Positions 1 through 64,000 of a stretch of 64,000 nt of DNA are shown here, piece by piece. Source of the DNA: Geranomyces variabilis. Lineage: Eukaryota; Chytridiomycota; Chytridiomycetes; Spizellomycetales; Powellomycetaceae. A program made the position numbers and the translations under genes. Location of the stretch: positions 61,428 through 125,427 of the forward strand of contig JADGJP010000051.1 in NCBI GenBank assembly GCA_027603065.1. Reading direction: 5' to 3'. The stretch's first letter is position 1. Each line of letters starts with the position of its first letter. The notes below the pieces were generated by a model, which worked only from the letters and a program-made list of their open reading frames with translations, made no database searches and was not told the origin of the DNA.

Positions 1-1386
1 TTTCAGAGGATTGCTACGACGAGCGGAGGCAGCGGAGCGATGGCCAATGCCGAACCTGAAGAGTCCTCTGAGGACGAGGGGGCCATGCCGTCAACGGCAA
101 CCCCAATTGACGATGCGGCGACGCCTACTCCTGGCACGGCGCCGGTAATTGACGACCTGCATCCTCGTCAGCACACGCACCGGCCTCCGCCAATCCGGAC
201 CGGCGCCGAGCAATCTCGTCGACCGTCCGGGCGCGCACCGCGGAGCAGTAAGTCGCGGTATCCAAATTCGCAGATTCCGTCGCCGCTGTACTTTTCGTCC
301 GCTCACGATAGCAGACACCCGCCTCCAACCGCGTATCCAATGGTAAGTTTAAATGAAATGTGGAGATAGCAGTCGTGTCAAATCCGTCTACAAGTCTGAT
401 TTCTGTCCCTTTTTACTCCCGTCCATTTAACCTCCTCATAGCAGTCTCCGTATCCTTACGATCAGTATGCTCCATACCCGTATCTCATAACTCCGCAGCA
501 GCAGCAATATCAACTGCAACAGCAGCTGCAGGCCCAACAGCTTCAAGCTGCGCACCACATGCACCTCCAGCAGCAGATGCTGCAACAGCAACAGCAACAA
601 CAGCAGCACCAGCAACACCAACTGCTGCAAGAGGAGCATGATGCGCTTGCTGCCGAGCACCAGCACCAGCAACAGCACCACGCTGCCGCAGCGGCCGCAG
701 TTGCTAGCGCCCGGCTTCATGACCTGGACCACCCGTCCACGCCGGAGCCCCATCACCACCTGCAACAACAGCAACAGGAGCAACAACCGCAGGCGCACCA
801 CATAGCTCACCACTACCCTCCTCGCTCCGCCCACCCTCAGGAAGACACCCAGCACTCAGCTCACCACGACGTGCTGTCTCCGCACGCGGCTGCTGCCCAT
901 TTCGCCCACCTGCAGACCGCGTACCACCACCGCCCGTCACCGGACCCTTCGCAGCACCAACACCAGCACCAAGATCAGCCTCAGCATCATCACCAACAGC
1001 AGCAAGCGTTGCAAGCTCAGCCGCAGACGCCGCTGCTGCAACAGCAACAGCACCACCATGCGCAAGCGCTGCGCGAGTCTACACCCATGTCGGCGGTCGC
1101 GGCGGTCGCGGCGGCGGCTGCTGCTGCAGCTGGAAGAGGTGCCGCTGCGTCACCGTCTGTGCGTGACATGGCTATCGTCTCGCCGCTGCCGCGACACCCT
1201 CTTCCCCATTCGCCGTACTTTGAGAAACATGTGCTGCGTGTGGGCGAGGACGCCGGCGCGGGTGTTGCTGGTGGTGGCGACGGCGTTGGAGGTGGTGGGG
1301 CGCAGGCGGTGGGAACGGACCGGGATGGGAGCGGAGAACCTGACATGGAGTATACTCACGAGGAGATGGATGTGCGTCAGGACTAA
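1..1386 (+). CDS. 3' part of a Gln/His-rich, disordered protein (5' end outside window)
   Basis: Two exons are visible, <1..342 and 445..1386. The frame is open to the left edge, and the first six bases look like a 3' splice acceptor, so upstream exons probably exist. A Met at position 40 is only a possible start. The intron (GTAAGT...CAG) keeps the frame. The protein has a short Pro/Ser/Arg-rich stretch, then long Q, H and A runs, an Ala tract, a Gly/Val-rich stretch and an acidic C-terminus ending near EEMDVRQD. Such Q/H-rich composition is common in fungal transcriptional regulators and prion-like proteins, but no folded domain is visible and I give no function. Confidence 0.6.
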
Positions 1387-1897
1387 GAAAATACCGTGGC
1401 ACTGGAACAATGCCTTTTTTCGGCACTGGAGCTTTTCAGTTACCCTGAAGCAAACAATTTGGACGATGACCTATGAAGGGAGACAGGGAAGGGGAAAAGG
1501 GAAGAGCATGTGTTTTCTTACTATCTGAGACGCTGGCTGTGTCAAATAACAATGTCTGAACCTGAAGAGCGTCGCTGGTGTATTTTGGCATCTACCGTAG
1601 CTCCACGAACGTCGCGCTGTTCTTATGCTACAGAAGACCTCCACGTATTGCTGCTCACGGACAACGCCTGCCATTCTACACGGCGTGCTGGCAGCCTGTG
1701 CGCATTCACTTTGTGCCCTTGGGCGCTTGCGACTACATGATTCACTGAAGACCTGTTAAAGGCCGAGGTGGTGGGCACGTGTGTGACTCATGAATGCCGT
1801 ACCGGTAAACAGGTTCGTCGACTCAACTCCGACGCCACTTGTTCTTTTTAAAAAGACCATTTTCGTCTCTGCACATCTAAGACAAGAAACTCTCGCC
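1387..1897. other. Intergenic, nothing recognised
   Basis: About 510 bases between the Gln/His-rich gene and the GBP-like pseudogene. It presumably holds the 3' UTR of the first and a relic promoter of the second. No repeat or RNA gene was seen. Confidence 0.5.
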
Positions 1898-2822
1898 ATG
1901 GGCTCATTTTGCAGCAAAGGGCCATCATCGTCCTCGTCGAAGAAGAAAGGCCGAATCACACCAGACCCAAAACTGCCTCAACATGACAGCGTGCGTTCCG
2001 CGGACGTTCAGGCAACCGCAAACGTAGGCAACTCTACTTCCTCCTCTCCTAGTCAGCAAGTATATGACAGCCAGCAGCCCCGATGGGCGGACGAGAAAAA
2101 GACTCCGGAAAAGTATGGTATCCCTCCCAATCTTGCAAACGTTCCGAACCGGTTGCGCCGTCTGCACGAAGAACCCGTACAGCTGATCAAAGGCCTACAC
2201 GAGTGCCCAGTGTGCGCTTACCGACGAGGGGAAAAGCCTTCTGAGTGGCATCAGTAAGAATTTGTCAGTTATCGCAATTTCGGGTATTTTCCGTCATGGA
2301 AAATCCTTCCTGATGAATCAGATATACGAGAGCAAAAAGGCTTCGAGCTTGGATCAACAATGACAGGCTGCACGCGTGGAGACCAGTCCGAGAAAAAGGC
2401 TGGCGAGAAACTGCCCGATATACTGACCTTTTCCACTAGAGTTTTTGCTGGTAGCTGAGTCGTACATCAAGGCATTCAATGACAAGGCTGTCCCGACAAT
2501 CAGCAATGCGTGGGACTCACTGTGCAAGAGCGCTCGCAGCAAAGCCATGAAGACAATGGTTCAGCAATACAATGATGCAATGAGCGCACCGTTTGCGCTG
2601 CACGACACGCTGCCGGAACAACAAATCTTTGAGAACCACTGCGAGGCCCAAGCCGCCGCCGTGCGAGGCTTTGTCGATGCAGTCCTCGACAAGGACGCAC
2701 AGATCTTCATCGATGAACTCAAGGTGAGTTCATTTTTCCTGCTAGGCTGTTTATTGATTAACAAGCCCCACAATGCTCAGAATCATTTGGCTCGCTTCGA
2801 CGGCATTAAGGGGCATGAGTGA
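1898..2822 (+). pseudogene. Guanylate-binding-protein (GBP/GB1)-like GTPase, broken by frameshifts and an internal deletion
   Basis: The 5' ORF begins MGSFCSK, a likely N-myristoylation/palmitoylation signal, and runs to the GBP-type strand EPVQLI near 2180. Around 2235 the frame changes. The next frame carries a clear large-GTPase P-loop, GIFRHGKSFLMN (about 2289-2323). Around 2353 it changes again: the family-type GST stretch lies one base out of frame, followed by a stop near 2458. Most of the G domain is then missing. At about 2445 a new frame begins with the GBP hinge/helical signature AVPTISNAWD and continues to about 2723. A last GT-AG intron (2724-2780) precedes a short tail and TGA at 2820-2822. 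Introns cannot explain the lost G domain, so I read this as a decayed GBP-like gene. Single-base sequencing errors could explain a frameshift but not the deletion. Confidence 0.7.
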
Positions 2823-2825
2823 AGA

Positions 2826-3013
2826 TGAGTCACTGTGCATTGTCCGACGAGTTCGGACGGGGGCGGAGCTCCATGACGTCGGTTTGAGTTTAGTTTGGCG
2901 GTGCGTCATCTCTAGCGTGACGTCACGAAATGATGACTCGCATGTTCGTCGCTGTCGCTGTCGCCTCGCTGGCACCTGGCAGTGCTGGCACCGCTCACGC
3001 ACAAGTATAAAAA
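2826..3013 (+). promoter_or_regulatory. Promoter of the LEA-like gene: clustered bZIP sites plus TATA box
   Basis: Visible sites are TGAGTCA at 2826-2832 (AP-1 type), TGACGT at 2874-2879, GCGTCA at 2903-2908, the perfect CRE TGACGTCA at 2918-2925, and ATGACTC at 2933-2939. TATAAAAA follows at 3006-3013, about 100 bases before the start codon. The cluster implies control by a CREB/ATF or AP-1-like factor. This is inferred from motifs only. Confidence 0.65.
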
Positions 3014-3111
3014 GGCAAGACCCCGTGGCCGGGTCTCCTGCTTTTCCATCAACAAACAACACACACACACACAAAACAACCCTCTCTTTTCTTCGTCTTA
3101 TCCCTCAAAAC

Positions 3112-4353
3112 ATGGAATCCGCAGACCACAACATCCAGAACGTTTACCTCAACGCCGACGCCAAGCTCGACGCCGCACACCAGGTCGCCCTCGACAACGC
3201 CAACCAGACCATGGTCGGCAAGCAGGTCGTGCCCGAGCTTGTTGCGGCCGCGGCTGCCAGCGAGGACCACAGCCTCTCGCACGGTGACAAGGCGTCTATC
3301 GAAGCGAAAGCTGCGTACAACAAGGCCGCCGAGAGCGTAAACTTGCTCGGAGCTGCGGCTATTGACGGCCACCACCACGTTGGCCAGAAGACGTCTGAGA
3401 CGGCTGCCAACACTTTGGCTGCCGCCCAAAACACTGCCAACAACGTGTACAACTCGGCTGCCAACGCTGCTTCCAATGCCAGCGTCGCTGCCCAGAACAC
3501 CGCCGCCAACGCGTACAACTCTGCCGCGACTACCGCCTCGAACGCTTCCGCAGCTGTCCAAAACACCGCGGCCAACGCATACAACTCGGCCGCAACTACC
3601 GCCTCGAACGCTTCCACAGCTGCCCAAAACACTGCCGCTAACGCCTACACCGCGACTCGCGACACCGCCGTGCCTGTCGCCCAGGCTACAGGCCAGCAGG
3701 CCGCCGCCGCCCAGCAGCAGACCTCCAACGCTATCGGAAGCGCCGCCCAGAGCGCACAAAACCTCGCCCAGGCCGCGCAAGTTAAGGCCGGCGAGACCAT
3801 CGCCCAGGCAAAAGAGATCGGCACCGCGGCGTTGAACACCACCAAGGCTTACGCCAACCAAGCCGCGGCTGCTGCGGCGCCTGTTGTCGAGACCGTCAAG
3901 GCGTACGCTGTTGCAGGCGCTCAGACTGCGGGTAACGCATACGAGTCGGCCAAGGGAACCACGGCGCGCACTCTCGACTCTGCCACGCAGCAGAAAAATG
4001 CGGCGCTCGCGTCTGCGTCGTCGGCGGGTGCCACTGCGCGCGACACTGCTGCCGCGACTCCCGGCATGGCGGCTTCCACCCTCGCGACTGCCAAGGACAC
4101 CGTCCTGAACGCGGTCCACACCGCTGAGGAAATCGGTGCCAAGGTTGCGATTGCTGCGTACAACACGGCCGCGAACGCTGCGACTACCGCTTCCACAGTC
4201 GCTGGTTCTGCGATCAACACTGCTCGTGGTGCGGTCGGCATGGGCGCAACTCCCGCCGCGGCTGTCCACACTCAAGAGCCTGTCGAGAAGGTTGTTGTTG
4301 TTGAGAAGGTTGAGCCGGTACTCCTTGTTGAGGAGTCGGTTATCTTGCAGTAG
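3112..4353 (+). CDS. Ala-rich LEA-like tandem-repeat protein
   Basis: Single exon, 413 residues. The ATG at 3112 is chosen because it follows a TATA box by about 100 bases and the upstream frame overlaps promoter sequence. After a non-repetitive N-terminus of about 85 residues (MESADHN...), the protein consists of Ala/Asn/Thr-rich repeats of roughly 21-22 residues, with units like AAQNTAANAYNSAATTASNA repeated nearly exactly three times and then more degenerately. The C-terminus is Val/Glu-rich (VEKVVVVEKVEP). It has no signal peptide, membrane segment or Cys. Low-complexity, predicted amphipathic repeats of this kind occur in group-3 LEA and other desiccation proteins. That assignment is by composition; a lipid-droplet coat-like helix is an alternative. 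Its CRE-rich promoter fits a stress or spore gene. Confidence 0.7.
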   Translation: MESADHNIQNVYLNADAKLDAAHQVALDNANQTMVGKQVVPELVAAAAASEDHSLSHGDKASIEAKAAYNKAAESVNLLGAAAIDGHHHVGQKTSETAANTLAAAQNTANNVYNSAANAASNASVAAQNTAANAYNSAATTASNASAAVQNTAANAYNSAATTASNASTAAQNTAANAYTATRDTAVPVAQATGQQAAAAQQQTSNAIGSAAQSAQNLAQAAQVKAGETIAQAKEIGTAALNTTKAYANQAAAAAAPVVETVKAYAVAGAQTAGNAYESAKGTTARTLDSATQQKNAALASASSAGATARDTAAATPGMAASTLATAKDTVLNAVHTAEEIGAKVAIAAYNTAANAATTASTVAGSAINTARGAVGMGATPAAAVHTQEPVEKVVVVEKVEPVLLVEESVILQ

Positions 4354-4852
4354 ATTCGTCGTCCTAGCATCATCACCACATTTTTGCGCCTTCCCCCATG
4401 CTCTTTCCTCTCTCGTGAAGATATACCCCTCCATCATTGTCGTACATACATTGTTTAATTAAAATTTTTGAGTCCTTGTACAAAACGTTTGCCTTGATTT
4501 ATCGAGAGGTTTGAGCGCGTGGAAAGCCAAGCGGATAGCTGGCTACCACCCGCCGCGTTACTTCGCTGGCAATCTCCTTCCAGGTTATTCGAGAGTGAGA
4601 AATTGCGAGCGATTCTGTTACTCGAGAGTGAACATTGCGAGCGACTTTGTGCAAACATAATTGAATAGGCAAATTGCTTTTTCGGTGTGGGAAGCAATGG
4701 TTATCTGTAATATATTGCAAGAGGAGTTCTGAGACGGGGTCTACGTCAATCTCCTTTGCTAATCGAATGCTTCCAACGACCTTTTCTTTTCATTGCAAAA
4801 CAAACGCATCAGCCCTCCTCGGCTCTCCTGCTGTAACGCTCCGGCCACGCTT
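4354..4852. other. Convergent intergenic region
   Basis: The 3' ends of the LEA-like gene (+) and PEX13 (-) face each other here. A short near-repeat is visible: ATTCGAGAGTGAGAAATTGC at 4587-4606 and CTCGAGAGTGAACATTGC at 4621-4638. Nothing else was recognised. Confidence 0.5.
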
Positions 4853-6422
4853 TTATCCGTTGAGAAACGACGGGCCAAAATCCTCGTCGTCAAACGGTAA
4901 AGGCATCGGCGGGTGACGCATCATCATCGGATTTGGTTGTGGTGCGTTTGCGCCGTAACCGTTGAATGACTGCGGGTCGAACGCAACTGCTGGTGCTGAC
5001 TGCTGCTGTGGGGTGGCAGTCACGGGCTGTTTTTGCGCCGCCGCAGATATCGCTGGCTGTTGCTGCGACGACGTCGCGGGTACCGGCGAAGCGCCGCGAG
5101 CAGACGCGGGTGTTGCTGAAGAAAGGGACGAGACTGGCACCAATCCTGGACCTTGCGGCGCTTTAACGATCAGCTCAACATAACTTGCAGGGAACATGCC
5201 CATTTCGCCCGATTGCAGACGACCCCGCCACCACGGGCCTGGCTGGCCCGTCGCCGGATCCAACTTGCTCAAGATCGCGATAATCGTCCCCTTCGCGAAC
5301 GATAGCTCGTTGGGTGTCTCGGCTTTGAAGTCAAACAGCGCGCGGCAGAATTCCAAATCACGGATCTGGCTCGGTTGTAACGGCAAACCGTCCGGTCCGA
5401 CGAGACCCGCCGCCGCTGCGCCTGGCGCAAGCCCACCCGCAGCGGTCGCAGCCTCCAGCCGCTGTCGTTGCAGGCGCTGATACAGCTTTGAAATCAGCCA
5501 CGGGATACCGACCGTGAAAAACAGGAAAACCCAAAGCGGTTTTTTACTCCGCTTCTTGTTTTCCTCAAACGCCTTCAACCCTTCCGCATTCAAGCCCGCG
5601 GTATCGACAGGCACAGGCTGTCCCGTCAGCCGACACGCCACACGGCGCGCTAACCGATACAACGACACCAGCGAAAACAGCTGCCCAAGGTACTGCCTCA
5701 GACTTCCAAACTGCTCCGCAACGCCCACCATAGCCATAAAACTCGAATGCGTCGCCATAAATGTCGATTCCAGCATTTGCGCAAATCCGCCAAAAGCCTG
5801 CACGATCGAGTCGAGTGTGTTGAATGTCGCTTGTGTTGATTGTTCCATTTGTGCGGATAGTGGCATGTCTCCGGGTCCACCGCCGTAAGGTCCTTGTCCA
5901 AATCGGCCGGCGCCGTACCCGCCACCGCCGTATGCGCCGCCACCGAAACGGCTGCCATATCCTCCATACCCGCCGCCGTAAGATGAGCCGTATGAGGATC
6001 CGTACCCGCCGTAACCCGTTGCACCGTAACCGGTCGTGCCGCCGTAGCGAGAGTACGGCGAGGAATATGAGTTGCCGTAGGTGCTCCCGTATCCCCCAGC
6101 GCCGTAACCTGCTCCGCCCATCATTCCTGGCGAATTGTAACCGGTGCCGTATCCTAAAGTGCAAGCGAGGGTTATATTAGCCCCTGGACCACGTTAACTT
6201 ATTCAGGGTCATCACACACGCATGCATACCTTGTCGATTTAATGCCTGGTTTGTAACCATAGCAGGCGCAGCACTCTCCGGCCGCGCGGGCGGCGTCGCC
6301 TGTTGTGCAGCAGCGCTAGTCGTTGTTGTTGTCGAAGCTCCGGTAGCAGGACCCGTTGTGGTACCGGCCGGCTGAGAGGCGCCAGCTCCGGCCCGCTCCC
6401 ACGGTTTTGGCGGCGATGGCAT
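4853..6422 (-). CDS. PEX13: Peroxisomal membrane protein Pex13 (docking complex, SH3)
   Basis: Exons 6422..6230 and 6153..4853; 497 residues. The N-terminus is the Pex13-typical MPSPPKPWE, which decides the start. Next come a Ala/Thr/Pro-rich linker and a Gly/Tyr-rich region of YGG repeats, then the conserved helical domain, a hydrophobic span PLWVFLFFTVGIPWLISKLY, and an SH3 domain beginning ALFDF with the WWRGR and GMFPASYVE signatures. The C-terminal tail is Gln/Pro-rich and longer than in yeast. Pex13 sits in the peroxisome membrane and docks Pex5/Pex7 receptors with Pex14 during matrix-protein import. The intron lies after NRQ, inside the low-complexity region. Confidence 0.93.
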
Positions 6423-7092
6423 GATAAGGATGATAGGTGGTATGCAGAGAGACGAGAGAGCTGATGTAGTTTGTAAGGGTATGGGATATCGACAAGGGAA
6501 GGGATTGGCTAGACGCAGGAAGAAAGAATCGTTGACGAAAGAGTGCAGTCTCGTCGGGTCAAAGAAAGCGCCGCCTCTCCCATCACGCGGAGGGTCGCTC
6601 ACGTAAGCGCTCTCCGCCACTATTGTAACCGAACACAGCGCATCACCTCGTTAGGCGTTTGTATACCAGATCAGCCCGCTGCGACTGAGCTAGCGCGACT
6701 CTTGCCACAGCAAGCGCTTCTTTCAAATTCGTTCAGGGTCATCCTACTATCCTGCCGGAATTCGGATTTGCTTGCGGCTGGCACTAAGAATGGAAATCGA
6801 CTTAAAGCTATTACATTTGCCCGCATTTGTAAAACGGAAATGTCCGAAATCCGACAGCCTCCCGCAAGTGCACGCCACGAGTATACACGCGGGAAACATC
6901 AGAACACAGGAGACAAACCACTCTGTGGCCATCACGCGGAACTCCGGATCCCAATATGATGAGCCTTGCGCCTGGCTAAGGCTTCATACATATTGCCGCC
7001 GCCGTTAACATCGTAACATCGCCGGCGACCGACCAACACGACTTCGACTTCCACTTACCAGCCTTTCTCGACCACTAGTGTCAAATTTAATC
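6423..7092. other. Divergent intergenic region between PEX13 and the SDR gene
   Basis: About 670 bases that must contain both promoters. No TATA box, repeat or RNA gene stands out. Confidence 0.5.
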
Positions 7093-8404
7093 ATGGCACC
7101 ATCGACATCTGCCGTTCCAGAACACTTCGTCGTCCCAGACTGCACACAGACCAAGTTTGACTTCAATCCTACCCCTGCGCTGCTCACAGGCCGAATTGTT
7201 GTGGTGACCGGCTCTAATGTCGGCTTGGGTCTCTGGACAGCAATCCACCTGGGCAAGCTTGACCCAAAATTGTTGATTTTGGCCGTCCGCACCCCATCCA
7301 AGGGCGAGACTGCTAAGAAGGAAATTGCTGAGAAGTCGGGCTTGGCGGCTGACAGAATTTCAGTGTGGGAACTTGATCTTTCGAGCTTTGACAGGTGTGT
7401 GTATTGAATGAAAACGGCACGCCGGGTTTTGTGTGTTTGATCAATAACTTCTTTGCATGCCCAGCGTAAAGGCATTCGCCGCGCGAGTAAACTCATCACT
7501 CCCACGTCTCGATATCCTCTGCGAAAATGCCGGCATTGCAAGCTTCGACTGGCAAACCACTGCGGACGGCTGGGAAGCTCAGTTCCAGGTCAATGCCTTG
7601 TCGACCGGCCTGTTGGGAGTTTCCCTGCTGCCGCTTCTCGCCAAGACAGCAAAGCTGCAATCTGAAAATGGCATGAAGGATTTCAAACCCCATTTGGCCA
7701 TTGTCGGCTCTGGAAGTGAGGGCATGGAAACATCCTTATCGGCAAACCCTTCGTTCCTGGCTAAATTTTTTACCTTTTAGTCCACTCGGCGTTCACGTAC
7801 GAGAAGAACAGCGCAAAGTCTCTGCTCACTGACTTCAACAACCCGGCCTCGCCAAACGCGAAAGAGCGTTACGCATTCACGAAGTTGGTGGACAACTACC
7901 TGGCACGCAAGATTTCTCGCCTTCCTGATGCCCAAAACGTTGTCGTGACGGCCATCAACCCGGGACTGTGCATATCGGAACTTGTCCGCAACGCTCCCGA
8001 GGATATGAAGAACAACTTGAGGTCCAAAGCCATGCCAACTGAGGAAGGCGCTAAGAATGTGAGTTGGGTGGTTGGTCTCTTAAGGGACTGGAGAATATGT
8101 AAGGAGATGCGTTTGCTTACGGTTTAAGGCTCTTTTTTTGTTGGTACAGATTGCGTGGGCTTCGGTGGCTGACTTGAAAGAAAAGGGCGCTTACATTGAC
8201 AAGTTGGCGGTCGCTGAGTAAGTGTTGTCAGTTCAAAACAGCAAGCGTTATTCAACCGGACATTGACTCAAACCTCTCTCCCCCAGACCGTCGCCTTTCA
8301 GTTTGAGCCCAGAGGGACTTGAGCTTGAAGACAAGCTCTGGAACGAAATGGTGGATCTATGGATTAAGACTGAACCACGCGTTAAGGGGGTCCTGGCTAA
8401 GTGA
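7093..8404 (+). CDS. Short-chain dehydrogenase/reductase (retinol-dehydrogenase/WWOX-like)
   Basis: Five exons: 7093..7394, 7465..7715, 7781..8058, 8150..8217 and 8287..8404; 338 residues. Visible classical SDR features are the cofactor loop TGSNVGLG near residue 38, the structural ENAG motif and the catalytic YAFTK (YxxxK), followed by NPGL. The expected active-site Ser strand is LAIVGSG, with an intron directly after it. There is no signal peptide and no clear membrane anchor. Such fungal SDRs use NADP(H) to reduce or oxidise carbonyl or alcohol substrates, often lipids or secondary metabolites; the substrate cannot be read from the sequence. Start chosen at the first ATG (MAPSTSAVP). Proximity to PEX13 gives no firm functional link. 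Confidence 0.88.
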
Positions 8405-9020
8405 AGCATTACAGAGCTCACAGCTGCTGTCTTGAGGCCCTCCAGAGCATTCAATCGTCGTATATGCTGGCGGAATGGCTCTTTTACACATAGCGTACCG
8501 CGTAAGCCATGAGAATGCGAAAATTATTGTCATCTTGTTGTTCAAATAACATACATCATCATTTTGCTGAGCCGCATCCCCATTTCCAGTTTTCTCTGTA
8601 GCGCCGTGACTTCCAATTCTTTACTGTCGAATTGCGGGATCGGCGAAGCAACAAAGACAAGCAAAAGCTGCTAAAATGGGAAAACTCCCGTCATAAAACA
8701 AACATAAAATCAGCGGTAGCGCAGACGGTCGAGCAATGTGCAAGCCTTTTTCTGGAAAACAGATGCCGTTTGAGGAGAAGTGCTGCGATGCGCATACTAA
8801 CTTTCGCAGTGGCATATCGATGGTTCATCGTGCCCGGAAGGTTTCTAAAATATGCGTCGGAATATAAAGCAAGACATGCCCTTCTGGAGTACTTTGCTTT
8901 TTTCGATAATCTTGTTTATCAAGCGCTACTTATGTTAAGTACACATAGCCATTCCACGGGCTGAAGTTACAGATATTTACAAGGCGATCTTTCTGCTCGT
9001 CTGTCCCGCAATCAAATGCT
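8405..9020. other. Convergent intergenic region, nothing recognised
   Basis: AT-richer than the flanking genes. It holds the 3' ends of the SDR (+) and the large orphan gene (-). Confidence 0.45.
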
Positions 9021-12000
9021 TTAGCTCTTTGCGACGCCATGGGGCAAATTGGTACACAGCTCGACATCATATCGAAGGAAATCCAGCAGGTCCTTGAATG
9101 GCGCTTGGATGAGCTCTACAGACCACGAAGTCCTCTCAGATCCAGACGGAGAAGCGCGAGGCAGTCTGATCTGGCTCACTTGCTGCACTAGCGCCGTGCA
9201 TGCCTTGGCCACGCGCACGCGACGTTCAGCATGAGCGGGAGGAGTATTCAGCAGCATTTGCAAAAGCATACCCACCGTCTCGCGCAGACGGATGGCGTAC
9301 GGGTGGCGTGCACAGAGGGCGGCGCAGGATTCCTTTTGCCCTTCCGGCGCTGATTCTAGCACCTGCAGAAGCACCTGCAATGAAAGGCTGGCATAAAGGC
9401 GCGGGATCACAGAAAGCTGCCACTCGCTTGTCTCGTCTAGGGCCACGCGCCTCGGCACGGCGACTGGCACAGCGGCATCGTGGGACAATCGTTCCGTTGC
9501 GTCTTCGACGGTGATTGCTTGCACAAGCATTCGATGCAGACGTTCAATTGACTCGTCGTCCGGCATGCCCGCCACGGCATCGCAGAAAAGGAACTGTTGG
9601 AGCTGCGCGACGACGCGCACGAACGGGTTCCGACAGACTGCGCTCAGCTTGTTCATGAGCGTTTCCATGCGCTTGCGCGTCTCACGCGTTTCGTCAAAAG
9701 GCCCGGTGCCCACATTCCTCAGCTTTAAGTGAAAGTGGCCAAATGACTGAGGGTCTTCCCAGCCCTTGGGCGCCGTGTCGCGCAGCAGGTCGCTGATTTG
9801 AGCCGTGTACCTCATGGGTTTGAACAGCAACAAAAGTACATCCTCATCGACCTCGCGCGTCTCGGCCTCCGCGACCAGATCTTCAAAAACGGTCCACACT
9901 AGCGCTTGCGTGTCGGGGCGCCCGTTAACTGTGTTCACGGCCATGCTAACCACATCGTGCCGCACGTCCGTTGGCATTTCGGTGCCAACTCGGTTGCGCT
10001 GCTGCCACTCGGCAAGGAACAGGTCACGCGCCACAGGGCTTTTGCCGCTGCATTCAAACAACGTCCTCATAATTTGCTTGTGAAGGAAGAACCGGATGGC
10101 CCAGCGGCGTCGCGGCTCTAGCAACACACGCAAGACCGCCACGGTGCGATCGACGGGAGCCCAGAGGTTGAGGTTGGTCAGAATCTTCGCGGTTGTACGC
10201 TGCGGCGCAGAGGCAATCGTATTCGGGTCCAGCAGAAAAGCGAGCACGAACCAGGCAGCATCCGTGTCAAACACGCGAAGAATCACGCTTTCCAGCAGCA
10301 GGTCCACGGCATTATCGACCGGTAAGTCTTCTTTAACAGGGTTGGACCTTTGTGCTAGAGCGCCAGCGGCCGCGGGAGTATCAGCAACAGTAATGTCTCC
10401 AAGCTGCCGTGGGGACGTTCCCGTTGTCTGTGACTGGCCACCCTCCGTAGCTTGCTTTTCCTTCGCGTCCTTTTCAGCCTGTCTCTTGGTGCGCTGCGCA
10501 ATCAAAGCGTGCAGTCTCCTCAGCAGCGCGATGACATCGAGATGAGACGCAGCAGGTGACTGCACAAACTGGGTGATGGCTTCCGAGCGTATCGCCGGGG
10601 GTAACTTCTGGTTCATAGCGCGCTGCATCAACTGCTGGGTGAAAGTCTGCATGGCCGTCGCAGTCAGCGTCGCAAGCTGCGCCGAGGTGAGTGGGAAAAA
10701 TACATCCTCTGCCGCGAGCTTAGGCGGCAGCATAGCGACATTTTTCGACCCGTCGGATTCACCGCTGACTTTCATTTGTTCATCAAAGACGCCAAACAGC
10801 TCACCGCGCGTCTTGCCGAGGTAAGAACTGAAGATGTCGTCACGTACGCCGAGCAAATCGGACCACACCTCATGTATGGCGCTCGGCGACAGGGCGAGCA
10901 AATCTCGGAGTATTGTCGCCGCACGCTCAATTGTGTCGGCCTTGTCGGCGAGGATGCGTTGGGTCTTTGTGGCGTTAGGCCGACCAGACAGCATTGGGGC
11001 ATGCCGCAACGGAACGACGTTGGCCACCAAGTAGCCGATCTCTGGTAACGCAAGAGAGCTCAGCGTGCCAATCTTGCCCTTATGCAGGTACATCTGGGTC
11101 CAGAGCGTACGCAATGCACGCGCTTCGAAACCTGCGCATCGGTGGACGGCCGATGCGAACAGCGCGGAGCACGCTTGTGAAAGCGGGGCCAGTTCGTACC
11201 AAGCGGCTCCAGGAGGATAAAGACCGCGAACGGTGTTGAACAGAGTGTATGTCTGATTGAAGTGAGCCGGGAAAAGCGTGTGCGAGGCGAGTGAGGAATC
11301 CGCCACCGTGGATACCACTTGGTCGAAAAAGGACACCAGCATGGGCACCGACGTCCAGCGCACGCCGCAAAACGCTATCAGCCGCTCAATGCAGCGTAGA
11401 GTAACGCTCTTGTACGCCCGTGCAGTAGTCGTCAAAGTCGCCGCGGCTGCTGGTCCTACCTCCTCCTCGGCCGGTGGGAAGAAGACGCCGTTCACTAGAA
11501 AGTCCACAGCGCGCACCGGCGTCTCGTCCGCCTGCTGATGTCGCTGCGCCATAATCGTCGAACAGAGCAGTTCGACCGCCTGCTCCGGCGTATAGAGCTC
11601 TTCGGGCGCTGCATGCACGTGACGCTTGGTGCGATACACCTCTTGGCGGAAGCTTGCAAAGATTTCTTTACCGCCCTTCACGCCGTTCAAAACGGCAACC
11701 TGCAGCTGACCATTCAACACTTCCTCCGTAACGGAATTTTGACGCGAAAAGACTCTGTTTTCGATCGGCCACACGTACGTGCGGGCCGCATCCTCGCCGC
11801 CCTGTGCGCGCAATAGCACCATATCCATCGTCAAGCCACATGTAAGCCACGCACGACGGATAGACAACAGCGGAGGTCCGACATGCGAGATTGCGTTCGT
11901 GATCAACGAGTGTGCCAGAGATTTGAACCTCCATGTGGCGACTGAGTCGCGTGTTGACAAGTCATCGCGCAAAATCTGAACCAAGGCATCCGTCATTACC

Positions 12001-15000
12001 TGGACACTTGAAAGACAGTGTTCCTCGCCTGAGGCCCCGGCGTCGCGCAAGCTCTGCGTAAGCATGTCTGGGAAGGATTCATTGATGACCGTGTAAAAGT
12101 CACGTCGGTAGAGCCCTGATTCGTTCTTTGTCCTTCGCTGTACAAACTCGAGCGTGCGTGCAAACTCACGCCATGACGTTTCGCGCGACACGCGCAACAA
12201 CTCAAGGTATGCTACCAGCCGGTGTTCCGGCTCGCGGCTGTGTGTCTCCTGCTGCAACAGCGCACGCACGGGCGGCAGCGATACGTCGCAGATTTTGCGC
12301 AGCCAGCTGTTGCGGGCTGGCCAATCTGCTCCGCATGCGTCCACGGCCGACAGCAAGAAGGGCCACCAACCGGGAACGTTGTTGACCACAGGATAATTGA
12401 AGCTCTTAGACCGCAAATGATACACAAGCGCCGAATGCAGTAAGGGCTTTTCTGTCTCCACCACGCTGCTCGGCAGCTGACGTAGTGCATCCAGAAAGCG
12501 CTGAAACTCGACTAGATTCTCCAAAGGATTGGACTTGAGAGCATTGGTGGAATTCGGCACGGTAAAGTCGGGGAAGTAGCAGGTGCACATGACCTTCCAT
12601 GCCTGTTGCGCGATAGCTTCGAGGGCCGGGATCTGTTTTGCGTGTTCGCCAACAGCCCTCAGCACGCCTAGCGCCAGCGCACTGTACTCTCTGTGATGGT
12701 CTGCGTCAACGCGCACCCATTTCGACTTTTTCCCCTCGGAGGTCGGAGGAACCAAAATGAAAGAGAGAGACGCCTCCTCCGACAGCTTTCTGGCCTTTTT
12801 TCTTGGAGGAACCGAGATGGACTTTACAGACGTCACCTCCTGCGGCAGTTTGCTGGCATCCAACAAGTACGTGCAGAAAGAAAAGAGCGCCGGGCCAAGT
12901 GCGGGAAAACTGCCAAGATATTTAGCAGTGGCAAGTTGCATCAACTTTGGCGCCAGGGAAGACGCCGACAGCGTCGCATACTGTGGCGAAGCCGGATTAA
13001 ACTGCATGCGGCGCTGCATCGACGACACAATGAGCGACACGAAGCGATCGCCGATAGCGCGCGCAGCAGCTATAGAGCGCAGGCCTGGTTCCGATGGCAA
13101 AGATGACGCGTCCTCTGCAATAGCGGGGTAGAGGGGCGCAAGGTCGGTGCTCTTCAGAAGCGGCGCTAGCAGGTCGAGCACAGGCATACACTCCTGGAAC
13201 AACTGCAAAGCGTCGGTGCTTGCCGCGCAGAATTCGAGACACTCGAAGAGCTGACCCGCCAGCACGGCAGCGTACCCTACATAGCAGGTAATTTCTGAGC
13301 GCATGGTGCGCACGGTACATGCATTTACAACAGAGACAGCCTTCTTGGCAACGGCAGCGAGGTGTTGCAGGATCGGAGCACTGACGCTCGCGCGCCAGGC
13401 CCCCCAAAGATCCTGCTCGGAGCGTGGATCAGGCAAATCCCAAGGCGCGGCAGCTGCGGCAGCAATCCCGCCGCCGATGCGCTGATTTTTTTCCTCCGTA
13501 TTCTTCGACGCCAGGAAGTCATCTGGCGTATGCGACAGATGCAGGTTGAGCCATGCCTTGAGGATGGGCTGAGAGCACCTGTGGTCGTTGAGGGCAAACG
13601 CCACAGGGAGGAAAGAGCGCAGCGTCTCGGCGACGAGATTGCTGTCGCCGACGCTGCGCGTGGTTTCAAACAAGATTTGATAAAATGCTCGCGACGACAG
13701 GGCACTGAGCACCTCCAATGTCATGTCAATAATGAGCTGACAGTGTCTGTACTTCCTCCCCAACTCGTTCAATAAAACCTTTGCCAGCTCGACGTGTGGC
13801 GCGGAGAAGGCGAATCCATCCGGTGTACGAAGAACGAGCTGTTTGAACAGTCGCTGCTTGTCTTCGCTCGACAGGGCACGCACGTACAGCATCGGCGGCA
13901 CCACATGGCAAAGGCCCTCATACGCAATCCCATCGGAGGTTTCGCCTCGGGTCGCGGCAGAGGCTGCCAGCGCCTGGTTCGTGGCGGCGAGCTCACCCGT
14001 CCGTGATAAGTGAAATAGCTGCTGCTTGATAAGGTCATGCACTCGTGGCTCCACAGCAAGAGGCGCGTAAGTCTGATACAAGTTGAACAGTTGCAGCGCG
14101 ACGTCCGGGCCAGGCGGGCGAGCCTTGGCTTTGAGCAGAAGCGCGTGGAAGTCGTCAAGAAAGCAACCGCACCAGATCGGGTCGGACGCGTGCGCAGAGA
14201 GATTTACGGTCAGGAAGCGCAGGTAGATCTGACCGTGTAGTGGCCAGTTCAACTTAAAGGACCAGTCGGCGTCAACAACAGAAAGAACCTTGTAGGTACT
14301 ATGTTTGGCCTCGTCGGCGACCTGCACAGCTTTAAAAAAGCTTCTCTCCAGCGTTTCCGGCATGGCGTAGTGGACGAGATCTTTTTGCGCGGATGTGTCA
14401 CCGGCTGCAATTAATCGTGAGATAAACGAAGCACGCGGGCCGCCCAGCTTCCAGCTGGTGCTCTCTATGAGACGCCGCATGGCTTCAACTGACGAGTGGT
14501 ACAGACGTTCGAGCCGCTCGTCCGAGAAAAGCGATGCGGGCAGAGAGACCATCGCTTTGATAAATTGGCCGCGGAAGACTGTTGACGTCGTGCGAGAAGC
14601 ATACTCGTCAAACAAGGTTACGGCAAGCGGTCCAAAGCTGTGCAGTGAAGAGACTAAAGCTCGCAACACGTAGTATTGAGAGGTCTTGAGGTACAGCAAG
14701 TTGCTGGCAGGAGCAGCAGAAGCGCTGCCAGCTTGGGACCCAGCGGCTGTAGCTGATTGATCAACGGAAAGGTTGATGATGACCCACTCGTCCACTTCCG
14801 GTCCAGCCGAAGTGGCATCAGCAGCGCCGACTTGCGTAGCAGTAGTCACGCTGATTTCCGAATTGAATGCAGAGGAGACAATTGCATCAAAGCACTCGCG
14901 AAACAGCTGCAAGACCAGCTCCCCGTTCTGTTGCCGCACCTCCGCCGGCATGTCAGAACTGAGCAAGTCCTTGGCACAAAGCTCGATGCGCCCTCCATGG

Positions 15001-15161
15001 GGCAAGATGGATAGCGCCTCGCGGACCTGAGCAGTAGTGACGCCGGAAGTAGTGGCTCCTTGCCGCAGTCGCTGGCAAAGCTGCTGCACTTTGGAAATGC
15101 GAGGCCTGTCGTTTGGGAAAGATCCAATGAGACCGAAACCGGAAAAGGCAGGCGCACTCAT
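9021..15161 (-). CDS. Very large intronless protein of unknown function, probably alpha-helical repeat scaffold
   Basis: An uninterrupted 2046-codon frame starting MSAPAFSGFG. I do not recognise the family. The sequence is soluble, rich in Leu/Ala helices separated by short loops throughout, with no transmembrane segment, signal peptide or nucleotide-binding motif. This pattern suits a HEAT/ARM-type solenoid such as the scaffold subunits of large nuclear complexes, but that is inference from composition. A basic segment PPRKKARK occurs about 40% along and could act as a nuclear localisation signal. A charged low-complexity linker (KRQAEKDAKEKQATEGGQSQ) lies about three quarters along. The absence of introns over 6.1 kb contrasts with the intron-rich neighbours. 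Confidence 0.8.
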   Translation of the reverse strand: MSAPAFSGFGLIGSFPNDRPRISKVQQLCQRLRQGATTSGVTTAQVREALSILPHGGRIELCAKDLLSSDMPAEVRQQNGELVLQLFRECFDAIVSSAFNSEISVTTATQVGAADATSAGPEVDEWVIINLSVDQSATAAGSQAGSASAAPASNLLYLKTSQYYVLRALVSSLHSFGPLAVTLFDEYASRTTSTVFRGQFIKAMVSLPASLFSDERLERLYHSSVEAMRRLIESTSWKLGGPRASFISRLIAAGDTSAQKDLVHYAMPETLERSFFKAVQVADEAKHSTYKVLSVVDADWSFKLNWPLHGQIYLRFLTVNLSAHASDPIWCGCFLDDFHALLLKAKARPPGPDVALQLFNLYQTYAPLAVEPRVHDLIKQQLFHLSRTGELAATNQALAASAATRGETSDGIAYEGLCHVVPPMLYVRALSSEDKQRLFKQLVLRTPDGFAFSAPHVELAKVLLNELGRKYRHCQLIIDMTLEVLSALSSRAFYQILFETTRSVGDSNLVAETLRSFLPVAFALNDHRCSQPILKAWLNLHLSHTPDDFLASKNTEEKNQRIGGGIAAAAAAPWDLPDPRSEQDLWGAWRASVSAPILQHLAAVAKKAVSVVNACTVRTMRSEITCYVGYAAVLAGQLFECLEFCAASTDALQLFQECMPVLDLLAPLLKSTDLAPLYPAIAEDASSLPSEPGLRSIAAARAIGDRFVSLIVSSMQRRMQFNPASPQYATLSASSLAPKLMQLATAKYLGSFPALGPALFSFCTYLLDASKLPQEVTSVKSISVPPRKKARKLSEEASLSFILVPPTSEGKKSKWVRVDADHHREYSALALGVLRAVGEHAKQIPALEAIAQQAWKVMCTCYFPDFTVPNSTNALKSNPLENLVEFQRFLDALRQLPSSVVETEKPLLHSALVYHLRSKSFNYPVVNNVPGWWPFLLSAVDACGADWPARNSWLRKICDVSLPPVRALLQQETHSREPEHRLVAYLELLRVSRETSWREFARTLEFVQRRTKNESGLYRRDFYTVINESFPDMLTQSLRDAGASGEEHCLSSVQVMTDALVQILRDDLSTRDSVATWRFKSLAHSLITNAISHVGPPLLSIRRAWLTCGLTMDMVLLRAQGGEDAARTYVWPIENRVFSRQNSVTEEVLNGQLQVAVLNGVKGGKEIFASFRQEVYRTKRHVHAAPEELYTPEQAVELLCSTIMAQRHQQADETPVRAVDFLVNGVFFPPAEEEVGPAAAATLTTTARAYKSVTLRCIERLIAFCGVRWTSVPMLVSFFDQVVSTVADSSLASHTLFPAHFNQTYTLFNTVRGLYPPGAAWYELAPLSQACSALFASAVHRCAGFEARALRTLWTQMYLHKGKIGTLSSLALPEIGYLVANVVPLRHAPMLSGRPNATKTQRILADKADTIERAATILRDLLALSPSAIHEVWSDLLGVRDDIFSSYLGKTRGELFGVFDEQMKVSGESDGSKNVAMLPPKLAAEDVFFPLTSAQLATLTATAMQTFTQQLMQRAMNQKLPPAIRSEAITQFVQSPAASHLDVIALLRRLHALIAQRTKRQAEKDAKEKQATEGGQSQTTGTSPRQLGDITVADTPAAAGALAQRSNPVKEDLPVDNAVDLLLESVILRVFDTDAAWFVLAFLLDPNTIASAPQRTTAKILTNLNLWAPVDRTVAVLRVLLEPRRRWAIRFFLHKQIMRTLFECSGKSPVARDLFLAEWQQRNRVGTEMPTDVRHDVVSMAVNTVNGRPDTQALVWTVFEDLVAEAETREVDEDVLLLLFKPMRYTAQISDLLRDTAPKGWEDPQSFGHFHLKLRNVGTGPFDETRETRKRMETLMNKLSAVCRNPFVRVVAQLQQFLFCDAVAGMPDDESIERLHRMLVQAITVEDATERLSHDAAVPVAVPRRVALDETSEWQLSVIPRLYASLSLQVLLQVLESAPEGQKESCAALCARHPYAIRLRETVGMLLQMLLNTPPAHAERRVRVAKACTALVQQVSQIRLPRASPSGSERTSWSVELIQAPFKDLLDFLRYDVELCTNLPHGVAKS

Positions 15162-15396
15162 TTTACTGCAATGCGAAAAGAAGGGAAGTGCGGTAAACTG
15201 AAGGAGGACAGGCCGGGGACTCGGGTATTTATATGCTCAAGAAATGTGTGGGGCGGGTCGTGGAGCAGTTCAACGAACTGCGACCGACTGCGAGGCGCGC
15301 ACCCAATGATGACTCACGCACACCCACGCTCAGGTGGAGAACTTCGGAGCGCTGAGCATACAATTGTGCCCCTGCATCCTATACAAATGTTGCATC

Positions 15397-15474
15397 TCCC
15401 TGGTGGTCTAGTGGTTAGGACGGCCAGCTAAAACTATTTCGCAGGCAACCAAGGTTCGAATCCTTGCCGGGGAC
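15397..15474 (+). tRNA. tRNA-Glu-like gene with an aberrant, extended anticodon arm
   Basis: The 5' part TCCCTGGTGGTCTAGTGGTT is that of eukaryotic tRNA-Glu. The acceptor pairs with CCGGGGA, and the T arm CAAGG/TTCGAAT/CCTTG is perfect and carries the B box. A T10-11 terminator follows. The middle is abnormal: GCCAG, then 14 bases, then CAGGC, with one mismatch in the stem. A CTAAAA loop start followed by a 7-base insertion is one possible reading, but no Glu anticodon (CTC/TTC) falls in a normal 7-base loop. It may be a tRNA-derived gene, a pseudogene or one with a very small intron. Confidence 0.55.
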
Positions 15475-15692
15475 TATACTTTTTTTTTTTCGGTACAAGC
15501 ATTGTGTTTGCCGGACGAGACCGCGCTGCAGGTCAAATTTGGCCCCTATATTTTCCAGGAGGGTCTTAATTGAAAGTATATATTAATTGCACAAAATATA
15601 CGAGTTAAGCCTCGCGCCGCAGCTCCAGTGCGATGTTTTTTGAAGGAGCTGCTTTGGAGTATTGGCAGATAAGTGTCCCCCCGCATCCTACC

Positions 15693-15764
15693 TCCCTGGT
15701 GGTCTAGTGGTTAGGATTGCCGGCCGTTCGGCTGGCGGCCAAGGTTCGAATCCTTGCCGGGGAC
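15693..15764 (+). tRNA. tRNA-Glu-like gene, 72 nt, anticodon loop not canonical
   Basis: It has the same tRNA-Glu 5' half, T arm and acceptor as the copy 220 bases upstream, the normal length of 72, and a T9 terminator. The anticodon arm GCCGGCCGTTCGGCTGGC folds best as a 6-bp hairpin with a 6-base loop, without T33 and without CTC or TTC in the anticodon position. Both copies are preceded by GCATCCTA. It is probably transcribed by Pol III, but decoding function is doubtful. Confidence 0.55.
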
Positions 15765-15924
15765 CATGTTTTTTTTTTCATTAAAACATTGGTGCTTTTG
15801 CAATAATAATGCCATGATTGCTGAGCCCAAACCGCGACAATAGCAGTGGGATGAGCTGTAACAGGCTGCTACAATAGCAGCAGAGTCATTGCGGCGCGGC
15901 TGCTTTACAGTTGATTACACGATT

Positions 15925-16438
15925 CATAGCAGTTACGGATAAGGCCCAGTTAAAATTAAACATTCACAACCTGCGCGAAGGGTTGCAACTTTGAGCAGCT
16001 GTTACCTGAAATGATGTCATAAGTAACATATTATGCCGTTGTAGGCTGGCATTGGCATTTGCGACGGCTACATAATAACTGGGGGTTGCTGATACACCAC
16101 TGTCGATAAGTAAGCGGCCTGTCAGACAGGGTAAGTCATTGGGGATTTGGGAGAGCGATCGGGGCAAAATGCTGCGCCACGCATAGCAGTTACGGATAAG
16201 GCCCAGTTAAAATTAAACATTCACAACCTGCGCGAAGGGTTGCAACTTTGAGCAGCTGTTACCTGAAATGATGTCATAAGTAACATATTATGCCGTTGTA
16301 GGCTGGCATTGGCATTTGCGACGGCTACATAATAACTGGGGGTTGCTGATACACCACTGTCGATAAGTAAGCGGCCTGTCAGACAGGGTAAGTCATTGGG
16401 GATTTGGGAGAGCGATCGGGGCAAAATGCTGCGCCACG
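15925..16438. repeat. Exact 257-bp tandem duplication
   Basis: Unit 1 (15925-16181) and unit 2 (16182-16438) appear identical base for base; each starts catagcagttacggat and ends ctgcgccacg(c). The copies lie immediately upstream of NAP1 (start 16518), so they double its likely promoter/5' UTR sequence. The identity implies a recent event or an assembly duplication. Confidence 0.9.
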
Positions 16439-16517
16439 CACGTGGTTTGCCGGCTTCGCTTCTGAGTCCGGCCAAGAAGACTCGCGGCTCCACGAGCATC
16501 CTCCACCAGCCAACACA

Positions 16518-17998
16518 ATGAGCGGAGAACAGGGTGCGTACAATTCCTGAGGCCTGCGATATGAGGTCTTTGCGCTACAGTCAACCTGCAGCGGAACCCC
16601 GTCTCAGTTGGTGAATAACTGATCAGTTTGTGACTATTTTGCAGACGCACCAGCCGCTGCCGGCAGCGCCTTCCAAAGCCCCGCGGTGCTCAATGCACTG
16701 CAGCAAAAGCTCGGATCGCTCGTTGGACGGGACTCGGGCTACCTTGCTTCGCTGCCCGAAGACGTCAAGCGCCGCTTGAATGCCCTGAAGGTCCTGCAGG
16801 ACAAGCAGTCCGTCATTGAGGCCGAGTTCCGCGAGGAAGTCTTGGCGCTGGAGAAGAAATTCCTTCTCAAGTACCAGCCTCTTTACGACAAGGTTTGTGC
16901 TTTTGCCCTGAGCGAAAAAAGGCGTACATCGAACTCGATCTGAGTTTTGGTGTCTGGGCCTTTTTTTCCCGACTTTCCTTAGCGTGCTGCGTTTGTTGCT
17001 GGAGACGCCGAGCCTACCGCAGAAGAATACACCCGCGAAGCCGACTCGGAGGAGGACGGTGACGAACCCTCCCCCGAGGCAAAGGACGGCGCAGTCACAG
17101 ATTCCGGCATTAAAGGCATCCCTGAGTTCTGGTTGACTGCGTTCAAGAACCAGCCCCAGATCTCTGACCTGATCACCGAGAAGGATGAGGAGGCCCTAAA
17201 GAGCCTTAAGGACATCAAGATGCACTATTTGGAAGACAACCCGGGCTTCAAGCTCGAGTTTTACTTTGGCGAGAACGAGTTCTTTACCGACTCGATCCTG
17301 ACCAAGACGTACTTCCTGGAGAACTCGGAGGAGGCTGCGTACGGCGATGTTATGTACGACCACGCTGAAGGGTACGTTGGCGAGAAACTGAAGCTGCTGA
17401 TCCGTGTCCTGCTGTTTCAGCGTGATATTCATTTTGTTGGTTTGCATTTACGTAGGAGTGAAATTCACTGGAAAGAGGGCAAGGATCTCAGCGTTATCGT
17501 CGAGGTCAAGAAGCAGCGGCATAAGGGCACCAACAAGGTGCGGACAGTCAAGAAGACTGTCCCTGCCGAAACCTTTTTCCAGTTTTTCAGCCCGCCAAAG
17601 GCACCTGAGGACGTTGACGATGCCGACGACGAAGAGCTTGATGACCTGGACCAGAAGCTCGAGCACGATTACGAGATTGGCGAGATTATTAAGGAGAAGA
17701 TCATCGCAAGGGCCGTGGACTGGTTCACTGGAAAGGCTCTTGAATACGAGGACGAGGACTATGACGATGGTAAGGAGAAAGCAATCCAGTTGAAAGCCGT
17801 CGCAGTTGTCGGGAGTTGTGATTCTCATATCGTCATTTTTTTGTTATCGCTTCCGCAGAGGAGATGGGCTGGGGAGGCGACGATGATGAGGATGATGACG
17901 ATGACGAAGACGACTCTGGCGCCGAGGAGGAAGATGGTCCTGGAGCGCCAAAGGCTGCCGCCTCCACCGAGAAGCCGCCGGAATGCAAGCAGCAGTAA
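16518..17998 (+). CDS. NAP1: Nucleosome assembly protein NAP1
   Basis: Five exons: 16518..16533, 16645..16892, 16983..17371, 17456..17769 and 17859..17998; 368 residues. Family signatures include LNALQQKLGSL near the N-terminus, the dimerisation helix LEKKFLLKYQPLYDKR, GIPEFWLTAFKN, DHAEGSEIHWKEGKD, the KKTVPAETFFQFFSPP segment and a strongly acidic C-terminal tail (DDDEDDDDDEDD). Length matches the family. NAP1 chaperones H2A-H2B and helps nucleosome assembly and histone import. Exon 1 codes only 5 residues. The fourth acceptor (TAG before 17456) was chosen over a nearer CAG because only it restores the frame. Confidence 0.95.
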
Positions 17999-18195
17999 AG
18001 CGCGCACCGATCCTTTCCTCCTTGTTTCCCTTTTGCATCTGATCGCCCACCTCGCGTTCCCCATCACATTTGATTTTATGCTTGAAAATTTGTATTTGTA
18101 AATGAATGATGTATATGAAAACCGCCTATATAATAAGGAAACACCACATATACGCCCCAGGGGGATCAACTGTAACTCTAAAATGCGGGGGAATG

Positions 18196-20166
18196 TCACT
18201 GATACGCACCACCCGTAAGCGGTCCCTCATCCACATATGTGAATCCTCTAAAATTCTGCTGAATCGTCTCACTCAACGGCGCCGACGCGTTCGGCAGCGA
18301 ATCAACGGGAAGCGAGTCTGTAAACGCCGGATCAAAGTTTGACGTGTCGGTCTCGGACTCGACTTTTGGCTTAAATGGCGGCGTGACTTGTTTTTTGAGC
18401 AACTTGTCCCATTCTACGCCTTGGAAGAAGGGTTGTCGGCGGACTTCGGCAGCGTCTTCGGCGCCGCCGCCTAGGCGTGCGCGGGGATCCCGTTCTAAGA
18501 GCTGGTAAACACCGATCAGAAGGAATATCAGTCGCCGGTTCGCGATGCACGTGCAAGGAGCTATCTGTGATTGCGCATAAAGACTACGTACCCCTCGGAC
18601 AAGCAGCTGAGCACGTTCCGAGAATCCTGGTGGGAAGAGGAGCTGGTTGTGCAAAATCTGTTTGTACATGAGGTTGGTGTTTTCGGAATAGAACGGAGGC
18701 AGGCCGGTGGTCATTTCTGGACAGACGAAATTACGTGAGACACATCCGCTTTCGATTAACACACAAAACGCAACTGTGCGTCCCATACCGAAGAACAAGA
18801 TGCCGAGCGACCACCAGTCGACGGCCTTGCCGTATCCCTGTCCCGTCAAGACTTCGGGCGCCAAGTACTCAGCTGTTCCACAAAACGTGTTTGTGGTGTC
18901 GTTGAACGAGACATTTTCTTTGCACAGCCCGAAATCGGTCAATGCAATGTGCCCTGTGCTGTCAAGCAGAATGTTCTGCAACAAAGGAGCGTGAGAACCA
19001 TTGACTTCTGAACACTCGCTTCGCTCTCTCATACCTCCGGCTTGAGGTCTCTGTACACGATGTTGTACTTGTGTAAGTGTTCCAACGCCAACACCAGCTC
19101 ACAAGTGTAAAACCTCGCTCGCTCCTCGCTAAACGCCGTCTCCTTTTGCAAGTGGTAAAATAGCTCTCCACCATTCATGTAATCCAGCACCAAGTAGAGC
19201 TTTTCCGGGGTCTGGAACGAAAACTTGAGACCCACCAGAAACGGCGAGGTGGCTTGAATCAACACGTTGCGTTCTGACAACGTATGCGCAATCTCCTGTC
19301 GTTCGACAATATCCTTCTTGACAAGCACTTTCATCGCATAAATACGGCCCGTGTCTTTCTTGCGGACTTGCAAGACTTTGCCAAAACTGCCCTTTCCAAC
19401 AACTTTTAGCAGTTCAAAGTCTGCAGCGGTGAGGGCGCGAGCCTGAATTGATTGGTAGATCATTTGAATGCGGATCTCGCCCTTGACTTTTTCCTTCCAC
19501 TGTCGTGGCATGAGGCGGAACCAGTTGTCGTGCAATTTGCCGTTGATGCGTGATGGGCGGATTTTCATCATGCCAAGAAAGCCTTCGCCGTGTCCGTGTA
19601 TTGCGCCGGATCGGTCCCATATTGTGATTGTTACTTCGCCATCGGGTCGAGACACGTCGCTGTAACAAGAAAAAGGAAATGAGTCGCTCTGCACATGATC
19701 GTTTTGAATGTTCCGATTATTTCAGTGCTCACAAAGTAGCTTCGTGTTTCCAGACAGAGTACAATGCAGACCCACGGTGGAGGTCGTGCAAGTGCCCACC
19801 GTGGCCCAAATCCATCGGGTCACCGCCGCCTCCAACACTCGGGTCAAACGCCATATCCAAACTCCCGTTCCGGTTCATCATCCGCACAGCAGACGACGGT
19901 GACGACGAGCCAGAAGAAGGCGACGCCGCGCGCTTGTCCAGGAATCCCTCGCGGGTGACAAACTCATTCTTTTCAAACTCGACGACGCAGTAAGGACGGG
20001 GCTGGTGGTGCGACAGGTCACCGCTGGAACCGCCGTCGACGAGCAGGTTGCGGGCCTCGACGACTTTGACCCAGAGACGGCCTTTTGCCGGCTGGGAGGT
20101 TGTTACGTCCCAGTGTGGTTGCGGCGGTGGCGGCGGAGTCGCGTGCGAGGGGTCGTTGGTCAGCAT
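18196..20166 (-). CDS. C2-domain AGC kinase, Ypk1/SGK/Gad8 type
   Basis: Five exons: 20166..19733, 19659..19035, 18975..18789, 18716..18592 and 18501..18196; 558 residues. An N-terminal C2-like region spans about residues 25-215. The kinase starts about 226 with glycine loop GKGSFG (233-238), Lys255 in YAMK, the catalytic loop YRDLKPEN, DFG at about 367-369 and the activation segment [13 protein letters not shown] with Thr383 as the PDK1 site. The AGC tail ends in a hydrophobic motif FRGFTY (Thr545), the TORC2 target in this class. The domain order is that of fungal Ypk1/Ypk2 and Gad8, which act in TORC2 signalling to sphingolipid and membrane homeostasis. Start chosen at MLTNDPS; an upstream in-frame Met at 20340 is less likely. 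Confidence 0.92.
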
Positions 20167-20637
20167 AGCGCCAGAGAGACAGCGGTGGCAGGTAGGTGGC
20201 CACAAGAAGACAGTGCTCAGCTTATTAGTTGAGTTGAGCTGGGGGGGCGAACAACGGGCGGGCGGGGGGTCTGTGAGAGCGAAGGAAAGAAGGAAGGCAG
20301 CGGGCACTCCCCTCCCTCCCTCTCGTCCCGTCACACGCACGCACGGGCTGCTGACTCAGCGCCAGAAACGCGAGCAAAGGCCATCACAACAACTCAGGAC
20401 CCGCCACTCTCCTCTTTTTAAAAAATGCCTTGACAGAACCGCCCCCAAGCCGCAAAGATTTCCACGAACAGCAATTGTTTTAAATACAGCAAGTTTGTTT
20501 TACAAAAAGATCTGGACAGCTATCGGTTTTACAAGGGTCATCGCATGCGGGGGGGTGTGCAAAGTATGGAGGCGCGTCAATTTACAGGTGGGGGAAAGGG
20601 GTGTGAAAGTACTGGTATCCGTAGGCGCCAGCGCCGC
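20167..20637. other. Region between the kinase and the acidic protein gene
   Basis: It holds the kinase 5' UTR and promoter and the 3' UTR of the gene to its right. No separate gene seen. Confidence 0.45.
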
Positions 20638-20775
20638 TCAAAATTGGTTCGGTTGGGCCTGGTAATACCCTCCTCCTCCTCCTCCGTACGAAAACTGCTG
20701 CAACGGGACCCCGGCGTAAGGGCTGTGCTTCGGGTACTGGTAATGCTGCGAGTATTGTTGTTGTTGATGTTGTTG
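20638..20775 (-). other. In-frame coding-like extension after the TAA stop
   Basis: Directly after the TAA (20778-20776) the same frame continues for 45 sense codons to TGA. It reads QQHQQQQYSQHYQYP, then a SPYAGVPLQQ stretch, a Gly run and YYQAQPNQF. The composition is protein-like. TAA is followed by CAA CAA, so a CAA-to-TAA change, stop readthrough or a small spliced intron (a 51-base GTCAAA...CGCAG is possible) would each extend the protein. Confidence 0.5.
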
Positions 20776-22209
20776 TTATGGGTACTCCTGTTTGACCTCA
20801 AGTTTGATCGTGGTGCTGGGTTCCTCCGTGATGTTGGAAGCAGCTGTACCAGCTTTGGGCGGGCGCGGTCCGCGGCTCTTGCGTCGGCCGGCGTTTCCTT
20901 TCGCTTTTTTCGATACCTTGTCCCCGCATACGGCGTATGCGCCCCCGACGCGTAGTTCTGGCCAGTACGGGGGTGCGCCCCAGTTCATGATGGGTCCGGG
21001 GCCGTGACTACGGAGCGGACCGCCGCCGCCGCCACCGTTGCGAGTGCGACTGGGGTTGCCGGGTTCCGCTTTTACGTGCTCGGTTGCAACGATCTTTTTG
21101 GCGACCTTTGGGTCTTCTTTCCTGATCTCAGCGACCAAGCTCTTGTTTCGTTCCTCGCAGACCAAAACGGCATGCGCAACAGCCTGCTGAAACGGGAGGA
21201 GGACTTTCCGCCTGTCTTTCGCGTTGCCTTCAATTGACTTCATCGCAAACTCAATCAAGTCCGTCCACGCAGGCCTCTCTCTTAGCACAAAAGCGTCCCA
21301 GATCCGTGCCGCTGCCACATCTCGCGTGTGCTTTGCCATTGACTTTCTGAATTTCGCGTCGAGCTCGGTTGCCCATACACGAGAATCACGTTGAAGCAGA
21401 GACAGTTGTGCGTATTTAAACTTGATTGAGGAGGACTCGGTAGAGATTTGATTTATGGCTGCGATAATTGTGGCGTTTTTATGGTATTCGCGTTCGAGAG
21501 CCGCGATTGTTGCGCGGACAACGCTGATTTCGCCTTCTTCTTCTTCCTCCTCTTCGGGCTCGTGGTTGGCGCGGGCGGCGTCAACGATGGCGTTATGATT
21601 GTTGTGTGCGCTAATGTTTGCTTCTCGCTTTATCCTCGCCGCCGCAACATTGTGGTTGGCGCGGGCGGCGCCGACGATGGCGTTGTGATTGTCGTTAATA
21701 GCGTTGTGATTGTCGTGTGCGCTAATGTTTGCTTCTCGCTGTACCCTCGCCGCCGCAACATTGTGGGTATCGGCCACGACGCTTGCGCTGGTGCCGTTGT
21801 TGTTAACGCTGGGCGGCACAACTACCTCTGACTTGATCCTCATCTCCTCCATATCGCCCTCGTCTTCATCGCCGTCCGACTCATCCGCGCTAATGTCCAT
21901 ACCATCCGATTCTTCTCCCCCGTCTTCCACCTTAATCCCCATCATATCATCATCCTCATCATCCGCGTGCACTTCCTGCTTGATCATCACCGTTCCAGCA
22001 ACCGAATGCTGCTCATCAGATTCATCATCGCTGTCACTATTATCGTCCAGCACTTCCTGCTTGATGACCACGTCCTCGTCGCTGTCACTGTCGTCGTCTT
22101 CGCTGTCGCTATAATCGACGAACCGCGGTTCCCGCTTGATTACCGTTTCGCGGATATCGTTGTGGATGTAGTGATTGGTGGTGCCGAACAGGGACGTGGA
22201 GGCCATCAT
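20776..22209 (-). CDS. Acidic protein with nine SUMO-consensus motifs, unknown function
   Basis: Single exon, 477 residues, start MMASTSLFG. The N-terminal third alternates Asp/Ser/Glu runs with Psi-K-x-E sites: IKRE about 24-27, IKQE about 49 and 76, IKVE about 92, IKSE about 125, IKRE about 193. VKAE (about 378), IKLE and VKQE follow near the C-terminus. The acidic/Ser surroundings resemble negatively-charged and phospho-dependent SUMO sites. The middle has degenerate repeats (NHNVAAARIKREANISAH) and a helical, possibly folded segment about 230-370. The C-terminal basic stretch (KKAKGNAGRRKSRGPRPPK) looks like a nuclear localisation or DNA-binding tail. A nuclear, heavily SUMOylated regulator is plausible but unproven. 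The frame continues open past its TAA; see the separate entry. Confidence 0.75.
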   Translation of the reverse strand: MMASTSLFGTTNHYIHNDIRETVIKREPRFVDYSDSEDDDSDSDEDVVIKQEVLDDNSDSDDESDEQHSVAGTVMIKQEVHADDEDDDMMGIKVEDGGEESDGMDISADESDGDEDEGDMEEMRIKSEVVVPPSVNNNGTSASVVADTHNVAAARVQREANISAHDNHNAINDNHNAIVGAARANHNVAAARIKREANISAHNNHNAIVDAARANHEPEEEEEEEGEISVVRATIAALEREYHKNATIIAAINQISTESSSIKFKYAQLSLLQRDSRVWATELDAKFRKSMAKHTRDVAAARIWDAFVLRERPAWTDLIEFAMKSIEGNAKDRRKVLLPFQQAVAHAVLVCEERNKSLVAEIRKEDPKVAKKIVATEHVKAEPGNPSRTRNGGGGGGPLRSHGPGPIMNWGAPPYWPELRVGGAYAVCGDKVSKKAKGNAGRRKSRGPRPPKAGTAASNITEEPSTTIKLEVKQEYP

Positions 22210-22564
22210 GACCGTGTTCGGGGGAACCGTGTAATATCGTTTGTGTGTGGGGAGAAAATGAGGGGCGCGAGTGTGTGTAGACGAAGAACGTGCCCAAGAA
22301 CTGCGCGCGCGCGCTCGGACATGGGACGTTGTTCGGACAAAAAAGATAGTGGGTCCCGTCAGATACCGAATCCGCAGGAGACACTCAAAAAGGCCCCGTG
22401 CACACAGAGATGGCCCGAGCGAGGAGCTAAAAATCGTGTAATTCTCTAAACGAAAACGGCTACAGTAATTTATATGTACATACCCCCCCTATTCAAAGCT
22501 CTGTCTACGAAACCAGCTTTGTCTACTTCAAAACACCCGTTCCCAAAAAAAGAAAACTCAGCCA
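22210..22564. other. Region between the acidic protein start and the membrane-protein 3' end
   Basis: Promoter/5' UTR of the gene to the left, with a short CG/GC-alternating tract near 22304. No gene recognised. Confidence 0.45.
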
Positions 22565-23832
22565 TCAAACCTCCCCACTCCCGCCAACCGACCCCAACGG
22601 CTCCATCATCAGCTTCTCCTCACTGCCCTGCAGGCCCACCACCGCGCGTCCCTTCCGTTCTCTCCTCCGATCCCTAGTCTTGTGCACCTTCACGACAAGA
22701 CAAAATACAAGCACAAACGCGATAGGTAGCGCAATGTAGTACACCGCTGCGCCGGCTTTACGCGTGTCGAGAAACGAGTAGACCCACCAGCCGTCCTTGT
22801 AGTCGCCTAAGCGTTCGGCGGGGGTGAGGTCGTGGTAAACGGCGTGCTGGAAGAATGCGTAGCCGAGGAAGGAGAGCGCTGTTAGGATTACGGAACTAGC
22901 GGGGGGACGAGAAAAGGGCAGATGCATTTAGTTTTGCATTTGTCAAATATTGCGGTGGGGCGGCCCTTTTGTTCTATACTTGGAATACTGAATACTCACG
23001 GCCATTGGCTGTAAAACAGCGGAATGCGGTTCAAGACCAGCTCGATAATGATAAACACGCAGTCCATCGCGTGAACCTGCGTGTTGACAAACCACTAGAA
23101 AAACAAAAAAGAACAAGGTGTAAACAATAACGTTTCTTATTCTCACTCTCTCTGCCTCCCCTAATGCTGATGACTTACATCATAAGCCTTCCCATTCTTA
23201 ACCAAGTCACCCGACAACAGGGCCCAAAACACAATCGGCACAATCCAGTGATACGTCGCCGGCATCGCATACAGATTCCACGTCAACCACTGCGTGACGC
23301 GATTCTGGCGCAAGAAGGCATCCATGTTGCCGTCTCGCGTGAACCGCCATGTTTGAAAACAAGCAACCTGGGAAGAAAAGAAAAAAAAAATAACTGGGAG
23401 AGTCAGTAACAGGATCCTTTTTCTTTTTTTCTTTTTTTTTTTTTTTTGCTTTCTTACCGCCAACCACAATCCCAACCCACACCACGTCAACTGCGTGAAA
23501 TAAAACAAATACCGCTCTCCATCCCTTGACGCGCTAAACGGGATGAGAAACAGCACCCACGCGAGCATTGCCGCGCGAATGTAGAGCAAAGTGCGTGGCG
23601 AGACGACGGTGGATGTGACGAGACATGTGGGATCTTGGCGGAGTGTGCGCAGGTGCGGGTCGAGGAAGATGTGGAGGAGTGGGCGGCGGCGTGTGTGGGT
23701 GGGTTCTTGTTGGGAGAGAGAGGTTGTTTGTTGGTACTGATGTGGTGGTGGTGGGTAGAGATGGGAGGTTGAGGCGGCGCTGGTTGAGGGTTGGCGGGCG
23801 CGGGCGGGTTCGGGAATGTCGTAGTGGGACAT
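22565..23832 (-). CDS. Multi-pass membrane protein (FAR-17a/AIG1- or rolling-stone-like)
   Basis: Four exons: 23832..23458, 23367..23179, 23094..23000 and 22895..22565; 329 residues. The N-terminus of about 75 residues is polar and Pro/Ser/Gln-rich. About six hydrophobic segments follow: LLYIRAAMLAWVLFLIPFS, YFTQLTWCGLGLWLAV, a YHWIVPIVFWALL span, VFIIIELVLNRIP, SVILTALSFLGYAFF and AAVYYIALPIAFVLVFCLVV. A charged cytosolic tail ends the protein. The order, the conserved VH(A)MD...ELVLNRIP helix and the WWVYSFLD loop resemble FAR-17a/AIG1 and rolling-stone proteins, some of which hydrolyse fatty-acid esters. I am sure of the topology class and only moderately sure of the family. Confidence 0.75.
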
Positions 23833-24290
23833 CTTTGCGGGAGCAGGGACGCAGCCGAGGGGTGAGACGAGGACGACGACGACGAAGACGACGGCAACAA
23901 CGGTGGGTGGACAGACAGCGGAATGGGGATGGGAGGACGACGACGACGACTTCGTTTTTCTATGTCCGAGTAGACTGGCTGATTACCCCATCAGAGCCTC
24001 CGAAACGACAAAAAACCCCCTCACGCGATCTTAATTAAAAGCCTCAGCCCCATGCAAACTGCGCGCAAAACAAAAGAAATATATATCACGCCAAGTGGTT
24101 TCAAAAACATGCAGAGTGTCATTGTCAAGATTCAAAGGGGGGTATCTATTTTTGTACACGAAAAATGTGGAGGGTAGGAGAGAGCCAAAGTACTATATGT
24201 GCAGGGCAGACAAAAAAAAACGAGCAAGCAAGGGGTTGGGCCAAAAAAAAAACGATGCGGGGCGTTTCGCTATCGCCAAAATGTGCAAGC
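23833..24290. other. Intergenic region, nothing recognised
   Basis: Promoter of the membrane-protein gene and 3' region of the C2H2 gene. GAC-triplet runs occur near 23870-23950. Confidence 0.45.
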
Positions 24291-25739
24291 TCAATTCAAC
24301 AGATCCTGAATCCGCAACCTCGTCGTCGTAACCGTCGCCGTCATCATCACTGGGTAATGATGATGATGATGATAGGTATTGCTGCTCTTGTTGTTGACCC
24401 TCGCAAGCTCGTCCGCAGCGCACATGGCCAGCATGGCCAGCGGATCCTCTCGCGGGCGGAAAGTCGACGAATTGTGAGCATCGCTAGCGATACTGCCTTC
24501 GACCGACATCTCGCGGTCCGAAAACAACCCGCCGCCAGCGTCCGCACGAACAGAGTCGATATCGCTATCCTCGTGGTCGTTTGATTCGTGCTCTTCGTCG
24601 AAGCGGTGTGCATAAGTTTTCGCATTTCCACGCATACCGCCGCCGCCGCGCAAAGCCGCCATCGCTATAGCGACTGCGCCTGCAAGAACGTCCCTCAGCG
24701 TAACTACCACGCCCGGAAATGACGACGAAGAGCCGCCACGCGTATGGTGTTTCGCGCGCACCTGCGTCGAAGCAGTATCGCTTTCCGCGGCAGTCGCAAC
24801 CGAAGCAGCAGCAGTAGCAGCAGCAGCAGCGTGATAATACTCCTCCCTCCCATGTCCCCTTCCACCACACTCGCGGCACTCTGCACCATCTTCCTTCTTG
24901 ACACCATGCACATCAACCACATGGTCTACCCACACCCGCAGATCGCGTTCCGCTACCGGCTCGCATCCATCGTGTTTTTGCGAAAACAATCCTCGTTTGT
25001 GGTTGTTGTTCTCCTCGAGATGAGCCGCGAGATGTGATGCGGCGAGATGTGTGGCGCATCCGCGGACGGGACATTGGTAGATTGCGCGGTCGGCGTTGAC
25101 GAGGAGGGAAACGGTGGATGTTGCGAGTGCGTGGAGGGTTGTTGGGCACACGCCGCGGGAGAAAGAGATGGTGACACTCGGCTGAGGCGCCAGCGGAGGC
25201 GGTACTTCCACCACTGTAATAGCAGCAGCCATGGGCTGCTCCAGCACGAACGTGTAATCGGTACTGCTAGCAGTATTAGCAGTACTGTTGCTGTTGTCGT
25301 TGTTGTTGTTGCCGATGTTGCTACTCGCGGTAGTGACAATTTTCTGATTCACAGCCTCAGCCGAATGAATCCTCGCATGTCTCCGCAACGCATCGCAGCG
25401 CGAAAAGCCGCGCCCGCATTCACCACACGTAAACGGCCGGTCACCGGAATGCGTCATAACGTGGCGAGTGAGGTGCTCTGCGCGGCGAAACATGAGCGGG
25501 CAGGTTGTGCATTTGTAGCGTTTAGCGGAAGAGGAGGAGGAGGTAGTTGGAGTTGTGGTGGTTGTGCCGGAGGAGGAGGACGATGAAGCGGAGGATGGGC
25601 GTTGGCGCTTGCGGGATGGAGGTGGAGCGGCCGAAGTGGGAGGAGAGCCAGAGGAGGAGCGGGTGGAGGATGGTGAAGGAGGGTGGTTGGCGACGCTCAT
25701 TGAGGAAGTGGAGGAGGAAGAGACGATTGACGAAGGCAT
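24291..25739 (-). CDS. C2H2 zinc-finger transcription factor (two tandem fingers)
   Basis: Single exon, 482 residues, start MPSSIVSSSS. A Ser/Pro/Thr-rich N-terminus with a basic RKRQR patch precedes two adjacent fingers at about residues 74-124: YKCTTCPLMFRRAEHLTRH, a THSGDRPF linker, then FTCGECGRGFSRCDALRRH ending in RIH. The pair resembles fungal Adr1/Msn2-type two-finger factors. Farther on, a lone CPVRGC...H pattern and a CRECGGRGH motif could be partial fingers. The rest is low complexity (Asn, Ala, Gly, His runs), with an acidic DHEDSDIDS stretch that could be an activation region. The target genes cannot be read from sequence. Confidence 0.88.
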   Translation of the reverse strand: MPSSIVSSSSTSSMSVANHPPSPSSTRSSSGSPPTSAAPPPSRKRQRPSSASSSSSSGTTTTTPTTSSSSSAKRYKCTTCPLMFRRAEHLTRHVMTHSGDRPFTCGECGRGFSRCDALRRHARIHSAEAVNQKIVTTASSNIGNNNNDNSNSTANTASSTDYTFVLEQPMAAAITVVEVPPPLAPQPSVTISFSRGVCPTTLHALATSTVSLLVNADRAIYQCPVRGCATHLAASHLAAHLEENNNHKRGLFSQKHDGCEPVAERDLRVWVDHVVDVHGVKKEDGAECRECGGRGHGREEYYHAAAAATAAASVATAAESDTASTQVRAKHHTRGGSSSSFPGVVVTLRDVLAGAVAIAMAALRGGGGMRGNAKTYAHRFDEEHESNDHEDSDIDSVRADAGGGLFSDREMSVEGSIASDAHNSSTFRPREDPLAMLAMCAADELARVNNKSSNTYHHHHHYPVMMTATVTTTRLRIQDLLN

Positions 25740-27063
25740 AGTTATGAAAGTTGCGTTGGGAGCGAAAAGCCGAAAGAGAGAAAGAGAGAGGGAAGGGCTG
25801 AGAAGGTTTTACGGCTCCTGTCACTGACGTTCAGATTGTGGGGTGAGCGGCCAGACTGGGCTGGCGAGTCGGTTTTATACAAGGGAGAAAAAAAGGGTCG
25901 GTCTTTGACTGTAGCTGTTCTGGTTTCCGGAAGACCGGCGTAGACTAGAGTTGGCAACAGCGGGAGCGTACGAAGGAAGGAAGCCCGGGCGGAACGGGAC
26001 GACGTGGAAGGCAGGAACGAGGCTCTCGCAGGACTCGCAGCAAATGCGCGCAACGTCGGAAGAGAAGATTTCGTGAAGTGTGGGGTTGGTTGACTGACGG
26101 CGAAAGGCATCGGGGGCAATTCAAATCCGGCCATTACCCCACTATTGTTACGCATCCCGCAGCCAATCAGCGGCCCTCCGCAAACGGACAAACAAAACCA
26201 ACGACCAATCGGACGAACGCTTCGATCTTTCTTGAATAAAAAAAAAAACAAAACAAACACACGCATCTTGCCCTTGCCCCCACCCCCACACGCGCGACTG
26301 CGCAATCATTAAAGTTTCCCCAGACAGAGCATCCCGGCAGGGAACATCGGCCTCGCCCTGCACAGCGGGCATCGCGATGTGGCAGGGTTCATGCCAAGGA
26401 TGTCGGACGCACTCCCGTCTTCTTCGGCGTGTCTCGACCAACCAGCCCAAGACGTCCGGTTGGCGAGTTCTGGCCACTGAGCAGGGAGACTCCTTCCGAC
26501 AGGACCGTCTCCAGCGCAAAAGTACTTACTTGTTCTCCTCGAGCGCTCGCGGTAATTATAGTCGGATGCGCAGCGCCAGCTATTATCTGCGCCGGGTTGC
26601 GTCCTACGCCTAGCTGCGACTTGGCCCATTCCAGACAACCCGCTCATCCAAAAAAGAAAAAAAAAGGTAAAAAGATGACAAAGCACAAAGTCGGCTCGCT
26701 GGTTCGAATGCGGTTTGGTTTGCCTGTCGAAAAAGAATGCGCGCTCCGTTGTGTGACTCACGCGCCGCCTTGCCTTCGATCAAGGTTTTCTTGTGATTGC
26801 CAGCTGCATCATTCATGGGCAAGACACACACACGAGCGCAAACAAAAACCTACAAAACCTACTCCTCGGGCCTCCTGCCCCTCCAAGCACTCGGATCAAG
26901 CATGAATCACAGATTGGTGGTGCGGGGGTGGGGGCTGTTGCTGTGCTGCCTTCTCCTTTGACGTGAAAAGGCTTACAACGGCGAATGGATGGATATAAAA
27001 GGACAGAGTCTTCGTGGTCGCTCTTCTACTCCCTAGTTATTTTCAACCCTCCCCACACAAGCA
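25740..27063. other. Long divergent intergenic region
   Basis: It lies between the C2H2 gene start (-) and the subtilase start (+). Minus-strand frames near 26309-26645 include a strong donor (GTAAGTACT at 26529-26521) and acceptor (CTCAG at 26481-26477) and a CPLC motif, so a small spliced gene is possible, but no family similarity was seen and I do not call it. The right end is the subtilase promoter. Confidence 0.4.
26959..27000 (+). promoter_or_regulatory. Subtilase promoter: TGACGTGA and TATA box
   Basis: TGACGTGA at 26959-26966 is a CRE-like half-site. TATAAAA at 26994-27000 lies about 64 bases before the ATG. The arrangement resembles the LEA-like and first CON-6 promoters. Confidence 0.6.
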
Positions 27064-28575
27064 ATGGCCGCAAAGACCCTTCTCGCTCTCACCCTTCTCT
27101 CCTCCACCGCCGCGCTGGCCGCAGCCGCAGGAGCGCCGCTTCCCGCCAACCTCGCAAAACAGGCCTCGGCCCTATCCGAGACGGAAAAAATCTCTTTCAC
27201 CGTGCGCCTGCGCGACTCGCTCGCGCTCAAGCCATCGGATGTGCCGAAATCGCTCACCGCCGACCGCGCGGCGCACGGCGCGTTTGTGCACTCTGCGTTG
27301 ACCAAGCACGCGGAAAAGACCCAACAGGGTGTGAAGGAGGTGCTTCAGGCCGCCGGTGACAAGGTCTCGTTCTGGAAATCGTACGCGGTTGCGAACGTGA
27401 TTGTTGTCGATGCGACGAGGGATGTGTTGGAGGCCGTGCGCGCGCACCCGGATGTCGCCGAGGTCAAGTCGAATGCGGCGTTCAAAGTCATCGACAAGCC
27501 CGCTGCGGTGGTGAAAGAGAATGGATTCGCGGCTGCTGCGACTGCGCCGCAGTGGAATCTTGCGCAGGTGCATGCGCCGGAAGTCTGGGCCAAGGGATTT
27601 GACGGCGGTAATTTGACGTTTGCGAACGCTGATACGGGTGTTCAGTGGGACCACCCGGAGATCAAGTCGGCGTACCTGGGCTCCAAGGCCAACGGGAAGG
27701 TTGACCACAACTATGCGTGGTTTGACGGTGTGCGCCGCGCGATCGCCCCCAGCAACCCGTACTGCAAGCCTATGGGGGTTGCGCCCTGCGATGACAACGG
27801 CCACGGGTCGCACACGGCCAGCACGGCTGTCGGCCGCAACGTTGGCGTCGCGCCGGGAGCTCGCCTCATGTCGTGCCGTAACATGGACAATGGTGTCGGC
27901 AGGCCCGAGACTTACCTCAACTGCATGGAATTCTTCCTCGCCCCTACCGACGTTGCGGGCAACAACCCCGACCCGTCGCGCCGCCCGCACGCAATCGGCA
28001 ACAGCTGGGGCTGCCCCGCCGAAGAAGAGTGCGACGCAACAACTTTCGACGACGCGCTCGCCAACCTCCGCGCGGCGGGAATCTTCATGGCCGTGTCTGC
28101 AGGCAACGACGCCGAATCGACCGGCTGTAACTCTGTCAACGCGCCGCCCGCAACCTCCGCAACCGTCACCTCCGTCGCCGCCGTCGACCGCCGCTCCGTC
28201 GTCGCATCATTCAGCTCGCGCGGCAACGTCGCCGGTCGTGGTGCCACTGGCCGGGGAGTCGACATTTCCGCTCCGGGCGTCGCTGTCCGTGCCGCATGGC
28301 GTGGAACCGGTTACAACACCATCGACGGCACCTCAATGGCGTCGCCGCATATCGGCGGCGCGGTCATGCTCATCTCCCACGCGTGCCCGAAACTCCGCCA
28401 TGATGTCGCCAACATCTCGGCACTGCTCTACTCGACTGCGACGCCGCTCTTTACGACTCGCTCGAATGGGTGCAGTGGCGACACGCGCAAGAACACGCCA
28501 AACTCGGTCTATGGATATGGACAGGTTAATGTGCTTGCTGCGATTAACAAGTGCACTGCTGCTGCTCGTGCTTGA
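27064..28575 (+). CDS. Secreted subtilisin-like serine protease (S8)
   Basis: Single exon, 503 residues. Residues 1 to about 22 form a signal peptide (MAAKTLLALTLLSSTAALAA). A propeptide of about 135 residues follows, of inhibitor-I9 type. The mature domain begins near 163 (QWNLAQVHAPEVW). The catalytic triad is visible: Asp190 in NADTGVQWDHP, His247 in DDNGHGSHTA, Ser424 in GTSMASPH; oxyanion Asn313 lies in IGNSWG. There is no PA insertion and no C-terminal anchor. The closest look is bacillopeptidase-F/keratinase-like subtilases that fungi secrete to degrade protein. Conserved Cys pairs suggest disulfides. Lack of introns and this subtype might reflect old bacterial transfer, but that needs a tree. 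Confidence 0.95.
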   Translation: MAAKTLLALTLLSSTAALAAAAGAPLPANLAKQASALSETEKISFTVRLRDSLALKPSDVPKSLTADRAAHGAFVHSALTKHAEKTQQGVKEVLQAAGDKVSFWKSYAVANVIVVDATRDVLEAVRAHPDVAEVKSNAAFKVIDKPAAVVKENGFAAAATAPQWNLAQVHAPEVWAKGFDGGNLTFANADTGVQWDHPEIKSAYLGSKANGKVDHNYAWFDGVRRAIAPSNPYCKPMGVAPCDDNGHGSHTASTAVGRNVGVAPGARLMSCRNMDNGVGRPETYLNCMEFFLAPTDVAGNNPDPSRRPHAIGNSWGCPAEEECDATTFDDALANLRAAGIFMAVSAGNDAESTGCNSVNAPPATSATVTSVAAVDRRSVVASFSSRGNVAGRGATGRGVDISAPGVAVRAAWRGTGYNTIDGTSMASPHIGGAVMLISHACPKLRHDVANISALLYSTATPLFTTRSNGCSGDTRKNTPNSVYGYGQVNVLAAINKCTAAARA

Positions 28576-30607
28576 GAGAGAGGCACGGAAGGAAACGAGA
28601 CTTGATGGACTTCGAGCTTTTCCCTTTCCTCCTCGATCGAAACTCCCTTTGTTGTTTACAGTTTGAGATGTACGCGCCGGCTTACTACTACTACCCTGAT
28701 GAGTGCTGCTTTGATAGTGGACTCCGCTCTCTCCCTTTTTTGGCAAAAATACACAACGGACTGTGAAACTTTAGCATCACCGTCTTTGGTCTGAATGAAC
28801 TATAGGCTTTGCTCTTCTGTAAAACCCTGTCGACGCAACTATTGTGTTCGACGTCATGTTTCGACAGCATTCTTTTTCCCACAGGTTCATTCTACTCTAT
28901 AAGAGCGCCTGAAACCTGAATAATGCATCAGTGAACTCCTCTAGAAACGCAACATTCTTTGGAGCCCTGGCTCCAGGCGGTTAGAGCTGGAACCCCCGGT
29001 GTCGATCGTTTTTCCAACAGTACGATACCGCCACTGTCCCAAAGCGGAAAGCCCGATGTCTTTTTACTCGACATTTGTGAATCGCTGGTGCGCCCTCACG
29101 ACCGAGCTGGCATAAGCGGGTGACGATGAAACCGCTCTGCTGAGAAACAGAATTAAATCTTGGTCGAAAGGTATTTGCCTTTTGAAAAGAGCAGCTTGAA
29201 GGGAAGCTGATAGCTGGTTATTACCTGCAGAGGCGATCCGGACCGCCAGGGAAAATGGTCGCAGCGCAGGCGGAATTCGTCCTGAAATGGCAATCGGCCA
29301 TCAACGCTAAAGACAACGCGAGGAGTATGTCAACGCAGATGGAGAGTCACAGGACCACGGCTGATGAACGACTGTTTACAGAATTGAGCCGATGGCTAAT
29401 TCTACGGCCTCCGCGAGCAGGCTCTAATGGAGAAGTTGCTCGACGAGCGAACAAAGCGGTGTGATGAGGCTGTTGCCGCAAAAGAGGCCATCCACAGGGC
29501 CGAGGTGCGGAACAGGATGTCGCGGGCCGCCGGTGTATTTCAATAACATCTGAGACTTTGATGATATCAGATCAATCACATCCTGCTTGCAAACTCGTTC
29601 CAGCAGCAGATTGGCCATATTTCTCTTCGCCACAAGCTCGGCATGACGAATTGAGCTTTCCAAATGACGCCAGGGAGTGAGTGCTGACTTCTCTACCCAG
29701 AGCGAGTGGCTGCACGGATTATATCGAAGATGCAAACCGTGAATGTCAAAGTCGGGCAACTACGGCGGCCTTTAAATGCTTGCGCGAGGAGTTGCGAGAA
29801 GTCCACGCCGGCCGCAATTCTCCACTCTCGGTGGAGGTCAGGCAATTTCAAACAATGGTAAGATAAGTGCGGTTGAACTCGACGCACCCTGCAAGTGTTT
29901 AACCAAGCTGCCAGGTGCCAAGATAACAGCAGGAATCTGAGCATCATTATACTCAAAACGGGCTGAGGAGCTATTCGGCCCGCGTGCGGAATGGGCCCCA
30001 CCACTGGCTTCTCGGACCCAGCTGGACATCCAGATGTTCTCTTCACCAACAGAGTACGAGGTTGCGCGGCGAACTGTTCGACGCATTCGGGCGCCGAACC
30101 ATACGCCAATATCGACCATCGTCAGCCTAAGGGTGGGGTGCTGGGCAAAAGTCAGACCGGCGATAAGGCGGACGATGAGTCCCCGGTCCCGACTATGCTC
30201 GCTGCCAGGCTCACTTGTATATCTCTGGCCATCGCGAGCCTTTGTGTGAACCTCGACTGGGTATGCAAGTGACCCTGGCAAGCGGGAATGTTTCTGGTGG
30301 CCAACCGAAACTACGTCCCCATCAGTCTTGACAACGAGACAGTTGAACGGGAAAGCACGGTCGCAAGCGTCGGTACTTGGCTAAAAGAGGACCTTAATCT
30401 TGAGTTCCTCTACGACAATCAAGACGATTGCTGCGATCGACAAAAGTTCTCTACTGTTGAGACGAGCGTTCGAGAACAAATTGGTGCAGCCAAATATTAT
30501 ATGAAAAAAAAGCATAAACAACAAAAAAAAGGGGAACCTATAAAGCAAAACTACAGATTGTGCGCCGCCTGCGTGTTACTCGCCGCGCACCAATTTCGGG
30601 CCTTGGC
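28576..30607. other. Long intergenic region with degenerate coding-like fragments
   Basis: Several short frames look like decayed coding sequence without a family. One (+) near 29430-29545 reads LLDERTKRCDEAVAAKEAIH, with a helical, charged character. A minus frame (30281-29838) starts MPGSLAYPVEV. A plus frame from 30288 starts MFLVANRNYVPI and ends in a Lys-rich run. None has matching splice sites or a recognised domain. I read the stretch as relics plus the 3' flank of GID4. Confidence 0.35.
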
Positions 30608-30699
30608 TCAGCGGAATTCAAATGCAGGGAACGACGTTGTAGGGACGTGCCGCAGCGATAGGTGCTGGAACCATTCTGAGTGGTGGTGCTGAGAGAAGC

Positions 30700-30738
<39 letters not shown>

Positions 30739-32267
30739 AGAGAGGGATACCGACGAAAGAGGTTAATACCAAAAACCCCCCTCTAAAATGGTCTTTACTT
30801 CTTGCTCTCTTGGAGCGGGACAACTCACAAAGTAAAGCCCGGTAATCGTCCCTGTGGATTTCTGATACGCAATATAGTAAAACCCAGCGAACGACGCGCC
30901 GCTGATTGCTTTTATGCGGTGATCCGGAACCAAAAAGTGTTCCTAAGAAAAGCACAACAACAATAAAGTAAGAAAAAGTGAGGATGAGAGCTAAAACGCG
31001 CGCGCGCCGGGTTGCGAACGGTTGTTGGGCTTGTTTTTGTCTTATCGCGCGCGCTAACTAACCTTCCATCGCATAAAGATGATATCGTTCGCCTCAAAAT
31101 CATAGGTAAACCCATCTTTGTTGAACTCTGTCTGGAAATCTTTAAACGCCGGGAATCGCGTCTGCGTACGAAACACAACCGTAGTCAGCTAATTACTGAT
31201 CCGGTTCCAAAAGTTTCCGCTCCCTTTCTTTGGTTTTCTGCTCCTCACCCAATGCTGCACGTCAATATCCTCGTCGGCATCCCACTTGCGCGTGAGAAAA
31301 CTGTATTTTGGCCCAATAATTTCGCCTTCAAAGAACGTGCACAGATCCGGCCAGTCGTCCGTAAGGCCCTTTATCGAGAGGTATCCGCAGAGAAATGAGT
31401 TGCGCATGTCCACATGCTAGAAAAGAAATAAGAGGGAACTAAGTCAACATTTCCAAAAGAAGGGAAAATCGTATTGCTCTGGCGTCGCGCGCTTTTTACC
31501 TGAATCTCTACAGTGACATCATAACTACTCCTCCCACTCTTTTGCTCGCCAGCAAACCTGCTTCCAGAAAACAGCGAGCAGCAGTGGCGGTCAATCAGCC
31601 TCCGAGCGCGAGCGGCGTCTGGGCCCAGCAACTCGACGCCTCCTGCGCCAACGCGGCGGCGTATAGACTCTCCTCCTGCTGATGACGGGGATGGTGTGAA
31701 CGGTGATGCGAATGCAGCGGCGGGTGCCGTTGTTGCTGATGGCTCAGCAGCAGCTGAAGCGTGGACGTTGTCTTCCAGGCCGGGTGGTGGTGGTACTGGT
31801 GCTGGCGCTGTTGCTGGTGCTGGTGCTGTGCTGGTGCCGAGGTTTGCTGTTGGTAGAAAGTTGGTCGTTGGTGGCGGTGGCACTTCGCCTGGTATTGTTT
31901 GCTGCTGAGGACAGTTTTCTTTGAGAGCGTAATCTAGCGGCAATAGTGGGTCGGCGGCGGAAGGCGAGCCGGCAGCAGCGGCGGCTGTTGTCGTCCCAGC
32001 TGCTGAGGATTCGCCGGGCGGCGGCAGGGCCGGCAGCAAAGGAGAGGAGGAAGAAGAGGCGGAGGAAGAAGCGGAAGAGGTGGACAAGACGACGGATGGC
32101 GGGAAGGCTGCGGCGATTATGCTGCCGGGAGTGGGGTGAGTGGCGGGCGTCGTTGTAGTGGTGGTGGTGGTGGTGGTTGTGTTGTCAGACGCAGGACTCT
32201 GCAGCAGCAGCAGCGGGTTTACGGCTAAGGCGGCGTTTGCGGCGGCAGCTGTTATGGTGACTGGCAT
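30608..32267 (-). CDS. GID4: GID4/Vid24, substrate receptor of the GID/CTLH ubiquitin ligase
   Basis: Five exons: 32267..31500, 31416..31249, 31161..31063, 30942..30829 and 30688..30608; 409 residues. The first about 210 residues are disordered (Thr, Ser, Ala, Pro, Gln). The Vid24 beta-barrel starts near 216 and shows the family blocks [70 protein letters not shown] and [16 protein letters not shown]4 recognises Pro/N-degron substrates such as gluconeogenic enzymes for ubiquitination. All exon joins are phase 0. The last intron contains a (CT)n run. Start chosen at MPVTITA; an in-frame Met at 32405 would add 46 residues. Confidence 0.95.
30702..30742. repeat. (GA)n microsatellite inside the last GID4 intron
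   Basis: A run of GA/AG dinucleotides with a few interruptions, forming the polypyrimidine tract of the intron on the minus strand. Confidence 0.85.
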
Positions 32268-32828
32268 GTGCCTGTCCGTTCTTGCGAGGTAATAGGTAAT
32301 AGTAGTAGGATAAAGGATAAAGGATGAATGAATGGAGGAGGAAGAAGCACCGAGAAAGAGTTGCGAAATGCCAGTGGTCACAAGGACCGAGAGGTTGCGT
32401 TGCAAGTTGCCGATTGTGCAAAGTCCAGCCGCTGATTAGTCAGCACCTCGACTATTGTTCTGACTGCCGCCACACGTGACTCTCTCTTGACTTTGTGCGC
32501 AGTCAGTCTCCTTTACAATTTGTCACGTGAGAGACTGCTGCAGATTGAATCCGCTCGCTCTAATTAGAGAGATGCTCTGTCCCCCGTCCCTCAACCCGCC
32601 GTCGACATTGTGCACCCCCCATCGGCCTTGCCGCCCCCCCGTCCCCCGCCCCCCGCTGAGCTACCCGCTGCGACCCTCCTATCGGCTCCCACCTGCTTTC
32701 GGTGCATAGAGCTTCCTGTCTTGCGCGCGTGCGTCTGTGTGTCTGGCCCTGTGAAAAGTCAAAAAGCTCTTTCTCGCGCGCGCTCGCTCGCTGCCCCCCA
32801 CCCCCCGTTCCCGTCGAACTTTTCGAAA
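32268..32828. other. Divergent promoter region between GID4 and the Ser-rich gene
   Basis: It contains CACACGTGAC near 32470 and TCACGTGAG near 32522, both with an E-box CACGTG core (bHLH sites). Pyrimidine-rich DNA precedes the start at 32829. No gene called. Confidence 0.5.
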
Positions 32829-35030
32829 ATGTCACTGTCCCCATCCCCCTCGTCGCCGGAGCTGAAGCGCAGGTCTAGCAAGGCCTCAGTCAACGGATCC
32901 GCTCATGCGCATACTGCAACTGGTCCCGCTGCCAGGCCGCCGCTGCCGTCTTCGGCTGCAACGAAATTGCTCTCGCCGGCGTCAACATCACAGCTCAGCA
33001 ACAAACACAACCAGCAAAGCCGGCCATCTTTCGCGACACTGTGCCGCTCCTTCCTTGCCCAGTGGAAAGACTCGGGCTCTTCTTCTTTGCAGAAGCGCCG
33101 CCGCAAAAACTCGGCTGCCACAATCAGCTTCTCGACAGCCTCTTCTGCCGCCGCCGCCATGAACGCTTCTGCTAGCGCTGCTGCTGAAGCTGAAGCGTTC
33201 TATCCTCCTATCAGTCGAGGCAGCAGCAGTAACCGCAGTCGTCGCCCTCCGTTGCCCATATTTACCAGCCCGGCGGCTTCGGTCTCGGAAAGTCATCTCC
33301 CGTCTTCTGCAGTCTCCCCAGCGACGAGTCCGCTCAGTCCTGCGGTTAGCGACGTAACTGATACTGCTACTCTTGTTGCGGCCGGCGGCCCGGACGACCA
33401 CACAGCGCCTGTGCCGGTCAAGGAATTATCCGCGCAGTCGCATCAGCCGCCGCCACCGCCACCGCCAACAGCAGACGACCAGCAGACCGCTAGCAGCGCC
33501 AGCGGCGGGACCAGCACCACTACTGCAATATCACTCCACACATACATGTCCTCTTCACACATCCCGACACCATTACTCGAAGACGCCGTGACGCTCGAGG
33601 ACCAGCTGATCGGCCTTGCGATGCTGCGCCGCACCTCGCTCGCCAGCGCCGCCGCCGCGTCGGTCGTCGAGATTGCAGTGTCCCTGGACGGCACGTCTCC
33701 AGTCCTGCAGGCGGCGCCGCCAGCACCGGTGAGCGGCGGTGGGACACAAGCAGAGGCTGCTGCTGCTGCGAGTGTGGCAGAGTCGGTGGACGACTCTTTG
33801 CCTCTCACGGCCGTGACGACGAAAACTGCAGTTGCCTCCGACGCAAAGGAATCGCCGCAGCAGCTGCAAGTACTTCAACAACAGCAGCCGATAACGATGG
33901 TCTTGCCGCCACTACCGCCAGGCGCAACCGTGTCGCTAAACAACAAACAGCAACAACAGCAACAGCCGATAACGATGGTCCTGCCGCCGCTACCGCCAGG
34001 CGCTACCGTCACGCTCAACAACGGCTTGCCTCGACCGGCTTTACGATGGACCGACGACGTGCGCGACAACAACAACAACAATAACCCTCGCAGCGGTGGC
34101 GTCGGCGTCCCACCAGCTGTCGCCGCACTTAAGTCCCGACCGGGCGTGACGCGTGCGCTGTCGGATCTCCGCCGGTCGCTGTCGACACTGGCGATCAAGC
34201 TGCGCAGTCCGATGAATTCGAAAGAACAGGATGAAGATTATGATGATTATTTTTACCAGGATGGGTATTTTACGGCTGTGGCTGCTGGCGTGTCTCCGAG
34301 AGCAGCAGCTGCTGCTGCAGGGGAAGGCACAACTACGACTACAACAACAGCCGCGACCGCGTCTCCAGCGTCTTCACCTTCTGCGCAACGCCGACGACGT
34401 AAACGGCTCTCATCGACCGCGTCGCCCACATCGCCAACCTCACCAAGTACGAAAACTCGCTCTGTGACTAACGGAACGAGCCGGCACAGCGTGGTGATCA
34501 AGGACGTGTCGCCGGAATCGGTTGCGGAGGCGCTTGCGCCCGGTACGAGCTATGCGCAGGGGCTTGCGAGTCTGTTTGATGGGGAGAAGCAGGCTAGGGA
34601 TGACGAGGATGATGAGGATGAGGACTTTGCGGCGAGTGAATTGGAATCGGGTGATGATGATGCGTCAAGTGTCTGCACCGCGCTGCATGTCGATGATGAC
34701 GATGAGGGCGCAAGCACAAGCGAGTCGGAAAAGGATCTGCCGCCGCTACCCAACCCTGCACCACGACTCCGCCGCTCACGATCAGAACCGCGGTTACGCA
34801 CATCGGTCGTATCGACTTCCTCGTCGTCGGTGTTTGCGCGCTGGACGAACAACAATAATACCAAAAATGCACCTAGCGGTCGTAGCAGCGTTAAAGGCTT
34901 GTTGCCAGGTGCATCCGTGTCGACGTCGTCGCTCGCGAGCAACGGATCGAAAACGGGTTCGTCTAATAAGCCGTGGAAACAGCTTTGGAGGAGGCTGAAT
35001 GCGTCGACGACGTCGCTTGCGGTGCGGTAG
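32829..35030 (+). CDS. Ser/Thr/Ala-rich, disordered protein of unknown function
   Basis: Single exon, 733 residues, start MSLSPSPSSPELKRRSSK. The upstream frame is open but runs through pyrimidine-rich leader DNA, so this Met is preferred. The sequence is mostly disordered, with Ser, Ala, Gln and Asn runs. A nearly exact internal duplication of about 24 residues (PITMVLPPLPPGATVSLNN and PITMVLPPLPPGATVTLNN) lies about residues 355-400. Basic KRR patches, many SP/TP sites and an acidic DDEDDEDED segment are seen. The C-terminus is basic and amphipathic (KPWKQLWRRLN). SP/TP abundance suggests phosphorylation by proline-directed kinases. No domain is recognised; a scaffold or signalling adaptor is only a guess. 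Confidence 0.7.
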   Translation: MSLSPSPSSPELKRRSSKASVNGSAHAHTATGPAARPPLPSSAATKLLSPASTSQLSNKHNQQSRPSFATLCRSFLAQWKDSGSSSLQKRRRKNSAATISFSTASSAAAAMNASASAAAEAEAFYPPISRGSSSNRSRRPPLPIFTSPAASVSESHLPSSAVSPATSPLSPAVSDVTDTATLVAAGGPDDHTAPVPVKELSAQSHQPPPPPPPTADDQQTASSASGGTSTTTAISLHTYMSSSHIPTPLLEDAVTLEDQLIGLAMLRRTSLASAAAASVVEIAVSLDGTSPVLQAAPPAPVSGGGTQAEAAAAASVAESVDDSLPLTAVTTKTAVASDAKESPQQLQVLQQQQPITMVLPPLPPGATVSLNNKQQQQQQPITMVLPPLPPGATVTLNNGLPRPALRWTDDVRDNNNNNNPRSGGVGVPPAVAALKSRPGVTRALSDLRRSLSTLAIKLRSPMNSKEQDEDYDDYFYQDGYFTAVAAGVSPRAAAAAAGEGTTTTTTTAATASPASSPSAQRRRRKRLSSTASPTSPTSPSTKTRSVTNGTSRHSVVIKDVSPESVAEALAPGTSYAQGLASLFDGEKQARDDEDDEDEDFAASELESGDDDASSVCTALHVDDDDEGASTSESEKDLPPLPNPAPRLRRSRSEPRLRTSVVSTSSSSVFARWTNNNNTKNAPSGRSSVKGLLPGASVSTSSLASNGSKTGSSNKPWKQLWRRLNASTTSLAVR

Positions 35031-36010
35031 GCAGTAGATAAGAAGGAATAGAAGACAGAAAGATGGGGCGTATATATAGCTTTTTTGTTTGGCGTTGTTG
35101 CGGCGTCGGTTTTTTTCTTGTTTATTTCTCGTTTGTTTTTCTATACTTTTGTTTTTGCAATGTCTTTGCTAAGGAATTTGGTTTTCTTGCATCTGTACAG
35201 AGCGTTTAGACGTATGGTTGTCTATACTCGTGTTTTTTGCAAGGTTTGAGAGTTTCATTTCTTGCGTTGACATACAGAAAACTTTCTGCCTTCCTTTGTT
35301 CCCCTCGGGATTCTCCATTCCTTCTTTACTGTGTTTCCCGGTGTTTTTCATTCAAGAATTCGATGTCTTACATGCATACGCGAAGAAAGATAAATCCAGT
35401 TCATTCTGACAGCTATCCGGCAACAGTTCGAATTGCGGAAATAATATGAATTTCCACTTCCCCGATTCTCTTCGACCAACAGACCATTGTCCGAAGCCAC
35501 TCCACGCGGGGTGCTTCTACTCAGCTGCGCTTGTAAAAACCTACGCCCCGCGCCATGCGGAATGACACGTCATTCCAATTGCGCGCGCGCGCAGGTGTTG
35601 GAAGGTGGAAAAAATATAGCACATACACACAGACAGCAGTCTCGCTCCCGATTCGATCGCTTTTCGCTGTTTCTCATATATATTTCTTCCGACTTTGCTG
35701 TCATGGCCTCAATTGGTCCTGTGGGAGTTGGGGTTGGTTGGTTGGTTGTTGGGGCGTGGCGATTTTTGACGTGCGAGTTGCGTCACTCTGCAGAATTGGA
35801 TCCCCTTGCGCATCATCGCACGTCTCTCTCTCATTTGCTCGCCATTCCCTCCTCCTTCGGCCTCTCAAGTATAAAAGGACGACGGGTTTTCCGCTCCCTC
35901 CTCCAGTTCTTCATCTCAACACACCAACAACAACCTTTCAACTCTTCTTTGAAAAAGCTGACAGCTTTCATCTCTCTCTCTTTCCTTTCTACTCCCAAAC
36001 TACATTAGAT
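35031..36010. other. Intergenic region upstream of the first CON-6 gene
   Basis: T-rich 3' flank of the Ser-rich gene, then the promoter of the CON-6 gene. No other gene seen. Confidence 0.5.
35768..35876 (+). promoter_or_regulatory. Promoter of CON-6 gene 1: paired bZIP half-sites and TATA box
   Basis: TGACGT at 35768 and GCGTCA ending 35785 form TGACGTGCGAGTTGCGTCA. TATAAAA is at 35870-35876. The same paired layout precedes the second CON-6 gene. Confidence 0.65.
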
Positions 36011-36455
36011 ATGAGGTACAATGAGATCTTCCGGCGCACTGGGTTGAGTGCGGGTAATGGTGCCACTCTGTTTGCATGAACTGACAGCTGTTTTCGCCTC
36101 TTTTTTTCCGCACTCCTGCAGCAGCTACCAGCCGACCCAGCACGACGGCCTCAAAAAGGACGGTACCCCTGACAAGCGCGTCGCCCAGCACTCCGACAAC
36201 AACTCCTCCTCCAACCACGCTACCCACTCCTCCGGCGGTGGTCCCGCCCGTAACCCCGACGGCACGTTCGCTTCTAACAGTGACTCGTCGGCCGACTACG
36301 ACCGTAGCGAGACTCACGCGAGCAGCGGAGCTAAGCACGCCCAGCACAACACTGGCGAGGAGATCTACAAGCCTACTGAGCACGGCGGTTTGAAGAAGGA
36401 TGGCACCAGGGACAACCGTGTGAAGGACGCCAATGTTACCGAGGAGGATGCGTAA
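36011..36455 (+). CDS. Conidiation-specific protein 6 (CON-6) repeat protein, copy 1
   Basis: Exons 36011..36015 (ATGAG only) and 36122..36455; 112 residues. Two CON-6 repeats are visible, HDGLKKDGTPDKRV near the start and HGGLKKDGTRDNRV near the end. They are separated by a Ser/His/Asn-rich linker with RNPDGTFAS. The protein is small, hydrophilic and without a signal peptide. The family was first named for conidiation-induced genes in Neurospora and is linked to spores, desiccation and stress. The 5-base first coding exon is supported by the same arrangement in the neighbouring paralogue. The acceptor is a tandem CAGCAG (NAGNAG), so an isoform lacking one Ser is possible. Confidence 0.9.
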
Positions 36456-36834
36456 ATATGTCCCCGAGACCTCTCCCTCCACCTTATTTTTGAATTTTTG
36501 TCTTTTGTGTAAATGAATACTTTTTTGCAACTCTTCAATCTCTTCGTTCGCTGTTCGGCTTCATTGGTCTCTGTTGAAACTTAATTGTGGCCGCGAATGT
36601 TGGGGGGAGAGGGCATGTTTTGCTATTGAGTGGTTTTTGACGTTCGCGATGCGTCATAAGTTTGGCCCCGACACTGCCTGCCCCGCTTTACCTCTACATC
36701 CATTCCTTCGGTTTCTCTTTCTTTTCAACACACACCACTTCCCACGATCGCCCTGCAACTCTCAACTTCCACTCGAACATAACATCCTTTCACATACGTC
36801 CGGTTGCGCTTTTTTCTACATCAGAAAACACAAC
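36456..36834 (+). promoter_or_regulatory. Region between the CON-6 genes, with a bZIP pair
   Basis: TGACGT at 36638-36643 and GCGTCAT at 36651-36657 form TGACGTTCGCGATGCGTCA, with the same spacing as upstream of copy 1, both preceded by a T run. No clear TATA box is seen. Confidence 0.6.
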
Positions 36835-37469
36835 ATGAGGTGAGCTGTCAAAAACCCGCGTGGGGATTTTGCGGTCCCTCTTTGCTCATTTGGGGGAGGT
36901 TTTTTTTCTCTGTATCTCTCTCTCTCTCTCTCTCTCTCTCTGCTTTGTTGTATCGATATAGCAAATACCACCCTACCGAGCATGAAGGATTGAAGAAGGA
37001 CGGGACGCCCGATAAGCGTGTCGGCCACCGCCACGGCGACGACGCCCACGCTGCCGCTAAAGATAGCAATGACCAAGAGCACCACCCGCAGCAAAAGACA
37101 CACGCTTTCGAGAAGGAAGATCAGGAGGAGAATGTCGAGGATGCTGGCGATGAGGTAAAGAAAAGATAATCCCACCGTGGGCGTGCTGATGACGGAGGCA
37201 GTGGTTTTGGCAGTTTTGGTGAGAGACTCCTCGTTAAAAATTGCAGCAGCCAAAGAAACACAAGCAGCATAATGTTGGTGAAGAGATTTACAAGCCGACG
37301 TACGTGTACTCGTCCTCGTTGGGTGCGGATTTATGTGCGGGTTCATCCGTCATCTGACATTTAACTACTCTTCTTCTTTATCTCTCTGGCCGCGGTAAGT
37401 GAACACCATGGCCTCAAGAAAGACGGAACCAGAGACCACCGCGTCAAGGATTCCGACGTGACGGCTTAA
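36835..37469 (+). CDS. CON-6 repeat protein, copy 2
   Basis: Four exons: 36835..36839 (ATGAG), 36962..37154, 37247..37299 and 37400..37469; 106 residues. It carries two repeats, EHEGLKKDGTPDKRV and EHHGLKKDGTRDHRV, with a charged His/Glu/Lys-rich middle (HHPQQKTHAFEKEDQEE). The last two introns are placed from frame and similarity to copy 1; retention of intron 2 would end the protein early at VKKR. Intron 1 contains a (CT)n run. It is a tandem paralogue of the gene 0.4 kb upstream, with one extra pair of introns. Confidence 0.85.
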
Positions 37470-37819
37470 GTAAAAGGAAGAGAAAACGGAAAGATATTGT
37501 GGCGTCCTGACTTCGGTCGTTTGGCATTTCTCCCTCTCCGTATCCCCTTCCACTCGCTATGGTTTTCTTTTGCTTTCTTTTGCTATTACTCTTTTTTGAT
37601 GTATCCGTCGGCTGTTTCTTCTTCGGAGAGTAGCGTTCTTTGCCTCTCGACTCGAAATTTTTTGTTTTACAGCCAGAGTAGGAGATTTGTATTCTGGTTT
37701 TCTTTTGCGAAAAGAGAGGAGGGGGTCGGTTGGGATATAAGACGGGTTCTATATACAAGTGCTACCATTTCGTAGCGGGCTAACAAACAAACAGGCTATG
37801 GCCTTGCTTTCCATATTTC
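37470..37819. other. Convergent intergenic region
   Basis: 3' flanks of CON-6 copy 2 (+) and the SERP1-like gene (-). T-rich; nothing else seen. Confidence 0.45.
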
Positions 37820-38205
37820 TCAAAGCTTTCGGCTAAAGATCTCAAAGATCGCTAATAAATGAAAAGAGAGAGTAGCGGGTGGTAAGTATGAAAACAAAAC
37901 GAGCGCAGAAAAGCCAAAAAACGATAAAAACTCACAAGAGCCGAGTACGACAAAGACGAAAAACCCAAGCAAGATAGGACCCACTGGGTATTTCGATGGT
38001 TTTTCCTTCAGTGTTGGCTTGACGAACCCGCGCTTGTGAATGTTTTTAGCGTAGGTGTTGTTTGCGGCGCGGATTGCGGGTGGAGCGGCCTAACGTGAGG
38101 TCGGTAGAAAAAGGTAAGTGACTGCGGCGGGGGAGACTACCGTTTGTGGTTTTTGTCGCCGCTGCCGAGGCTGCGCGGTCGATGATTCTTCTTGGCGCTT
38201 ACCAT
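37820..38205 (-). CDS. SERP1/RAMP4/Ysy6-like ER stress-associated membrane protein
   Basis: Three exons: 38205..38203 (the ATG alone), 38089..37936 and 37851..37820; 62 residues. After the Met the sequence shows family features: ANNTYAKNIHKRGFV (compare NxKxSKNIxxRG), a Lys/Pro stretch, then SKYPVGP and the single tail-anchor helix ILLGFFVFVVLGSSIFEIF, ending SRKL. RAMP4 is a small tail-anchored protein at the Sec61 translocon that stabilises nascent membrane proteins under stress. All three splice joins restore frame and family sequence. The gene is too short and split to be found by simple ORF length. Confidence 0.88.
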
Positions 38206-38343
38206 TATGGATGTGCTTTGTGTCGCTTTTCTGAGCGGGGGCAGCAGGGGCGATGCGGTGGTTGTTGGTAAGTGAGGCCGCAATGGGGGCCACAGAAATG
38301 CTGAGCGAGAGATCGCTTCAACTTTGCCACGTCGTGGTGTTTT

Positions 38344-38604
38344 TCAGAGGCCATCACGCGCCGCCCACTGCCTCGTCTCCTTCTTCAGCTCCCTGCGCCT
38401 CAGCCACCGCTTTTCGTCGCGGTCGATATGCCGTTCCAGCCGGCAGCCGCGACTGCAGCCCGGGTATCGCCGCCACGGCTTGTCGGTGTTGAAACAAAGC
38501 GGAAACTCCTTGTGCATGCGGGCATCGTAGTTTTTGCGGTAGAGGATGTGTTCAAGGTTGGCATCCGCGCGGGTGTCGGGCGGTGGCCAGTTTGTGGAGC
38601 CCAT
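38344..38604 (-). CDS. Small Cys-containing hypothetical protein
   Basis: Uninterrupted 86-residue frame, start MGSTNWPPPDTRAD. It is charged, with EFPLCFNTDKPWRRYPGCSR followed by GC and a basic Arg-rich C-terminal half (DRDEKRWLRRRELKK). The Cys spacing and length recall small mitochondrial accessory or assembly proteins, but I do not recognise the family. The frame is open upstream, so a longer N-terminus or an upstream exon is possible. Expression is unproven. Confidence 0.4.
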   Translation of the reverse strand: MGSTNWPPPDTRADANLEHILYRKNYDARMHKEFPLCFNTDKPWRRYPGCSRGCRLERHIDRDEKRWLRRRELKKETRQWAARDGL

Positions 38605-38605
38605 T

Positions 38606-39060
38606 GAGAAGGGGGTACAAGTATGTTCTTTGAAAGAGAAACGGCTCTGGAGGTTGCTGCTTTTATGCAGTGCGCTTTGCTGAGTACATGCCCAGTGGCC
38701 GAGCTGGATGTGGAGCAGCACCCAATAGGAAATACTTGCGGAGACCATGCCCGGGAACCTGTCGTCTTGCGGCTGCCTGTCAACAGTGCTGTGGGCAAGG
38801 CTCATAATTTGGCTTGGCCTCGCCAGTGCAGATGTACTGTATGCCCCTTGGCATTTTACACAGCCATGCCGTACTCAGCCGCTAGCGCCTTTCTCGAGCA
38901 AAAAAAAAGCATCCAGAAAAAAATGGGACCGTCCCTCATTATTGAAATAGAAAAATTTATGCGTCCGGAGTAGGGAGAAGGGTCCATGTCGGGAGAGTGG
39001 GCATGAGATGTCCGAAAGAGCACCAGTGGTATTATCGTTTTTCTTTTTGTTTCGTTTCCG
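38606..39060. other. Intergenic region, nothing recognised
   Basis: 5' flank of the small Cys-containing gene and 3' flank of the Ser/Gly-rich gene. Open frames occur on both strands but lack family resemblance. Confidence 0.4.
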
Positions 39061-40196
39061 TCAGGCGGCATAAGTCCGTTTTGCGACGCGGATGTGGTTT
39101 TCCAACGAGTGCACCCATGTGGGCAGCCGGTAGTCTCGACAGAATGCCCGTGCGAGCTCGAGTGGGTCGTCGTTCTAGTGAAAAGAAAAAGGAAAGAAAA
39201 AGAAGAAATGGCCGCATCCAGCTGTCAGAAATCATACGATTTGTTCTTTCCGCTTTCTGACCGCTTTCGAACCTCATGCACGGGCAACATCTGATACTGT
39301 CCTTTCTCCGTCTCGACCTTCAGCCTACACACCAACCTACTAGTCCTCCCGGCGGGCGTCGACGACGTCGGCCCAACACCACCACTCCCACCAGCACCCT
39401 GCGCCGCCAACGACGGATCCGACGCTCGTCGAAAATCACTCGCGCCGGCCCGCGTCCGCCCACCAGGTCCCACCTCCCTACTACCCCCAGTCGCATCCCT
39501 CCCACCACCCGTAGCTCCACCACCAACTCTCCGCGGCGCAAGATTCGGCAACGATCCCGACGGTACAACCACCCCGCTGCTGCCACCCATACGAGACGAC
39601 GAGAGTCCCATTGCGCGCATGCCGTGCGTTAGACCCGGATCACCGCCGCTTGCGGTTGGGATGTGAATATTTGGGTTGCTGCCGGATGGTGTGGTTGGGG
39701 AGAGCGGTGCGGCGGAGGAGGCGGGGGGAGACGCATGCGTGAGGGAGGAGGAGGAGGCGAGGCCGACGTCGGATGCCCAGGAGCGGATGACGGCGTCGAA
39801 ATCGGATTTGGGCGCTGTGGAGTGGGCTTTTGTGTGGGCGCGGAGGTTGTCTTCTGATAGTGCCCTGAGAAAAGAGAGAGAGATCAAGGAGAAAAGCAGC
39901 GGGTTTCGTTAGATAAAGGGCAGCTCGCTTTGTAACGTTATCGCCCGGCCGAGCTGTGCTCTTTATCACCATCCCCGTCCGCTTTATTACATTGGTATCA
40001 AAACCTCCTCAGACCCGCTACTCGTCCGCGGCAGAGACGACATTTGCGACGGCGGCAGCGCCGCTTGCTGCTGCTGTAACTGCTGTTGCTGCTCTTGTCG
40101 CGGGTTACCCTCGTACTGCTGTGACGGCGGGTGGTAGTGCTGCGACGGTCCGCTGTTGTCGTTGTGGTGGTAGTTGTGGTGCGGCAGCGAACTCAT
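39061..40196 (-). CDS. Ser/Gly/Gln-rich protein with a small C-terminal module
   Basis: Three exons: 40196..39991, 39864..39273 and 39174..39061; 303 residues. The N-terminus is His/Asn/Gln-rich (MSSLPHHNYHHNDN). The middle is Ser/Pro/Gly-rich and disordered, with an RRASDPSL site of the basophilic-kinase/14-3-3 kind. The last about 55 residues look folded: VCRLKVETEKGQYQMLPVHE, then NDDPLELARAFCRDYRLPTW and a final helix. The pattern of two strands followed by DDPxxLAxxF...L resembles PFU-like and related C-terminal modules of fungal regulators, but I would not name it firmly. Donor GTAATA in exon 1 was chosen because it alone keeps the frame. Confidence 0.7.
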
Positions 40197-40550
40197 TCCG
40201 GAAGAGAGCGAGAGTTGGGGGTGAAAAGAGCGGGGTGAGGGGTTGGTGGCCCCTGTGTGCTGCTTTTTAGATAGTGCGTGTGGAGGAAAGGGAAGTGAAA
40301 AGGGGTTTGTGTGGGGGAGAAAGATTTGCGGCGCTTACCCCATTTGAGCTGTCAGAAAAAAATCAAACGGGGCTCCCGGCCGACACCTCCGCTCTCCTTC
40401 CTTTCTTCTTTTTACCCCTCTTGCGTGCAGTCGCATTAGGGGCAGCCTCAATCTTCTTTTGTCGGGATAACGCACATTGAGTGGACGATTTTTTGAAAAG
40501 CACGCCGAGGCTAGGATGCCAAGCTCAACAAAGTCTACCGACACAAAAAA

Positions 40551-40707
40551 TTACAACCAAAAAGACACAAAGCAAACAAAAAAAAATGGCAATTTCCAAT
40601 GCCTGCAAAGCGGGCGGAGCAAAAAAATCATATACAGGTATTCCCTGACGCGACTGGTGAGAGCATTCGACTCGATGATTCGAGTGGTGTGGCGCTTCCC
40701 AGGGGTT
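40551..40707 (-). repeat. Diverged copy of the caleosin 3' flank
   Basis: On the minus strand this matches 45942-46085 on the plus strand. Shared blocks include GGGAAGCGCCACAC, GCGTCAGGGAAT, ACCTGTATATGATTTTTT, GCTCCGC and CGCTTTGCAGGCAT, with small indels. Function is unknown; it may be a short dispersed element. Confidence 0.7.
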
Positions 40708-40844
40708 ATTTTACTGTCTTCCTCTCTTCCCATTTATGGCGATCTCTTCGGGGGTGGAGGAGTTTGTCGATAAACATTGCGACAGAGGTGTGCTACAGCG
40801 CACGGGTTCCACATCGTACAGACATTGTACCTCACAAGGGTATC

Positions 40845-40949
40845 TACAGCCAGAGGACAAAAGTCGGAGAGCCCCCCCAGCCGCCAAGCCGTGCACTCTC
40901 TTCCTGCGAAAATTTTGGGGGGGTCTCCGACTTTCGTCCTCTGGCTGTA
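40845..40949. mobile_element. MITE-like element A with long terminal inverted repeats
   Basis: Left arm 40845-40878 begins TACAGCCAGAGGACAAAAGT; right arm 40917-40949 is its near-perfect reverse complement with about two mismatches. The 38-base centre is non-coding. The outer motif TACAGCC...GGACAAAAGTC is shared with a second element at 42828. Confidence 0.75.
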
Positions 40950-41807
40950 CGTCGAGCCACTTGACAGTGAATGTGCCCGACGCCAACACTGTGAATAAGG
41001 AAGCCATGTCAAAACAGCTTAAGGGAATGATGATGTCTTGCACATCTTACTGTTCGTTTTCCGAGTCCTTTGTATATGTACGCTTGGGCCGAATGGTAAT
41101 TCCGCGACTACAAGGAAATTTCCGTGCCAACCGAACGACATGACGCCCGCAGGCCACGAGGAGTGGGTTCGGCACCCCTCGGGCAAGTATCATATCTCGA
41201 AGTCATCGCCTTGGTGCTACTCAGACGCACACGCAGCCGCAGACGGCTAACTTTGACGCTTTCGGCCGCATTGTCAAGCAAGGGGTGGGCTTTGTGTCGG
41301 GGCTCATCGCAGCCGGCAATCGGCAGCTCATCTTGGTCCTCAGCCACTGTCACTGTCGACAGCGACGACGAAGCTGCCACACTCGCGGCAGACTTTGTAT
41401 TTGTTGAAATAAAATTTGACATGCATTTGACATGGGTCGCTTACCAGTTTCGGTCTGCCCGCTGATTGACAACGGACTTTATGCCTTTTTTATCGGCTTG
41501 TAAAGCTGGGCGTGGAATGCCGGCATGGGCGTCCAGATGTCAAAAGTCACTTACCCCGCCGACGTCTGCGCGCTCTTTTCGCGAGGGCAGCGGTTAATGC
41601 AAAGCTGCTGGCGAGCTGGAAAAGAATTGGGTCTCTTTCACTATTTCGACGGGGTGATAGGATAGTGGACGCATTTTTGCGGTGTGTATGTAAGCAGAGG
41701 TCGACGCGTCAAGGAGGAACAGCAAGCAATGGGGCGATGAACACTTTTTTCGAGCACGAGCTTTTATATTCAAAAAGGTTTATAAGAACTATATGTAACA
41801 ATGTGAG

Positions 41808-42100
41808 GTGCCCATCTGCATCCGCCTGGAAAGGCGTCCCGGGCTTTGGACCGGCTTGGCTGCATTAGCACCCCCACTCCCATCCCTCCCTCCCAAACCG
41901 AGAGGGGAGTGCTCACCCGTCATCCCGAGTGCAAGTTGCCGGGGGGAAGTGAAGATGAGTTGGGAGCAGCCGGACGAGCTCGAGCTTTTATAAGAATTCT
42001 GGGTGTGCGTAGCAAAATGCGCTTTCTGTGTCACCATCCAGCTCCAGCCAATGGGGCAAGCGCGTCCCGATATGGTGAGATGGGTAATTTACAATAGTTG
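41808..42100. repeat. Dispersed repeat unit A (blocks P and Q)
   Basis: Block P (41808-41882) contains GGGCTTTGGACCGGCTTGGC and is found inverted at 48017-48083. Block Q (42041-42100), ending GATGGGTAATTTACAATAGT, is found in direct orientation at 47251-47310. Confidence 0.75.
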
Positions 42101-42248
42101 AGTAAAGTACAGTATGCCCAAATAAGGAAAATGGGTGGCTTGGCACGCTGACAGCCCCTGCCAGCCCTCGTCACCTTCCGATTATGCTGGTTCGCTGTCT
42201 GTGTCCGCTGCTGCATCGCCCTTTGCTACTGCGTCCACGTCCATGGCG

Positions 42249-42611
42249 TCATCCTCCTCCCGCTCGGTCTCTGCCCGCGCCGCCACGGCTGCTGGTACGG
42301 TTCACGTCATCTGGATCGCACGGCCCGTTGCCTTTGTCTCTGCTAGTACGGTTCTCGTCATCTGGATCGCACGGCCCCTTGCCTTTGCCACGGCTGCTGC
42401 GGCCACTGGCGTCATCGTCTGGATCGCATGGCGCTGGGCCGTCGTGACGGCTGCTGCTGACACGGCGGTTTTCGTCGTCTGGATTGCATGGCGCTGGGCC
42501 GTTGCTATTCTCGGTATCCCTGGGAATTAAACGTGCACAGTACCAAACAGCTTCGAAAACCATTTGCATGGTTTCGGAGCGTTTATCTTGTGCAGGAACG
42601 AGAGTGAGCAA
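42249..42611 (-). CDS. Tandem-repeat hypothetical protein (PCDPDD repeats)
   Basis: An open frame of 120 residues that carries four degenerate repeats of about 15-20 residues: GPAPCNPDDENR, GPAPCDPDDDAS, KGPCDPDDENR and GPCDPDDVNR, separated by Ser/Arg/Lys linkers. Beyond the stop, another frame reads EREEDDAMDVDAVAKGD, so an intron or frameshift may join them. The repeat is visible at the DNA level (about 50-60 bp). I recognise no family, and it may be a decayed repetitive gene. Confidence 0.35.
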   Translation of the reverse strand: MLTLVPAQDKRSETMQMVFEAVWYCARLIPRDTENSNGPAPCNPDDENRRVSSSRHDGPAPCDPDDDASGRSSRGKGKGPCDPDDENRTSRDKGNGPCDPDDVNRTSSRGGAGRDRAGGG

Positions 42612-43162
42612 TCAGACTGAGGCATACAGTTGTGTTTCCAATCCACTTACAGTCATCTAATAGAGCGCGGATGGCCCGCAGCAGCCTGCAGGTAAATGGC
42701 TTCTCATCGCCAGCAGGAATCCCGGTAATTTGATCTTTGTGTCGATCAGCCGAAAGCAAAGCTTTCGGTAGCCAATTAGCAGTTTTTGATAAGCCGCGGT
42801 GATCTCAGGCATGCACCCATTGGCTGACTTACAGCCCCCGGACAAAAGTCAGAAACCCCCCTCGTCACAGACTTTCTGACTTTGGTCCGGGGGCTGTAAG
42901 AAGCATTGGTGTAAGTGGTTGCGCCATTGCATCAGAATCAGATATCCTCTGGACCAGGCGCGCAGAAAGTGCCTCTGGCACTGGCGAGCAGTAGTAGTCA
43001 CTTGCAGCTTCACGACGTCCCTTGCATTGAAGTTGATATGCGTCGCTCGCTGTAAGTTTGGGGATCTGTGCAGTCCTGCCGAGGACTTCTCGAGACAGGC
43101 ATGAAGCTCTAGTCTGCAGCTGAGTGCTGACGTGGCCCCATTTAAGGCCTTGTAGGGATGCT
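42612..43162. other. Intergenic region with a second inverted-repeat element
   Basis: It contains MITE-like element B. Nothing else recognised. Confidence 0.45.
42828..42900. mobile_element. MITE-like element B, near-perfect 28-bp hairpin
   Basis: Left arm 42828-42855 (CTTACAGCCCCCGGACAAAA...) pairs with right arm 42873-42900 with one mismatch around a 17-base centre. The arms share TACAGCC...GGACAAAAGTC with element A. Confidence 0.75.
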
Positions 43163-43888
43163 CTAAGGCATCGTGTGTAAGCTTGGAGCGAGAAGCAGGC
43201 CGCGTGCCTCGGAGTGAGATATCTGAGTTGCCAAACTGGCGGCATCCTCAAATGTCTTGATTTTGTGAATTTGCATGCACGTGTCAACCTTTTGCTCTGC
43301 TGCGAGCTCCGTGTTGAGCGTTTGCGCCTCGGCTTCGGTAATGGCAAGCCGACGGGTCGTGTCGGCGACTAGATCCTCGCGGCACTGGCCAGCGCGGCGC
43401 CATGTATCAATGGCCGTGTAGTCTCTTCTCGACGCGGGCGGTGGCGGGGGAGTCTCCATTCCCATCGGTGCTGCACCAAAAGAAATCCTCGCGTCCCTCG
43501 GAGTCGAGAGTCCCGGCGAAAGATCCTGACTGCGAGGGACGCAAGGATTTCGGCGACCCTTCGCCACCTCCCTCGTCGGCCTTGGTCTTCTTACGCCTTG
43601 CGGGCTCTTTTTTAGCCAGGAAAACAACGGGCCCAGCACGTCCTTCACTCCGACCACGTCATTATGACCAGCAAGCTGGTGGCCTTCGGCGTCTACCAAG
43701 ACTTCTATCAGGCCACCTCTCATGAGCGGGTACAAGAAGTCAGACCTCAGAACGGGCAGCGCCGGGTCCGAAAGTGGAGCAACCATTCCTTGCGATACAG
43801 TCCTCAAACCCTCGAAATGTAAACCACGCTGCGGAATGACCACATTGAGCATAGTTGGGTTGGGCAACGTGGTCGCAACGAGGCGCAT
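43163..43888 (-). CDS. Hypothetical protein, possibly with coiled-coil C-terminus
   Basis: An open frame of 241 residues starting MRLVATTLPNPTMLN. A preceding acceptor (TTGACAG near 43920) and in-frame VDPRNHVNPR suggest an upstream exon. The N-terminal part is mixed; the middle is Pro/Arg-rich; residues about 185-240 (RRLAITEAEAQTLNTELAAE) look helical. I recognise no domain. It lies in repeat-rich DNA and may belong to a mobile-element relic. Confidence 0.3.
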   Translation of the reverse strand: MRLVATTLPNPTMLNVVIPQRGLHFEGLRTVSQGMVAPLSDPALPVLRSDFLYPLMRGGLIEVLVDAEGHQLAGHNDVVGVKDVLGPLFSWLKKSPQGVRRPRPTREVAKGRRNPCVPRSQDLSPGLSTPRDARISFGAAPMGMETPPPPPASRRDYTAIDTWRRAGQCREDLVADTTRRLAITEAEAQTLNTELAAEQKVDTCMQIHKIKTFEDAASLATQISHSEARGLLLAPSLHTMP

Positions 43889-45018
43889 CCGAGGGTTGAC
43901 GTGATTTCTTGGATCAACCTGTCAAGATATGGAATGCAAGGAATCAGCCTTTAGCCGCTAGTGCGTTCAATTGAGCGGGTACCAATGATACTGACAGGAC
44001 GCCGCTGAGGAATGGTCGTCGTTTCCGTGGCTACTAGGTGGCGCTACCATGTGGCCGTTCGTTCGGTGATGTGGAAAAACGAGAAACGCCACGCCTCTTG
44101 CGACGGCAGGAGTCGGAGGTGAATCACTGGCGGCGTCGGCCTGAGGAATTAAAAAAGCGATGCAGAGAAGAAATTAGTCTGAGACAAAATGATAGACAGG
44201 TCGAGTCGGTCGTAGCCCCACCACCTAAACGACCTCCCTTAACATTGCTTACTCCTTCCGAGTTCAGGTCGGTGACGGGTTGCGGAGCCGGGTACACATG
44301 TGACGATGGCCCAGAGCGGCGATTTACCAGTGACAGCTGCCTTCTCTCGCAATCGTCGCTCGAGGGGAAATCACTGGTTGCGAGAACGGAGCATGGGAGG
44401 CGGACGATAGTTTGAGAGCAAGCGGGTCCGCAGGCGATCGCAAAAGGAAAAGAGAAACGCGGAGGACTAAGCAAGAGTGAGACCGGGGCCAAGCGATGCT
44501 TTTTTAAACACGTAGTCCTCTCCTGCGCCTCCTTTTTTTCTTTTCCAACAGGGGATGAACTCCCGGGTTTCACAGCACAATCCGCGCAATTTGTGCCGGA
44601 AAGGCGACCGTGGAACACCTTGTGCAATGGTAATTCTGTTTGATTGTGCGACGCCAAGCCATCAATGGTGCTCAGCAGTGCGTGCGGTGTACGCTTTGCC
44701 TCTTTTGGTTGGGTGGGGTCACTGGGCATCGGATGGAGAGCGGGCCAGCAGAGCCATTTTGCACGAGCGAGGAGCTGTCAGAACAAAAGGAAGAAAAAGA
44801 AAGGCGAACGAGGTCACTGTTCGTCATTTTCATGACAGCACGCGTCATAGCAAACTCCTTCCTACGTTACTGTCTCTCCCCCACCGCTGGCACCCCACCC
44901 CCACACAACAAGTCACTGGTCTCAGTGGTCTGGTATTTAGCTCGCTACACTTTTTACTGTCTCCCTCTTGTCATTGCTCATTTTGTTGCATTTTTCACAC
45001 CTCGTACTAGAAACTACA
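43889..45018. other. Intergenic region upstream of caleosin
   Basis: No supported gene. The last 200 bases are the caleosin promoter. Confidence 0.4.
44832..44848 (+). promoter_or_regulatory. Caleosin promoter bZIP half-site pair
   Basis: ATGACAGCACGCGTCAT contains a TGAC and a GCGTCA half-site facing each other, similar to the CON-6 promoter elements. It lies about 170 bases before the start codon. Confidence 0.5.
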
Positions 45019-45937
45019 ATGTCCGCCGTAGACGGTCCGCTCACTACTCAACGCACGACGACTCTCGCTCGTGCGATGCCCAACGACTTTGCGCTCTGGA
45101 AAGCTCAACAGGACTCCGCACTCGAGCGCGCTTTGCATCAAAGATCGCCAACCGGCGCCGTCAGCACCGCCGCAGGCGTGCAAAAGCTCACCCCGCTTCA
45201 AAAGCACGTCGGGTTTTGGGACCGCAACAAGGACGGTCTCATTTATCCTTGGGAAACATTTGCCGGTTTCTATGCGCTCGGCTTCAACCCTCTTCTCGCT
45301 CTCGTCTCTGCACTCGCATTCCACATTTTGCACGTCGGCTACCCGACGCACTCCTCGTGGATTCCAAACCCTTTGCTGCCTGTCGAAATCGCAAACATCC
45401 ACCGTGCCAAACACGGGTCCGACACCGAATCTTATGACACCGCGGGCCGATTTGTGAGGGAGAAGTTTGAGCAGACGTTTGCCGCGTACTCGAGCGTGGA
45501 AGGGAAGGAAGGCCTGACGTTCAGCGACATTCGCCACATGTGGGTTGGAAATCGCAACGTGGGCGATGTCATCGGGTGGAGCTTTCAGGTGTTTTTGTGG
45601 GCTTTCTTGTGGGCACTTGCGGCGGACGCAGAGACGGGTGTGCTGCACAAGGAGGATGTTCTCCGGCAATACGATGGGTGAGTTACGCGCGAGGAGGAGA
45701 CAGGAGAAAATGTCACTCCGCTTGCTGAGGTCTGATCATTCTTTGTCTTCTTTGTCTCTCTGCAGTACGCTCTACTACGAACTCGAAATCTACCGTAAAA
45801 ACCACCGCCTGCCCTGGTTCCGCGGCGGCACGGGCCTCGGCTGGCCCAAGACATCTGCGGCCGCCACGGTGCGCTCCGCGGTCCGCGGCAAAACCATCAA
45901 GCAGAACGGATCGAGCAAGGGCGTCAAGACACAATAA
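45019..45937 (+). CDS. Caleosin (lipid-droplet, Ca-binding, haem peroxygenase family)
   Basis: Exons 45019..45677 and 45766..45937; 276 residues. It has a single EF-hand, DRNKDGLIYPWE (about 75-86), then the amphipathic/hydrophobic segment ALGFNPLLALVSALAFHIL and the proline-knot region SSWIPNPLLPVEIANIHRAK with HGSDT, all hallmarks of caleosins. The two conserved His residues for haem coordination are present (in AFHIL and NIHRAK). A short basic tail ends the protein. Caleosins coat lipid droplets and oxygenate fatty acids; in fungi they affect lipid storage, sporulation and oxylipins. The promoter carries a bZIP site pair. Confidence 0.95.
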
Positions 45938-45941
45938 AAAT

Positions 45942-46085
45942 GACCCCCGGGAAGCGCCACACGCCTCTCGCGAATCGCGTCAGGGAATTACCTGTATATG
46001 ATTTTTTGTTTTGCTCCGCGCGCTTTGCAGGCATATGGAAATTGCATTTTTTGTTGTTTGCTTCGTGGTTTTTTGGTTATAAATT
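45942..46085 (+). repeat. Caleosin 3' flank shared with 40551-40707
   Basis: Starts five bases after the caleosin stop. See the inverted copy for shared blocks. Confidence 0.7.
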
Positions 46086-47250
46086 TCTTTGCAAGCCAAG
46101 AAATGCCCACGTTCACGTTGATCCCTTCAGATCCGTCTACTTTCAGCATATCATGAACTCAGCGGGTCTTAAAATGAGCAACGGGAGAGAGGATGCGACT
46201 CTTCCAATTGCGGCGTAATTGTCAAAAAAAACACAACGTGCTGTAATTACCGTTGACTTTGCGCCTTTCTTGAACCGTAAGCGCAAGCTTATCGGTGTGG
46301 AGACTTTTTACCCGTCTTGAGGGAGGAATGTCGTCTGCTGCGTTCTAAGCGCGGGCGCACCTGCCGTATACATCGCTTACATCGCTTTGCAAGGAACCAC
46401 TTTCGCGTTGGTTTTCTTCATTCTGGAAAGGAACTAATTGGAAAGAAACATGCGCGGGCGAAAGAGTTTTTATTCTTAATCAACGGTTGACATATGGAAA
46501 GCTTGCCAATAAGCGCCAGGGTTGAAACGGCCAGTTTTTCCTCTATGAGCCGATGTTACTTTTGCTTGAACTTGCGCTGCTTGGGAGGGTTGCGTCGATG
46601 AGCCGCTCGGCAAGAATAAGCGCATTTGGAACGTCGGAATTTGATGCGCGACCACAGCTTTGGCAAAGGGATCGAAGGCATCAAATCAAGTCGTGATGTG
46701 GTCGCGCATTGGAGGCCGTCCTTCCTGCGGGGTTGCCGTTGTCCTGTTGCTAGTCTCTCCGTTACGGGAATCAATTTACTCTGTCCAAAAGGTAAGGCAC
46801 GCTAACTGTAGCTTGCCACGCTATCGCGTCCAGATCTCATTGATATAGAAAGGCTATGTCGCCTGAACCCATCTCGGCCCGGTGTCACCGACTCGACTTT
46901 GATGTCTGCCACCTCGCGCTTCATCATAGCTTCACCGACGTTGCAAGTGTCTTGCAAAAGCATGACCCACAGAAGGGACACAGCCGTCACCCGATTTTGA
47001 ATTTTGATATTCGGGTTTTGCGGATCAATGGCCATGAGACCAAGGACTTCATTAACCGAGGCCTTCTGTGCGGCGTTTCTGAATGCGGCGGCTGACGTTT
47101 GCGCAACCGTTTAGGGGTGAGGACTCAAGCTAGTCTTCTTCGCAACAAGCGAGTCAGGACAGGATATCCTCATTACACCTTATTTGGTCAAATGAGGCAC
47201 CGCATTTGGTTATATGAGGTGTAGGTGGCTGTGCAGACGCGGTCGCGTCG

Positions 47251-48083
47251 CGTCCAGCCAATGGGGTAACGGTTGCCTTTTATGGTAAGATGGGTGATTT
47301 ACAATAGTTGGCGCACCACCTCGACCATCACACATCCTCATCCTCCTCCTTCCTCTCGCACCACCGTTCTCAGAACACCTACGACGATACGCCGTGCCCA
47401 CCAGGCATTACGACGCACCTACGACGACGTCGTGCCCTCCAGGCTCAAGTCTTATGTATTGGTAAGTTTTTGTTCGTCCTAGTCTCGGAGGTCCGGGTAA
47501 AACCGAAAATCCAGGTGGTTGGCATACTCGCGAGTATGTAACGTCATTAGCACGCGTAGTAAGGCCTTCCCGTACTGGGGCTAGCGGCACTGCCTGTTCC
47601 ACATCATTTCGGTGGTGTGCAACGTCCCGCTCCGCACCTTTCCTGCCTGTCCTGATCGGTCGTGGCCACTAGGGACTGGTCTTGAGCGAGGCAAATCCGT
47701 GGTTAGCCACCTCCACCCCGCACTGTGTATTTGGTAGTTGGAAACGGTCATCGTTTCGTTAGGATTTGAATACTAATTACCTTTGCGCTGTTCTTTCTTT
47801 CGTTTTTCTCATATTAACCCCACAAATAAACGCGGTCGGCGGCGACATCGACTCCAACAACGGCGGCGACCTCGGACGACGACCTCGACGGCGACTCGGA
47901 TCGAAGACCTCGGACATCGACTTCGGACGACGACCTCGGACGCTAAGAACTGGATCTAAGTATTTTTGGTATAGCCGTGCGTCCCAGGCATAGTGGACGA
48001 GCACCCCGAGGTAGGATGGGGTGCTAATGCAGCCAAGCCGGTCCAAAGCCCGGGACGCCGTGGGGCGGATGCAGATGGGTACT
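47251..48083. repeat. Dispersed repeat unit B (block Q direct, block P inverted)
   Basis: Q lies at 47251-47310 and P, inverted, at 48017-48083. The DNA between them (about 700 bases) holds GGCGAC-type triplet repeats near 47838-47945 and no clear gene. Confidence 0.65.
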
Positions 48084-48124
48084 TCATAAATTTACTCAGG
48101 CGACTCATTTGTACTTAGTAGTAT

Positions 48125-48450
48125 CTTCTTATATAACTTTAAATACCAAACTGTTCTTTACAACCCCTTTCGCGTGCAAATGAAATCCAACGCTCCCGCT
48201 AGCATTATGTCCTTGTAAAACTTCAAAATAAAAAACTGTGTCGTAACGATCCTTCGCGTGCAATGTACTCCAGCGCTCCCACGCGTGCATTTGCGATTTG
48301 CAAAGCCGTGCTCGACAGGTCATTTGACCAAGTGGTTGGGCATCTTGGAAGATGGGGCAACGGTCGGCACGCGCGGGTCGACGCCCCAATGCCATTATAT
48401 TGCAACCTGTTCTTTGCAATCCTTTCGCATGCAAATGGAATGTCACGACC
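48125..48450. repeat. Three degenerate direct repeats
   Basis: The units begin near 48125, 48222 and 48390. Each carries CGC(G/A)TGCAA followed by ATGAAAT/ATGTACT/ATGGAAT-like sequence, preceded by an AT-rich part with CTGT. Confidence 0.55.
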
Positions 48451-48691
48451 GCGTTGTGATTAAAAGATGCTCTCCTTGACTGGGTTAAGAGCGGCGAGCG
48501 GCCGTTCGCACCGCCGGAGGAGCAGACGGCCTCAACCTGCAGGATGTATTTGTCTGCCCTAATGCCTGCCCTGATGCTATTATGTTGCTGTGAACCAGCA
48601 GACGATCCTCTGCATTTTTCTCTAACAAATGAATAAACATGATGTTTTATACGACATTACTGCGTTTCAACCTTTTATTGCTCAACTTGGC

Positions 48692-50689
48692 TCAACTTGA
48701 CTGAAACGCAACCATCGGCGCCGCCTCCCTCCAATGCGGGCCTTCGCAAACATACCTCGCAAACCGCGCGAGCGTGCCTTCACCCAACACCTCCGCCGCA
48801 TCCGGCCGCGCCGCAAGCTCCCTTACAACCACAAACTTGCCCTCCACAACCGTCGTATCCATTTCCGCTCGTCGGTCAACCAGCCACGAAACCAGCTCGC
48901 CATTAGCCGCAATTTCCCGCGCGCCCCATGCGTGTCCCGCTGCAGCCCTCATCACAGCCAGCGCCGCGATTTTTGGTTCGAGGTACGCGCCACGCGCGTA
49001 GCGGAGGAGGACGCCGCGCCCTGCTGTGGCTTCGTATATGCTTCGCGAGATGTCTGAGAGTGCACTGACGGCGGATCCTGCGGCGATGAGGCAGGATGCT
49101 GTTTCGAGGGTGCGGAGCTTGAGGTCGCCGGACGCGCCTCGCGCAAGGGTGAGAAATGCGGGAAGAAGAGTCGGGTGGGCGGATAGCACAGTGAGACCGC
49201 TAGATGTTGCCCCAATGCTGCTTAACGCAATCACAACAGATTCCCTTAAATCCCCTCGCTCGCTCTCGAGCTGGGTAGCTAATGCGTCCAAGATTCCGTG
49301 GCGTGTGCATGCGGCCAAGAATGTAGAGGGCTGCAATTAACGTTGCAAATATAAATTTCAGCATGAGTATAGGGAATGAGATGTCTTTGCAGCTCGCAAT
49401 CTTACCGTGTTTCCAGCGACGTATGAGAAGAACTTGATGACGGCGCTGACGACCAGTACATCATCGATCTCATCGACTGCCTCGGCCGTCATGATAGCAA
49501 CCAAGCGGGCGAGGATATCTGTTTGCTCAAGGAATTGAAAGCCTGCTTCCGTTCCCGCTAGCTGTGTGAAATGATAATTTGGAATTAGCATATGCGTTCC
49601 GGTCAACTAATGCATACCATCCAGCAGTAAGGCATCCATATATAAAACATCCGGCGTACCGTTTGGAAAACTTGTACAACATTCAATCTGCGCAATACAT
49701 CAGCCCTGTCCTCCAGATCTGCAAGCAGGGTTGCCAAAAGCGACGAGTCTTGCACAACCCGCAAGTGCCGTGGCGAAATGTTTGACACGCTGATCGCAAG
49801 ATCGTACACCCGAAACCTATTTGTCTGCGACTCGTCAACTTGTGCGGTCAGCACAGAGACTACATCGGCGCTGAATAGTGCGTCGAGGCCCGCGTCCGTG
49901 TGAGCCGTCTAAAGAGGAAGACAAACTGAGTTAAGGTTCACCCACTTTTTGCAGCCTTGAGTCGATATGCTGCTTACTTTGCAGAGCAATGCGGACACGC
50001 GTAGTCCGACAGCCGTGGACCGTGATGACAAACACTCGACTAACGGAAGGAAAAACTGAGAGGTGACCAGTTCCTCTGGCTCCGCCTTTTCAAGCGCAAA
50101 CAGCGCCAAATCTTGCACATGATGGTTCGGATGAACCAGGCCTTGATGTATGACCATCTAGCAGCATGGGCAGGATTGTGTTTAGGATAAATATCAAGCA
50201 ATTTCAGGGGTTTGGTTTGCTCCCGCTCTATCCAGCTGCCTTACCCCAAAGCCGTGCTGACTATCAGCAATGCGCGTAAATGGCATTGGCGCAAGTAGCT
50301 TCTCTAATATCCGCGTCAAGGTGCGGACCACCACGTCGGTTTCATCGTCGGCAGCGGGAATTGACTGCTCTGGGGTCGGGAGGAAAGCGAGGAAGGTGGC
50401 TGGCGAGACCCCGTACTGGCTTTGAAATGCGGCAACATCGGAAGGCGAACGTCCTTCAGAAAGAGCACATCACGTGTAAGAATAGCTATAGGACTTTTTA
50501 AGGCCTCAGTACTTTTCTAGAGGGCCTGGTCCTACCTTCTAAAGCGAGGTTGACATTCTGCAAAGCCGACGCGAACTTGTCTCGCGAGACACTGTCGCGG
50601 TTCGCAGAGAGCAGAGTTTCAACAGCACTCTGGATGGCGGCGGAGGACGTGGTTGCCGGCGCGGCAGAGGCGGCTACAGCGGAAGGCAT
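48692..50689 (-). CDS. PSMD5: 26S proteasome assembly chaperone PSMD5/S5b
   Basis: Six exons: 50689..50536, 50453..50245, 50157..49978, 49908..49660, 49561..49406 and 49330..48692; 528 residues, close to the human length. The protein is an all-helical ARM/HEAT solenoid. Recognisable family parts are the HPNHHVQDLALFAL repeat, LAGTEAGFQFLEQ, and the C-terminal KFVVVRELAARP...RYVCEGPHWREAA, which matches the PSMD5 ending (YLxEGPxYV). PSMD5 binds Rpt1/Rpt2 modules during assembly of the proteasome base. All joins keep frame. It shares a 65-bp divergent promoter with HTD2. Confidence 0.87.
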
Positions 50690-50754
50690 TGTCAAAATGT
50701 CAAGTGTGATCTTGCAAAGGTATGACTCGTCATCCCGTTTTTAACACGTTCACT

Positions 50755-51863
50755 ATGCTCCAACTCACCCGCCAGGCAGCGCAGCGTCTTGCACACAACG
50801 CAACAGCATTACCGAGCTTGGACGCCGTCTCGGGCATACGGCGCCTGACGAGCGCGAGCACGAGTGTTGAAGCCTGGGCGCTCAAAGCACGGCAAAAGAA
50901 GCTGGTCGACGACGACACAATTACCGCCGGGCACTCCCACCTTCTCGCACTGACGCTGGACCCTACCACGCCCGCGGATCCCTTCACCACGTTCCCCCCC
51001 GGCTCGGCTGTGCCCGCAGGTTATCATCTTGCGCTGTTTCCGCCGCGCATTGCCGAGCCGGACCTTGCGCCCGATGGCTACGACAATGACTTTTCCCCAC
51101 CAAGCCCGTACATCCAACGCATGTGGGCAGGCGGGAGTTTCTCCTTCAACCCCGGAAATCGGCTTCGGATTGGGCAGCAGGTTAAACAGACCACGACGCT
51201 GGACGATGTGCAGATCAAAGACGGCCCGCGCGGCAAAGCCGTAATGGTGTGGATGGCAAAGCTGGTGGAGAATGAGCGGGGACGCAGCGTTCTTGAGCGT
51301 CGATGTTTGGCGTATATGCCAAAGGAGAGAAACCCAACCTCGAATCCGCGGTCCTTGCAAAGTGCGTTGACTTTGCAGCGTGCAGGCCATCTCGTGTTCG
51401 CGACCGGTGATTAACGTGTGTTTATTGCCAGTCAAGCACAAGCACGATTTTGAGCGCCAAGTTCGACCCACGCCTGTTACTCTGTTCAGGTACTCGGCTT
51501 TGACATTCAATAGCCACCGCATCCATTACGACAACCACTACGCACGCGAGATCGAAGGGTACCCAGGTACGCGGTTATTTTTTCTCGCCGTGTGATGTCG
51601 TTTCCCGTTCTGACCCTGCGCGCCTTCCGACAGACTGCCTTACTCACGGGCCGCTGACTTCGACGCTGCTGATGGACCTGCTTGAACGCCAACTGCCAGA
51701 AGACAAGCAAATCACACTGTTCAATTACCGGGCATTGAGCCCACTTATGGTCAATGAGCCGATCACGCTGCGTGGCAAGGAAACCGAGCCCAACCAGTTT
51801 GAGTTGTGGGCTCTGAACAAAGAAGGCGGTTTGGCGATGAAGGGAACTGCTACGGTAGAATAG
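50755..51863 (+). CDS. HTD2: Mitochondrial 3-hydroxyacyl-thioester dehydratase (Htd2-like)
   Basis: Exons 50755..51361, 51432..51566 and 51634..51863; 323 residues. The N-terminal about 40 residues are rich in Arg/Ala/Leu without acids (MLQLTRQAAQRLAHN), a likely mitochondrial presequence. The body is a double hotdog fold: PYIQRMWAGGSFSFN and the catalytic-half FRYSALTFNSHRIHYD, with the conserved Asn-His-Arg-Ile-His-Tyr-Asp block and LTHGPL further on. Htd2 dehydrates 3-hydroxyacyl-ACP in mitochondrial type II fatty acid synthesis, which supplies lipoate. Divergent from PSMD5. Confidence 0.93.
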
Positions 51864-52795
51864 ATCCTGCGCGCTCGCAGGCGGGCGGCAGCGTTACCTC
51901 AATAGTTTTTAGTTAGACGGTAGCTAGCCGCTCTCACGCACGTTGCCCTCTGCTAAGTTAATGATTTGATTGCTGGTCTTTTCCCGTGTGCACAAGTAAG
52001 ACTTTTGTTTCGGCGCGTCTGGTTTTTCTGTCAGCCGTCTTTTGCTCTCCCCCCAAATCTCAACCCTCGCACTTTTCTATACGAGTGGTAGCCACACTAG
52101 TATATAGGGCATGGAGACAGACGAACTCTTCCTGGCTTTGATTCCGGTGCGACGACGAAAGGAGCTTCGACTCTCAGGAGGGCGTGAGCGAGAAACGTTC
52201 GCCGTTCCAGGTGGCTACGGCCCTGCGCCAGAAAGCGGCCCTCGCGCTTTAATTCTGCCCGGCCCGGCTGCTTTTGGGGGCCAGGGGCAACTTCCCTAGG
52301 GTGTAAAGGACCGAATCATGAATGAGGTTTGAACTTGCACCGTGAGTCATCTGGAGTCATCAGGACCTCGCCCTCCGGAAAGCAACGACCTTCTGGCAAT
52401 TGACCGCAGCAGGGCGAAACATACTCGGTGTCCGAATAGAGTGTGGAATGCTCGCGGAGGTCGAGGAATTCTCAAAATGCACTACCTTCGCTATCCCTGA
52501 GGATCTCACATGGCGCGGCATCGGCACCGCACGCTGAAGCTAATTCATTGCGGACGCAGAGCTCATCGGTAACCCATTAACAGCCGAGCAGAGCCCTATA
52601 CTGCGTCTTCCAAACACATTCAGAAAGACGGGCCATCACAGCAGTTTCCTGCTCCTGGACCACGGTTGACGGGCGGGGCAACGTGGCGCTGCATTCGATG
52701 ACCGGGCGCGGGACAGGCGAATCACTTCGGAGTTCATAAAAGGACATGATATTTTTGAACGCAGAATGAATGTGGGTATATGTCTCCAATCTCTC
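51864..52795. other. Intergenic region, nothing recognised
   Basis: Convergent 3' flanks of HTD2 (+) and the TMEM14 gene (-). A short frame at 52111-52299 (METDELFLALIPVRRRKELR) is open but unsupported. Confidence 0.4.
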
Positions 52796-53476
52796 TCATG
52801 TCGGAATGCGCAGCGCATAGCGAACAAAGGATACGAAACTGAAAGATGGGAAAGAGCACGATGAATGAGCTCACCATTCTGGACTACGCACGCTGTTCTA
52901 ACTGTGATAAGGTTACCTGATTATTGCAATCAATCCCGCTGGCATAAACACTCCTTAAGGATACACATAATGAAGTTGTCAGCGGAAAGATATGCAGTAC
53001 AGAGAACTGAGACAAGATGCAACTCACCGCTATTGGCAAACCGGACGCCCATGACCAGCATGAGACCAGTGCTGACGACTAAGAAGCGCAGCGACACAAC
53101 CGATGCGTGGAATCAGTCCCGATTATCCGTCACGCATGAATCCTTCTGTTGCCTTCTTCCAACTTACTAAGAACCAAGACGACCTCCTGCCGGTTTGCGC
53201 TTACGCGGCGTGCGCCGACTCCCAGCAGCGTGCCCATTACCGTTCCAAACAGCAGCGATATGAGCGATCCTGGATGGCGAGGACACATTGAAAAGTCAGC
53301 GGCATGCAGCTTGGGCCGCCAAAAAAAACGGTCCTTTCTGTTTCGAGCGTACCAGCCTTGACAAAGCCGATTATGCCACCGATAAAGACCAGAGCGGCGT
53401 AAGAGTAAGCAAAGTAATCTGGCCGTGCGGCGACGGCGGCCGGTCTGGGTGCGCGTGACGAGGCTTTGGGCGGCAT
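52796..53476 (-). CDS. TMEM14-family small membrane protein
   Basis: Five exons: 53476..53353, 53269..53168, 53078..53028, 52953..52917 and 52838..52796; 118 residues. After a basic Pro/Ala-rich start it shows the family pattern: AYSYAALVFIGGIIGFVKAG, SLISLLFGTVMGTLLGVGAR, VSTGLMLVMGVRFANSG and FMPAGLIAIISFVSFVRYAL, which are four membrane helices with the conserved FANSGxFMPAGL turn. TMEM14 proteins sit in mitochondrial or endoplasmic membranes; TMEM14C moves haem precursors in animals. Two exons are only 37 and 51 bases. Start at MPPKASSRAP; 48 bp from the divergent Sel1-MYND gene. Confidence 0.9.
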
Positions 53477-53524
53477 ACTGTGTGTTTGTGCTTGATTGCA
53501 AGGTGTGATGCACTTGGGGAAGAA

Positions 53525-56500
53525 ATGTCAGACGGTGCAAACCTGGAACGCAGGCCACGCCGGCCGCCGGCCGCACAATTTAAAGTTCGCATTCCAACCG
53601 ACACAACCGAAACCACCTCCACCAGGTCCGGCGGCTCACCGTTCGCTGCCTGTCGTTTTTTGTTATCCGGCACCCGCCGTCGCAGCACTATGCCACTGCC
53701 CTCGCCTCTTCCGGCGTCCGCGGCAATGTCAACGGCAACAGCCGCACGCCACAGTACCGCGCCAGCGTGCCGAGCTGGACCACCAACCGGAGGACCAGCC
53801 GCTGGCCCAGAAGCTGGAACAGCACCAGGAGATGGCGGAGTTGGAGCGGGCGGAAGAGCAGATCGAATTGCGGAGCAAAAACCAGCGGAGGCTTCTTCTG
53901 ATAAGCAGGCTGCACTCCCGCCGTCTGGCCGCACAACTCCGCAGTCCGGTAAACCGCCATTACAACAGACAGCTCCTCCACCTGCGAGGAATTCATCTCC
54001 GCATGTTCCACGCTCTGCTGAAGTCGTATCGGCGCAACAGCTGACGCCCGCATCAACAGACGTGACAGTGTCGGCAGTAGACCCGCCGCCTAAATACCTT
54101 TTGAACCAGTTGAAATACCGGTTAGATATCCAGGATCCGCTGGCGCTTTATGAGGCGGCAAAGAAGGACTCAGAGGAGGAGAAGGAGGGAACCGCGGGAT
54201 CTGTGCAGGCGCGGATTGTTTACGCGGTTTTTCTGCGAAATCCAACGGCGCCGTGGAAGGATCATGAGCTCGCGTTAAAGCTTTTGACCGCTGCTGCGAA
54301 TACGGGTGAGAGATACATATACTTGAGCATAAGCCGGAGCTGGCCGATAGAGGCCCGCTGTCGGTTCTGTTGACGTTTTTGCTAATTGGAGCGGGACTAT
54401 CATTATTTGCAGAGCCGCCGGAGGCTCCAGATCCACTGCGGGTCGCTGTAGCGATCGCAAACTCGCTTCTCGGTGACTGGTACCGTCGAGGAATTGTGTG
54501 TGCCACAAACTACAACATCTCGTTCAAACATCTCAAACGCGGCGCCGACCTTGGTGACCACACCGCACTGGCTGCCGTAGCGGAAATGTACGAGCGCGGC
54601 GCTGGTACTCCGAGGGACGAAGGGAAGGCGTTCTTTTATTACAGGAAAAGCGCCGATGCGGACTGCCTGAGAAGCATTTTCAAAGTTGCCCAGTGCTACG
54701 AGACTGGGAAAGGTACTAAACTCGAGTTTAATTGCATATCGCTATGTATGGGAGAGTGGTTAACCGCGTTCTCCCGGCGATTTTCGCATAGGCGCTCCGA
54801 TAAACTATTATCTGTCCAAGAGGTATTACCGGTTAGGTGCTGCGCGCAACCACTTTCCATCCCTGCTGCGCTTAGCTGCGCTGTCCCTCGATCCATCATC
54901 CGAAACCTTTGAAAATCTGGCGGCTGCAGTGCCTGCAGCAAAAACACCCCGCACCATGCACAACTGTGCCATCGCGCACTCGACCACAAAGCACGGCGCA
55001 CGGCCAGATTTCGTACAAATGCGCAAATGGCTGCTGAAAGCTGCGCAGATGGGCCACGCGCGGTCTCAGTGGCTATTGGCAAAGATTCATCAGGATGGGC
55101 GCGTGGCCGAGGGCGAGTCGGGCAAAATGAACGCGACGCGTGCGTTCTACTGGTTTCACCGCGCAGCGCTTCAAGGATACCAGCCTGCGCAGCTTGCGGT
55201 CAGCGCGCTGTATCGGACGGGCACGTATGGGGTGATGCAGGATTTGAAGCTTGCGGATACGTGGCATAAGGCCGCGACACGGTGCGGGTGCCAGAAGGTG
55301 CGGCCCGAGGCGTATGATTTGGCGTGTGTGAGCATGTACAGTTTGACCGAGGCGAGCGGGCCAGTGTGGAACGGCCAGCAAGAGTCGGATCGTGTGTTTG
55401 ACCTGCTGAAATCGGCGCAGTCGCCGGCTACCACTCCGTTAGTTTCGGGCGGCCCGGCGCTTCCGCCGTTACGCTTTGATGTGGAGAAACCGACTCCGAC
55501 GCCCGCTGCAGACGTGTTCAGTCCCACAGATGGGTTCAAAGACATGGCCTCGCTGATTGCTTCTTTCGGGCTGAAACCAGACCAGCTGCTGCAAGATCGA
55601 AACGCACGCGTCCCGACCATGAAGGTTCTTACTGATTATGCCACAACGTATCCCACCTCAATTCCGTCCTTCCTTGCTGCCAAGCGCGCTTTTATCGCTG
55701 GTGAGAAAAACAGCATGCTTCAGCGGCACGCGTTTGCAATCAAGGAATACGCCGCGGGATTCCGCTCCCTCACCGGCTTTTTTGACCTCGAATCCGCCGA
55801 CCTCAAACTCCTCGCCGCGACTAGCGTCCAGCACGTGCTGACCGCTAAACCCAAACACGCTGACGCGCTCCTCGTCGACGCATTTCTCAACATGCTAACA
55901 CGGCCGCCAGAACTAGGCATCATTGCATGCAACCGCGTGTTGGACGCCGCACCCACAGAAAGTGTGGCGCTTATCCTACGAGGTGGTTACCGCGCGCGGT
56001 GCTACATGTTTGATGAGGCGATTGAGGATTTTGGCGCTGCGCTGCGGATTGAGCAGCAGGCGACCGAGCAGACGAAAGTGAAGGATTTGTTCAAGATCAA
56101 GGCGAATGCGGTCATGGCGGAAGCGCTGTTCCAGCTGGGCGTTGCGCATAGTAATTTGGAAGGGAGGGAACATCGCGTGGCGAGCGTGAGGTATTTAATG
56201 ATGTACCTGCACGCCACGCCGTTAGAGTCAAAGGTAAGCGATTAAGGGTGCGAGGAGCGTTTATAGCACACTTTTCTAATGCACTTGATGTGTTTATCTC
56301 CAACAGCGCACCGCGGACGCCCACTACACCATCGCAGCCTCCTGTCTCTCCCTCTCGCACCCGGACAAACTCATCTCGCATTTTTCTTCCGGCCTCGAAG
56401 CCGAGAGCTGCCGTCCGCATTTCCTTCCGCCGATCCTCAACGCCGACTTGAAAGCGAGGCTAACGCTCGAAGTCCGCTATGCGGTCGTCACGGGCCGCAC

Positions 56501-56888
56501 GCACGTGCGGTCGCTGCCGTGGGCGGCGCTTCCGCTGGAAACGATGCGCATGATTGAGGGCGAGCTGGGCGCTGAGGGTAGCATTACGCGTGAGTGTCTT
56601 GCGTGTGGAAGCACGAGAAAGACCAAAACGTGTGCTGGGTGTAAGATTGCGAGGTATTGCAGTACGAATTGTCAGGTAAGAGGCGGAGGAGAAGCGGAGG
56701 CGCAGGCGTTGAGGCCGCTTCTTGACTAATAACTTTCTTCTTTCCGTGCGTAGATTGCCCACTGGATCCGCGGGCACCGCGCTGAATGCAACCCGAACCT
56801 GCTTTCGCAAGCGATGCCGGTTCCCGTCATCGCTCCCGCAGCACTCACCACCGTCGCCGCGAAATCCGCCACCCGCACGACCTACTGA
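53525..56888 (+). CDS. Sel1-repeat/TPR protein with C-terminal MYND zinc finger
   Basis: Five exons: 53525..54305, 54413..54712, 54792..56233, 56307..56675 and 56754..56888; 1008 residues. About 190 disordered, Pro/Ala-rich residues come first. Sel1-like repeats follow (ANSLLGDWYRRG, AEMYERGAGTPRDEGKAFFYYRKSA, AQCYETGKG, AKIHQDGRVAEGESGK, SALYRTGTYGV), then a helical TPR-like middle. The C-terminal MYND finger has all its ligands: CLACGSTRKTKTCAGC, RYCSTNCQ and HWIRGHRAEC. MYND modules bind proline-rich peptides; Sel1 repeats are scaffolds, so an adaptor role is likely. No catalytic SET domain is seen. The start is 48 bp from that of TMEM14. Confidence 0.88.
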
Positions 56889-57304
56889 AACCTCAAACTC
56901 CCTCGCCCGTGCCGCCCATGCCCAGATACCCGCGCACCAACAACAAAAAGCGACAAAAAAACACTTATGTCCCCCTCCCGATCTCCTGAGTCTGTATGCC
57001 TGCCCTGACCCTTCACCCTTCTCCTCGCTGGAGCTGCTGAACTTTCAACCCAATCTCTCATCCCCACTTCCCTCCCTCTTTTTGGAAAACTACTGTTTTG
57101 TTGTTACGCCTCTGCCGTTTCTTCCCGTCCCCCATTTGGTTTTGGAAAAAAAACGAACTCTTAAAATCCCGCAACCAATACAATTCCCTTGCTTAGACGT
57201 AACTTAAAAATTAGAAAGAAAGCAACAGACCTCGATATTTCAATGTCCCGAGCTTTCTCCGTATGCGAGAAGCGGTAATTGGGGGAATACGCTTAATATT
57301 CGGC
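56889..57304. other. Convergent 3' flanks of the Sel1-MYND gene and EI24
   Basis: Pyrimidine-rich; nothing else recognised. Confidence 0.45.
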
Positions 57305-58915
57305 TTAGCCCGAGTCCCTTGCGCTGCTGCTGCCGCGACGCGTGGTATTCCGCGCGACGACTCGGCGTATACAGCACGCGTTTGTGCGCACTGCGAGACG
57401 GAATATTGGTAGGCGTTGCGGGAGGTATTTACAGGGCAGATTTTGCCCGACTTTGGGTTGTGGGTGACCGCGATTGGACATGATAATGTACTGTTGAAAG
57501 GAATAGGCGGGAATTTTCGTCAGCTCGAGGGCGAGTGGGTGCTCGGCAGAAACCTATGGAGAGGCTTACAACTGGGAATAACAGGGCGAACAGCCCTTGA
57601 CTGATAAATTGCGGGAAAAAGAAAGTGAGGGCAGTTACCGGGAAGCCTACCAGGGAAACAAATAGAGAAGAGAGATGGGCAGGTCAATCCAACAATGCAA
57701 ACGGAGAAGTAGGATTCCACACGGGTAACATGTTTGTCGCTTACCGAACCCAATGTAATAGGCCCAATGCGACTCAAAATGATCGACGCGTTGCTGGAGT
57801 GACCAGCCTTTACTCGCCCAGCGGTACTCAAACGAGTAGAAACTGGCGACCCAACAAAAGCAAAGAAAGCTGAACGCGGGGCCGATATAAGGGATAAAAT
57901 ACACGAGTAGAGACTGAGCGAGAAAGTTGAGCAGAAGGAGGCCGCGGTATGCCTCGTCGGAAATCATTTTTAAGAGTCTGCGGCGACGAGAGCGTTAGTG
58001 ACAGATTAACCAAGCAACGTGACTGTCGCTAAAAAATTCAATTTAAGCGCTCCTTCTCTGCAACGTTCTTTCCGGCCTACCTGTCATACGTGAACGGCGC
58101 GCTGACAGGCTTGCCGACCTGCACGCGATACGAGCGGTCGGCTATCCGCTGATACCACATTGCGTTGAGAATAAAGCTAATAGCGTATATTGGGTAGACC
58201 CAAAGGACCTGCCCAAATCAGGTGTCCAGCCGCCTTAGCACTCGGAAACGCCGGAATGAAAGCCGCAGAAGCGACAGCTCTTGGCGCGTACCGAGTATGT
58301 CATCCCCAGAAGCGTGTCAAACAGATCGCCTGTAACTGCGGGCGATTTGCCTCCTCCGCCGCCCGCAGCGGTGGCCGCATAACCACGTAGCGACCGCGAG
58401 ACGGGCAGCACAGCGTAGTCAAATAGAAAGATGGATCCGAGAAAGAGTAATCCGTTAAGTAGGAGGCATTTGAACGCGTTGGCCTGAATTGTTTTTGATC
58501 TGCACAAAGAGAAGAGGTATGAGTATTACAGACAGTGATCATCCTCTCTTTCTCCGCTTTCATATCGTAGATACCCATAGATGGCGATTAGCGCCGACGG
58601 CCAGGCTGAGGCGTCCTTCAGTCCTTGGTAGCCAAATCCTGCATGAACCCTCGCTCCTACTAGAAACGTCAGTGGTACTGCAGATCCTTGCGATGCTGTT
58701 GAGGAGGATATTGGCTTGCTATCTGAATCCTGTTTGCGATGCCTGAGAGCAGCATCGGCGGCAGCTGTTTTTGGCGAGCCTGGTGCGCTGTTGCTGGTGC
58801 TGCCAGCGGCTGGTGTTGACGCGGAGGAGGATTTTGAGGATGCGACAGCAGATGGAGCGGCGGCAGACGGCTTACGGAGCGAGGAGCGGAGGGGCGAAGA
58901 TGGAGAAAGACTCAT
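57305..58915 (-). CDS. EI24: EI24 homologue (etoposide-induced 2.4), ER membrane protein
   Basis: Six exons: 58915..58575, 58499..58292, 58208..58081, 57977..57745, 57646..57570 and 57490..57305; 390 residues. A Ser/Ala-rich N-terminus of about 80 residues is followed by multiple membrane spans. Strong family blocks are VLWVYPIYAISFILNAMWYQRIAD, LLNFLAQSLLVYFIPYIGP, YSFEYRWASKGWSLQQRV, ESHWAYYIGFGFP and LPQRLPIFR near the end. EI24 is an ER multi-pass protein acting in autophagy and ER contact. Exon joins all keep the frame. The last intron was placed at GTAAGC/CAACAG on frame and family grounds and is the least certain. Confidence 0.88.
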
Positions 58916-59241
58916 TATCGTGTGGGTGAGCGTTGGGCGATGCAGGTTGATGAGAATGTGGCAGGCGCGGGGAAGCTGAGGCGGGAGATCCAATTGTGGT
59001 GATCAATACAATAGCTGGGAGGTCCTGCTGTCGGAAAACAGTTTCCCCCTTTCCCGACCCAGTTGCCGGAAGACGACCAGACCGCCTTGCTACTACTAAA
59101 TCACTGATGCCGACTTTCGCTTGTCTGAATGTATATAGGGTATCCCATATGATATTTTACGACAGCACCTCGCAGAAGTTTAATGGTGCGCGCCAGGAGC
59201 GGGCCTCAAAGGCCCCATCAAAAATTCAAATCCTTGCTCGC
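58916..59241. other. EI24 upstream region and BSD-gene 3' flank
   Basis: No gene seen. Confidence 0.45.
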
Positions 59242-60623
59242 CTACTGATCAAACTCAGGCTCATCATCCTGCCACTCGTCATCGTGGGGCTCGTACATAT
59301 CGCTGACAAACTCCTCTGGAACGTAACCCTGATCGAAAATAAACATGGTTTCAGCCTAACAAGGAATGGTGACAAAAACGGATAACGTGCCCTCACGTCA
59401 AATGAGGGCGCGTCGGCCAAATCCTTAGGCGCTGCAGGCGCGGGCTGCTCGTCCCTCAAATCCTGAGCGGTTGGCAAGCTTCCGTGGCTATCGACACGTG
59501 GTATTGATGATCGTCCGCGGTTAGGTGACTGTGCTTCATTGTCAACAACCGGGATCGCGACCGGCTCGGCGGTGACGGCGGCGGATGCATTCTCAGGTCC
59601 CGTCTTACTGGTAGTCACTTTGTCGGGTGAGGGCGGGTCGACTTCTGGGGCTGTGAAAAGCAGCTCCGAGTCTGCGGATGGGAGAGGAGCAAGCGGGATG
59701 GCAGATGCAGGGTCGGCTCGTAACTGACAGATTCGCCAAAAGTACGTGCGCCAAAATTGCGGTTCTTTCATCCTAGTTAGTGGCGATACGCGTAAGAACC
59801 GTCATATTTAAAACCATAGACCTCTAAGCGCAGCAATTTTCTTACTTTTTCGGTACTAGTTCAAATCGCAGTTGGCCGAGCCGAGTGTCCAACCGGAGCA
59901 TCTCCTAAACCAATAGCCACAACAATCGATCAGTCAACCGCGGTTCACCCTTTCCGACCGCACGCAAAAAGCTTTGCTTCCGCATAACTTACGAGAATGG
60001 TGGGATATGCGGCTTCCAAATCAAACACAAATCCCGGAGGGTTTTCCGGCATGGGTTCGAGAAAAGCATCTTTGTTCTGCCCAGGATCGTGGAGACAAAT
60101 GAGCATGGAGAAGATTACTGGACGCAGGCCGTGCGCCCGTTGGCTTTCTTACATTGGACAGCGCGAGAACGTGAGATTTGAGAGCTTCCGGGTTCTCGGC
60201 CCCATCCCATGGCATTGCAACATGGTCAGCTCCAGCGTCTGCCAGTCCTTTCCGAGCGGCCGCTGATTGCCGGCTCTCGGTCGCGTCCGTTTCCTCCCAG
60301 GCCGCCAGCAACCGCGAAGGGTCCGGAATGGCTTTGTTGATTATACCCAGCAGCGCGTCGCCAGTTTTCTTTAGCGTCTCGGTTGCGGGCGCCAACAGCG
60401 GAGCTATCGTGGCGCCGGCGGCAATGGGTGATGCGGGGTTGGAGGTGGTGTTGGCGGCAGTAACGGGGCTGGTCAACGATTCCTCAGCAGCCTCTGAGAA
60501 ACCGGCGCCGTCCTGCGAGCGCTTCTGGTCCAGCCAGGTCTTTTGCTCGTGGTCGAATGAGTCTGCCGCATCAACGACCGCGGTCTTGATCTTTGCAGCG
60601 TAGGAGAATGCGCGTGAAAGCAT
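59242..60623 (-). CDS. BSD-domain protein (BSDC1/SYAP1/Dos2-like)
   Basis: Five exons: 60623..60153, 60076..59993, 59904..59846, 59772..59397 and 59355..59242; 367 residues. The N-terminus is helical (MLSRAFSYAAKIKTAVVDAA). The BSD domain spans about residues 165-215, assembled from four exons: FLEPMPENPPGFVFDLE, MLRLDTRLGQLRFELVPKK and MKEPQFWRTYFWRI, with the conserved FW(R)xYFWRI. A long acidic and Ser/Pro-rich linker precedes an acidic C-terminus (EFVSDMYEPHDDEWQDDEPE). BSD proteins of this type act in membrane or TORC2-Akt signalling (SYAP1) and chromatin (Dos2); the role here is undecided. Divergent from TBCE by 96 bp. Confidence 0.85.
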
Positions 60624-60719
60624 GACGGGCGGCTACGTGCAGCAACGAGGATGACCGGCGAGCAAGCGCGACGGAATGTCCTCACCTCGCTTCATCCACA
60701 GCCCCATGCCCATACCACA

Positions 60720-62513
60720 ATGACAACCGGGGAGGAGCTTACGCATACCACAGACACCAGTCGCCCAGTGACCGTCGGCTCTCGCCTTTGCGTCGCCGGC
60801 CACTTTGGAACCGTTCGCTTCCGCGGTCCCGTACCCGCCGGCTCGGATGCGATCTGGTTAGGCGTCGAATGGGACGACGCAACACGGGGCAAGCACTCTG
60901 GCACGCATGGCGGCGTCTCGTACTTCCAGACTACCGTAGCTGGCAGCGGCACCTTCTTACGCGAGTCCAAGGTCGGCGCTGACATGCTCCCGCGGTCACT
61001 GTTGGCTGCTATGCAAGAAAAATACCTTGCCGCACAGCCAACTGATAGCGTGGTGCGACTCGGCGGTGCAGCCGACGGTGTCGAGGTGGAAACCGTTGGA
61101 TGGGAGAAGATTGCGCGAAAAGTGAAGGACGGGTCGCGGCTGAAGGAGGTTGGTGTTGCGGATATGCGAGTAGGGTTTCGAGGCGGAGAGCAAGGCGAGC
61201 TTGGACGGCGGTTCCCGGCAATTGTGGATCTCGACTTGTCTCGCTCCCTGCTGGTCCGGTGGTCGGACGTAGCAGAAATCTGCGCTGAACTTCCGCAGCT
61301 GGCATCATTAAGACTGGCTCATAACCGCTTTGCGTCGATAAAGGAGGACCGTGGCGCGGCCGCCCAGAGATTCCTCAATGTCAAAGCGCTCACATTGCAT
61401 CACACCGAGACACCATGGGCTGAGATGGAGGAAATTGCTGCTTTGTTCCCGGTACTAAAAGAGTTGCACTTTGGATTCAACCGGCTGGACGCTTCCCCAT
61501 TTGACGCTCCACGAGATTCATTTGGTTTCGCACATCTCCGCTTGCTCAATCTCGAATACAATAATTTGACATCGTGGTCAGCCATAAAAGGGCTTGGCCA
61601 ATTGCCGTGCTTGACAGCACTGATGCTCAACGGCAACGCTATCCAAAACGTCGAGGTCCCTGCCAGCAACGAGTTTGCATCTCTTACGACGCTCAACATT
61701 TCGGACAATCAACTTAGTTCATGGGCCGCCATACACGCGCTCAATGGCTTTCCCACACTCACAATAATTCGCCTGCAGCGCAATCCGATCCTCGACAACC
61801 TCCCGCCAGCGGACGCCCGATCCATTCTCACCGCCCGCCTTGCAAACGCCACAGTCCTCAACGGCGCCGAAATTACCGAAAGGTTCCGCCGCGACGCTGA
61901 ACTATTTTACCTCTCGCTCTACGCGAAAGACGCAGCAACCGAAGATCCGGCTTCATTTGCACGGACTCATCCGCGACACGCTGCGCTGGTTGCATTACAT
62001 GGCGCACCGGCAATTGCGCCAGCGTCTGCAACTTCTACTATTCTCAAGGACCGTGTTTTGACGCTAAGTTTTGTTTATGGGGAGAAGTCTGCGCGCAAAA
62101 AGGTACCGATCAACATGGGTATACGGCCGTTGAAGGTTTTGGTGGCGCGTGTCTTCAAGATTCCGGATGCAACGGCGTTAGTATTGACCAAGATAGAGGA
62201 AGGTGGTGGGGACGTTGAGTTGGATGATGACTTGCGGGACGTGGATTTCTATGGCGTTGAGAGCGGCAATAAAATAAGAGTCGGCCTGTATACGGATATT
62301 GTCACATTGAGTAAAACGGGTCGGTTTCCGCGAGACGCGCTTGCTTCGCGGTTTCCGCGAGACACGGCTTCCTTCTCGGTTTCCCTACCCCATTCCCCAC
62401 CCACATTGTGCTGTGCGTCCGTCTGCGTAGTTCTTTTGTTTCCCACCACCCTCCCTTGGGTAATTGTCCATACTGAGGGTCATGCAGCGCACTCCGCGCA
62501 CAGCAGCGCCTAA
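60720..62513 (+). CDS. TBCE: Tubulin-specific chaperone E (TBCE), with an abnormal C-terminal tail
   Basis: Single exon, 597 residues, start MTTGEELTHTT. The CAP-Gly domain (about 20-80) has GTVRFRGPVP, WLGVEWDD and GKHSGTHGG; a leucine-rich-repeat region follows (LRLAHNRFASI, LHFGFNRLDAS, LNLEYNNLTSW, LNISDNQLSSW, IRLQRNPILDN). A ubiquitin-like domain (about 450-535) ends near GNKIRVGLYTD, where TBCE normally stops. TBCE helps assemble alpha/beta tubulin with cofactors A-D. The frame then runs about 65 residues through a low-complexity tail (SRFPRDTASFSVSLPHSPP...), which looks foreign and may reflect insertion of the neighbouring element. Confidence 0.93.
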   Translation: MTTGEELTHTTDTSRPVTVGSRLCVAGHFGTVRFRGPVPAGSDAIWLGVEWDDATRGKHSGTHGGVSYFQTTVAGSGTFLRESKVGADMLPRSLLAAMQEKYLAAQPTDSVVRLGGAADGVEVETVGWEKIARKVKDGSRLKEVGVADMRVGFRGGEQGELGRRFPAIVDLDLSRSLLVRWSDVAEICAELPQLASLRLAHNRFASIKEDRGAAAQRFLNVKALTLHHTETPWAEMEEIAALFPVLKELHFGFNRLDASPFDAPRDSFGFAHLRLLNLEYNNLTSWSAIKGLGQLPCLTALMLNGNAIQNVEVPASNEFASLTTLNISDNQLSSWAAIHALNGFPTLTIIRLQRNPILDNLPPADARSILTARLANATVLNGAEITERFRRDAELFYLSLYAKDAATEDPASFARTHPRHAALVALHGAPAIAPASATSTILKDRVLTLSFVYGEKSARKKVPINMGIRPLKVLVARVFKIPDATALVLTKIEEGGGDVELDDDLRDVDFYGVESGNKIRVGLYTDIVTLSKTGRFPRDALASRFPRDTASFSVSLPHSPPTLCCASVCVVLLFPTTLPWVIVHTEGHAAHSAHSSA

Positions 62514-62710
62514 CCATTCCCTCCTTTCCCACGCAGACATCTCTTTTTCTTGTGTCGCCCTCCCTCCTCTGCCTGCCTTTGCCCACTACGCTGCACGCCG
62601 CAGCATTCTGACTGTGCTGCTCTCTCTCAGGTAAGTCCAATCTCATGCTCATGCAGCGCACTCACCACACAGCAGCAGCGCCTAACCTTAGTCTCCTCCT
62701 TCCATGCTCC
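62480..62710 (+). repeat. Tandemly duplicated leader of the mobile-element-like ORF
   Basis: TCATGCAGCGCACTC with nearby CACAGCAGCGCCTAACC occurs at about 62480-62526 and again at about 62648-62700, with small differences. Period about 168 bp. It leads into the ATG at 62717. Confidence 0.65.
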
Positions 62711-62716
62711 ACAGCC

Positions 62717-63982
62717 ATGTCTCGTCGCCGCCGCCGCTCATTTAACCTACAATCTCTTCCACGGACGCCACCTCTCGGGTCGCCGCCGCCACCGCCCAGC
62801 AAGCGTCAACGTTGGAATGAGGAGGCCGCCCGCCATGCTGCAATCTTTGTAGGAGATGCTGGCGCACAGCTGGACGAGGTTGAGGTGGACGCTGGCGCAC
62901 AGCTGGATGAGGCTGAGGTGGACGCTCGCGCAATGGAGCTGGACGAGGTTGAAGAGGTGGATGCCGGCGCAATGCAGCTGGATGAGGTTGAAGAGGTGGA
63001 CGCCTACAACAGCTTGCGATGGCGTGCACCTCAGAGGTGGGCCAATTCACATGGCCCTCCACCACCGCCGCTGCCACCTGCCGAAAGAGCCAAGCGCTCG
63101 CTGCCCAGCAACTACGTGTGCGTGAAAGCCCGTTTCGGTTCCATCATCCACAACAACAAGGCTGGTGAGGTGGCAAGACTTCAAGTTTTCCTCCGCCACG
63201 TGCATCTTATCACCCAACGAGCATCATGGATAGTGAAGCTGTGGTACGCTAACATGCCACATCCGGAGGTATGTGCTGCTGATTTAAAGCAGAGCATTAT
63301 TATCCATCATATAGTGACTTCTATCTTTTTTTTCAAGCATGCACAGATCTTGACAGACAACGACGTCAAACATCTGCTGAATGCCCTCAATTATGCTGAA
63401 ATCACTCGCGGCGGCATCTTTCAAGGCACGCTAGATGAGTACGACACCAATGTTGAGACTCTGACAGCGGTATCACAAGGCCCAGGGTGTGGACGTAGCT
63501 ACCTGCAACATATGATTGCCTACACCGCTACCAGCTTGGTTACAAACCTTGAGGTCAACGTGTCTGTCAACTTCATGAAGAAGTTGCGCCAATATGTCGA
63601 GCACAGGTTTCGCATCAAGCTGATCTTACGTTCATTCAACCACGTTACCGACAAACGTATCCGCAAGTTTCTGTGTAAACGTCTACGGCGTCGTTTTAAG
63701 CGGATGTGGAGGCTGATCACAAACCAGGATGTTCTCGCTGATGGCAAACTACCGGCCTTTGAACCGGCTTCTGACAGCGTTTTCTTTGATATTTGGGGTG
63801 AGATCTGGTGCATCTTGCCGGATGATCTGAAACGCTTTGAGTTCAATCTCGCATATGCGGTGGCATGCAAACCCGCAAAATACATTGGCGCGTACTGCGC
63901 ACTCTCTCGTTTGTGGCAAGCGGTATCACAGGGCACTATTTCCCTGAGGGAAATAGTGCCCTGTGATAGGTTATCCATATAG
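62717..63982 (+). CDS. Fanzor1-like transposon protein, N-terminal part only (no nuclease domain)
   Basis: Single exon, 421 residues. A basic start (MSRRRRRSF) and Pro-rich stretch precede four acidic tandem repeats (AGAQLDEVEVD, AGAQLDEAEVD, ARAMELDEVEEVD, AGAMQLDEVEEVD). From about residue 130 the sequence follows the N-terminal region of Fanzor1 (eukaryotic TnpB-related) proteins as I remember it: RHVHLITQRASWIVKLWY, YLQHMIAYTATSLVTNLEVN, VNFMKKLRQYVEHRF and ILPDDLKRFEFNLAYAV. Full members continue into a RuvC nuclease; here the frame ends at 63982, just after a palindrome. So it is truncated, interrupted by an insertion, or spliced to exons beyond the window (a GTATCA donor lies at 63923). 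Assignment is by motif pattern only. Confidence 0.55.
   Translation: MSRRRRRSFNLQSLPRTPPLGSPPPPPSKRQRWNEEAARHAAIFVGDAGAQLDEVEVDAGAQLDEAEVDARAMELDEVEEVDAGAMQLDEVEEVDAYNSLRWRAPQRWANSHGPPPPPLPPAERAKRSLPSNYVCVKARFGSIIHNNKAGEVARLQVFLRHVHLITQRASWIVKLWYANMPHPEVCAADLKQSIIIHHIVTSIFFFKHAQILTDNDVKHLLNALNYAEITRGGIFQGTLDEYDTNVETLTAVSQGPGCGRSYLQHMIAYTATSLVTNLEVNVSVNFMKKLRQYVEHRFRIKLILRSFNHVTDKRIRKFLCKRLRRRFKRMWRLITNQDVLADGKLPAFEPASDSVFFDIWGEIWCILPDDLKRFEFNLAYAVACKPAKYIGAYCALSRLWQAVSQGTISLREIVPCDRLSI
63924..63968. mobile_element. Perfect 22-bp palindrome with 1-base loop
   Basis: TATCACAGGGCACTATTTCC plus CT pairs perfectly with 63947-63968 around G63946. It sits inside the last codons of the Fanzor1-like ORF. 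It could be a tiny inverted-repeat element, a transposon end or a recombination scar. CGGTATCACA also occurs at 63470-63479. Confidence 0.8.
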
Positions 63983-64000
63983 GTTACAATAGAGCTATGT

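What the first reader, a model, noticed from the sequence alone, without database searches (positions are those of the whole stretch)
62717..63982. Fanzor1-like ORF at the window edge with acidic tandem repeats and no nuclease domain
The region from about residue 130 has the order and spacing I know from N-termini of Fanzor1 proteins, the eukaryotic relatives of TnpB and Cas12 that cut DNA with a guide RNA. Two points are odd. Four tandem LDEVE-type acidic repeats precede the conserved part. The frame stops at a palindrome before any RuvC motif. It may be a nuclease-less derivative, a remnant, or a spliced gene with its RuvC and guide RNA to the right of 64000.
Basis: partly seen in the sequence, partly recalled or inferred. 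Interest (0 to 1): 0.75.

Follow-up and report, generated by a model that had tools for sequence, protein, structure and literature searches.

The report
Broken Fanzor1 gene with fold-back insertion
This is the front part of a gene for Fanzor1, a known family of RNA-guided DNA cutters carried by eukaryotic mobile DNA; a tiny hairpin-shaped insertion appears to have broken it near the window edge, so it is most likely an ordinary decaying copy and not a new nuclease-free protein.

Summary
An ORF of 421 codons (62717-63979, stop 63980-63982) carries four acidic tandem repeats and runs into a perfect palindrome (63924-63968). The Fanzor1 assignment holds too. Of 177,635 distinct PDB sequences, the best hit is Spizellomyces punctatus Fanzor1 (SpuFz1), E 4.5e-8, over query residues 264-402, which is SpuFz1 129-255, the REC region.

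The "no nuclease domain" point does not hold. The first catalytic residue (SpuFz1 D383) would lie about 125 codons past the break, near 64350, outside the window even in an intact gene.

The palindrome looks like a 41-bp fold-back element flanked by TA, a MITE-like insertion. It is one of only three TA-flanked palindromes found in 64 kb. When the flanks are joined at a single TA, the SpuFz1 alignment runs on for three residues (VGY against YGF) and the score rises slightly. Two other readings gain nothing.

That joined reading meets a TAG as the eighth codon after the TA codon, so the copy is probably decayed, unless splicing at the unseen edge removes the stop.

Verdict: a new member of a known kind, interrupted by a small transposon. 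Low interest. Two inverted twister-ribozyme matches at 41.8 and 48.0 kb deserve a separate look.

The parts
62717..63982 (+). ORF of 421 aa: N-terminal part of a Fanzor1 gene, broken at its right end
62631..62714 (+). possible 84-nt leader intron: GTAAGT donor, CTAAC, CAG acceptor two bases before the ATG at 62717
   Evidence: pattern scan, (81 candidates on the + strand of the window, so weak); inferred
62717..62854 (+). basic and proline-rich start of the protein (MSRRRRR..., PPPPPSKRQR), nuclear-import-like by eye
   Evidence: translation; motif reading is recalled, not tested
62855..62995 (+). four tandem acidic repeats (LDEVE type), 33- to 39-nt units
63044..63247 (+). residues 110-177, weak match to the start of SpuFz1 (first WED residues and beginning of REC, by inference); K137 falls on SpuFz1 K25
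   Evidence: 0.6-bit second domain; not significant alone
63407..63409 (+). Arg231, 33 residues before Gln264, the same spacing as SpuFz1 R96 to Q129 (R96 contacts the TAM)
   Evidence: and passages of PMC10432273; R96 itself was not seen in any alignment here; suggestive only
63506..63922 (+). residues 264-402, match to SpuFz1 129-255 (REC domain), 31% identity
   Evidence: and 33, with a profile that contains SpuFz1
63924..63968 (.). TA-flanked perfect palindrome: 41-bp fold-back (MITE-like) element plus the TA on each side
63969..63974 (+). right flank: first two codons of the joined-flank reading (GY), aligned to SpuFz1 GF (chain 651-652)
63990..63992 (+). in-frame TAG in the joined-flank reading: an apparent second lesion, or non-coding sequence

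Best explanation
The ORF is the 5' half (first WED residues plus most of REC) of a transposon-type Fanzor1 gene in a eukaryotic, probably fungal, chromosome. An intact copy would make an RNA-guided DNA nuclease: REC and WED read the target-adjacent motif and hold the guide-target hybrid, and RuvC, encoded farther right, cuts. That function is inferred from SpuFz1. In this copy a 41-bp fold-back element inserted at a TA, duplicating it. That shifts the frame and ends translation after 19 more codons past the last matched residue. The joined reading has a stop as the eighth codon after the TA codon, so the copy is most likely a decaying pseudogene. The acidic repeats are a minisatellite expansion in a variable, probably disordered N-terminal extension that begins with basic, nuclear-import-like motifs. 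Shown: the homology, the repeats, the palindrome and its TA flanks. Inferred: insertion, decay, disorder, nuclear import and nuclease function.
For: SpuFz1 is the best of 3 PDB hits at E<=10 among 177,635 sequences, E 4.5e-8. The chain numbering minus 394 reproduces eight SpuFz1 residues named in PMC10432273 (H21, T22, K25, Q129, Q130, N133, Q148, R157). A two-row profile that includes SpuFz1 itself also ranks a second Fanzor1, from Parasitella, next at E 0.036 over the same part. The SpuFz1 match stops one base before the palindrome. Joining the flanks at one TA extends it to chain residue 652 and gives a domain score of 36.9 bits (E 1.3e-8), against 34.5 (E 8.1e-8) for read-through and 34.3 (E 9e-8) for GT-AG removal. 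Of 200,000 stop-free random 9-mers from the window, 1,327 (0.66%) match the three SpuFz1 residues as well. The palindrome is one of 3 TA-flanked palindromes found in the window, against 0 in each of 5 mononucleotide shuffles; the other two form one family. The core is less GC-rich (48.4%) than any 2-kb step of the window (49.4-60.7%).
Against: The resumed alignment is only three residues (one identical, one similar), a gain of about 2.5 bits, found post hoc among four readings compared, with queries of slightly different length (147, 149, 158 aa). The joined reading stops at its eighth codon after the TA codon, so the right flank may not be Fanzor coding sequence at all. The palindrome occurs once in the window and has no exact match in viral contigs, so it is not shown to be mobile. 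No second copy or transposon ends of the Fanzor element were found in the window, and no relative in the two collections scanned. The Guillardia Fanzor1, reported as solved in PMC11423790, did not appear in either PDB listing. PMC11423790 names SpuFz1 residues Q152 and N159, which fit the chain only if its numbering is one lower than that of PMC10432273. The structure model was poor (mean pLDDT 42.9) and Foldseek gave nothing at E<=0.001.
Confidence: 0.72

Rival explanations
1. The palindrome is removed as a 47-nt GT-AG intron (63923-63969), an introner-like element whose splice sites come from a G-TA...TA-G insertion site, and the gene continues intact to the right.
For: The bases on both sides give GT...AG exactly around the palindrome (sequence), and the spliced reading (AVIHIGYNRAM) is open to the window edge (right-flank frames). 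Introners with inverted ends, and some that take splice sites from the target, exist (PMC9860276, passages).
Against: The spliced reading adds no match to SpuFz1 (34.3 bits) while the empty-site reading does (36.9). The donor GTATCA lacks the G at +5 seen in three kinase introns that I read by eye from the sequence printed (GTATGA, GTATGG, GTACGT). The 47 nt hold no CTRAY branch-point motif (read by eye).
Confidence: 0.08
2. The palindrome is the left end of a longer element (for example a hairpin-ended transposon) or of a rearrangement, and the rest of the Fanzor1 gene lies kilobases to the right or is lost.
For: The joined reading stops soon. Only 32 bases beyond the palindrome can be read. 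Helitron2 elements with hairpins at both ends are described in the Fanzor literature (PMC3627910, abstract and Results).
Against: The TA on both sides and the three resumed residues (VGY against YGF) fit a complete 41-bp insertion.
Confidence: 0.12
3. A nuclease-less Fanzor1 derivative: the 421-aa REC/WED protein is made and kept for its own function, such as competing for guide RNA.
For: The frame is open for 421 codons while the other five frames of the core hold 7 to 22 stops, so the N-terminal part has not decayed much.
Against: The absence of RuvC is forced by the window edge. The last 19 codons come from the palindrome and its flank, and their reading adds no match to SpuFz1. No relative of any kind was confirmed in the two collections scanned, so a conserved short form has no support.
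Confidence: 0.04

Closest known systems
SpuFz1 (SPu-1-1p), Fanzor1 of Spizellomyces punctatus
   Same: REC region, 31% identity over SpuFz1 129-255 in a pairwise alignment; Q129 is kept as Q264; an Arg lies at the spacing of R96
   Different: About 112 residues of extra N-terminus (by the weak K137/K25 match) with basic/proline and acidic repeat parts; TAM-contacting Q130 and N133 are H265 and A268 here; this copy is interrupted. SpuFz1 is a 633-aa single-ORF protein in a roughly 2.1-kb element (PMC3627910, Results read)
PpFz1, Fanzor1 of Parasitella parasitica
   Same: Aligned over the same part in a profile search, E 0.036
   Different: Far weaker match, and the profile already contained SpuFz1
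TA-target miniature inverted-repeat elements (Tc1/mariner-type MITEs; the type is recalled)
   Same: Perfect inverted ends, TA on both sides, 41 bp so no coding capacity
   Different: Very short, and a single copy in this window
Introners (transposon-derived introns)
   Same: Inverted ends and GT/AG around the insert
   Different: Removing it as an intron does not extend Fanzor homology

Membership tests
Fanzor1 | Significant similarity to a proven Fanzor1 in the REC/WED part | tested here: met
   phmmer E 4.5e-8 to SpuFz1, first of 3 hits at E<=10
Fanzor1 | RuvC catalytic residues (SpuFz1 D383, N385, E541, D606) | not testable with these tools
   They map about 125 codons and more past 63974, beyond base 64000; no own genome is held
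Fanzor1 | C4 zinc finger followed by RD in the C-terminal half (PMC3627910) | not testable with these tools
   Beyond the window edge
Fanzor1 | Guide RNA from the right end of the element | not testable with these tools
   Beyond the window edge; no Rfam match at E<=1 in 62200-64000
Fanzor1 | Lies in a transposon with inverted ends or target-site duplication | tested here: inconclusive
   Left end not identifiable without the right end; the palindrome arms do not recur elsewhere in the window
Nuclease-less Fanzor derivative | Complete gene without RuvC | tested here: inconclusive
   Gene is cut by the window edge; the place of RuvC cannot be seen
TA-target MITE | Inverted ends flanked by TA | tested here: met
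   1 of 3 such structures found in 64 kb, 0 in each of 5 shuffles
TA-target MITE | Several copies in the genome | tested here: inconclusive
   One copy in the window; whole genome not held
Introner | Spliced reading continues the host protein | tested here: not met
   No extension of the SpuFz1 match, 34.3 bits; only 10 codons could be tested

The most novel reading that the evidence does not exclude
The palindrome is a 47-nt hairpin intron created by a TA-target fold-back transposon inside a living Fanzor1 gene, so that a mobile element carried within another mobile element's nuclease gene is tolerated because it is spliced out.
Probability: 0.06. Interest if true: 0.5.

Novelty: new member of a known kind. 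Interest (0 to 1): 0.2.

Why it matters
It adds a Fanzor1 copy with an acidic, repeat-bearing N-terminal extension. It also shows how a window edge and a 43-bp insertion can mimic a nuclease-free protein. Broken Fanzor copies are expected from the partial loci reported for S. punctatus (42 loci with full-length (19) or partial genes; PMC10432273 passages). If intact sister copies exist in this genome, the N-terminal extension could be studied there.

Tried and rejected
Another family: Pfam gave only a low-complexity-looking match below its cut-off (PF22812, E 0.036, best stretch residues 17-35); NCBIfam and PHROGs gave none. PADLOC was not searched. Relatives elsewhere: viral contigs with the single protein (4 pattern matches, 0 confirmed) and with the two-row profile (21 matches, 0 confirmed); genome contigs, which holds bacteria and archaea, with the profile (38 matches, 0 confirmed). 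The patterns are strict, so this is weak evidence of absence. The palindrome in viral contigs: 0 exact matches to the whole or to one arm. Structure prediction from one sequence gave an all-helical but unreliable model (pLDDT 42.9, pTM 0.37). Foldseek on it gave 85 matches at E<=10 and 0 at E<=0.001; none of the 50 rows shown is a Fanzor; discarded. The palindrome as the Fanzor element's own inverted end: its arms occur nowhere else in the window with up to 3 mismatches. A fold-back assembly artefact: not favoured, because the mirror image stops after 22 bases, but not excluded. Literature on truncated or repeat-bearing Fanzors: searches (40 of 82 papers listed), listings only; no title or abstract start shown there describes a nuclease-less Fanzor1 or acidic tandem repeats in one. 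Full texts were not searched beyond these terms.

Full report
What is there. The ORF at 62717-63982 is real and far longer than chance (456 open codons in 62600-64000 against at most 225 in 500 mononucleotide shuffles). Its start is rich in Arg and Pro. Four acidic tandem repeats follow at 62855-62995, and a 272-codon core at 63107-63922 has no stop in its own frame and 7-22 stops in each of the other five. A perfect palindrome lies at 63924-63968, and the frame ends at TAG 63980-63982.

What it is. Against 177,635 distinct PDB sequences the 421-aa protein has one meaningful hit, SpuFz1, E 4.5e-8, residues 264-402 to chain 523-649; the other two hits at E<=10 are at 0.83 and 1.9. Subtracting 394 from the chain numbers reproduces eight residues named in the SpuFz1 paper (PMC10432273, passages read), so the stretch is SpuFz1 129-255, in the REC domain. 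Two residues named in PMC11423790 (Q152, N159) fit only with numbering shifted by one. A second Fanzor1, from Parasitella, follows at E 0.036 when a profile that includes SpuFz1 is used. Against this, the Guillardia Fanzor1 did not appear in either listing, and Pfam, NCBIfam and PHROGs returned no Fanzor or TnpB model. Of the three SpuFz1 residues listed for TAM contact in this stretch, one is identical here (Q129/Q264) and two differ (Q130/H265, N133/A268). PMC11423790 (passages) says that Fanzor1s use non-conserved residues for different TAMs and share a groove-binding Arg. That this Arg is SpuFz1 R96 is my inference. Here an Arg (R231) sits 33 residues before Q264, exactly as R96 sits before Q129; one Arg at one spacing is only suggestive.

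Why no nuclease is seen. SpuFz1's first catalytic residue, D383, lies 125 residues past the last residue aligned (F258). Without insertions or deletions it would fall near base 64350. The window ends at 64000, so the absence of RuvC says nothing about the gene.

What the palindrome is. It is bounded by TA on both sides. A scan for TA-flanked inverted repeats (arms of 14 nt, at most 1 mismatch, span 30-300, low-complexity arms skipped) finds three in 64 kb and none in each of 5 mononucleotide shuffles. The other two, 40845-40949 and 42830-42898, share an end sequence and form one family. TA-flanked fold-back elements therefore live in this genome, and the palindrome looks like another kind of them, 41 bp without the TAs. 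Three readings across it were compared against SpuFz1 in the PDB search: read-through 34.5 bits, removal as a 47-nt GT-AG intron 34.3 bits, and empty site with one TA kept 36.9 bits, with the alignment extended by VGY against YGF. A fourth join, without target duplication, was scored only by matrix and was worst. Of 200,000 random stop-free 9-mers, 1,327 (0.66%) match as well as VGY; with four readings compared after the fact this is moderate evidence, and the gain is only about 2.5 bits.

What that means. The insertion shifts the frame. The empty-site reading itself runs into TAG at 63990-63992, so the copy carries an apparent second lesion, or an intron or other non-coding sequence begins there. 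A decaying Fanzor1 copy is the simplest account; partial copies are reported in S. punctatus (42 loci with full-length (19) or partial genes, PMC10432273 passages).

The N-terminal extension. The repeats are 33-39-nt minisatellite units, which explains their likeness. PMC10432273 (passages) reports disordered N-terminal segments of 96 and 61 aa in two Fanzor2 proteins, and PMC3627910 calls the N-terminal regions highly variable (abstract). Disorder here was not tested, and the nuclear-import reading is by eye and recalled. Upstream, 62631-62714 looks like a leader intron ending two bases before the ATG, which would support the start at 62717; the scan gives 81 candidates on that strand, so this is weak.

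Setting. The window is eukaryotic: peroxin-13, nucleosome assembly protein, a protein kinase with a Pkinase_C tail split by introns, C2H2 zinc fingers, subtilase, caleosin, Sel1, and a CAP-Gly/LRR protein just left of the ORF. A fungal host is my inference; no own genome is held.

Papers: PMC3627910, abstract and Results section read; PMC10711439, abstract and passages, nothing rests on it; PMC10432273, passages; PMC11423790, passages; PMC9860276, passages; all others, search listings only.

Noticed in passing
47992-48053 (+) and 41808-41871 (-): Two twister-ribozyme matches in inverted orientation about 6.1 kb apart: Twister-P5 at 37.9 bits (gathering 37.6) and a twister-P1 match at 32.5 bits, below its gathering score of 67.2 (E 0.00051 for 8 kb). 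They share a perfect 42-nt inverted repeat (41833-41874 / 48018-48059), and the caleosin ORF (44968-45681) lies between them.
   Followed up: partly
40845-40949 and 42830-42898: Two TA-flanked palindromic elements of one family, 105 and 69 bp, with ends TACAGCCnnnGGACAAAAGTC.
   Followed up: partly
62466-62525 and 62635-62697: A segment between the CAP-Gly/LRR gene and the Fanzor ORF is duplicated 169-172 bp apart (81-84% identity); by eye both copies end in an intron-like CTAAC...CAG, as if an intron had been copied in tandem.
   Followed up: partly
15925-16440: A 257-bp unit in exact tandem duplication (100% identical), close to two tRNA-like genes at 15397 and 15693, of which Rfam reports only the first at its gathering score.
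   Followed up: no
40542-40627 and 46006-46091; 42043-42100 and 47253-47310: Further diverged inverted (86 nt, 81%) and direct (58 nt, 81%) repeats in the same 40.5-48 kb stretch, suggesting a nest of mobile elements.
   Followed up: no
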